This document shows, piece after piece, positions 1-36,843 of a stretch of 36,843 bases of DNA. The notes under the pieces were generated by a model. It was not told the DNA's origin and did not search any database. It saw only the letters and a list, made by a program, of their open reading frames with translations. Position numbers and translations under genes: made by a program. The stretch covers positions 1 to 36,843 of the forward strand of contig PLGY01000049.1 in assembly GCA_003139855.1 (NCBI GenBank). Direction: 5' to 3'. Every line of letters starts with the position of its first letter. The stretch's first letter is position 1. The DNA is from Candidatus Methanoflorens stordalenmirensis. GTDB taxonomy: Archaea; Halobacteriota; Bog-38; Methanoflorentales; Methanoflorentaceae.

Positions 1-8
1 CGTCTGTT

Positions 9-152
9 TTAAACATCTTTGTGAGCGTTAATGGCACACCCATTACAAAAGGCGCGCGCGGGCCAGGCTAGGTCAGTCCTCAGCCACGCCTGTCGAGTAT
101 TCTGTTCGTTCTGGGCGAGATGCTTCAATGCTTCTGCTCTGAGCTTGTGCAC
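9..152 (-). CDS. Hypothetical small protein (47 aa)
   Basis: A short open frame starting GTG. Its start overlaps the TAG stop of the ORF before it by one base (TAGTG), and a very strong purine run (GGAGGGGAGGGG) lies just upstream as a possible ribosome-binding site. The predicted product is soluble, has a basic N-terminal third, and carries one CxxC (FCNGC) near its end. I recognise no family. The coupling and the Shine-Dalgarno-like run are the only support, and chance is a real alternative at this length. Confidence 0.3.
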   Translation of the reverse strand: MHKLRAEALKHLAQNEQNTRQAWLRTDLAWPARAFCNGCAINAHKDV

Positions 153-322
153 TATTGCCCCTCCCCTCCGAGCCGCAGCGCGTATTCAGCTATACAGCTC
201 TTAGTGGTTGGCAACGCTTTGATTTCAGCAACGAAAGTGTCCCGCGACAAGATGGATGTTAGTTTAGCGCATTCAGTTATCAATTTTTGCAAGTTGGTTG
301 CACGGAGGATTCCGCGGCCCAT
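152..322 (-). CDS. Hypothetical small protein (56 aa), divergent from the histone gene
   Basis: A 57-codon frame with an ATG start, divergent from the histone gene. The TATA-like CATAAAAAAG on this strand (about 346-356) is centred roughly 28 bases before the ATG, which is the spacing of a leaderless archaeal transcript. The predicted protein begins MGRGILRATN and ends LRLGGEGQ. It looks like a mixed alpha/beta soluble chain with two isolated cysteines, no signal peptide and no membrane segment. I do not recognise the family. It probably forms a two-gene unit with the overlapping 47-aa ORF downstream. A longer opposite-strand frame over the same bases looks less protein-like. Confidence 0.45.
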   Translation of the reverse strand: MGRGILRATNLQKLITECAKLTSILSRDTFVAEIKALPTTKSCIAEYALRLGGEGQ

Positions 323-345
323 TAATCGACAGAATGTGAATCATA

Positions 346-356
346 ACTTTTTTATG
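346..356. promoter_or_regulatory. Probable shared TATA element of histone gene and divergent small ORF
   Basis: The T-run CTTTTTTATG reads as a TATA box for the histone gene on the plus strand (ATG about 35 bases downstream). Its complement CATAAAAAAG reads as one for the minus-strand ORF starting at 322. Placement is by eye from archaeal spacing rules. Confidence 0.4.
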
Positions 357-385
357 CGCAACGATCTTAAAGGAAAGCGATAAAT

Positions 386-598
386 ATGGCAGAAATTCCA
401 CTAGCAGTCGTTTTGCGAATTATGAAGGTTGCTGGAGCTGAAAGGGCCAATCGTAAGGCAGTGAAAATGATTGCCGAGAAAGCTGAGGACTATGGCAGCG
501 ACGTTGCCAGAGAGGCCGTTTCGCTAACGAAGCGCGCGGAGCGAAAAACGATCTCGGCAAATGACGTAAAACTAGCAACGGAACGAGTCAACCGCTAA
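386..598 (+). CDS. Archaeal histone
   Basis: A 70-residue histone-fold protein of the HMf/HMtB type that wraps DNA as dimers and larger multimers. The signature is complete: the N-terminal AEIPLA segment, RIMKVAGAERANRKAV covering helix 1 and loop 1, the long central helix, and RKTISANDVKLA covering loop 2 and helix 3. Length is normal for a single-fold archaeal histone, with no tails or fusion. The ATG is preceded by AGGAAAG at 371-377, a good ribosome-binding site. It is monocistronic: the next gene downstream is a tRNA on the other strand. Identification is certain at family level; whether other paralogues exist cannot be seen here. Confidence 0.97.
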   Translation: MAEIPLAVVLRIMKVAGAERANRKAVKMIAEKAEDYGSDVAREAVSLTKRAERKTISANDVKLATERVNR

Positions 599-757
599 TC
601 GGCACATCTTTCGCAGTTTAAGCAAGGCCACTTCTACGTTCCTCTCTCGAGGCTACTTAGGCTTGTGTAAACCCCCTATGAAGGCACCAGTTGACGCCGT
701 GGTCTCGTTTTTAGGAAACATGCCTCACGGTAACCACAAGTGCATCGAGCTAGAGAA

Positions 758-828
758 TGCGGTAGCCGGGACTCGAACCCGGGTTAAAGGCTTGGGAAGC
801 CTTTGTGCTGCCACTACACCACTACCGC
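758..828 (-). tRNA. tRNA-Gly (anticodon CCC)
   Basis: On the minus strand the acceptor stem GCGGTAG pairs fully with CTACCGC. A D-arm with GTGGCAG follows. The anticodon stem AAGGC/GCCTT encloses loop TTCCCAA (anticodon CCC), and the T-arm CCGGG-TTCGAGT-CCCGG is perfect. There is no intron and no encoded CCA; the discriminator base is A at 758. A TATA-like element lies about 35 bases upstream. It sits between the histone and aIF5B genes as a separate transcription unit. Confidence 0.97.
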
Positions 829-859
829 AATAATGCAGCTACATTCTTCGCTCCCAAAC

Positions 860-869
860 CATAAATATT
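860..869 (-). promoter_or_regulatory. TATA-like box for tRNA-Gly
   Basis: AATATTTATGG on the minus strand lies about 32-40 bases before the mature tRNA 5' end, the normal distance for an archaeal tRNA promoter. Confidence 0.45.
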
Positions 870-947
870 GTCACCCCGGTCCAAATCACAACACAGCCTA
901 AACGCAAGGCATTTAAGCGCAGATGCTGATGTAGGTTGGGACTTTTT

Positions 948-2690
948 ATGCCAAATAACCTCAGGACACCTATTGTTGCAGTGCTCGGTCACGTGGATCA
1001 CGGTAAAACGACGATGCTTGACAAGATTCGCGGCACCAGTACTGCTGCCCAAGAACCTGGCCTAATCACTCAGCACATCGGCGCAACTGAAGTCCCGTTA
1101 GACGTTATTGCACGGCTTTGCGGTTCGCTCCTGGAAGGTATACGCCTCCCTGGGCTGCTATTTATCGATACGCCTGGCCATCACGCTTTTACGACACTGC
1201 GCGCACGCGGAGGCGCTTTAGCAGACATCGCAATACTTGTTGTTGACATTAACGAGGGCTTCCTGCCGCAGACCACAGAAAGTCTCAATATTTTGAAACG
1301 CTACAAAACGCCCTTTATCGTTGCGGCTAACAAAATTGACAAAATACACGGATGGCTTTCCCGTGATAACATGATGTTCACCGAAGCATTTAAGCTCCAG
1401 AGCGAGCGGACTCAACGCCTCCTTGACGATAGAATATACGCGCTTATAGAGGAGCTCTATAATTTGGGTTTTAGTTCAGATCGGTACGACAGAGTTAGAG
1501 ATTTCACTAGAAACATAGGCGTTGTCCCAATAAGCGCGCGAACGGGCGAAGGCATCCCGGACCTCCTCATGGTTTCGCTTGGTCTCGCGCAGCGATTCCT
1601 CGACAAGGATTTGAGGCTTCACACCGACGGTCCTGCACTTGGCACGGTAATAGAAATCAAAGAAGAAAAAGGGTTCGGCACGACCCTTGATGCCATCATA
1701 TACGATGGCGTTCTCCATGCCGGTGATCGGATCGTAATCGGTGCGTTGGGACGACCAATCGTCACGAAAATCAGAGCGTTGCTAAGGCCAAAATCAACGG
1801 GAGCTCTTAAGAGGGTTAGGACAGTGACTGCAGCCGCGGGAGTGAAGATAGCAGCTCCAGGCATTGAAAACGCGCTTGCAGGTTCGCCGTTTAGGGTTAC
1901 AACAGATGATACTGATGAAGTCGTCGCTGGCATCGAATCTGAAATGCGTGAAATGGCGATCAGCACTCAGGATATAGGCGTCATAATCAAAGCAGACACT
2001 ATCGGCGCCCTAGAAGCGCTTGCAGGAGAGCTAAGTCACATTGAAGTCCCAATTAGCATAGCAAATCTAGGGGACGTCTCTCGTCGAGACGTTACTGAAG
2101 CGGAGACCACAAGTGACCCATTGTACTCCGTTGTGCTTGGCTTCAACGTCCATGTCTTGCCCGACGCCAAAGAAGCAGCCGAGAAGTCGGGAGTTCGTTT
2201 ATTCGTTAACGACGTGATCTACGGCTTAATCGAGGAGTACCAGACCTGGGTCGAAAAACAAAAAACGCTGTACGGCAAAAAGCGTTACGAGACTATCGTG
2301 AGGCCCGGCAAATTCAAGATACTGCCTGGGTACGTTTTCAGACAAAATAAACCAGCCATAGTTGGCATTCAGGTGTTGGGCGGCACACTGCGGAATGGTG
2401 TCTACCTGATGCGAGAAGATGGGGCCAGGGTCGGCACACTGAAAGGCATGCAAGATAGAGGTGAGAACGTCAGCGAGATAGGTGCAGGGAAAGAGGTCGC
2501 AGTCTCTATTGATGGACCCACAGTCGGAAGACAAATAAATGAGGGGGACGTACTCTACGTCGATGTGCCAGAAAAGCACGCAAAGGTAATGGAGCAAGAA
2601 CTCTACGATGCGCTTGACCAAAGTGAGCGACTGATGTTCGATGAGTTTTTGACGATCAGGCGCAAAGATAACCCATTTTGGGCCAAGTGA
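948..2690 (+). CDS. infB: Translation initiation factor aIF5B (IF-2 homologue)
   Basis: A GTPase that promotes ribosomal subunit joining during initiation. The G1 P-loop GHVDHGKT is at residues 14-21, followed by G3 DTPGH and G4 NKID (as AANKIDKI). The beta-barrel domain II, domain III and C-terminal domain IV (from about PGYVFRQNKPAIVG) then follow. The 580-aa length is normal for archaea, which lack the long bacterial and eukaryotic N-terminal extension. I place the start at ATG 948 because the protein then begins MPNNLRTPIVAVLGHVDHGK as in other archaea. A TTG at 936 would add only four residues. A TATA-like ATTTAAGC at about 910 would give a very short leader. S6e follows 75 bases downstream, a common archaeal pairing. 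Confidence 0.98.
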   Translation: MPNNLRTPIVAVLGHVDHGKTTMLDKIRGTSTAAQEPGLITQHIGATEVPLDVIARLCGSLLEGIRLPGLLFIDTPGHHAFTTLRARGGALADIAILVVDINEGFLPQTTESLNILKRYKTPFIVAANKIDKIHGWLSRDNMMFTEAFKLQSERTQRLLDDRIYALIEELYNLGFSSDRYDRVRDFTRNIGVVPISARTGEGIPDLLMVSLGLAQRFLDKDLRLHTDGPALGTVIEIKEEKGFGTTLDAIIYDGVLHAGDRIVIGALGRPIVTKIRALLRPKSTGALKRVRTVTAAAGVKIAAPGIENALAGSPFRVTTDDTDEVVAGIESEMREMAISTQDIGVIIKADTIGALEALAGELSHIEVPISIANLGDVSRRDVTEAETTSDPLYSVVLGFNVHVLPDAKEAAEKSGVRLFVNDVIYGLIEEYQTWVEKQKTLYGKKRYETIVRPGKFKILPGYVFRQNKPAIVGIQVLGGTLRNGVYLMREDGARVGTLKGMQDRGENVSEIGAGKEVAVSIDGPTVGRQINEGDVLYVDVPEKHAKVMEQELYDALDQSERLMFDEFLTIRRKDNPFWAK

Positions 2691-2765
2691 ATCCCCCGCT
2701 CGTTTGATCTTCAAATTATCCAGGCATTCGTGCACAGCGGGCCAACAAAGAGGAGAGTAATGTGA

Positions 2766-3161
2766 ATGGCGGAATTTAGGTTAATCATATCCGACCCAGG
2801 CAAGAAGAGCGCCCACAAGATGGAAGTGTCAGGTGCGAAAGCAAACAAGCTGTTTGGTCTAGGTATCGGGGACTCACTAGATGGTGATGTGATCGGACTA
2901 AGCGATTATGCGCTTGTAATAACTGGCGGCTCAGACAAAGATGGCGTAGCTATGCGGCGAGATCTTCCCGGGACGGTCCGGAAAAGGCTGCTTCTTTCTG
3001 GGGGCGTTGGGTATCATCCGAAAAAAACAGGGATAAGAAGGCGCAAGAGCGTCCGCGGTCGCGTCATTTCTGCAGAAACCGGTCAGATTAATCTCGTGGT
3101 AGGAAAAAGCGGTCCCAAGCCGCTCGATGAGATTTTGAAGGTTCAGAAAGGGGAGGAATAG
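2766..3161 (+). CDS. rps6e: Ribosomal protein S6e
   Basis: An archaeal/eukaryotic-type small-subunit ribosomal protein of 131 aa, full length for the archaeal short form, which lacks the eukaryotic phosphorylated C-terminal tail. Typical segments are the N-terminal FRLIISDPGKKSAHKMEV, LFGLGIGD..DGDVIGL, ITGGSDKDGVAMRRDLPG and GVGYHPKKTGIRRRKSVRG. The ribosome-binding site GAGGAG is at about 2750-2755. It lies directly after aIF5B, so both are likely cotranscribed. It is followed by about 200 bases with no convincing gene, then a convergent gene end. Confidence 0.97.
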   Translation: MAEFRLIISDPGKKSAHKMEVSGAKANKLFGLGIGDSLDGDVIGLSDYALVITGGSDKDGVAMRRDLPGTVRKRLLLSGGVGYHPKKTGIRRRKSVRGRVISAETGQINLVVGKSGPKPLDEILKVQKGEE

Positions 3162-3359
3162 CCTGCTGCTGTCTGAAGTGAGTTGCGCCCAGTCGTAAAA
3201 TGTGCCACGTAAAGCAGCGCCGTCCGATTAGCTCGGTTAAAAAGCGTCTGCGTGCTCCGGTTTTCAGGAGGCTCACGTATCACAAGCGCAGTTCCCTTGT
3301 TTACGCGGTATTTAAACCAAGCGCGGCCAAAGGTGCCTCGCGTTTGCCGTACTTGGCTA

Positions 3360-4460
3360 TTAACCGAGCTGCGCAGTCTCTTGTCCTCTGATGAGGCTGC
3401 GAAATTTGGTGTGTATTACTGCTATTTGTTGCAGTTGTTCTTTGTCTCTCTTGTCCAGAACGCTCAAACGCGGAAATTCTGTGTCGTCAGATGCATTAGC
3501 GAAAAAACGCGCTAGCTCAGGTCGCAAGGCGTGTTTTGGTACTAGGCGCGGGTCTCTCACGAATTCCCGACACTCAAGTTCCCATAACGTGGCCAAGTCA
3601 AATGCCGATTTGAGTCCGGCCTCTCGGAACGCGGTCAAAACGAGGTAAAGGGGACGAATGTCAGCGCACGCCATGCCAATGTTGGCATAGGGTAACGCGT
3701 AAGAGTTTGCATTGAACGCAATAGAAATCCCGCCCGTCCTTCGAATCTCTTGAAGCATTTTGTAGTCCGTAATGCTGTCTCCGATTACCGCAGTGTCTGT
3801 CTGTTTGCCCACGCCGATCGCTGACATCAAGGCCCGAACTTTTCGCTTACCGCCTACTACTGTGATCTGGTCGAAGATCGCTTTAATTCGAGTACGAGGT
3901 GCAATTTCAAAGAAGAACTCATCAAGCTGGGTTGCCAATCCCCCAAATGTTGAGGTCTCTGCGTCGTTAGCGTGGGAATAAAACGAGAGGATCTGGTTTT
4001 GAATCTCTTGGATTAACGTTATCTCGCGTTCTTCTAGCATGTCGGACAACGAATCTAAGGGAAAGCGCGTGCAGTGCACTTTTTCACGCTCAACATCAAG
4101 CTTTGAAGCTACATTGTAAGCGTGTTGCTCGTAGCTAGTTGAGATGATATGCACGTTCCACATTTCGTCCTTCAGCCACTTGATAAGCTCTATGGCGCCG
4201 CCGACCAGTTGCGCTCGAGAGGAGGCTTTTCGAACATCTTGCTCTGTTATTCCGTTAACGATCATAAAAGGAACTATAAGCTGCAGTGTATCGCCAGGCT
4301 CATAGTTGGGTCTGTTTCGAATAGCGAGATAATCATCATATCTGCTTAAAACTTCAAACAGCGCGGGTCCGTCTTTGATTGAGTGCATTACTTCGTATGC
4401 ATTATCTTGCGGAGACAAGGGCCCTTCCAAATCGAAAGCAGCTGTAAACTGGCGAGGCAC
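3360..4460 (-). CDS. HAD-superfamily hydrolase, EhaR-like
   Basis: A 366-aa soluble protein with HAD phosphohydrolase motifs. Motif I is FDLEGPLS (residues 9-16, with Glu where many HADs have the second Asp), followed by a motif II-like IISTSYEQ, the lysine-bearing GGKRKVR, and motif IV VIGDSITDYKML. The opening and overall length resemble the archaeal family annotated as energy-converting hydrogenase A subunit R (EhaR), a HAD homologue widespread in euryarchaea lacking the Eha complex. Substrate is unknown. The start is a GTG. A TATA-like TTTTATTTTG at about 4520-4530 would give a leader of about 40 bases. No hydrogenase genes lie nearby, so the Eha name should not be taken as function. Confidence 0.75.
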   Translation of the reverse strand: MPRQFTAAFDLEGPLSPQDNAYEVMHSIKDGPALFEVLSRYDDYLAIRNRPNYEPGDTLQLIVPFMIVNGITEQDVRKASSRAQLVGGAIELIKWLKDEMWNVHIISTSYEQHAYNVASKLDVEREKVHCTRFPLDSLSDMLEEREITLIQEIQNQILSFYSHANDAETSTFGGLATQLDEFFFEIAPRTRIKAIFDQITVVGGKRKVRALMSAIGVGKQTDTAVIGDSITDYKMLQEIRRTGGISIAFNANSYALPYANIGMACADIRPLYLVLTAFREAGLKSAFDLATLWELECREFVRDPRLVPKHALRPELARFFANASDDTEFPRLSVLDKRDKEQLQQIAVIHTKFRSLIRGQETAQLG

Positions 4461-4642
4461 GGTTACACGGTCTCTCTTCAGACATCAAATACGTTGCCTA
4501 AGATAATGCTAGTAAGCCTAGCAAAATAAAACGGGCAAAGATACCGACTTTTAATGTGGATTAATTCGGATCGCTAGTTCAGGACCAGAAGTAGCGATAT
4601 TGCCAAAAAGCAGCGTATGTGCCTGTGAAAAGGTGCAAATAT

Positions 4643-4735
4643 ATGAGTGCTGCGGCGGGCGCGGCGACAAAAAGCGGGATTGAAATGAACGGAGGTGCTC
4701 CAGAGGTGAGGCCGCGGCACGCGTTATTGAACTAA
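4643..4735 (+). CDS. Possible 30-aa microprotein (doubtful)
   Basis: An ATG frame of 30 codons with AGGTG seven bases upstream, ending one base before the convergent stop of engB. The product is Ala-rich and without recognisable features. The opposite strand also has a membrane-like frame here, without a start codon. I include it only because it has a Shine-Dalgarno match in an otherwise gene-free 276-base gap. Confidence 0.15.
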   Translation: MSAAAGAATKSGIEMNGGAPEVRPRHALLN

Positions 4736-4736
4736 G

Positions 4737-5315
4737 CTATAACACCTCGCTTTCCCGGATTTTGTTTTTCATGTCTTGTAGCCGATGCGAAATTAACCAT
4801 TTGAGCTGCGCAACGTCGTGTCTCTTAGCGCTGATCGGCACTACGCGGTCGGCCCACTGTTTGTAAGGAGGGAGCATTCCGAGTCGCGACACTATCTTAT
4901 CTAGGCTGGCTTCATGCTCTTTGATCTTGTCCATTTTGTTGATTGCGATTATAGGGTCAATCTCGAAATCGAGCAAATACTCGAATAAATCAACGTCAAG
5001 AGGCTTAGAATGCCGTTCCGTGATCTCCAGGAATGATTTTCCGTCGATGACTTGTACGCCTAATGACCGTGGTCGCCGCTTGTGCCGTTCGCCCTCGATA
5101 ACGTCGCTTAGCACGCGTCGGTAACCATTCAGCCCACGCCGGAATCCGATTCCAGGCAAATCTATGACTATGAAACTATCAAGTTGATATCTCACCGGCG
5201 CTCTTGTCACGCCCGGACGTCTTCCGATTCGCGTTTTTAGCCCAAAAAGCTCTTTAAGTACCGCTGACTTACCTGCATTTGCCCTTCCGACGAAAAATAC
5301 TTCAATTTCCTTCAT
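4737..5315 (-). CDS. engB: GTP-binding protein EngB (YihA family)
   Basis: A small Ras-like GTPase of the EngB/YihA branch, implicated in bacteria in large-subunit assembly. The role in archaea is not established. Motifs seen: G1 GRANAGKS (residues 10-17), the G2 threonine in PGVTRAP, G3 DLPG followed by the family-typical GIGFRRG, G4 NKMD, and G5 SAK. Its 192 aa is normal. It is the last gene of a minus-strand run after the DUF1616-like membrane gene (63-base gap). The product is cytosolic, unlike its envelope-related neighbours. Confidence 0.93.
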   Translation of the reverse strand: MKEIEVFFVGRANAGKSAVLKELFGLKTRIGRRPGVTRAPVRYQLDSFIVIDLPGIGFRRGLNGYRRVLSDVIEGERHKRRPRSLGVQVIDGKSFLEITERHSKPLDVDLFEYLLDFEIDPIIAINKMDKIKEHEASLDKIVSRLGMLPPYKQWADRVVPISAKRHDVAQLKWLISHRLQDMKNKIRESEVL

Positions 5316-5378
5316 AGCTCACTTGACTTGCGCCAGCTTCCGATTCTCGCGATTCTGATGTGCTTGACTGTTAGTTCG

Positions 5379-5690
5379 TTACTTTGCACGCTTGTGTCTT
5401 ACATAAACTAAAGCTAAGCACAACGCACCTAAAACTGCTGCGTTGGCCGGCACCAGGGTCGAAGCCGTCAGGCCTACGCTACCCGTCAAGCTGAGTGCGA
5501 CTGAAATTGCTGTTAGGACCCCCACCCCTATGCCAAAAGATGTGGCCAGCGTCTCAATCACGTCAAGATCGCGTACTTTGAGGCCGACAAGGATTAAATA
5601 GCCCGGAAGCAAAATCAAGTAGATTATTCCAAGAATGAACAGCAAGATGCTTGAAAAGCCAATGTACACGTCGAGGTTCTCCCGTTGCAA
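5379..5690 (-). CDS. Small membrane protein, DUF1616-like
   Basis: A 103-aa protein with about three hydrophobic helices and a basic tail (RHKRAK). The stretch LLPGYLILVGL followed by LDVIETLATSFGIGVGV resembles the conserved start of DUF1616 membrane proteins ('lPGy' then an E..a.SfGl motif). The C-terminal part of that family is absent, so this is a mini-version or a single-domain relative. The only canonical start is TTG at 5690. The frame runs back in phase, without another stop, to the TAG of the upstream membrane protein, 13 sense codons away. It probably belongs to the envelope cluster 5379-9283. Confidence 0.6.
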   Translation of the reverse strand: MQRENLDVYIGFSSILLFILGIIYLILLPGYLILVGLKVRDLDVIETLATSFGIGVGVLTAISVALSLTGSVGLTASTLVPANAAVLGALCLALVYVRHKRAK

Positions 5691-5729
5691 TACAAAGTCT
5701 TCAACAGCCCGCGGCTCGGTAATCGGGGC

Positions 5730-7676
5730 CTAACTGCCCTTCACTTTGTATATCGTAACCATAGGATTTGAATACACGCTCTGAAAATACTTAGTATCTT
5801 TGACCGTGGTAGCAATCGGATACTGTTGCTCGCGCGAACCCACAAAAATGTACGACACGTTGTACTGCGTAAGGCCGAGGCTCAAGGATTCGGGGTTGCG
5901 CGCGTTCATGAGTGCATCAATCTGTGTTTGTAAATTAATGCCGTTGTACTGAAGCGTATAGATTGGGCCTGCAAAAACCACCCTTCGTCCGGTCTCTAGT
6001 GGAATGCGCGGAAAAGTGGACGGCGCTTCGAGAAAGATTGCGTCCTTAGGGGTATTTACCGTTATCCACTGCAAGGCTTGTACTTCAGCTGGTGAGGCGA
6101 GAACATATGAGTCGTTGTTGTTGTAAAAATCCCAAAGCAGATACGACGTGGGAAGCGCAAGCACAAGTGCTGCCACAATGGCCAGTACTTTGAGAGATGT
6201 CTTTGCCGATGAAAAGCGTGTGGCTCTCAATCTGCCGACCGCGGCCGAAATATAGTAGCTGGCAAAAAGGGCGACTGGAAGCCACAAGAACACTAAGAAC
6301 CGGTAGCTGTTATCAGTTAGTGGGAGGGCTATGATATTCATGGCTATTATCGCGGAAAAAGCGAAAAACAGGATCGGTTTGCTTGCTTCATTGTTCAATG
6401 ACCGATAAGCTCCGGTACCAGCAAGAATTGCGATAAGACCAAACACTAGCAAAATGAAAAAGAGCGAATAAGTTGAAAATGCCACTGCAACTTGAGATGG
6501 TCCCCCGATAAGCAAGAATAGAAGAGGCGACGCGATTGCACCACCAACTGCGAGAGCGCCAGCGTGATATTGCGCACACGTAACTTGTCTTCTTGCATAT
6601 TTGTAAATCACGTAGGTGCCGACTGCTAAGTACAATGGTAACGCAGTTATGAGATGATAATAGGGCAGCACGCCCAGCGTGAGCCCCAAAAGCAACAAAT
6701 TTCGCGCTTTAAGGTCCTTTATCAGCGTCACCCACAAAATGAACGCAAATACAAGAATTACCAAAGCAAATGTTTGTGGTTGTGGCAGCAAAAAGTACAG
6801 CAGAGTCTGATCATATTTAACAGCCGCAGTGTCGGTAAATTGATAAATCAGGTAAGGAAAAACATCACTCGGCCTTTGAGCGAGGACCAAAATCCAGGCG
6901 AGCCCCCCGCCGACCGTGTACAGAATCATAGAAATTAATGCAGTCGCGTTATTAAACGTCCTTCGACACAGTACGTAGATGTTTATTGAAAGCGCAAAGA
7001 AGAGAAGTGGGATCGTGATCTTGAAGATCGTCAGGGAACTAATGCCGGTCACGATGCTCAGCGTCCCCACGTAGACGTGCATGAAAAAATCATAGACTAC
7101 ATAGTGTGATGGGAGATACGGATTTTCGGGCGGTATGTGTGAGGATTCAACGAATCGTGCTATAATGGAAAGGTGGAAGTTCAGGTCACCCGCTTCTGTG
7201 GGATTCATCACCAATCCTTCATCGTTAACGACTGGTGACTTAGAGAGGGGAACGCTGACTACGAGCGCGAGCACAATGGCGAGCAGAATAGGAAGCGCGA
7301 CAAACGCCAACTTGTGACGCCGCCGGTCTGTCGTAATATTGCTCTCGGGCGGTTTTACGCTATTTTTTCGAAAAACAAATGACAATATGGAGGCTGTGAT
7401 GACTGCGAGCCCAAGTGCTGCTCCAGTCATTGCGATGCCGACGCCCGTAAGGTACAGCACTGTCGCCGCGGTCGGCACTAACACGAGCGTTAGGGAAATG
7501 GAGTAACTTATGGCCTCTAAAAGGCCTATCTGCTTGCCCGCTTTATAAAGCACATAGAAGCCCAGACCAGGCAGGATAAAGAGTAATGGAAGTGAGACGG
7601 ACTGTAAAGGGAGCAGCAGGAGTACCCCAATTGCTGCCGTCCAGCACTGATATGGAATGAGCTGCGGTCTTATCAT
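5730..7676 (-). CDS. Polytopic membrane protein, GT-C glycosyltransferase-like
   Basis: About 648 aa, with roughly a dozen or more membrane helices and a C-terminal extracytoplasmic domain of about 130 residues. Features typical of the GT-C fold (ArnT/PMT-like, using a lipid-linked sugar) are an acidic residue in a first external loop (EAGDLNFHL) and further loop His/Asp residues (SHYVVYDFFMH). The C-terminal domain runs from WITVNTPKDAIFLEA to VTIYKV. I prefer ATG 7676 (MIRPQLIPYQCW) because the longer frame from 7784 would overlap the upstream gene by 100 bases and add a non-membrane, unconserved-looking leader. It then starts 7 bases after that gene's stop. Donor and acceptor are unknown. 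Confidence 0.7.
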   Translation of the reverse strand: MIRPQLIPYQCWTAAIGVLLLLPLQSVSLPLLFILPGLGFYVLYKAGKQIGLLEAISYSISLTLVLVPTAATVLYLTGVGIAMTGAALGLAVITASILSFVFRKNSVKPPESNITTDRRRHKLAFVALPILLAIVLALVVSVPLSKSPVVNDEGLVMNPTEAGDLNFHLSIIARFVESSHIPPENPYLPSHYVVYDFFMHVYVGTLSIVTGISSLTIFKITIPLLFFALSINIYVLCRRTFNNATALISMILYTVGGGLAWILVLAQRPSDVFPYLIYQFTDTAAVKYDQTLLYFLLPQPQTFALVILVFAFILWVTLIKDLKARNLLLLGLTLGVLPYYHLITALPLYLAVGTYVIYKYARRQVTCAQYHAGALAVGGAIASPLLFLLIGGPSQVAVAFSTYSLFFILLVFGLIAILAGTGAYRSLNNEASKPILFFAFSAIIAMNIIALPLTDNSYRFLVFLWLPVALFASYYISAAVGRLRATRFSSAKTSLKVLAIVAALVLALPTSYLLWDFYNNNDSYVLASPAEVQALQWITVNTPKDAIFLEAPSTFPRIPLETGRRVVFAGPIYTLQYNGINLQTQIDALMNARNPESLSLGLTQYNVSYIFVGSREQQYPIATTVKDTKYFQSVYSNPMVTIYKVKGS

Positions 7677-7683
7677 GGTACAC

Positions 7684-8808
7684 TTACGTTTCTGGGTGCC
7701 TCTCAATGGCTCTTCCGACGCGGGCGTCGAGGAACTGCAGGACCGCAAATGCTCCAATTCCGCCTGCGACAACCAACGACTCAATGAAGAAGGTCAGAAA
7801 TCTGTCCATGAATATATCAATTCCGAGCAAATCGTTCTTTGTAAGCAAGAGCGAGGCTATGATCCACGAGTACAACAAGAACCGCTTGTCGACCTTGTTT
7901 CTTTCAAGCCAGACAAGCCCGATCGCGGTAAAAGGAAGGACTAGCAGTCCAGCTTGATCGAAGAATCCCACTCTAAACGCGCTCGCGAAGAAATCGACCG
8001 GGGTGCCTTCGTGATATTTGACTTGAGCTATCCCCAGAATGCTTAAGGTATGCAAGGAGTAGACTTGCCACAATCCATAGACTGCAATCGCTGCAACGAG
8101 CGGGAAAATTGCCTTAAGAAACTCGCTTCTATTTTTGATCTGTGTGAGGGCGTACACAGCCAAAACGAGGGCTAGGACTAGAAGCGTGATTTGATGCGTC
8201 AACGCCGTTACTGCGGCTGCGATGACGGAGAGCGCCACGTATCCGTTAAACTGAAAAGGCCCCTCCGTTCTGTTTTTTAGAATAAAAAAGAGGGTAAGCG
8301 GAAACATAACGAGCCCAAGGAGCTCTGGCAGGGCCCGAATCGTGAAGATCGTTATATCCGGCGACAGCGTGAGGAAGAATAGAGCGCAAACGGCTGCGCT
8401 CGCTCCTACAAGCTGCTTCGAGAATGTGTAAATAACACCGAATACGGCCATCGCCAGCGCGATCGTCATCAGGCCTGACATCACCATTGGATCTATTCCG
8501 GAAAACGCCGACTGCGACACTATGAGCAGCCGATATGCCGGAACGTAAAAGTTCGGAAAGCCCCCGTTGTATGAGAGCTCTTGGGTCGGGTAGTGCCCCG
8601 ATTCCAGCGTCAGCCGTTCTATTCCTACGTGATACATGGTGTTTCCGTACGTAGGTATCACGTAGCCCCCTAGGACATTCAGACGGTAACTCACAAACAA
8701 GATGAATAGAGTGACAATGACGACGTATCTGAGAACGGTCCCAGCATCAAGCGATGTCAAACGATCGCGAATTTTTGCTTTGTCAAGCCACTTGATAGAT
8801 TTGAACAT
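7684..8808 (-). CDS. GT-C-like membrane protein lacking its ectodomain (split gene, membrane part)
   Basis: About 374 aa from ATG 8808, with around ten predicted membrane helices. After the first helix there is an external loop (PTYGNTMYHVGIERL) resembling the first loop of GT-C transferases and of the neighbour at 5730-7676. It ends directly after the last helix with a short basic tail (VGRAIERHPET), so it lacks the C-terminal soluble domain its neighbour has. That domain seems to be encoded by the gene immediately upstream, whose end it overlaps by 26 bases. A longer start at 8919 is possible but would overlap that gene by about 137 bases. Function inferred: surface glycan transfer. Confidence 0.65.
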   Translation of the reverse strand: MFKSIKWLDKAKIRDRLTSLDAGTVLRYVVIVTLFILFVSYRLNVLGGYVIPTYGNTMYHVGIERLTLESGHYPTQELSYNGGFPNFYVPAYRLLIVSQSAFSGIDPMVMSGLMTIALAMAVFGVIYTFSKQLVGASAAVCALFFLTLSPDITIFTIRALPELLGLVMFPLTLFFILKNRTEGPFQFNGYVALSVIAAAVTALTHQITLLVLALVLAVYALTQIKNRSEFLKAIFPLVAAIAVYGLWQVYSLHTLSILGIAQVKYHEGTPVDFFASAFRVGFFDQAGLLVLPFTAIGLVWLERNKVDKRFLLYSWIIASLLLTKNDLLGIDIFMDRFLTFFIESLVVAGGIGAFAVLQFLDARVGRAIERHPET

Positions 8809-9283
8809 CCTGATTTGAATATTGGAGCTTGAAGTATTCGCTGTTTTCAAATTTGGTTGCGTTAACCGATATCCAGCCAAATCCGCAGAAAACTTGTCTG
8901 TTGAGCGGAACGAAAACATAGCTCAAGTCGTATTGTTTGCATAAAGCGTAAGCCTCGCTCGCGCTGGACGCTTGGTAGATCTGCTGCGAGGCATTCATAT
9001 TTGAGATGGGATCTGGTGCGTTGGACCAGTCGCCACCCACAATAGGAATGCGGGTGGTCATTCCCATTATTAGCTCTCCGCCGAAGATGTCCGCCTCAAA
9101 ATGAGCTGTAGGTAGCGTGTTAGCTTTTATCCATAAGGTAGAGTTGAGCTCTCCGCTAGTCACAACGGGAGCGAGCCAGGGATCACTCTGCGTCCGCACG
9201 CTTGCCATGCCGTAGGTAGCCGTTAATAGGAGTATGACGACCAAAAACGAGATTCGAATAAGATTTCGTGTTAAGCGGACCAT
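8783..9283 (-). CDS. Secreted or anchored ectodomain protein (split GT-C partner)
   Basis: 166 aa: an N-terminal hydrophobic signal or anchor helix (about residues 8-28) and then an extracytoplasmic domain. Its segments LWIKANTLPTAHFEAD, TRIPIVGGDW, YDLSYVFVP and EYFKLQYSNQDVQIYQV parallel, in the same order, WITVNTPKDAIFLEAP, GRRVVFAGP, YNVSYIFVG and KYFQSVYSNPMVTIYKV at the end of the GT-C-like protein encoded by 5730-7676. I read it as the detached C-terminal domain of the membrane protein encoded next. Potential N-glycosylation sequons (NST, NAS, NAT) fit an external location. The ATG at 9283 is preceded by TATA-like CTTAATAG about 30 bases upstream, giving a leaderless or near-leaderless operon start. 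Confidence 0.65.
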   Translation of the reverse strand: MVRLTRNLIRISFLVVILLLTATYGMASVRTQSDPWLAPVVTSGELNSTLWIKANTLPTAHFEADIFGGELIMGMTTRIPIVGGDWSNAPDPISNMNASQQIYQASSASEAYALCKQYDLSYVFVPLNRQVFCGFGWISVNATKFENSEYFKLQYSNQDVQIYQVA

Positions 9284-9467
9284 GAAACTGCGTTTGTAAT
9301 TGTATCTCTACTATTAAGTTCTTACACTGCGCCGGTCAGACCTACCGTTGGCGCCTTTGGAAAACAACGCCCGCAGAACTAAGCGGACACCTACAGTTTT
9401 TTGAAACGGTCAAAAATATTCTGCTGCTGGTCTTATTTAATTGCTGAAATCCTTGTCAGCCAGCGCA

Positions 9468-9698
9468 TCAATTTGGGCACCAGCTATAACCTAGCAGCGC
9501 TACCGCGGCCGCAATTTCTGGCACGGTCAATTGCTTTGCCGTCACAAGGACGTCGCCGGGATTAAGCTTGCGGTCCAAGCTGTTAATAATGCTCGTCAGA
9601 TCGTAGTCGAACGCTTGTTGAAGTGGATCCTTGCATTTGGGCAGTCGACCACATTTGAGGCAGTCGACCGCATAAATTTCCGACAGTTTCGCAAGCAC
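9468..9698 (-). CDS. Hypothetical Cys-containing protein (76 aa), possibly part of a decayed gene
   Basis: A GTG-started frame whose product has a likely metal-binding cluster, CLKCGRLPKC, and another cysteine four residues from the end (YSWCPN). The rest looks like a soluble alpha/beta chain. No ribosome-binding site lies at proper distance. The frame is open upstream of the GTG for eight codons to a TAG, beyond which protein-like sequence continues in phase, so it may be the tail of a broken larger gene rather than an independent one. Family not recognised. Confidence 0.3.
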   Translation of the reverse strand: MLAKLSEIYAVDCLKCGRLPKCKDPLQQAFDYDLTSIINSLDRKLNPGDVLVTAKQLTVPEIAAAVALLGYSWCPN

Positions 9699-10261
9699 GA
9701 GATTATCAAGCTTATATTCCTATTGACGAGACTCGTCTTGCACACGCCGGACAATCCTAAATGCGGCGCGGGCGTTCTCTTGTTGTAGGGCCGCCGCGCC
9801 AAGCGGAGTGCTATTTACTTCAAGCACCAGAAGCGCGCGGGAGTTAAGCTGGGAATCTTAGGGGGGCGGCAGCATAGATGCCGACTGCCCTAAATTTTTT
9901 TTGAGGAATCAACTTCGTAGTAAAGAATCTCTAACGGGGGGCGTGTCGAAACAACGCCTGCTTTTGGTTGAACAGCACGCGAAAACCGCGTTTCGGGATT
10001 CAACAACGCAATTAAAGTTGCGAATTCCTCTTCCATTGACAACTTTTGAAAAAAAAGACTGAGGCGGCCAGACTCTCCACCAGATGTATTTCACGCAGAA
10101 TTGAGATCCAGTGTGACCTGCGCGAGAGCATGTTGACCGACGTCAAAATGCAAATCGTTTCTGAGTGTTTCTTTGATGCTTTCTAGGCAGCAGTGTTGAA
10201 AATCTTCTAACAGAAATGCTCTGGACCCGCCTGAAGCCGGATCGACTTGTCTTAAAGCCGC
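9468..10261 (-). pseudogene. Decayed coding tract downstream of secG
   Basis: Four consecutive stretches on the minus strand read like protein but are interrupted. (1) 10261-10094 is open without a start codon and ends in TGA. (2) The same frame continues to a TAG at 9890 and contains an internal ATG at 10036 (48 codons, beginning MEEEFATLIALLNP). (3) After a shift of frame, 9857 to a TAG at 9720 includes LGAAALQQENARAAFRIVRR. (4) The same frame continues past that TAG to 9468. Together this suggests a gene of about 260 codons with two in-frame stops and one frameshift. Alternatively, parts (2) to (4) could be separate small genes. I do not recognise the ancestral family. Confidence 0.35.
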
Positions 10262-10270
10262 TCATTTGAC

Positions 10271-10277
10271 AAAAAAA
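10271..10277 (-). terminator. T-run terminator after secG
   Basis: Seven Ts on the minus strand, 17 bases after the secG stop codon, a typical archaeal oligo-T termination signal. No strong hairpin is needed or seen. Confidence 0.45.
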
Positions 10278-10294
10278 GCTAAATACAGCGCCTG

Positions 10295-10465
10295 CTACCG
10301 AGCAACCATAAAATTTAGCGCCAGTATGATTGCTGCTGAGAGGACGCACGCGATGAGGATTGAGCGGGGGTTGACATGTATGGCGTTCTTGTCTTCTGAT
10401 TCATAGTATCTCACCAAACCAGCGCTCGACATAGGTCCCGCTGTTTTGCGCTTCCCTTTCGGCAT
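10295..10465 (-). CDS. secG: Preprotein translocase subunit SecG (Sec61-beta homologue)
   Basis: A 56-aa tail-anchored subunit of the SecYE translocon. The reading is MPKGKRKTAGP, the family hallmark MSSAGLVRYYESE, a short linker KNAIHVNPRS, and one C-terminal hydrophobic helix (about residues 34-54) ending in Arg. Size and architecture match archaeal Sec61-beta exactly. The ATG at 10465 gives the standard basic N-terminus; the internal ATG at 10432 would cut it off. It is divergent from the amidohydrolase gene, with starts 38 bases apart. An oligo-T tract follows the stop. This gene falls under common 60-codon ORF cut-offs and is easily overlooked. Confidence 0.95.
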   Translation of the reverse strand: MPKGKRKTAGPMSSAGLVRYYESEDKNAIHVNPRSILIACVLSAAIILALNFMVAR

Positions 10466-10502
10466 AGTTTCAAATACAGTTTGGTATGATTTATACGTTG
10501 CT

Positions 10503-11603
10503 ATGGACTACGTCGTCGGTGGACGGATTCTAAACGGCAGCGATTTTAATGTGATAACGGGCTACGTCCACGTGGAATCAGGCAGAATCGCCGAAATAGA
10601 AGAACGGTCAAATGTTAAGCCAGATACCTGCAGGGCAAGCGGAATCATCATGCCCGCTTTGATCAATGCGCATACCCATCTTGGAGATTCTATAATCAAA
10701 GACGTACCTTTCAGTAGCTTAGATAGGCTGGTAAAACCTCCTCACGGGTTGAAGCACCGCGCACTCCGCGACGCAGCACCGAAAGTCTTGATCGAGGCGA
10801 TGCGGAGATCACTGCTAGACGCTCTCGCGAGTGGGACGACCATGCTTGCCGATTTTAGGGAGGGGGGCGTCGTCGGCGCTAACGCGCTAAAAACTGCAAT
10901 CGATTCAGTAAAAAAAGTGCAAGTTATGATTCTTGGTCGGCCAGGCAATGGACGGGACTATATAGTAGAAGATGAAATTGATACCATTCTTGATATCGCG
11001 CACGGCCTTGGGGTAAGCGGAAGTCGCGATGTCAGCAGTTCATCACTCATGGCGATGATCGACAAGGCACAAACACGCGGCAAGTTTGTTGCCATGCACG
11101 CAGGCGAAAAAGATGAGTCTGATATTGATGCTGCGATCGCTTTGAATCCCGATTGTCTCATTCACATGACGTACGCATCAAAGCACCAGATTGAAAGCGG
11201 CATTCCCATTGTGGTGTGTCCTCGGTCGAACCTGGTAACTGGCGTCGGATCGTCTTTTAGGCACCCACCAATAGCTCAAATGGTACAGACGACCATCGTT
11301 GGGCTCGGGACGGACAACGTGATGCTCAATTCACTAAACATGTTTGCAGAAATGGAGTTTACCTCAAAAGCGTTTTTGCGCGACGACCGCAAAGTGCTCG
11401 AAATGGCAACGCTAAACAATGCTAGGATACTGGGGATTGCTGACGAAATTGGCTCTATTGATCTTGGCAAGAAAGCCAATCTCCTAGTTATCAACGACCG
11501 ATCAAACAACCTCTTTGGGACTAAGAACATTATAAGTAGTGTGGTCAGAAGAGCTCGGCCCGATGACATCGCTCTTCTCACTCACGGAGGGCGAGGCGCT
11601 TGA
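10503..11603 (+). CDS. Metal-dependent amidohydrolase (cytosine deaminase/chlorohydrolase family)
   Basis: A 366-aa amidohydrolase-superfamily TIM-barrel enzyme. The metal ligands are visible: AHTHLGDS (His57 and His59), AMHAGEKDE, the later His in IHMTYAS, and the catalytic Asp in GLGTDNVM. The N- and C-terminal segments (VVGGRIL, DLGKKANLLVI) form the usual beta-sandwich. The family contains cytosine, guanine and 5'-deoxyadenosine/MTA/SAH deaminases and imidazolonepropionases, and substrate cannot be fixed from sequence alone. An archaeal nucleoside or pterin-type deaminase is the best guess. ATG 10503 is chosen because the longer frame from 10446 would run into secG and adds a non-conserved leader. 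It also follows TATA-like ATTTATACG at about 10490. Confidence 0.85.
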   Translation: MDYVVGGRILNGSDFNVITGYVHVESGRIAEIEERSNVKPDTCRASGIIMPALINAHTHLGDSIIKDVPFSSLDRLVKPPHGLKHRALRDAAPKVLIEAMRRSLLDALASGTTMLADFREGGVVGANALKTAIDSVKKVQVMILGRPGNGRDYIVEDEIDTILDIAHGLGVSGSRDVSSSSLMAMIDKAQTRGKFVAMHAGEKDESDIDAAIALNPDCLIHMTYASKHQIESGIPIVVCPRSNLVTGVGSSFRHPPIAQMVQTTIVGLGTDNVMLNSLNMFAEMEFTSKAFLRDDRKVLEMATLNNARILGIADEIGSIDLGKKANLLVINDRSNNLFGTKNIISSVVRRARPDDIALLTHGGRGA

Positions 11604-11690
11604 GCGTGAGCTTCGACAACTGGAGCCTGCGAGGCTTCGCGGCCAGCAGGCAACGCACACCCACTCAGATTGGTCGGCGCTACGAATGGG

Positions 11691-11698
11691 TATTTATG
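11691..11698 (+). promoter_or_regulatory. TATA-like box upstream of the CBS gene
   Basis: TATTTATG lies about 75 bases before the CBS-domain ATG and is flanked by two copies of the 10-mer GTCGGCGCTA (11673-11682 and 11737-11746). A leader of roughly 50 bases would result. Confidence 0.35.
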
Positions 11699-11770
11699 CT
11701 ACCGATTTCAAAGCTATGCCCTCGCGGCTGCGACCAGTCGGCGCTAGGTCGCGGGTAAAGAGGCTTAACG

Positions 11771-12607
11771 ATGATAAAAGTCGAAGATGTGATGACGAGG
11801 GACGTCGTCTTCGCTGAGGTTCCAGGATCGCGAGATACGGCGCTCAAAATCATGAAGGACAGAGGGGTAACAAGCGTCCCCGTTGTGAAGAATCACAAGC
11901 TCGTAGGAATAGTCACGCGGGGAGACATATTTCGAAACCCTGAGGAGGACCAAATAGCACTTCTCATGACGAGACAGCCCGTTTTCGTGTCTCCGAATGC
12001 GACCATCAACGATGCGGCTCATATTCTCGTAGAAAATACCTTCAGGCGGATGCCAGTTGTGGATGACTCGGAACTCGTCGGCTTTATTACGGTAACCGAC
12101 ATCGTAAGCGCCATAGCGGATATGGATATTGGGACACCCGTTGATGAATATATCATTCGCGAAATAGTCGCAGTTTGGGAAATGACGCCGGTGGATGTTG
12201 TAGGCGAAATCATGAAACTCGCAAATGCTGACGCGAGCCCTGTGCTTGATTCGGCAAACAAGGTTGTTGGCATCGTTACAGAAAGTGCCCTTTTGAAAGC
12301 CAGCAAAATTGAAGACACAACAGAGAAGGCGGATCTATCCGCTGGCTCAGATGAGGACGCGTGGACCTGGGAAGCGGTCAGGGATACGATGAGGCTGTAC
12401 TATGGTGTTTCCAGAGTAGAGCTTCCGAGCGTGCCCGTAAAGGACATAATGATGGCCGAATACGAATCAATTTATCACAAAACAGGAATAAGCGAATGCG
12501 CGAGACAAATGCGGCGTTTCGACGTTGAGCTTTTACCCGTTGTCACCGCAGATGAAAAACTTGAAGGGATCATAAAGGACTCAGACCTCGTCAAGGTCTT
12601 GCTTTAA
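11771..12607 (+). CDS. Four-CBS-domain protein
   Basis: 278 aa made of two CBS pairs (Bateman modules) and nothing else. The repeats start at VEDVMTRDVVFAEV, IALLMTRQPVFVSP, VGEIMKLANADASP and VKDIMMAEYESIYH, each with a V-P-V or similar strand and a D-hydrophobic stretch (GIVTRGDIF, GFITVTDIV, GIVTESALL, GIIKDSDLV). Such stand-alone proteins bind adenine nucleotides or SAM and regulate partners; the partner is unknown here. The ribosome-binding site GAGG at 11760-11763 sits seven bases before the ATG. It could be cotranscribed with the amidohydrolase (167-base gap), but an own TATA box is present. Confidence 0.92.
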   Translation: MIKVEDVMTRDVVFAEVPGSRDTALKIMKDRGVTSVPVVKNHKLVGIVTRGDIFRNPEEDQIALLMTRQPVFVSPNATINDAAHILVENTFRRMPVVDDSELVGFITVTDIVSAIADMDIGTPVDEYIIREIVAVWEMTPVDVVGEIMKLANADASPVLDSANKVVGIVTESALLKASKIEDTTEKADLSAGSDEDAWTWEAVRDTMRLYYGVSRVELPSVPVKDIMMAEYESIYHKTGISECARQMRRFDVELLPVVTADEKLEGIIKDSDLVKVLL

Positions 12608-12655
12608 ACGGGGTGGTGCAGGCAACCGCGTGCTTATAAAAGTTAAGCCTTCTAA

Positions 12656-12684
12656 CGGCAATAACGCCGACGCGGCTCTTTTTT
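12656..12684 (+). terminator. Possible terminator after the CBS gene
   Basis: A small GC hairpin (CGGC-aataac-GCCG) is followed ten bases later by six Ts (12679-12684). It is consistent with oligo-T termination of the CBS transcript, though the hairpin is weak. Confidence 0.3.
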
Positions 12685-12801
12685 AGATAGTGGGTGGCTT
12701 TCGCTTCCGTCGTTGTGATTCCGCGCGACGCGACGTGCCATACACAATCGTTAAGTCCTTGGAATAGAACGTACACGCAAAGAAGAAGGCTGATTTAGGA
12801 T

Positions 12802-13860
12802 ATGCGTCGATTCGCATTGCTGGCACTGTCACTGAGTTGGGCATTTATCGTGCTTGTGGCATTTGCACCAATGGCAGAAGCGACAGTGCTCATCCCACAC
12901 CAATCAACTGTCGCACAGCTAGATACGGGCGGGAACATTTTCAACCAAATTGACAGCCTATACAACAACTTCACAAAGCGTTTAGACGACATCAATCCGT
13001 TAGCGCCGCAACAAGCCGCGGCGTCGTCGGTCAAAATCGCCGCGGTCAAAACTGCTACTACTGGACAATCTGCTGTGGCGCCACAAGTTATCGTTACGCT
13101 ACAAAACGGGAAAGTCGCTCTCGATGGGGTCCGAGTTGACGTTATTTATAAGAACACGGCGGGCGCAAACGTCACCTCAGACAGCACCGTGGTAGCGTTA
13201 AAGGTAGACGAAACGCGTTCCGTAACGTTCACGCCAACGGGTTTGCCGGCGGGTAGTTATGCAATCGGTGTGGTCGTTTATAAGAACGGCACAGATCCAT
13301 CAAATCAGGCGACACCCCCTTATGATACACAGCAAAACGCGGCAACGCTCACAATCGTAAGCCCCGCCTCCACTAGCGCAGCAGCAGGAAAAGCAGGAGA
13401 TCCGGGGGGTCAGACGAATAACGCTGGTGATATTCTAACCCAGCTCAATACTTGGGTATATTTTGTAATTGCAATTACAACGCTCATAACGATTGCGCTC
13501 TTTTTTGTCTTCTCGCAAAACAGGTCAGGAGAAGACCGCTACGAGGAAGATCATTTCAGGAGAGACGGCTACCCGGCTGGAGGCAGCGGCGTGTTTGATC
13601 CACCTGCATTGAGTAAGTCACCGTCAGCAGACCGCCCACACGATACTGCGTCTGACTCAGTCTCTGGACGACAGCCATCAAGAAGGATAGAAGTGGACGC
13701 ATCTGAAGTGGCGCCTGAAGAACCGCGAAGAACCACGGCGAAAAATTCTTCTCGTTCAACCGAGGACGTGCCGCAATCCGATGCCGATGGGTTTGTTGTC
13801 GGCGATGTGACGTCGAAAAAGGCGCTCAGGAACAAGATACGGGGAAAGAGGGGCGCTTAG
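12802..13860 (+). CDS. Single-pass surface protein with charged cytoplasmic tail
   Basis: A 352-aa type I membrane protein of no family I recognise. It has a Sec signal peptide (residues 1-26, cleavage near AEA-TV) and an extracellular part with a beta-rich, CARDB- or Ig-like module (about 85-185) containing VIVTLQNGKVALDGVRVDV and GLPAGSYAIGVVVYK. This carries N-glycosylation sequons (NFT, NVT, NGT). An Ala/Gly/Thr-rich linker precedes one membrane helix (about 216-238), followed by a highly charged, probably disordered, cytoplasmic tail of about 114 residues ending KIRGKRGA. Such a long tail suggests an intracellular partner. A cell-surface or adhesin-like role is inferred only from architecture. 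Confidence 0.8.
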   Translation: MRRFALLALSLSWAFIVLVAFAPMAEATVLIPHQSTVAQLDTGGNIFNQIDSLYNNFTKRLDDINPLAPQQAAASSVKIAAVKTATTGQSAVAPQVIVTLQNGKVALDGVRVDVIYKNTAGANVTSDSTVVALKVDETRSVTFTPTGLPAGSYAIGVVVYKNGTDPSNQATPPYDTQQNAATLTIVSPASTSAAAGKAGDPGGQTNNAGDILTQLNTWVYFVIAITTLITIALFFVFSQNRSGEDRYEEDHFRRDGYPAGGSGVFDPPALSKSPSADRPHDTASDSVSGRQPSRRIEVDASEVAPEEPRRTTAKNSSRSTEDVPQSDADGFVVGDVTSKKALRNKIRGKRGA

Positions 13861-13919
13861 CAACTGTCGTTCAGCTGAATTGTTTCTAGCCGATTGCACG
13901 CTGTCGCGCTCCGAAAGCG

Positions 13920-14921
13920 CTACTCCCATAGTGCACCTGTATCGAGGTTCTGTCGAACGGTTTCTTTTATCAAGCTGATTTTGCGGCTGTCGGATGGATC
14001 AATGCGCGCTGTAAGTCTCTCGACGCGTTCGGCTGCCGTAAGCGTATCTAAGTGAACCAGGATCACGCTTACGCCGAGTTCTTGTGCTCGCGCGATCACG
14101 TGATTGGCGGGGTATAGTCCTCCAGTTAGCACAAGGCACGACGTCGAAGTCGACAACGCGGCAAGCTGCAAATCGGCTCTGTCACCTCCGGTGATCACCG
14201 CCTTCGCGGGAACCCGTCTGAAGTACTTGAGTGCAGATTCCGGCGTCATGGCCCCGATCATGACCTTCTCGATGAGGCGGTCCTCTCCCTCGACTATGAC
14301 TTTTCCACCAAGTTCTTCGGCTATTTCGTAGGTGTGGAGGGCTTTTAACTCCTTTAGGAACGGGATTGACCCGACAATGTTTATTCCTCGTTTAATCATG
14401 TAATTTTCGAATCCAGGATCTTGAGATTGATTCAATACAACGCCTTTGAGCTTGACCTTGAGCTTTTCGAGAAGAAGTTTGGTCATTGCTACCTTATCGA
14501 GCGAGTAAATGTCGGTCACGAGTAAGATCTCGGTGTCGAGTTTTCGAGCAAGCTGGATGCTTGAAACGTCGTGAATGAACCCTGTGCTAATATCTTTCGT
14601 CCCCTCGAGCAAAACTGCCTGTTTGTCACCGCAAATGCGGTTTAAGCCGCAGATGATATCCTCAGCGTTGATGCCTTTAAATAGGTTATACGTAAAAGGC
14701 GAAAGCAGCGACTCTTCTTCTAAGTTGAGGACCTTCCGCATCAGATACGCGTCCTCCTCGACCAGATTTCCGTCAATTGCGATGAGATTCTCGCGGATAG
14801 GCTTATAGAACCCCAGTACTCCTGTAAAGTTCAAAGCAAGGCCTAAAGCGATTATAGTTTTACCAGAACGTTCAGATACTGAACTTATGACAAGTGTCGG
14901 TACATCGCACTTAGATCCCAA
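13920..14921 (-). CDS. BioD-like P-loop/DRTGG-domain protein
   Basis: About 333 aa. The N-terminal dethiobiotin-synthetase-like nucleotide-binding domain has P-loop SSVSERSGKT and a later LLVTDIYSLD. A middle DRTGG domain (about residues 200-310) includes AVITGGDRADLQLAAL. The layout matches the N-terminal, non-catalytic half of long phosphotransacetylases and stand-alone archaeal proteins often encoded next to ADP-forming acyl-CoA synthetase. Here it is 30 bases downstream of that gene, so a regulatory or chaperone role toward it is plausible but unproven. The start is uncertain: GTG 14930 abuts the GAGAGG ribosome-binding site, whereas TTG 14921 has correct spacing of nine bases. Confidence 0.85.
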   Translation of the reverse strand: MGSKCDVPTLVISSVSERSGKTIIALGLALNFTGVLGFYKPIRENLIAIDGNLVEEDAYLMRKVLNLEEESLLSPFTYNLFKGINAEDIICGLNRICGDKQAVLLEGTKDISTGFIHDVSSIQLARKLDTEILLVTDIYSLDKVAMTKLLLEKLKVKLKGVVLNQSQDPGFENYMIKRGINIVGSIPFLKELKALHTYEIAEELGGKVIVEGEDRLIEKVMIGAMTPESALKYFRRVPAKAVITGGDRADLQLAALSTSTSCLVLTGGLYPANHVIARAQELGVSVILVHLDTLTAAERVERLTARIDPSDSRKISLIKETVRQNLDTGALWE

Positions 14922-14951
14922 GTTATTCACCTCTCAAGTTTTTAGGTAATA

Positions 14952-17066
14952 CTACTGTCTCGCGCTTATCACCACGAGCGCGTCCACCGCAATGCAGCCT
15001 TCTTCTTGAACCATCAGCGGGTTAATCTCTATTTCTTGGATTTCTTCGAAGTCTTGGCTGATTTGGCTGACCCGCATGATCGTATCAGCCACCGCGTTAA
15101 TATCGAGGGCCTTTCTGCCGCGCGTACCCAGCAGAATCGGGTATGATTTGACTTCTGCGATCATCTGCTTTGCTTCGGCGACGGTTATTGGCGCCAACCT
15201 ATGCGACACGTCTTTTAGTACTTCCACGTACAAGCCTCCTAAACCGAAGGTGATAAGAGGTCCGAATTGGGGATCGCACGTGACCCCAACGATGACCTCC
15301 TCGCCGTGCACCGTCTCTTGGATTATCACCCCTCGGATTCGCGCTTGGGGCATGCGCTTGTTGATGTTGGCATATATCTGATCGAAAGCGTTTTTAGCCG
15401 CCCTGTCGTTGCTTATGTCCGTGATGACCCCCCCTACGTCAGTCTTGTGGGCAATGTCTGGCGAGCTTACCTTCATGACGAGGGGATATCCGATCTCGCG
15501 TGCCGCTTGGATGACTTTGTCCCGCCTAGCAACGACTCTCTCTGCAGGGGCTTTGATCCCGTAAGCTCGCAGCACGTCTTTGCCTTCTTCTTCTGTCAAA
15601 GCCGTTCGTCCCTCAGACCGAACTCCTTCAATGCGGAGAAATGCAGCACGATTCTGCCCGCGTCTTAGCTGCGTCGATGCGCCCGCTGAGGACGTCGCAA
15701 TCTCCCTGAACTTGATGAGGTTACGGGCCGCCCTGACTGCGGTTTCCGGACTGTTAAAGTTCGCTGCTCTGCCGTGTTTTAACTTTTCGCGCGCCCTGCT
15801 CAGCTCCTTTCCTCCAATGAACGAGGTTATGATGGGTTTGCTTGCGTGCAACGACAGCCTGTTGATCAGGTCGGCAGTCTCTTCAGGTTCCGTCATAGCT
15901 TGTGGGGTGAGAAGCAGAATAACTGCGCCGACATTTTGATCGGCCAATATGATCTCGAGCGTCTCTAAATATCGGCGCGGCTTCGCATCCCCTAGAATGT
16001 CAATCGGGTTGTAGATGTTGCTCTCTTGAGGTAGCGCGTTTCGCAGTGCTTCTATTGTCTCCTGCGTGAGGCTCGCCAGCGGCACGCCGCACTCGCCGCT
16101 GGCGTCGCTCGCGAGTACGCCCGGCCCTCCTCCATTCGTTATGATCGCTACACCGGGACTTTTTGGAATCGAGCAGCGCGAGAATGCTTTCGCGGCGTCG
16201 AAGAATTCGTCAATCGAATTCACCCGTAAAATCCCTGACTGTTTGAACGCTGCGTCGTACGCGGCATCTGAGCCGGCGAGCGCGCCAGTGTGAGAGGAGG
16301 CTGCCTTGGCCCCCATATCGGTCCGGCCGGCTTTGAGCGCAATAACAGGCTTGAGCCTCGAAACCTCTTTCGAGACCTGCATAAACTCGCGCCCATTATC
16401 AATACCCTCGACGTAGAGCGCAATAACGCGTGTCGAAGGATCGCGTGCGATGTAGTCCAAAAGCTCAGCCTCAGCTACGTCGACCTTGTTTCCGACGCTC
16501 ACGAATTTGTCAAAGCCAAGGCTTTCATTAGCCGCCCAGTCGAGAAACGATGTGCAAATTGCCCCGCTTTGCGATATCAACGAAATGCCACCTTTGATCG
16601 GATACTCGCTTGCAAAGGAGGCGTTCAAGTGGGCACCAGTGCTCATAATACCCAAACAGTTGGGACCGACGATTCGAATCCCATATTTTTTGGAAATCTC
16701 CTGAATTTGAGCCTCGAGCTTTGCGCCTTCTGCGCCAGATTCTCGAAATCCTGCTGATATAATTACTGATGCCTTTACGCCGACACGCGCTGATTCCTCT
16801 AAAACAGCGGGGACGATTTTTGCTGGAACGACGATGACTGCGAGATCGACCTTCTTTGCCGTGTGAAAAGTTTTTAACCCTAAAATCTCATCGGCGCTCG
16901 GGTTGATAGGAACAAGTTCTCCCTGGAAGTTAGCATCGAGGAGGTTCTTCAACACTGAATGTCCCACTTTGTCCTCTTCTCGTGCGGCGCCAATGACAGC
17001 TATCGATCGCGGATAAAAGAAGTCCTTCATCTTATTCTTTTTAGCGTTCTCGAAAGTAATAAACAT
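14952..17066 (-). CDS. ADP-forming acetate/acyl-CoA ligase, fused alpha-beta chain
   Basis: A 704-aa NDP-forming acyl-CoA synthetase that makes ATP from acetyl- or acyl-CoA plus ADP and Pi. Order: CoA-binding domain (FFYPRSIAVIGAAREEDKVGH), succinyl-CoA-synthetase-like domain with the phosphorylatable His259 in SSHTGALAGSD, then an ATP-grasp beta part (YPLVMKVSSPDIAHKTDVGGV; EIEINPLMV). Alpha and beta are one polypeptide, as in many euryarchaea and bacteria. The substrate range (acetyl, aryl or branched acyl) cannot be read. The start is uncertain: ATG 17066 lies about 16 bases after the transcription start expected from TTATAATC (17104-17111), TTG 17084 sits right at it, and ATG 17030 would trim to MKDFFYPRS. 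It is the first gene of an operon with the DRTGG protein. Confidence 0.95.
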   Translation of the reverse strand: MFITFENAKKNKMKDFFYPRSIAVIGAAREEDKVGHSVLKNLLDANFQGELVPINPSADEILGLKTFHTAKKVDLAVIVVPAKIVPAVLEESARVGVKASVIISAGFRESGAEGAKLEAQIQEISKKYGIRIVGPNCLGIMSTGAHLNASFASEYPIKGGISLISQSGAICTSFLDWAANESLGFDKFVSVGNKVDVAEAELLDYIARDPSTRVIALYVEGIDNGREFMQVSKEVSRLKPVIALKAGRTDMGAKAASSHTGALAGSDAAYDAAFKQSGILRVNSIDEFFDAAKAFSRCSIPKSPGVAIITNGGGPGVLASDASGECGVPLASLTQETIEALRNALPQESNIYNPIDILGDAKPRRYLETLEIILADQNVGAVILLLTPQAMTEPEETADLINRLSLHASKPIITSFIGGKELSRAREKLKHGRAANFNSPETAVRAARNLIKFREIATSSAGASTQLRRGQNRAAFLRIEGVRSEGRTALTEEEGKDVLRAYGIKAPAERVVARRDKVIQAAREIGYPLVMKVSSPDIAHKTDVGGVITDISNDRAAKNAFDQIYANINKRMPQARIRGVIIQETVHGEEVIVGVTCDPQFGPLITFGLGGLYVEVLKDVSHRLAPITVAEAKQMIAEVKSYPILLGTRGRKALDINAVADTIMRVSQISQDFEEIQEIEINPLMVQEEGCIAVDALVVISARQ

Positions 17067-17103
17067 ATCTCGTCGATTTAGCAATGGTGCGGCTCTAGTT
17101 CTT

Positions 17104-17150
17104 GATTATAACGATTGTGCCGCATTAGGACACTCGAATGTTTTATATAT
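17104..17150. promoter_or_regulatory. Divergent promoter region between acyl-CoA ligase and PGF-CTERM genes
   Basis: The minus-strand TATA-like TTATAATC (17104-17111) serves the ligase. The plus-strand TTTTATATAT (17141-17150) serves the surface protein. The latter overlaps the first possible ATG (17149), which shows that this ATG cannot be the true start of the plus-strand gene. Confidence 0.5.
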
Positions 17151-17193
17151 GAACTTGCCGATAATGGTTGAGAAACTATTTGAGGTAATCAGG

Positions 17194-18165
17194 ATGCCAC
17201 GCTCGCCGAACAAAAAGATGCTACTACTCCTATCTTCGATGACAGTCTTGTTGATACTAAGCGCTGTTATAACCCCCACGTCCGCAACGACTATCACACA
17301 ACTTCAACCCACAACTATTAGTTCAGGCGACAGGGTCCTCGTGTCTGCGAACGTTGCGCGAAACGGAAGCACGGTTACGCTCTATTATTACTATGACGCC
17401 AATAAAAATGGCCTGGCTGACGACGCCGGTTCGTCGTGGATCAAAATAGCGAACGTCACTGACGGCGGGGCGAACGACGCTGACAACCATACCAATGGTT
17501 ACATACTTTTCTCGTGGCTGACTCCACAGCTCTCCCCTGGGCAGTACATCGTTAAGGTCGTGGATCCCAACGGACCCACGAGGACAACTGAATTGACTGT
17601 TAACAACGCTCCGCTGAACATAGTTCCAGCAGTTTACGGAGCACAAGGAACGTCCGCTAAAGGGCTCGTCAACACAGGGAACGCTTTCTCTGTCATAGCC
17701 ATGGTAACGGGTAATTGTCGCCTTTGTCATCTGACCGATAATCCCACGGCTCAAAACCCCGGCGTCAACGATACAAGTGTGGATAGTCTGTTTTCAGCTA
17801 ATTTAAGCCAAATCACGGGAAGTCCTACTGACGTCTCCGTTCAGCCCAACGAGGTGCATCACATGTATGTGGCTTGGACCGGAATCGCCAGCAAGACGCT
17901 CGCGAATAACCAAACGCTTAGCGTCACCGTAACAGGCACCAATCCGGCAGGCAACTTGACGACACAGGCGACAGCATACGCTGGAGTCAACAAGGCGGTT
18001 AATATCGCGCCTACATCAACGAACCAGGGCGCCAACGGCACTGCGCAGAGTAGCGCGACGGCCAAATCAAGCGGTTCGAGCGGCAATCCCCTCCCTGGGT
18101 TCGAAATACCCGTTGCCTTAGCCGGATTGATTGTTGTAGCATACCTGTTAAGCAGAAAGCGATAA
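17194..18165 (+). CDS. PGF-CTERM surface protein with CXXCH motif
   Basis: A 323-aa secreted protein. The signal peptide (MPRSPNKK plus hydrophobic core, cleavage near TSA-TT) is followed by a beta-rich N-terminal domain (17-130) resembling Ig-like surface modules. A possible heme c site, CRLCH, sits at residues 175-179. A second beta-rich domain, a Ser/Thr/Asn-rich linker and a C-terminal sorting signal follow: PGF at 301-303, one hydrophobic helix and a terminal RKR. This is the PGF-CTERM layout recognised and removed by archaeosortase ArtA during lipid attachment. An archaeosortase gene is at 35121-36056. At least eight N-X-S/T sequons fit a glycosylated surface protein. Start chosen at ATG 17194: GAGGT seven bases upstream, and 17149 overlaps the TATA box. 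Confidence 0.8.
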   Translation: MPRSPNKKMLLLLSSMTVLLILSAVITPTSATTITQLQPTTISSGDRVLVSANVARNGSTVTLYYYYDANKNGLADDAGSSWIKIANVTDGGANDADNHTNGYILFSWLTPQLSPGQYIVKVVDPNGPTRTTELTVNNAPLNIVPAVYGAQGTSAKGLVNTGNAFSVIAMVTGNCRLCHLTDNPTAQNPGVNDTSVDSLFSANLSQITGSPTDVSVQPNEVHHMYVAWTGIASKTLANNQTLSVTVTGTNPAGNLTTQATAYAGVNKAVNIAPTSTNQGANGTAQSSATAKSSGSSGNPLPGFEIPVALAGLIVVAYLLSRKR

Positions 18166-18250
18166 GCCTCGCGCCAAGGGATAGCGCCTCGCAATCGCCG
18201 CAATTTTTGCCATCGCGCAGCGCGTTGCTTTGCCTGCAACGTCAGTCAAG

Positions 18251-18844
18251 ATGAAACAGCGTCAGCTTGAAATCATCCTCGAACGGGTGCAAGCGTTTGA
18301 ATCCCCTTCTGCTGCGCGCGAACAATACACTACTTCAGCACCCATTGCCGCTCAGCTTCTTTATTTTGCCTACTTGCGAGGTGACATTGCCGGGCTGAAA
18401 GTGGCAGATTTGGGCTGCGGGACTGGCGTCCTTGCCCTGGGCGCGGCGCTGCTGGGGGGCGTTGCGACGGGCGTCGATTCGGACGAGCGAGCACTTGACC
18501 TCGCTCGAACGAATGCGAAGCTACTCGGTGCGCACGTTTCTTGGCTAAATAGCCGTATAGAAGACTTTGAAGGTTCGTTCGACACGGTCGTTATGAATCC
18601 CCCATTCGGAGCCCAGAAGCGGAGCAGTGATAGGCCGTTCTTAAGCAAGTCAGTACGTGTGGGCAAAGTCATCTACTTACTTCACAATTCCGTCGTAGAC
18701 GGCTTTGTAAGGCGCTTTCTCGAGCCGAACCGCGTTACTGACGCAATAAAGGTCAAACTGCCCATTGCACATACCTTTAAGTTTCATAAAGATGAAGTAC
18801 GATACGTAGACGCGATAATTTATCGAATCGAAGTCGTTCTTTGA
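18251..18844 (+). CDS. METTL5-like RNA N6-adenine methyltransferase
   Basis: A 197-aa class I SAM methyltransferase with motif I VADLGCGTGVLALGAAL and the N6-adenine catalytic motif NPPFGAQ. The N-terminus (KQRQLEIILERVQAF...EQYTTSAPIAAQLL) is characteristic of the METTL5 family, whose human member methylates an 18S rRNA adenine. The archaeal enzyme is expected to act on rRNA. ATG 18251 gives the family-typical MKQRQLEIIL start; a TTG at 18230 would add seven odd residues. It is followed by csl4 and rpo11, an RNA-metabolism cluster on the plus strand. Confidence 0.88.
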   Translation: MKQRQLEIILERVQAFESPSAAREQYTTSAPIAAQLLYFAYLRGDIAGLKVADLGCGTGVLALGAALLGGVATGVDSDERALDLARTNAKLLGAHVSWLNSRIEDFEGSFDTVVMNPPFGAQKRSSDRPFLSKSVRVGKVIYLLHNSVVDGFVRRFLEPNRVTDAIKVKLPIAHTFKFHKDEVRYVDAIIYRIEVVL

Positions 18845-18884
18845 ATTATTGTTCTTGAATCTAACAAGGAAGGAAAGATAAGAA

Positions 18885-19442
18885 ATGACGGATTTGGTTG
18901 TACCAGGGGACATTATAGGCGCTTCTGAAGAATACTTACCAGGCGACGGGACGTATGAAGAGCGAGGTAAGATACTCGCCACTATAACGGGAAAAGTCGA
19001 AACTGACAAGAAAGACCGGACGGTACGAGTCCTACCCGTAATGGAGACCCCGCCAATGCTTAAGACGGGCGACATCGTGGTCGGCCGGGTGGTCGATCTG
19101 AAGAATGCAGTCGTCCTCGTTGAGATTGCCAGAATAAAAGGCCACGAAAACCGCGAAATCGCAAATGCAGATCAAGGAGCTATTCATATTTCAAACGTTA
19201 AGGACGCGTACGTCGCGAAGCTGGAAACTGAGTTTGGCCAGCAAGATATCATAAAGGCTAAGGTAATAGACGAAAAGAGCTTAAGATTGAGCACGGTTGA
19301 AAAGGATTTAGGCGTAATAAAGGCGTTCTGCTCGAGAGACCGTACGCCGCTCGTGCGGAAGCAGAACAAGCTCGAATGTCCAAGCTGCGAGCGTATCGAA
19401 ACGCGAAAGATCTCGGAGGACTACGGAAAGGGCGTAATCTAA
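18885..19442 (+). CDS. csl4: Exosome complex RNA-binding protein Csl4
   Basis: The 185-aa cap subunit of the archaeal RNA exosome. An N-terminal domain (VVPGDIIGASEEYLPGDGTYEE) is followed by the central S1 RNA-binding domain (about 65-150, GDIVVGRVVDLKNAVVLVEI) and a C-terminal zinc ribbon (one Cys in IKAFCSRD, a CPSC knuckle). Length and domain order are complete. The ribosome-binding site AAGGAAGG lies ahead of the ATG. It sits between the METTL5-like gene and rpo11, an arrangement seen in many euryarchaea, though the Rrp4/Rrp41/Rrp42 genes are elsewhere. Confidence 0.96.
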   Translation: MTDLVVPGDIIGASEEYLPGDGTYEERGKILATITGKVETDKKDRTVRVLPVMETPPMLKTGDIVVGRVVDLKNAVVLVEIARIKGHENREIANADQGAIHISNVKDAYVAKLETEFGQQDIIKAKVIDEKSLRLSTVEKDLGVIKAFCSRDRTPLVRKQNKLECPSCERIETRKISEDYGKGVI

Positions 19443-19489
19443 GGCATAACACTCGTTGTTATCTGACTGTTTTCAAAGATTTCTAGACA

Positions 19490-19774
19490 ATGAACATCAA
19501 GATCATTCGCGTAACAAAGGACGAAGCTGAGCTAGAATTTCTCGATGAGGGCCACACCTTCTTGAACGTCTTGAAATATTCGCTCCTTCAAGATCCGCAG
19601 GTCGAAAGCGCTACGTACGACGTAAAGCATCCGATGATAAGCAATCCAATATTCTATATCAAAACGGAATCCAAGGATCCGTTAAAAGCGTTGCAGGATG
19701 CTTCATTGAGGCTAAAAGACGAGTTTGAAGCACTTTTGGGACTCATTAGGTTAAAAGCTGAAGCCATCTCGTGA
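19490..19774 (+). CDS. rpoL: DNA-directed RNA polymerase subunit Rpo11 (L)
   Basis: A 94-aa alpha-like subunit that dimerises with Rpo3 in polymerase assembly. The diagnostic motif is EGHTFLNVLKYSLLQDPQVESATYD, followed by VKHPMISNPIFYIKT and a C-terminal helix (ALQDASLRLKDEFEALL). Full length. It lies in the plus-strand unit after csl4 (47-base gap) and is followed 18 bases later by an acetyltransferase gene. Confidence 0.96.
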   Translation: MNIKIIRVTKDEAELEFLDEGHTFLNVLKYSLLQDPQVESATYDVKHPMISNPIFYIKTESKDPLKALQDASLRLKDEFEALLGLIRLKAEAIS

Positions 19775-19792
19775 GGGACTATCATCAGATCG

Positions 19793-20332
19793 GTGAATGA
19801 CGTCACTCTCAATGATGGAACAATCATTGAGCTGAAAGTCGCCCACATTGACGATTACCAAAATGGCGGCTATGAGTACCTTTATTCGTGGCTGAGTAAA
19901 GTTGATCAGTTTCTGGCAAAGCGATACCGTGTTGCCGATTTAGTAAAGAACAAAGAACAGTGGCTAAGCCGACTCAACACGAATGAGAGTACTGTGCTAT
20001 GCCTGCACCAAGGTAAGATCATCGGTTCTGCGACGCTGATAATGAATGATCCGCAGTCGAGAGCCGCCCACGTCGCTTCGTTCGGCGTCGCAGTCCATCC
20101 CGCTTTTCAACGAAAGGGCCTCGGAAAATTGCTGATTATCGCGCTTGAGCAGATCGCTCTGGATCGCGGCATTAAAAAGATAGAAGTGAACTGCTACGAC
20201 GGAAATGCGGCAGCAGCATTGTATCGCTCCTTAAACTACGCTAGCGAGGGAAGAAGACTGAGGAAAGGGCGGCTGGACAATGGCACTTACGTCGATGAAC
20301 TACTATTTTACAAGTTCATAGGCCCTCTCTAA
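19793..20332 (+). CDS. GNAT-family N-acetyltransferase
   Basis: 179 aa with the GNAT acetyl-CoA fold. Motif A is HVASFGVAVHPAFQRKGLGKLLIIAL, with the Q/R-x-x-G-x-G pyrophosphate loop (QRKGLG). Motif B includes VNCYDGNAAAALYRSLNYASEGRRL. The C-terminal G..R.G...YVDELLFYK resembles the RimJ/RimL and phosphinothricin-type subgroup. The substrate (protein N-terminus, amino acid or small molecule) is undetermined. The start is a GTG 18 bases after the rpo11 stop, so translation is probably coupled. It ends 15 bases from a convergent stop. Confidence 0.88.
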   Translation: MNDVTLNDGTIIELKVAHIDDYQNGGYEYLYSWLSKVDQFLAKRYRVADLVKNKEQWLSRLNTNESTVLCLHQGKIIGSATLIMNDPQSRAAHVASFGVAVHPAFQRKGLGKLLIIALEQIALDRGIKKIEVNCYDGNAAAALYRSLNYASEGRRLRKGRLDNGTYVDELLFYKFIGPL

Positions 20333-20347
20333 ACTCTACTGCAACGC

Positions 20348-20968
20348 TTATTGCCGCGCCGATTGCGTAGCTTCTGCGCCCAGCACCACATAAAGTGTCT
20401 CAAAAAAGAACTTGCGCTCAGCAATGACTCTGACGATCCCAAACTGTGCGTGCATCAGCTTTGTCACTTCTTTGTAGCCGGTGATAGAAGAGATCACCAA
20501 AAGCACCCTGCCTTTTTCGGTCAGGTGATCAGCAACCTGTGAGAGGAACTGCACTATCACCTCCCTACCTGAGGGGCCCCCATCCCAAGCCTGAGTCTGC
20601 CAGTCACCTGATGTGTCACTTCGGCTAGGGAGGTATGGTGGATTAAAGATGATGAGGTCAAACCGGCTGTCTAGAGCGGCAAAAAGATCCCCCCCGATCG
20701 CCTCTACACCATTCAACTTCGCATTTGCGACGGCGCGCGGGTTTTTGTCAGTCGCGATCACGTAGCGGGCGCGTTCTGCGACCATTTTAGCGATGACGCC
20801 GCATCCTGTGCCAATCTCCAAGACCGAGTCAGTGGGACGCACCTCGTTTAATGCGGCGTCCACGAGTAGATACGTGTCGTCACACGGCTCATAAACGTCC
20901 GGCAGCACGAGCACTTGCTCGCTGAGGTAATGCACTTTTTTGGCTCCCTTGGCGATTTCGGGCGTCAT
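20348..20968 (-). CDS. HemK2/Mtq2-like protein-glutamine methyltransferase
   Basis: 206 aa, a class I SAM methyltransferase with motif I VLEIGTGCGVIAKMV and catalytic NPPYLPS. The opening VYEPCDDTYLLVDA is typical of archaeal and eukaryotic HemK2/N6AMT1. By homology it methylates the glutamine of the GGQ loop in release factor aRF1, probably with a Trm112-like partner not seen here. ATG 20968 (MTPEIAKGAKK) is chosen: the longer frame from 21082 overlaps ksgA. It starts 25 bases after the ksgA stop and is the last gene of the minus-strand operon. Confidence 0.88.
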   Translation of the reverse strand: MTPEIAKGAKKVHYLSEQVLVLPDVYEPCDDTYLLVDAALNEVRPTDSVLEIGTGCGVIAKMVAERARYVIATDKNPRAVANAKLNGVEAIGGDLFAALDSRFDLIIFNPPYLPSRSDTSGDWQTQAWDGGPSGREVIVQFLSQVADHLTEKGRVLLVISSITGYKEVTKLMHAQFGIVRVIAERKFFFETLYVVLGAEATQSARQ

Positions 20969-20993
20969 AATTGCTCTCGTCTGGTTTATTCGA

Positions 20994-21809
20994 CTATTGC
21001 TCCTGCACGCTCCCCTTTTGCACTTCGTGCAGCTCAAACGAATCGTTCGACAGAGTTGCAATCTCTTCTGGGGAAAATTCATAGGGTCGGCGGGCTAGGC
21101 AATGCTGAGGTATTTTGGCGATCAGCTCGTCCATCGCTTGTACGTTAAGCAGCTGTGCGGTCACCATAAGTGCTGCTCTAAGCGTTTTTCGTCTTTGTGT
21201 GAAGAGCGCGCGAACGAAGCGATGAAAGAATATATCGTTGAGTACGTAAAAGCGCGGTTTAGTCGGGACCAGTCTAACAATCACAGAATCAACGGCAGGG
21301 CGCGGATTAAATGCTGTCTTCGGGACACGCGCTAACACTTTGACTTTTGATTTGTAGCTGAGGCAGACTGTCAGACGGCTATAGTCCTTCGTGCCCGGCG
21401 CTGCGACCATCCGCTCCGCGAACTCTTTTTGATACATCAGCACGCCGCACGTGAAAGGATGGTTTAGCAACTTAAACGTGACTTCTGACGATATCTGATA
21501 TGGCAGGTTAGAAACAGTCTTGTCAAACGGGGGAAACTCAACCCTTAGGGCGTCTCCGTGCAGCACGTCGATACCTGGTATCGAACAGAGCTTCAGCGCC
21601 AGCTGCCGATCCGCCTCAATTACAACCAACCTATAACATAACTGCGCGAGTTTTCTTGTGAGGTTCCCGGTGCCTCCGCCAATCTCTAAAATCGTTTCGG
21701 TTGGCGTTATATCCGCATAGCTGACGATCCTCTCGATAATGTGATCATCTATTAAGAAGTGCTGACCCCATTTCGCTTTATGGTAGCTGCGGTCGATTCC
21801 ACGGGGCAT
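20994..21809 (-). CDS. ksgA: 16S rRNA dimethyladenosine transferase (KsgA/Dim1)
   Basis: 271 aa. It dimethylates the two adjacent adenosines at the 3' end of 16S rRNA. Landmarks are KWGQHFLIDDHIIERIV, SAM motif ILEIGGGTGNLTRKLA, the catalytic NLPYQISSEV, the YQKEFAERMVA segment and a C-terminal helical domain with LFTQRRKTLRAAL. Full length. DUF655 lies 27 bases upstream and the HemK2-like gene downstream, an order (L21e-Rpo4-DUF655-KsgA-HemK2) that is widespread in euryarchaea. Confidence 0.97.
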   Translation of the reverse strand: MPRGIDRSYHKAKWGQHFLIDDHIIERIVSYADITPTETILEIGGGTGNLTRKLAQLCYRLVVIEADRQLALKLCSIPGIDVLHGDALRVEFPPFDKTVSNLPYQISSEVTFKLLNHPFTCGVLMYQKEFAERMVAAPGTKDYSRLTVCLSYKSKVKVLARVPKTAFNPRPAVDSVIVRLVPTKPRFYVLNDIFFHRFVRALFTQRRKTLRAALMVTAQLLNVQAMDELIAKIPQHCLARRPYEFSPEEIATLSNDSFELHEVQKGSVQEQ

Positions 21810-21836
21810 TGAACGCTTTGGGTGTCGCGTCAGTCG

Positions 21837-22394
21837 CTATTTCGCGAAAAACTTGTACTTAGCGTGCTCATCTTTGAGCTCATCTTCGATTCTTTTCGCG
21901 ATTACTTTTTCCGGGTGGTACAAGCCCCTCACTCTGTTTGAAATATCGGCGAAACTATCGAAAGGCCGTTTCTTGCGCTCCGCAAGAATCTCCCACATGA
22001 GCTTTTTGCCCACACCGGGGAGTAGCGCTAGGGTATGGAGGCGGGTCGTAATCGGCTGTGCTTCATTGAAGAAGCTCACAAACCTGGGCTCTTGCTCTTT
22101 GACTATTATTTCAAGAGCGTAAGGCAACTCAACCTTTGCACCGTGCGTAAGGTCCTTGTAGCTCACACGCCTTTTAACGTGATCGATTTCGCTCCGTTCC
22201 TCCTCCCCAATATAGAGGCGGTCATAGGCCTGCGGAACATAGTCCTCGCGTGGTATGAGTTCGAGCAGCGTAAAATTATCCTCGCCCACCACGTGGATGA
22301 TAGGCCTCTTCTTGTAAACGGGGTGAGGATCGTCAGGGTGGCCATGTGGCAGATAGTCTAATACGCGGACTTGTTGCTCTCTCTCGCCTCTCAT
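21837..22394 (-). CDS. DUF655 protein
   Basis: 185 aa of the archaeal DUF655 family. An N-terminal OB-like beta domain (VRVLDYLPHGHPDDPHP, VVGEDNFTLLELIPRE) is followed by a C-terminal helix-hairpin-helix region (HTLALLPGVGKKLMWEIL, FDSFADISNRV), suggesting nucleic-acid binding. Biochemical function is unknown; the constant neighbourhood of Rpo4, L21e and KsgA points to RNA or ribosome work. ATG 22394 is preferred. A TTG at 22415 overlaps the rpoF stop as TTGA and would also be coupled, adding seven residues. Confidence 0.88.
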   Translation of the reverse strand: MRGEREQQVRVLDYLPHGHPDDPHPVYKKRPIIHVVGEDNFTLLELIPREDYVPQAYDRLYIGEEERSEIDHVKRRVSYKDLTHGAKVELPYALEIIVKEQEPRFVSFFNEAQPITTRLHTLALLPGVGKKLMWEILAERKKRPFDSFADISNRVRGLYHPEKVIAKRIEDELKDEHAKYKFFAK

Positions 22395-22411
22395 TTGGAT
22401 CGCCCCAGGCC

Positions 22412-22756
22412 TCAATAAAAGCGTGTTACTATGTCAAGTATTTCGTTGAGTTCCCCTTCTGTCAGCGAAAACCGTTCTTTTGCGTAGATGGATCGCACCT
22501 CATCCTTGGACAACGGTAGTATGTCAGCGATCCTGATCGCGATCTCGTCTTTCATCTTTTCGAGGTTCTTTAGCTCGTTGACGAGCTGCCTGGCTTGCGA
22601 TCCAGTAAGTTTTGAAAAGGTATTGACGTGGTCGAAGGCCCGTCTGAACTCGTAGGTGAACTCTTCTTCGGAACGAGGCGTTGTCAGCTCAACGAAGATC
22701 TCTTTTACCTCAGAAACCGTGAGCCGCTCCTCTGCCAATACGGTCTTTACTATCAT
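22412..22756 (-). CDS. rpoF: DNA-directed RNA polymerase subunit Rpo4 (F)
   Basis: A 114-aa Rpb4-family stalk subunit that pairs with Rpo7. The N-terminal tip ([17 protein letters not shown]) is followed by the HRDC-like helical domain ([39 protein letters not shown]) and the terminal [11 protein letters not shown]. Full length. Its ATG overlaps the L21e TGA by ATGA, so translation is coupled. Confidence 0.95.
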
Positions 22757-23052
22757 TGTGCCTGTTTCTGTGCTTTCAGATGCTGCGGGCGTGCTATTAC
22801 CGTCTTTACAGCGTTGCCGTCCGTTACTTCCACCACGTATGCACGGCCGCGTTGTCCGAGCACTGTTCCGGTCCTGCCGTGGAACTTTGGATTCGGCATG
22901 CCCTTGTGGACGCTTGCGTCTAGATCGATATGGACTTTCTGGCCCACTTCAAAACTCCTGATTGCATGACTTACCGGAGCAATGCCTCGTTCCCGGATGG
23001 TTTTTTTCAGCTTGTACCGCGTCTTCCTCCGCTCACCGTGTGATCTTGGCAT
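22753..23052 (-). CDS. rpl21e: Ribosomal protein L21e
   Basis: The 99-aa archaeal/eukaryotic-type large-subunit protein. Features are [15 protein letters not shown], an SH3-like barrel with [31 protein letters not shown] and [11 protein letters not shown], and a basic tail. Full length. The ATG overlaps the pus10 TAA (TAATG) and the end overlaps rpoF, showing a very compact operon. Confidence 0.97.
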
Positions 23053-24263
23053 TAGAGACCTCCGCCAACTTGTAGTACATCAAGTTCTTCAACTTTTGCA
23101 TTTACGCCCAGAAGACTCGAAAGGCTCGGGGTGGTTCTGTCACTGTCTCCAGATATTAACTCCTTTACGTAGAGTCCACCCTCACACCGAATTATTATCT
23201 CATCACCCTCCAGCTCGGCCGAATATACTTTTTTGCGTCGCTTCAAGTCTGCACGGCGATGCACTACTCGTTGAGGGGTTGTTTGCTCTATGTCGCCTTC
23301 AAGTCGCTTGAGCGCTTCTTTTACCTTTTCCTTATGAATCGGATGTTCGTATATTACTCTAAGCCTATAAACTTTATCCAACGGGGTGTTTTTCACGTTT
23401 ACGACCGTTTCGTGGTCAGCGAACGCTAAATGACTTACCGCGATTTTTTTTTGCGAAGAGTTTATGACCTGTTCTAGTTCCTGAAGGTTGACTCTTCTTT
23501 TGTGAGGAGATCTTATCTCCAGAACAAAAGGTCTGCCGTTTCCAAGCATGCGAGCGTCGATATCCTCTCTGCCAGCGCCGTGAAATATCGCGTCTTGGCC
23601 ACGGCTTGCGCTAAGTACGTGAGGCCCCATCAGTTCCTGAACGGATTCGGGATACATTTTCCCAGTTAAGTTGCACTTTGTGCAGCCTTTGCCGCCGCAC
23701 TCGCGACACGGCCATTTCGTCTGCGGCAACCCCCTGACAAACTTTAGGTATCGGCCGGACAAAAAAAGCGGGTTCGCATGAATCTCAACCTTGTCTCTGG
23801 CCAAATCGACTATGAGTAAGATGTCTGGCCTGCTGAATTCTGCCTGTTTCCCGGTAAGAAGCTCGATACGCTTGCCCAATTCTCTGTTTAAAGCTGATTT
23901 GAGCGGCTCGGCTGTCGTCGTTTTAGACTCAGCCCACAGTATTTCTTCATTCTCAGCGAGTCTGCCAGTGAGTTTAGTGCCAACTAGAAAATTCGCAAAC
24001 TCATAGTCATGGAGCTGTTCGAGACACCGTTCAACCAAAGAATCCAGATTATTGAACAGACCTCCGCAAACCCAGCACGTGCCATAAGCATCTTCCCATT
24101 CCGAGATGTTCGCTGGTGTGTTGTCAAGCATTGCTTTGACGATTCGGATCGCCTGTCCTCGCTGTTTGTTAGTGAGGTTCGTAGAACATTTTGCAAATTG
24201 ACGCCCAAGACAATCGTCGCAAATAGGTCCTTCACTCAATATTGAGGTCACTATTTCGAACAT
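23052..24263 (-). CDS. pus10: tRNA pseudouridine synthase Pus10
   Basis: 403 aa. It makes pseudouridine 54 and 55 in archaeal tRNAs. The N-terminal THUMP-containing domain carries the paired zinc motifs CDDCLGRQF (Cys15, Cys18) and CWVCGG. The linker includes [12 protein letters not shown], an extra Cys-rich knuckle near residue 190. The catalytic domain has [20 protein letters not shown], with the nucleophilic Asp at about residue 235, then the conserved [17 protein letters not shown]. Full length. It precedes L21e as in many archaea. A half-length trmY, whose product would methylate pseudouridine 54, lies immediately upstream. Confidence 0.96.
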
Positions 24264-24337
24264 CGTCTGTCCTCGCCGTTTTTTGTTACTCAGTGATTGT
24301 GTTGAGCTTAGCCGGACCGCTTATCGTCTTTCTTGAC

Positions 24338-24607
24338 TCAGCAGAGCCTCTTCGTCTCCAGTAGTCTAAGATCGCTCGATTCCGAAAGGGAAGCCGTGAG
24401 CGTGGAGCCCGGCGCTCCACGTGTCTGGGTCGGGTTCTTACAACCCACAATCGATGCCCGGGCATTACGGCGAGCGCAAAATGGCGCGAGAAATCTAGGG
24501 TTCACGGATTGCCAGAGTACGTCGATTCTGCCTGCACACCGAGCCGCCTGGTGAAGCGAAAAATCTCCTGAAATGGCGGGTTTGTGCCTTACGGCTGTGT
24601 GCCGCAA
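24338..24607 (-). pseudogene. trmY: Truncated tRNA (pseudouridine-54 N1)-methyltransferase TrmY remnant
   Basis: An 89-codon frame (TTG start, 18 bases after the aIF2-beta stop) that reads like the first half of archaeal TrmY. The family pattern of a T/S-S-G-D-F-S-L turn, AGR-[ILM]-D-[LV]-L, V-N, and a paired Arg is present as ISGDFSLHQ, CAGRIDVLWQSVNPRF and ARRNARA. Then comes NPTQ aligned with the usual PNPP, and GSTL...SLSESSDLRLLETKRL aligned with GSEL...SPDER...KAL. It stops at TGA 75 bases before pus10, so the C-terminal SPOUT knot that binds SAM is absent. A full protein is about 190-200 aa. Other frames do not restore the missing half. Inference: a remnant, possibly replaced by an intact copy elsewhere. 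Confidence 0.6.
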
Positions 24608-24625
24608 GGCCGTCTCTAGATCGTC

Positions 24626-25249
24626 TCAGCCCGGTACTTTTTCGGTGAATGCGAGAGTACCCGAGATCTTCTTGACTCGTACCTTTACGGTGTCTCCTTT
24701 TTGCGCACCCGGAACGAACAGCGAGTATTTGCCGACCTTGGCAATCCCGTCTCCTCGCTTCCCGACGGCTTCGATCCGTACGTCGTAGACGCTCCCCTCT
24801 TCAAGCGCACTCGCCGCACTTTCCTTCTTCACGTATCGTTTCCGTATAGGCCTGTGAGCGCCGCAAGCGTCACACTTTAGCATGACCGTTCTTTCACTCT
24901 TCGTTAGATGTGTGTCTGGTCTATTGCATTCTGAGCAAATTACGTACTCGGCAACATAATCCTCGATGAGGCTGGCTATCATCTCTTGCGAAAATCTGCC
25001 CTGAAAAATGACCCTCGCTCCGTCCGGCTTGCCTGCAGTCCCGAGTTCTCGTAACAGAAATTTGAGCACGTGCTCAGGATTTCTATTCAACACGTCGCTG
25101 ATTTCGCCGAAATTCTCAAAAACAGTCATTCTTCCTTCGACAAACACCCGGGGTACAGGTATCGAAAAACGTTCCGCAGCTATCGTTGTCTGAGGCAAGT
25201 TTTTGATGCCGCGATTCAAGTAGTTTTCATAACTGTCCGTACTATGCAC
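24626..25249 (-). CDS. Initiation factor aIF2 beta subunit with C-terminal TRAM domain
   Basis: 207 aa. Residues 1-138 are aIF2-beta: an N-terminal helix (SYENYLNRGIKNLP), the core NFGEISDVLNRNPEHVLKFLLRELGT and a zinc ribbon with CSECNRPDT and CDACGAHRPI. Residues about 148-206 are a TRAM RNA-binding domain (GSVYDVRIEAVGKRGDGIAKV, LFVPGAQKGDTVKVRV). The fusion is known from haloarchaea and several methanomicrobial lineages and is a useful taxonomic hint. The start is a GTG with AGAAGG partly overlapping it. It is the first recognised gene of the operon running through Pus10, L21e, Rpo4, DUF655, KsgA and HemK2. Confidence 0.95.
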   Translation of the reverse strand: MHSTDSYENYLNRGIKNLPQTTIAAERFSIPVPRVFVEGRMTVFENFGEISDVLNRNPEHVLKFLLRELGTAGKPDGARVIFQGRFSQEMIASLIEDYVAEYVICSECNRPDTHLTKSERTVMLKCDACGAHRPIRKRYVKKESAASALEEGSVYDVRIEAVGKRGDGIAKVGKYSLFVPGAQKGDTVKVRVKKISGTLAFTEKVPG

Positions 25250-25293
25250 CTTCTTTGACTATCACAATTTGCAGCGGTCCCAGTAGCCTGGCG

Positions 25294-25815
25294 TCACGCT
25301 TTGATGAGCTCAATCCCCTCGTCTATGACAATTCTGCACGGCGGTGGCACTTTCATCGAAGCCCTACGTAGCGCTTCTTTGGCTTTTAAAAAGTTAGGAG
25401 GATTGACAAACACGGTAAACACTTTTTGGTCAGAGGCTACGCGGGCGGCGGTTCCTACTGGCTTTCCAAATGCCCCCCTCATCCCATCCTGAACCCGATC
25501 AGCCCCAGCGCCGGTGGCCATCTTGTTCTCACGCAGCACTTGGTGCGGATAGACGCGGAGCTTCAGCCTGAAATTCAGCCTACCTGTCGATTTCATCAGG
25601 TACCGGTTCGCTGCGATCCTGGCCGCTTCCAGCGCAATGTGTCGGATTTGGCACGGTTCATCAACGCTGAGTGAAACTGCCACCTTGAAATCGCCACTTA
25701 GGTTGCCGGTATCGAACTGTGAAATATGACTTCCAGGGACCCCTCCCATATAATGCTTCCTGGTGTAGGCGGGTCCGGTAATCTTTCTATACATCTTAGC
25801 TGGTTTGCGTGCCAT
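25294..25815 (-). CDS. rpl10e: Ribosomal protein L10e (uL16 family)
   Basis: A 173-aa archaeal uL16 located near the peptidyl-transferase and A-site region. Landmarks are [29 protein letters not shown], the long-loop region [39 protein letters not shown], and the C-terminal [21 protein letters not shown]. Full length. The ribosome-binding site is GAGG, 8 bases ahead of the ATG. A TATA-like CTTTTTAACG lies at 25856-25865, so it probably starts its own transcript, reading on toward the aIF2-beta operon (44-base gap). Confidence 0.97.
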
Positions 25816-25946
25816 TTTATCCTCGTTATTGAACTGTAACTAGCATTCACGTGATTCGTTAAAAAGTTTTGCCGGTTTGGAGTTACACGCGGCAAGAAGA
25901 TAAAGCTGAAGACCGTGATCTGTTTGTTCTCGTGATTCTTACGCAA

Positions 25947-26573
25947 TCAAGCCAAGCGTGCAATGACCGCTGCGTGCGCCTTATAAAACGGTTCGAGCTC
26001 GTGGACGTACTCAATGTCGAATAGCTCTTCTAATTTCTTTACTTCTCTTTTATAGACTGTTCTGGGTTTCTCAGTAACATCTATGCTTCGCGCTTTAATT
26101 ATAATACAAGCGTAGCCGCGCGGTTTCAAGAACAACTCGGCGTTTTTAACAGCGATTTCAGCTTGTCTCGGCTGTGCGATGTCCTGGTACAGCAGATCAA
26201 CAAGTTCGACAACAGGTCCATAGTCAGGGTGCGCAGCATCTGAAATCAGGGGGACGATATTGGTCACGCGCTCTGACAAACGAACGAGGTCCCTTGCTAC
26301 GCGTGGCGCAAACTCTACGGCGTACACGAGTGAAACAATGTTGGCTAGGTGCGAGACAGTCGTTCCAGATGCGGCCCCTAAGTAGAGTACAATCTGCTCA
26401 GGCGCGAGAGGCACTTGCGCCTGCTTCGTCAATAATGCTGCCAGCTTACTCCTTCGCGGATTCCAAAGCCGGTACCCGTCGAATGTCCTCTCCCCGTACA
26501 GGGCTTCGCCTTTTGTGGCTAACTGCTTATCGAGTAAAAAAACTCCAGGGACCTTATGGTATCTTATCTTCAT
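25947..26573 (-). CDS. flpA: Fibrillarin-like rRNA/tRNA 2'-O-methyltransferase
   Basis: 208 aa, the catalytic subunit of the box C/D RNP. The N-terminal small domain (KIRYHKVPGVFLLDKQLATKG, VYGE-like LYGERTFDGYRLWNPRRSKLAA) is followed by the methyltransferase domain with SAM motif VLYLGAASGTTVSHLA, the catalytic-region DLLYQDIAQPRQAEI, and IIIKARSIDVT with the K of the K-D-K-H tetrad. ATG 26573 gives the usual start and overlaps nop5 by 20 bases; a longer frame from 26612 is out of line with the family. It works with Nop5, L7Ae and guide RNAs. Confidence 0.95.
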   Translation of the reverse strand: MKIRYHKVPGVFLLDKQLATKGEALYGERTFDGYRLWNPRRSKLAALLTKQAQVPLAPEQIVLYLGAASGTTVSHLANIVSLVYAVEFAPRVARDLVRLSERVTNIVPLISDAAHPDYGPVVELVDLLYQDIAQPRQAEIAVKNAELFLKPRGYACIIIKARSIDVTEKPRTVYKREVKKLEELFDIEYVHELEPFYKAHAAVIARLA

Positions 26574-27459
26574 GTTGTTCGGGGTTGCGCTCTGCGGTCT
26601 GCAGTTCGCCAAATCGTTTTTCCACTTGGCTTAATAATTCAGGATAGACCTTTTTTGAATAGAAGTCTAAACGAGCCGCAATGGCTATTTTTGCAGCTAA
26701 GGTTCTTGCAATCTTTCCTCTGTTGTTCGGGTGACTGCCGCGAACGAGCGGATGCTGAAAAATAACTCCGTGCTTGGGCGGTTTTGTGCCGTACTTTAAA
26801 TGCCTGAATAGCGCCTTGGAAGCGCCTATTACCTGAATCCTGCTAGCCGGCATTCTTGCGAGTGGCTCTAGGCCACCTGCTCGAGCGATTAATCGCGCCC
26901 CGAGCAATTCACCAGCGAGCGTGGAAAGATTGGGGGCGGTGGTGCGCATTTCAAGCTCGATGGCGTTTGCTAGCTGCTGTCTCAATTCGCAGAGTCGGCT
27001 TATGGAACCGGCAAATTCTTGCGCCAGCGGTGACTGTGCGGAAGGTGAGGAGGCAAAAGCTTCCAGTAGGTCCTCTGGCATAGACGTCTCCGACGTGAGC
27101 AAACACCACTCCGAAAGTCGTTCAGAGAGCAAGTTTATCGATTCATCAATGTCGTCGATACCATCAATTAGTTGGATGATGCGCGCGTCGGGTTGCGCAA
27201 ACGCTGCGACTATCCGTTGCTTCGCGCTTTGTATCATAACAGCGCGAAGTAGTGAAACGTATTCGCGCTCGGAGCTGACAACTTGAAGTTTGATCGCAAT
27301 CTCCCTGAGACGACCTCTACATTCTTTATCGAAATCGGCAAAGTCCTCTTGCTGTAAGCGCTGTGCCATGGCGTCGATGTCTGCCTTCAAGACCTGCGAG
27401 CGGGCGATCTCGTCGTTGTGCAGTTCGATATCTCCAAACCAAGTTTTGATATGTGCCAT
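26554..27459 (-). CDS. Nop5 (Nop56/58 family) box C/D RNP scaffold
   Basis: 301 aa. The N-terminal fibrillarin-binding domain (residues 1-75), a coiled-coil (about 90-200, including LSERLSEWCLLTSE) and the C-terminal NOP RNA-binding domain are present. The signature APNLSTLAGELLGARLIARAGG, then LARMPASRIQVIGASKALFRHLK, and GVIFQHPLVRGSHPNNRGKIARTLAAK are all seen. Length is slightly short but complete. The tail after KKVYPELLSQVEKRF is not a long KKE repeat as in eukaryotes. It is operonic with fibrillarin and divergent from pyrD. Confidence 0.96.
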   Translation of the reverse strand: MAHIKTWFGDIELHNDEIARSQVLKADIDAMAQRLQQEDFADFDKECRGRLREIAIKLQVVSSEREYVSLLRAVMIQSAKQRIVAAFAQPDARIIQLIDGIDDIDESINLLSERLSEWCLLTSETSMPEDLLEAFASSPSAQSPLAQEFAGSISRLCELRQQLANAIELEMRTTAPNLSTLAGELLGARLIARAGGLEPLARMPASRIQVIGASKALFRHLKYGTKPPKHGVIFQHPLVRGSHPNNRGKIARTLAAKIAIAARLDFYSKKVYPELLSQVEKRFGELQTAERNPEQHEDKIP

Positions 27460-27530
27460 AGCTCATTTTGTCGTCAGTTGTGCCAGTCTTCGCAACGGAT
27501 GCGATGGCGCCTGTTCAGATTGATAGACGG

Positions 27531-27540
27531 CTCTATATAT
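27531..27540 (+). promoter_or_regulatory. TATA box of pyrD
   Basis: CTCTATATAT sits about 24-28 bases before the TTG codon at 27560 and 45 before TTG 27581, implying a leaderless or short-leader transcript with a TTG start. Confidence 0.5.
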
Positions 27541-27580
27541 CTTGGGGCAAATTTATAGTTTGTCGGCTGGAAGTGATGAA

Positions 27581-28480
27581 TTGGACGTCCGCATCGGCAA
27601 ACTGACGTTAAGTAACCCCACGATGCTCGCCGCAGGGATTATGGGATCTGCTGCATCTTCTCTAAGGCGTATCATGACGTGCGGTGCAGGAGGCGTAGTG
27701 ACAAAGTCAGTAGGTCTCACGCCTCGCGAAGGTCATCCCGGGCCCGTCCTCGTTGAGACCTCATCTGGATTTCTTAACGCGCTTGGGTTACCCAACGCGG
27801 GACTCGCGTTTACTGCCGAACTTGAGCAGCTGATTGCCGAAGTCGAACGAAAACCACTAATCGTCAGCATATTTGGCGCCAACGCAGACGAATTCGCTGA
27901 GCTAGCCACAACGTTTTGCCGGTTCGCCGACGCCCTTGAGCTTAACCTAAGCTGCCCCCACGCCCGGGGGTATGGAATCGAAGTTGGCTCAGAGCCGGCA
28001 ATGGTCCAGTCTATTACGCGCTCTGTGAAAAAACAGGTCAAACTTCCTGTATGGGTCAAGCTCACCCCTAACGTAACTGATATCACGGAAATAGGGTACG
28101 CAGCAGAAAAAGGAGGAGCTGATGCTGTAGTGGCGATAAACACCGTCAAGGGAATGGCGATCGATGTGGAAAGCGGAAGGCCTGTCTTGGGTAACGTGTT
28201 TGGCGGACTTTCAGGCGGTGCGATAAGGCCGGTAGCGGTTAAATGTGTTTATGATCTCTACGAAGCCCTTAGGATCCCTATTGTCGGGGTCGGGGGGGTC
28301 GGCAGTTACGAGGACGCATTGGAGCTCATTATGGCAGGAGCGAAAGCCATTCAGATCGGGTCGGCCGTCGCGGGAGATCTATCGATCTTTAAGCGTGTGG
28401 CGGACGGTATCGACCGCTACCTTGCCAGGAAAGGCATAACACTTGAAGACGCGGTCGGAAGTGTACACGAGAGTCATTGA
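27581..28480 (+). CDS. pyrD: Dihydroorotate dehydrogenase (class 1B-like catalytic subunit)
   Basis: About 299 aa. It oxidises dihydroorotate to orotate in pyrimidine synthesis using FMN in a TIM barrel. Seen: LSNPTMLAAGIMG, GAGGVVTKSVGLTPREGHPGP, the active-site loop LNLSCPHARGYG with the catalytic Cys of class 1B, WVKLTPNVTDI (FMN lysine), and the phosphate site GVGGVGSYEDALELIMAGAKAIQIGSA. All possible starts are TTG (27542, 27560, 27581). The family normally begins about 11 residues before the NP motif, favouring 27581, while the TATA spacing favours 27560. A PyrK electron-transfer subunit is not adjacent. It is followed one base later by a methyltransferase gene. Confidence 0.94.
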   Translation: MDVRIGKLTLSNPTMLAAGIMGSAASSLRRIMTCGAGGVVTKSVGLTPREGHPGPVLVETSSGFLNALGLPNAGLAFTAELEQLIAEVERKPLIVSIFGANADEFAELATTFCRFADALELNLSCPHARGYGIEVGSEPAMVQSITRSVKKQVKLPVWVKLTPNVTDITEIGYAAEKGGADAVVAINTVKGMAIDVESGRPVLGNVFGGLSGGAIRPVAVKCVYDLYEALRIPIVGVGGVGSYEDALELIMAGAKAIQIGSAVAGDLSIFKRVADGIDRYLARKGITLEDAVGSVHESH

Positions 28481-28481
28481 A

Positions 28482-29429
28482 ATGGATCTGAAGAAGCTGC
28501 TTAGCGCGACGAGCGTCCTGCTCGTAGACGACACGTACGCAGGCCTAAGAGATACTACTTTCTCGAAGTTTCTTCTTCGAGAGATGCTCGATTCACCGAT
28601 TGACGCGATCGTTTCGTTCATTTGTGAAGGCCAAATACGCGGAATTGTCTTCAAGCAGGATTTTTGGACATTAGTCACCGACATAGTTCGGTTTGATCCA
28701 GAGTTCGATAGCTATGCCAGAGCGCTCTATCAGGGGGCCAAATCCGACAATAAGCGATCGTTTGTGATCGAGGCAGCCGATTTTCACGCGGCGGTATGCG
28801 TACTTTTGTGCGACCTGCTGGTCAGTGGTGAATCCTGTGAATGTTACGGCGGCAGACGAGCTAAGGTACTAGCATACTCGCCTGAGCGTCAGGAGCGCTT
28901 ACAGCTGCTTTTTAAGACTAAAATAGACCTATTATACGATTTCAACGCGGAAGAGATGCTGGAGGTATGCTGTGGCAACGGTATGGCCACCGCTGCGCTC
29001 CGCGAGCTTGGATATAACGTGTATGCAATAGATAACGACAAATGCGCAGTTTGTGAGGGGTTATTCTACGGCGCTCTTACCAAAGAAAACACGCTGGTGA
29101 TGGACGCCCGTTGCCTAGCGGAATACGAACTCGCCAAGTACCACGAGTTCAGCTGCGTCGCTGGTTTTATGCTCGGGTCTATTTATGAGTTCAACAAACC
29201 TGATTGGCGCAAGATCTTGTCGGAGGCTGCCACGGTCATTAGTGACGGGCTTCTGTTGTTTACCGTGCACAAAAAACAAGAGGCTGATTTCATCTATAAA
29301 ACGATGCTAGACTTTGGCATCGAAGGCGAACTTATTGACAACCGGGACGATACCAGCATTTACGACCAGTGGGTCTACATCGGCCTCAAGCGAGCGAGCG
29401 CCTGCGCACCTTCAAATCCCGAGGAGTGA
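28482..29429 (+). CDS. Class I SAM-dependent methyltransferase of unknown substrate
   Basis: 315 aa. The first 150 residues match no domain I recognise. A Rossmann methyltransferase domain follows (about 160-300) with motif I MLEVCCGNGMATAAL, an acidic ribose-binding strand YAIDNDKC and DARCLAEYELAKY. No NPPY-type motif is present, so amino-group base methylation is unlikely. It is unusually Cys-rich for a cytosolic archaeal protein (for example CECYGG, VCCGNG, CAVCEG). ATG 28482 directly follows the pyrD TGA, so the two are cotranscribed. The longer frame starting at 28443 would overlap pyrD. Role unknown; pairing with pyrD may only reflect operon packing. Confidence 0.75.
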   Translation: MDLKKLLSATSVLLVDDTYAGLRDTTFSKFLLREMLDSPIDAIVSFICEGQIRGIVFKQDFWTLVTDIVRFDPEFDSYARALYQGAKSDNKRSFVIEAADFHAAVCVLLCDLLVSGESCECYGGRRAKVLAYSPERQERLQLLFKTKIDLLYDFNAEEMLEVCCGNGMATAALRELGYNVYAIDNDKCAVCEGLFYGALTKENTLVMDARCLAEYELAKYHEFSCVAGFMLGSIYEFNKPDWRKILSEAATVISDGLLLFTVHKKQEADFIYKTMLDFGIEGELIDNRDDTSIYDQWVYIGLKRASACAPSNPEE

Positions 29430-29433
29430 GCAC

Positions 29434-29583
29434 TTGCGGCTCGCTGCTGAGGGTATCACTTCAACATTCTTCGTTGCTGTCTTGCTTTGGGTTGGCCTCT
29501 CTCTTAATTGCTGTCGCACGGTTACTTCGCTGTCAAAGAGAACGTCATGGGCTCGCAAGAGGGCGGAGCGCCGATCATTTTGA
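29434..29583 (+). CDS. Possible small single-pass membrane protein (49 aa)
   Basis: A TTG-started frame with GAGGAG seven bases upstream. Its product has one hydrophobic helix (about residues 9-25, TSTFFVAVLLWVGLSL), two adjacent cysteines and a basic Arg/Lys-rich tail. It would be the third gene of the pyrD unit and overlaps the convergent stop of the NAD(P)HX gene by nine bases. It might be an independent microprotein or a remnant of a larger membrane protein. No family recognised. Confidence 0.3.
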   Translation: MRLAAEGITSTFFVAVLLWVGLSLNCCRTVTSLSKRTSWARKRAERRSF

Positions 29584-31029
29584 TCGTCCGGACAAAACGT
29601 CTGCTATGCAGTCAATAACGTCTGTTGCCAAGAGGCTATATCCAAAGCGGGAATATGCCGAGTCGCCGGCACGACCGTTAAGGTACGCAGCTGCTGAAGC
29701 TGCTTGCATTTTGTCCAGGCGCGTTGAGAGGGCGCCAACAAGCCCTGCCAGGGCGTCGCCAGTGCCGCCGACGGTCATCGCAGCGTTACCGGTCTTGTTC
29801 AGCCTGTGTTTCGTTCCATCCGAAATGATATCAATGCGACCCTTTAGCAGCGTCACTACGCCCCAATCTCGCGAAAAAGCTTTCACCACCTCTATTCTTT
29901 CTTGAAGCGTGCTTGGAACTACGGCACCCGTAAGAGCTGCAAACTCGCCTAAGTGTGGCGTGACAGCTATTCTGCCGCTCTCATACTCTGAACGTGCAAG
30001 GCCCTGGAGCGCGTCTGCGTCGAGCGTTAGGTTGTTAGAAGCAGTTATTAGCGCGCTAGCAGCTCGGATCGTCTCTGCGTCCGTACCGAGACCAGGACCC
30101 AGCACCACAGAGTCATGCTTGGCAATGAGCTCGATCAGACTCTCAACGTCTCGTGTGGTGAATCGGTCGATGCCTACCTTTCGAACTATAAGGTTCGGAC
30201 TGAATCCTGCTATGATCTCAGCGTTTGGTGATGCAACAGTCACGATATCGACCCCGCTTCTCATCGCCGCCATAGCAGCGAACGTTGGCGCCCCCGAACA
30301 AGGGCCCCCGCCAATAATCAGCACCCGCCCATTTTCGCCCTTGTGACTTTCCGCGCGCCGATGCAGCAACAAATCTCCCGGGCCAGTATACAGTTCCGCC
30401 TCTAGTGGAATCCCAATATCGCAGACTGTGGTTCCCTCTAACCGTGTGCCTGCTTTAAGGCCGTGAAAGGTTACCAGGTAATCTGAATCAACCACAGTCT
30501 CTGTTCGATACCCACTTGGCACATCAACCGACAGCGTCTTGGTTCTTGCCCGATTGATTAGGTGAATAACAGTTCGTTCCGGCTCGCGCACGGGCCCTGC
30601 TAACCCGGTTCCAAGAATGGCGTCGACAAGCAGGTCATAACCTTCTAACGTCGTCAGAGGACTTTCCGGGCCAAAAATTGAGGCGCCTTGACAAAGCGTT
30701 ACCGAATGATCCAAGTACTCTAAAATCTTCCAATTCTTTCGCGATTCTACAGTCTTTAGGGCTTTCTCATGGCCGACGAGCACCACGTGAACGGCAAAAT
30801 CGCGCGACAGATGCCGAGCCGCAACGAAGCCGTCGCCCCCGTTGTTCCCTAGACCGCAGATGATGGCTATTGACTTGGAAGAGCCGCGTGAACCTTTCGA
30901 GAGCTGCCTTACGCGTTCTGCAACGGCCTTTCCCGCATTTTCCATGAGCTGCAGTTTGGAAATGCCGAGCCCAACGCAGTTTTCGTCGATGCGCCGCATC
31001 TCTTCAGCAGATAACGGCTCGAGAGGCAT
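29575..31029 (-). CDS. nnr: Bifunctional NAD(P)HX epimerase / ADP-dependent dehydratase
   Basis: A 484-aa metabolite-repair enzyme restoring damaged NADH and NADPH hydrates. The N-terminal YjeF epimerase domain (1-210) has LMENAGKAVAERV, GLGNNGGDGFVAARHL and VDAILGTGLAGPVR. The C-terminal ribokinase-like dehydratase (225-484) has RVLIIGGGPCSGAPTFAA, VLGPGLGTD, LTLDADAL, VTPHLGEFAAL and the catalytic GGTGDALAG. ATG 31029 is about 26 bases from TATA-like GTTATATC (31053-31060), fitting a leaderless mRNA. The upstream ATG at 31044 would lie before the expected transcription start. It is divergent from the PUA gene. Confidence 0.95.
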   Translation of the reverse strand: MPLEPLSAEEMRRIDENCVGLGISKLQLMENAGKAVAERVRQLSKGSRGSSKSIAIICGLGNNGGDGFVAARHLSRDFAVHVVLVGHEKALKTVESRKNWKILEYLDHSVTLCQGASIFGPESPLTTLEGYDLLVDAILGTGLAGPVREPERTVIHLINRARTKTLSVDVPSGYRTETVVDSDYLVTFHGLKAGTRLEGTTVCDIGIPLEAELYTGPGDLLLHRRAESHKGENGRVLIIGGGPCSGAPTFAAMAAMRSGVDIVTVASPNAEIIAGFSPNLIVRKVGIDRFTTRDVESLIELIAKHDSVVLGPGLGTDAETIRAASALITASNNLTLDADALQGLARSEYESGRIAVTPHLGEFAALTGAVVPSTLQERIEVVKAFSRDWGVVTLLKGRIDIISDGTKHRLNKTGNAAMTVGGTGDALAGLVGALSTRLDKMQAASAAAYLNGRAGDSAYSRFGYSLLATDVIDCIADVLSGRSK

Positions 31030-31033
31030 AAAC

Positions 31034-31060
31034 CTAAAATGCATAGCGTGGAGATATAAC
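31034..31060. promoter_or_regulatory. Divergent, overlapping promoters of nnr and PUA genes
   Basis: GTTATATC on the minus strand (31053-31060) and CTAAAATG on the plus strand (31034-31041) each lie about 25 bases from a start codon of the divergent genes (ATG 31029 and GTG 31065). The two transcripts would begin within or near each other's promoter. Confidence 0.4.
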
Positions 31061-31064
31061 GCTT

Positions 31065-31523
31065 GTGCTACGACGGGTACGGATCATTGCAGATTACCAG
31101 TTCGGGCCTGGTGCCGGAGAGAGTCTCTTTCCAGAAACGGTCACTTTCGTGCTATCGCGAACGCGAAGGGTCAGCCAGGTCCTCGACGGCGGAATTAGGG
31201 TGGCAACACTGCGTGCGTCTGACGGACTTTTCACGTTAGGCGAGTTAGGAGCGCGTCGACTCCACGCATTTTTTTCATATCCGAAGCTGCGGGTTATCGT
31301 GAACGCCGAATCTGCGCCGTTCGTCGGGGCGGGAAGAACAGCCTTTGCAAAACACGTCATAAATGCTGACCCTGATTTGAGGGCGCAGGACGAGGTGTTA
31401 TTAGTCGACGAACGTGACGCGCTCATAGCGACAGGCCGGGCTCTCTTGAGCCCACTAGAGATGTGTGCGTTCAACAAGGGAGTAGCAGTGAAAACGAGGC
31501 AGGGGTTCCTTGAGGCGGATTGA
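31065..31523 (+). CDS. PUA-domain RNA-binding protein
   Basis: 152 aa, starting GTG. The C-terminal PUA domain (about 75-150) reads KLRVIVNAESAPFVGAGRTAFAKHVINADPDLRAQDEVLLVDE and ends LIATGRALLSPLEM..FNKGVAVKTRQG. The N-terminal half resembles the small domain preceding PUA in archaeal tRNA-guanine transglycosylase and ArcS-type proteins, but no catalytic domain is present. An RNA-modification accessory role is inferred. Its position ahead of NAC and TrmI is a recurrent euryarchaeal order. The near-leaderless GTG fits a plus-strand TATA at 31034-31041. Confidence 0.88.
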   Translation: MLRRVRIIADYQFGPGAGESLFPETVTFVLSRTRRVSQVLDGGIRVATLRASDGLFTLGELGARRLHAFFSYPKLRVIVNAESAPFVGAGRTAFAKHVINADPDLRAQDEVLLVDERDALIATGRALLSPLEMCAFNKGVAVKTRQGFLEAD

Positions 31524-31606
31524 AGACGCATACTGCTTTCAGACTTTCCGAATCCTGCACCATAACGTAAAAATCCTTTGAATGTGTCATTACCGTGGGT
31601 GATTCT

Positions 31607-31945
31607 ATGATTCCGGGCATGCGGGGAATGAGTCCCAAAAAATTACAGCAGATGATGAAACAAATGGGGATCGACGTCGAAGAGTTGGAAAACGTCGAGA
31701 GGGTGATCATCCAGCTTTCTGACAAAGAACTCATTTTCGAAGACGCAACGGTGACCGTGATGAAGGCGCAAGGAACTAAGAACTATCAGATATCCGGGGA
31801 GCCCACAGAGCGTGCGAAAGTGAACGATGAAGACGTCAAAATAGTTACAGAACAGGCGGGAGTCAGCGAGGATGCTGCGCGAGAGGCCCTCATGACTTCC
31901 GGCGGAGATCTTGCTGACGCTATCCTCAAATTGAAGGGGCAGTAG
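31607..31945 (+). CDS. nac: Nascent polypeptide-associated complex protein (archaeal NAC)
   Basis: 112 aa. It binds ribosomes and nascent chains as a homodimer. An N-terminal Met/Gly-rich segment (MIPGMRGMSPKKLQQMMKQMGI) precedes the NAC beta-barrel (RVIIQLSDKELIFEDATVTVMKAQGTKNYQISGEP) and a C-terminal UBA domain (VKIVTEQAGVSEDAAREALMTSGGDLADAILKL). ATG 31607, with GGGTGA just upstream, gives the standard start; a GTG at 31595 would add four residues. It is ten bases from trmI. Confidence 0.95.
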   Translation: MIPGMRGMSPKKLQQMMKQMGIDVEELENVERVIIQLSDKELIFEDATVTVMKAQGTKNYQISGEPTERAKVNDEDVKIVTEQAGVSEDAAREALMTSGGDLADAILKLKGQ

Positions 31946-31954
31946 CAGCAAAAT

Positions 31955-32680
31955 ATGGTTGAGCACGCGCTTTTGGTCTCTGTCGCGAACGCCGAAAGGC
32001 AATTCTTAGTTAGATCCGAAGGAGAGCTTCATACGGACGCGGGCGTCATCAACCTCGAGATTCTGCGAGCTCTGGAATACGGAAGCACTATTACCACGCA
32101 CCTGGGCAGGGAGTTCAAGGTGCTCAAACCCCGCGCTCCTGACTATTTTCGTCACTTGAAGCGAACGGGCGCGCCCATGATGCCGAAGGACATCGGCACC
32201 ATAGTCGCTCATACTGGTCTTAACAATAACGATATTGTCCTCGACGCAGGCGCAGGGTCGGGAATCATGGCGATCTTTTTGGGAAGCGTCGCTGAACACG
32301 TAACCTCGTACGAGATCAACAGTGATTTTGCTAGACGCGCAGCGCAGAATGTGCGCTACGTAGGCCTGACGAACATTGATATCGTTGAAGGCGACGTGCT
32401 CGAAATGACCTCAGAGACGGAATTCGACCTTGTCACCCTCGATTTGTACGAAATCGTCGAAGCAATCGGAGTGGTAAAAAAATATTTAGCGCCCGGCGGG
32501 TTCATTGCAACCTTCTCTCCGTTCTATGAGCAGGCTTTTGAAGCACGCAGGGCGCTTGCGCGCTTTACACAAATCAAGACGTTTGAGGTAATTGAGCGGG
32601 AAATACAGTTTGGAAAGAGAGGTACTCGCCCTGCGACACGAGTTGGGCACACTGGGTTCGTTACGATAGCCCGCATGTAA
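31955..32680 (+). CDS. trmI: tRNA (adenine-57/58-N1)-methyltransferase TrmI
   Basis: 241 aa. An N-terminal beta domain (LLVSVANAERQFLVRSEGELHTDAGVI) precedes a class I methyltransferase core with APMMPKDIGTIVAHTGL (the family's 'P-K-D-[AIL]' signature), motif I VLDAGAGSGIMAIFLG, YEINSDFARRA, and the catalytic-region LDLYEI. Archaeal TrmI methylates A57 and A58 in the T-loop, next to the positions modified by Pus10. It is cotranscribed with NAC. Full length. Confidence 0.95.
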   Translation: MVEHALLVSVANAERQFLVRSEGELHTDAGVINLEILRALEYGSTITTHLGREFKVLKPRAPDYFRHLKRTGAPMMPKDIGTIVAHTGLNNNDIVLDAGAGSGIMAIFLGSVAEHVTSYEINSDFARRAAQNVRYVGLTNIDIVEGDVLEMTSETEFDLVTLDLYEIVEAIGVVKKYLAPGGFIATFSPFYEQAFEARRALARFTQIKTFEVIEREIQFGKRGTRPATRVGHTGFVTIARM

Positions 32681-32732
32681 CCGCTGCGAGCTACCTCTAA
32701 CGGCTGTTTTTGCGTAGGAAGTGAGCACCAAC

Positions 32733-32740
32733 TTATAAAT
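32733..32740 (+). promoter_or_regulatory. TATA box of the small Cys-rich gene
   Basis: TTATAAAT is a near-consensus archaeal TATA box. Expected transcription start about 32761, which rules out ATG 32750 and leaves ATG 32774. Confidence 0.55.
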
Positions 32741-32773
32741 AGCAATAATATGAACGATTTTTTGGTGGGGTGC

Positions 32774-32950
32774 ATGGGCTTAGGAACCGGCACAACGGAA
32801 CCCGACATAGACTGTCTGGCGTTTATGGGATACGAGCAATACGGGGCAACCAAATACGTGCACTGCGGCGCTTTTGGAATAGTCCCGCTAGATTCGTGCA
32901 AGCGCTGCATAGAATTCAGAAACGTAAGAGCCCCTGATCACTACCGTTAG
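32774..32950 (+). CDS. Small Cys-rich protein (58 aa), probable zinc binder
   Basis: 58 aa beginning MGLGTGTTEPDIDCLAF. Cysteines and histidines suggest one metal site: an early Cys (DIDC), VHCG, and a late CKRC pair. No family recognised. Support for it being real: a strong TATA box about 37 bases upstream, the ribosome-binding site GGTGGGG four to ten bases before ATG 32774, and a protein-like composition. Its TAG and the TAA of the convergent glycosyltransferase gene share bases (32947-32950), so the two transcripts overlap tail to tail. The earlier ATG at 32750 lies before the expected transcription start. Confidence 0.6.
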   Translation: MGLGTGTTEPDIDCLAFMGYEQYGATKYVHCGAFGIVPLDSCKRCIEFRNVRAPDHYR

Positions 32951-34146
32951 CTACTCATCCGCGAAAGTGCCTTTGCGTATACTTTCTCAGTCCTCAGAGC
33001 GACGTTATCCCACGTCAGGGCCTCTCTAACGGCTGCATAAGCCTCTGTTGCAAGATCGTCTCGTAGGTCTTGATCAGCTAGGAGTCGATTCACACCTTGT
33101 GACAGCGCAAGCACATCTCGTGGGGGCACGAGCACGCCACAGCGGTCGTTCAATATCTCAGGAATTCCCCCTACGTTCGTTGCGACGACAGGACGCTCGC
33201 AGGCCATTGCTTCAATTAAGAAGAGGCTGGACGCTTCCATCAAGCTTGGGATCACGACGATATCTGATGCTGAAATGTACTGAGGCAACTCTGTGTGCGG
33301 CACTGCTCCGATGAACGATACGGTCTCTTGAAGGCCATTCTGCTCAACAAGTCTTTCGAGGTGATGCCTGTGTGGCCCATCTCCGGCTATCACAAGCTGG
33401 GCATCGTGTTGCGCGATGATGTCCGGCATGGCCAAAATGAGATAGTCCACGCCGTTCTTTTCGACAAGTCTTCGCGCGGTAAATAGAACGGTTTGGTCAG
33501 AGAGGGATTCTGCGGGACCAACATCGGGGTGAAACTCGCGCGGGTCGAAGCCGTTGTGTATTGTCACAACCTTGTCGGCGGGTGCGCCCCATTCAATGAC
33601 TCTGTGGGCGAAATAAGCGCCCGTGTGAATCTGCATTTTGGACATTCGCGCAAGCGCGGGGGCGAGCGTGCGTTCTGTAAATCTATAGAGTGACGCCACT
33701 AGAGGTGGCTCTATGTAGCGCCAGATGTCATAGTAGGATCCGTGAAGTGTGTTGACCGCGACTCCTCCATATTTTCGAGCCAAGACGTTTGCTGCCACGC
33801 CTGACGTGTAGAAATGGCCGTGGTAGATATCAAACCCGGAGAGATCTGCTGCAAGGCTTGCAAACGGAAATGCGACCTGTCGGGCAAATCTGAGATTCGC
33901 AGGATCCCACGTGCGTTTCATAGAGCCTGCAAGGTCAATGTTTTTGACTGATACGTCTTCAATGCGAAACTCAGAGGCTCTGCTGCTTGCCCCGCTTACT
34001 ATCGTCACTTCGTGTCCGAGTTTTGTGAGCGATTTCGACAGCTCAAGCAGCGCAACTTCAATGCCCCCTAGCAATACCCCTTCCGGCTGCGGACCGAGCT
34101 CATAAATGTGTGCGATCTTCAACGAGTTCAAACGCGCACCTTCCAT
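32947..34146 (-). CDS. Glycosyltransferase family 4 (GT-B)
   Basis: A 399-aa cytosolic GT-B glycosyltransferase using a nucleotide sugar. N-terminal acceptor domain: GPQPEGVLLGGIEVALLELSKSL, FDIYHGHFYTSGV. Donor-binding domain: VLFTARRLVEKNGVDYLI, LVIAGDGPHRHHLERL, and the E-x7-E type signature in IPSLMEASSLFLIEAMACERPVVATNVGG. Sugar and acceptor are not predictable. It overlaps the end of the ArnD-like gene by 19 bases, so the two are translated from one message and probably act on the same lipid-linked or surface glycan. Confidence 0.94.
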   Translation of the reverse strand: MEGARLNSLKIAHIYELGPQPEGVLLGGIEVALLELSKSLTKLGHEVTIVSGASSRASEFRIEDVSVKNIDLAGSMKRTWDPANLRFARQVAFPFASLAADLSGFDIYHGHFYTSGVAANVLARKYGGVAVNTLHGSYYDIWRYIEPPLVASLYRFTERTLAPALARMSKMQIHTGAYFAHRVIEWGAPADKVVTIHNGFDPREFHPDVGPAESLSDQTVLFTARRLVEKNGVDYLILAMPDIIAQHDAQLVIAGDGPHRHHLERLVEQNGLQETVSFIGAVPHTELPQYISASDIVVIPSLMEASSLFLIEAMACERPVVATNVGGIPEILNDRCGVLVPPRDVLALSQGVNRLLADQDLRDDLATEAYAAVREALTWDNVALRTEKVYAKALSRMSS

Positions 34147-34970
34147 TGTCGTGCAATTTGAGCCAGTGTTAAGAATGTGAAGCGCGCGTCGTCATTCAAG
34201 TCTTGCAAGACGGAGGAGAAAAGCTTCACATAGCAGCCTACTTCTGAGGAGGGGTGCCCGTATAATACGAATGGCAGCCTCTTGCTGTGCCAACGATCTG
34301 CGCTCTCGTGTACTCTTACTTTGATCTCGTCTTCTGGGACGCCGTTCGCGCTCAGTTCGCCGATCGAATCCATCGAAACCGGCACTTGCAGAACGTGCCG
34401 TGTCTCTGCGCCAGTCTTAGGGTAAAACGGAGACGTCGGCTCCGAGCATTTGAAATCACTTGAATAACTGAAGCCAAACGAATCAATGGCGCGGAGCAAA
34501 GCGCTGGTGGCGGTAAACCCCGGCGACGCAAAGCCCACTATGTTGCTTGCAGATACTGCCGTGAGCGCATTGAGCCCTCTGCTGATGAGTGCTTTTATAC
34601 TTGTCTCATCCAGGTTTGGCACTTCATTCATCCATGCATAGTGATCATATCCGTGCAATCCTAGTTCGTGTCCCTCTTCGGTAATCCCCCGTAGGGCCGC
34701 CGGACACGCTGCCTCGACGCGCACGTTCCGCAAGATCCCGTTTAGACTTTGGAATCCGTATCGCAGTGGTTTCGATTTGATGAATTTCAGGTAACGTCGC
34801 GGGTTTGCGACGTGCTTGAAGAGATTAAACGCTAGGCGGTCGGGACCGGTGGTCACGAAGAACGTCCCTTTGATGTCAAAAAGCCGAAATAGGTCCAGCA
34901 GTTCCGGCACCAGCGCAATATCTCGTGCGCTATCAACGTCCATTCTTATCGCAACGGGGGTTTCAAACAT
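34128..34970 (-). CDS. Polysaccharide deacetylase-family protein, ArnD-like
   Basis: 280 aa, NodB-type carbohydrate esterase 4 fold. The metal and catalytic residues are visible: IRMDVDSARD (Asp11, Asp13), the HELGLHGYDHYAW His pair, and the later FASPGF and VLYGHPS motifs. The pattern ATFFV-like GTFFVTTGPDRLAFNLFKH plus 'R-Y-G-F/W' resembles bacterial ArnD, which deformylates undecaprenyl-phosphate 4-formamido-arabinose. An archaeal counterpart would act on a dolichyl-linked amino sugar. ATG 34970 is about 26 bases from a TATA-like GTATAGATATAC, fitting a leaderless start; a GTG at 34982 is less likely. It is divergent from the archaeosortase gene. Confidence 0.87.
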   Translation of the reverse strand: MFETPVAIRMDVDSARDIALVPELLDLFRLFDIKGTFFVTTGPDRLAFNLFKHVANPRRYLKFIKSKPLRYGFQSLNGILRNVRVEAACPAALRGITEEGHELGLHGYDHYAWMNEVPNLDETSIKALISRGLNALTAVSASNIVGFASPGFTATSALLRAIDSFGFSYSSDFKCSEPTSPFYPKTGAETRHVLQVPVSMDSIGELSANGVPEDEIKVRVHESADRWHSKRLPFVLYGHPSSEVGCYVKLFSSVLQDLNDDARFTFLTLAQIARQWKVRV

Positions 34971-34989
34971 GGTAGTTTGCACAAAAAAG

Positions 34990-35000
34990 TATATCTATAC
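34990..35000 (-). promoter_or_regulatory. TATA box of the ArnD-like gene
   Basis: GTATAGATATA on the minus strand, about 25 bases before ATG 34970. Confidence 0.5.
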
Positions 35001-35027
35001 ACGTTTTCAAAAATCGTAACTAGTATT

Positions 35028-35059
35028 AAGGCTGTCGTTAGCCAAGGCGGTCGTTAGCC
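35028..35059. repeat. Tandem 16-bp repeat in divergent promoter
   Basis: Two abutting 16-mers, AAGGCTGTCGTTAGCC and AAGGCGGTCGTTAGCC, differ at one base. They lie between the ArnD-like and archaeosortase promoters (27 bases from either TATA). The geometry of a head-to-tail dimer site is compatible with a regulator binding on one helix face about every 1.5 turns. Confidence 0.7.
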
Positions 35060-35120
35060 GCAAGCAGTTCCGTTGAAGTCGCGCATTTTTTTAAACCGAT
35101 TTGATAGAGGCACAAAACCA

Positions 35121-36056
35121 GTGGATCGTTCGCAGCTCAGACAGAATCAAAGCGCCAGGCTGAAGGTGGGCCTGCTCTTCGCGTGCCTCGCTCTCACTTT
35201 TCTGGTCTTCTGGAGCGCCTTTGCCAACATCGCTCCCCTTCTTAATTACGCTGCACTAAAGCAAAACGGGTTCTACATATGGGCAGTTCTAGGTCTGTGC
35301 GTCGTGTGGGGTTACATGAAACGAAAGGAGATTCTCGACGCTGCCCGCACGGGGACCGATAGTCGATGGGTGCTCGCTGGCACAATACTTGCTGGCGCCT
35401 CTCTTGGACTCTTATACTACTCTGCTACTTTTGTTGAAGCGCTTCCGTTAACCCTATTTGCCATAGCTTTTGTCGTCGTCGCTCAATTTACGCTTTTTTT
35501 TGGAAAGGCGTCAAAAATACCGCTCATGCTGCTAGGAGTGTTCGGTATTGCCGTCGTTTTTCCGGCGCTGCTCGAAAGCGCAGTAGCGGCTCCTTTCCCG
35601 AGGGCAACAGCAGTTCTCTGCGTGTCAACATTGCAACTGGCCAGGGTGCCTGTTACCCTAAATGGGGTCACCGTGACGCTCAACAGCCTGATGGGCTATA
35701 ACATTACTGTGAACGTCGATACGAGGTGCGCTGGAAGCGATTCGTTAGCGATATTTCTGGCGATTTTTGCTCTCATGCTCATAGATCGAAGGCCAGGTAA
35801 CAAGGCCGTGCTTGGACTGTTTATTTTTGGGGTTGTTGGCGCGTATCTGCAGAACTTTGTAAGGCTGCTGGCGTTGTTCACAGCGGGATACTACTATGGC
35901 GCTAACGCCCTGTGGGCAGTTCATGACTACGCAAGCTACATACTTTTTCCAGTGTGGTTTCTAGGCTTTGCGGTCGTCTACCTGAAGTATGCTCGGAAGC
36001 CAGGTAATCCGGCGATCGGGCGTATGAAAAGCACTGAGAGCACACCGGAGCTCTAG
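35121..36056 (+). CDS. Exosortase/archaeosortase family transpeptidase
   Basis: A 311-aa membrane protein with about eight helices. The catalytic triad of the family is present: Cys203 in VDTRCAGSDSL, Arg248 in LQNFVRLLALF and His268 in AVHDYASYILFP, all near the membrane face. Archaeosortases cleave PGF-CTERM-type tails and pass the protein to a lipid anchor. The protein at 17194-18165 has such a tail. I place the start at GTG 35121, about 27-30 bases after TATA-like TTTTTTTAAAC (35086-35094). The longer TTG frame from 35073 would begin before the transcript does. Location beside envelope glycan genes is typical. The class (ArtA versus another archaeosortase) is not certain. Confidence 0.9.
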   Translation: MDRSQLRQNQSARLKVGLLFACLALTFLVFWSAFANIAPLLNYAALKQNGFYIWAVLGLCVVWGYMKRKEILDAARTGTDSRWVLAGTILAGASLGLLYYSATFVEALPLTLFAIAFVVVAQFTLFFGKASKIPLMLLGVFGIAVVFPALLESAVAAPFPRATAVLCVSTLQLARVPVTLNGVTVTLNSLMGYNITVNVDTRCAGSDSLAIFLAIFALMLIDRRPGNKAVLGLFIFGVVGAYLQNFVRLLALFTAGYYYGANALWAVHDYASYILFPVWFLGFAVVYLKYARKPGNPAIGRMKSTESTPEL

Positions 36057-36255
36057 CGTGCTTGAGTCGATCCCTAGGTGAGGTGTAGAGTGTTCGCCCT
36101 TCGTCATCGTTCTCCTTTCCGTCAAGCCGCTAAAATTAGTGCCATTTGACGCTTTACTCGCCGCAGCGCGGTCGGAATGCGAAGGCACAAATAACAAAGA
36201 TTAAGTAGCATTGCAAAAAACTAAATAACTCACCAACAAGCAGTAATTCGTCTTT

Positions 36256-36280
36256 AGCTGCACATCGACGCAGCTTTTTT
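36256..36280 (+). terminator. Hairpin plus T-run (terminator or 5'-leader element)
   Basis: AGCTGC-acatcgac-GCAGCT is a perfect 6-bp stem with an 8-base loop, followed directly by five Ts. It can terminate the archaeosortase transcript or act in the leader of the next gene, whose ATG is 24 bases downstream. Confidence 0.5.
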
Positions 36281-36303
36281 CAGACCTGTGAGACTTCCCA
36301 AAG

Positions 36304-36843
36304 ATGTCGACAGTCCAACATAGAACGCGCTCTCGCATACACGGCGGGACTCCGCGTTTCAAGAAGTACGCATTTCTTTTGCTTTTAGGTGCGGTTGTGG
36401 TCAGTCTGACCGCTGCGACGGCAAACCTCGCGGGAGCAGCGAACGCGACGCAGCCCGTAGTAGGCGCAACGACGCACCCGATACAGTATTGGATTGGCTG
36501 CGCGCCGTCAATGGTAACTACCGCCAATTTGAACTATTTTAAAGGACAAGGATTCACCGCTGTCGTTGTGGTCGTCCCCGACAGTCAAACGTATCAGGCG
36601 CAGCTCACCACGATCAAATCGCTCAATATGCTGCCGATTATTGATATCGAAATGCCCATCTGGGACGGCGGACAGCTTCAGAGCACTCCGATAAGCAGTT
36701 TTGCCGGCTATTTCCAGTCACTCAAAAACGCCGGCTGGCAGTACGTCGCCTCTGAAGGCGGCAGGACCGGCGACCTCGCTTACCTGCAGAATTACTTCAA
36801 GGGCTATGTGAACTTCAACTGTGACCAGTGCGGCCTGTGGCAA
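36304..36843 (+). CDS. Secreted protein of unknown function (5' part, cut by window end)
   Basis: An open frame of 180 codons running off the window. A long basic N-region (RTRSRIHGGTPRFKKY) precedes a signal-peptide core (AFLLLLGAVVVSLTAATA, cleavage near AGA-AN). The mature part reads like a (beta/alpha) barrel of glycoside-hydrolase type: GQGFTAVVVVVPD, LNMLPIIDIEMPIWDGG, GWQYVASEGGRTGDLAYL, with strands ending in acidic residues (D-I-E and S-E). I cannot assign a family. Cysteines in NCDQCG could form a disulfide. Its position after the archaeosortase makes a C-terminal sorting tail possible, but the end is not in the window. Confidence 0.75.
   Translation, partial: MSTVQHRTRSRIHGGTPRFKKYAFLLLLGAVVVSLTAATANLAGAANATQPVVGATTHPIQYWIGCAPSMVTTANLNYFKGQGFTAVVVVVPDSQTYQAQLTTIKSLNMLPIIDIEMPIWDGGQLQSTPISSFAGYFQSLKNAGWQYVASEGGRTGDLAYLQNYFKGYVNFNCDQCGLWQ

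Follow-up and report, generated by a model that had tools for sequence, protein, structure and literature searches.

Genes and features at the locus

The window analysed here is the whole 36,843-nucleotide stretch of contig PLGY01000049.1 from Candidatus Methanoflorens stordalenmirensis, a draft genome of 76 contigs (G000). The genome encodes an MCR alpha subunit, and the organism is therefore a methanogen or close to one. We compared it with two sister species (G001 and G002), whose Pus10 proteins share 90-92% identity with that of G000, and with three congeners (G003, G004 and G005). The G000, G001 and G002 drafts are MAGs of 85, 80 and 88% completeness, respectively.

In G000, the stop of aIF2-beta and the start of pus10 are separated by a gap of 362 nt, which contains an open reading frame of 89 codons (Table 1). 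The frame starts with TTG, versus ATG at the equivalent site in relatives. The original prediction had placed a half-length trmY, open for 89 codons, between aIF2-beta and pus10; both the location and the open frame are borne out, and the same slot holds an intact trmY in G003 and G004. Elsewhere in the window, a tRNA-Gly(CCC) gene lies at 757-829 on the minus strand, and its T-loop begins with TTC.

Table 1. Features of the aIF2-beta/pus10 region in the window (positions are those of the window)
Feature	Position	Strand	Evidence
Upstream neighbour: intact aIF2-beta carrying a TRAM domain at its C-terminus	24626-25249	-	PF01873 3.4e-38; TRAM 1.4e-11; NF008993 2e-87
trmY pseudogene, 5' piece; ancestral TrmY frame, ~53 codons	24447..24607	-	NF002560 residues 7-61; alignment to G004/G003 trmY
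1-nt frameshift deletion, common to G000, G001 and G002	~24446 (trmY nt 164)	-	indel table versus G004 trmY
~213-nt deletion scar, G000 only	between 24425 and 24426 (trmY nt 186-398)	-	indel table versus G004 trmY
trmY pseudogene, 3' piece; frame-scrambled, reaching the pus10 start	24264..24424	-	alignment to G002 pseudogene
89-codon ORF (TTG start at 24607, stop ending at 24338); fortuitously open, unconserved as coding sequence	24338..24607	-	frame broken in G001/G002; 10% of shuffles as long
pus10, tRNA pseudouridine-54/55 synthase, intact	23052-24263	-	TIGR01213 E 9.4e-155; dN/dS 0.17-0.19 versus sisters

The gap contains a remnant of trmY

The peptide of 89 amino acids has one match in Pfam, to PF04013 (TrmY; E = 0.24, 11.5 bits), and one in NCBIfam, to NF002560 (E = 0.0048, 16.4 bits). 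TrmY is thus the sole family matched, as the original prediction had anticipated, though both scores lie below the curated cut-offs (25.5 bits for PF04013 and 183 bits for NF002560), and by profile score the peptide does not qualify as a TrmY. The matches stop by position 72 of the 198 in the TrmY profile, and a search of solved structures with the same peptide returned no match. When the intact G004 protein was used as the query against six genomes of the genus, it matched G000 at 24407-24595 on the minus strand (E = 5e-6, 38% identity). At the DNA level, the G000 gap aligns to G004 trmY with a local score of 59, compared with a maximum of 32 in 500 dinucleotide shuffles, and the 3' piece aligns to the G002 pseudogene with a score of 91 (shuffle maximum, 29).

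It is evident that the G000 remnant is derived from TrmY (COG1901/DUF358, PF04013, NF002560; tRNA pseudouridine(54)-N1-methyltransferase). The two resemble each other in DNA and in peptide, and the remnant has the same start site and lies in the same aIF2-beta/pus10 slot as the trmY of congeners, in a position adjoining pus10 that is orthologous to the intact gene of G003 and G004. It differs from TrmY in being frameshifted, in having lost about 213 nt and in falling under every curated cut-off, and it is no enzyme. The complete SPOUT fold, with its C-terminal SAM-binding knot, is not preserved; as had been predicted, the knot half is missing, and the 213-nt deletion and the frameshifts lie past the matched part.

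trmY was disabled before the three species diverged

Complete trmY genes are found between aIF2-beta and pus10 in G003 and G004, and in G005 a trmY downstream of aIF2-beta stays open up to the end of the contig. The PF04013 profile found no match in G000, G001 or G002. When the stretches between aIF2-beta and pus10 of G000-G004 were aligned, trmY remnants emerged at this locus in all three genomes, each with an intact homologue at the corresponding position in relatives. In the numbering of G004 trmY, four deletions are common to the three genomes. Two of them, at nt 164 and nt 534, remove a single nucleotide each and are disabling lesions shared by descent; the other two take out 3 nt (at nt 8) and 6 nt (at nt 548). 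A deletion of 4 nt at nt 496 is common to G000 and G002, its site falling within a large gap in G001, and additional frameshifts are common to G001 and G002. Other losses are private, namely about 213 nt (nt 186-398) in G000 and 165 nt plus 54 nt in G001; the G002 copy is near full-length yet frame-broken. The frame-breaking deletions common to the three genomes indicate that trmY was dead before their split.

The remnant also diverges in the manner of a pseudogene. Between G000 and its sisters, its divergence (JC) is 0.17-0.20, and dS of the flanking pus10 and aIF2-beta genes in the same pairs is 0.18-0.25. The differences between the G000 and G002 remnants are spread over codon positions 1, 2 and 3 (15.5, 16.1 and 20.5%) without a codon-position bias; the corresponding values for the intact trmY genes of G003 and G004 are 5.7, 6.7 and 27.3%. 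The dN/dS of pus10 within G000, G001 and G002 (Table 1) indicates purifying selection. The trmY remnant thus evolves as neutral DNA, unlike pus10.

The 89-codon frame is a by-product of trmY erosion

The ancestral TrmY frame covers only about the first 53 of the 89 codons. Downstream of this point the ORF runs across two lesions, the 1-nt deletion common to the three genomes and the scar found in G000 only, and its last codons consist of former 3' trmY DNA with a scrambled frame. The trmY remnant itself continues beyond the ORF stop as far as pus10. The idea of a half-length trmY upstream of pus10, with a surviving N-terminal half, thus holds in that the frame is TrmY-derived, and fails in that much of it is out of the TrmY frame and that scrambled 3' trmY DNA remains as well. 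We generated 2000 dinucleotide shuffles of the G000 gap as a control for ORF length; 201 of them (~10%) contained one as long as the reported frame or longer, so the openness of the frame is no sign of coding. The alignment further shows that the frame is broken in both G001 and G002. In the frame-broken trmY of G002 (L032 on G002:C34, in the aIF2-beta/pus10 gap) there is a chance ORF of 134 codons, exceeding the 89 of G000, and ORF length therefore means little at this locus. It was the erosion of trmY that left these 89 codons open.

Origin of the remnant

The stretch is almost certainly a trmY pseudogene, whose parent gene was lost in the ancestor that G000, G001 and G002 share and then eroded separately in each. 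The ancestor of the genus would have had the gene order aIF2-beta, trmY, pus10, and frameshifting deletions in the common ancestor of the three species would have ended the coding of the enzyme. Separate erosion would have followed, in G000 via the internal deletion of about 213 nt, with the 89-codon frame arising along the way. Since Pus10 and its tRNA substrate persist, U54 is probably still converted into pseudouridine, and its N1-methylation would have been lost.

An alternative, raised in the original prediction, is that the 89-codon frame is translated and that the N-terminal half of TrmY has acquired a new role, e.g., tRNA binding. It is true that the 89 codons are open and that the TTG with which they begin sits where the ancestral gene started. 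However, the frame is closed in the sister species, it crosses both the shared deletion and the private scar, its C-terminal residues are frame-scrambled, ORFs of equal length turn up in a tenth of the shuffles, and the substitutions are neutral in both rate and pattern. We consider a functional half protein very improbable; the unconserved frame and the neutral pattern, together with shared frameshifts and independent deletions, rule against it. An assembly or base-calling error could also conceal the rest of an intact trmY, given that G000 is a draft in 76 contigs, yet several of the same lesions recur in a genome from a fen (fen_3) and in another from the SPRUCE project. The genes flanking the remnant are intact, and the locus carries many separate indels and neutral substitutions rather than one break. 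With the lesions common to sister genomes that were assembled separately in different projects, an error of this kind is exceedingly improbable, and we dismiss it.

Fate of tRNA position 54

The original prediction had offered replacement by another gene copy as one outcome, and none was found in G000 or its two sister species: neither profile searches nor the congener-protein search detected a second TrmY in these genomes. TrmFO and Nep1 were not found in them either, which removes both as replacements. PF05958, the TrmA/RumA-type m5U54 family, has no match in the three genomes; only G004 and G005 gave matches, weak or short ones, and the one above the cut-off (27.6 bits, in G005) covers 54 of 357 positions. 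As these matches do not track the loss of trmY, a TrmA/RumA-type replacement was rejected as well. In a further genome of the same species as G000 (G080, 70% complete), TrmY was not found, and its contigs gave no match to the G000 aIF2-beta/trmY/pus10 locus, deletion junction included.

A displaced trmY in the sequence missing from the three MAGs is formally conceivable. Incompleteness alone would hide such a gene in all three with a probability of about 0.15 x 0.20 x 0.12 = 0.4%, if the misses are independent, and the canonical locus itself is present and dead in all three drafts. Alternatively, an unrecognised methyltransferase may make m1-pseudouridine 54, or position 54 may be methylated in another way. 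Nearly every tRNA carries a modification at position 54 (PMC9957541), and for Sulfolobus, which lacks Pus10 and TrmY, it has been suspected that an enzyme of a new type methylates this position (PMC7668247); both points speak for compensation. On the other side, TrmY paralogues, TrmFO, Nep1 and PF05958 are all unmatched in G000, G001 and G002, bearing in mind that profile searches see known families. We regard compensation as unlikely, and the particular case of a Pus10-made pseudouridine 54 methylated by an enzyme family not yet linked to this position as improbable to a similar degree.

All tRNAs inspected in G000 and G004 have TTC at positions 54-56 of the T-loop. From the gene content, position 54 in G000, G001 and G002 is most likely a pseudouridine without an N1-methyl group; loss of m1-pseudouridine 54, which the original prediction had named among the implications, would be the outcome that the absence of TrmY supports. 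We infer that these archaea can simply do without TrmY. The Pus10 of archaea forms pseudouridine 55, and that of some archaea also pseudouridine 54 (PMC7912444); this may be why pus10 was retained.

trmY loss in a wider context

In a sample of the phylum, 348 of 394 genomes have a TrmY match, as do 306 of the 322 that are at least 90% complete. The absence of TrmY is thus uncommon but recurrent. Pus10 is present with no TrmY match in G010, G014, G019, G023, G028, G037, G044, G051, G057, G062 and G063, and G031, though listed as 100% complete, is without both Pus10 and TrmY. Genomes of the phylum with Pus10 and without a TrmY match (e.g., families f10, f12 and f16) resemble G000 in having kept pus10; in these families TrmY is absent by profile, whereas in G000 an intermediate stage is visible.

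The trmY remnants also resemble unitary pseudogenes of prokaryotic gene loss, with inactivating lesions shared by a clade, subsequent independent deletions and a near-neutral rate. The difference is that in G000 a tRNA-modification gene was hit and its adjoining partner, pus10, was kept. A literature search for trmY pseudogenes found no report. The molecular feature is ordinary pseudogene decay, and what is new here is confined to the lineage concerned and to the intermediate stages that can be seen. A single genus captures the passage from a working trmY to none, with the partner pus10 retained, and this small group of peatland methane-producing archaea cleanly illustrates the loss of a gene while it is under way. 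G000, G001 and G002 versus G003 and G004 form a natural comparison for asking whether the N1-methyl group on pseudouridine 54 matters or is dispensable.

Besides its intact trmY, G004 has a second, diverged C-terminal TrmY-like fragment (L077 on G004:C27, ~279-500, plus strand; 39% identity to the intact copy). The fragment lies near the contig start and adjoins a phage-like ORF, presumably a terminase large subunit. It is possibly a trmY borne by a mobile element, or the remnant of one.
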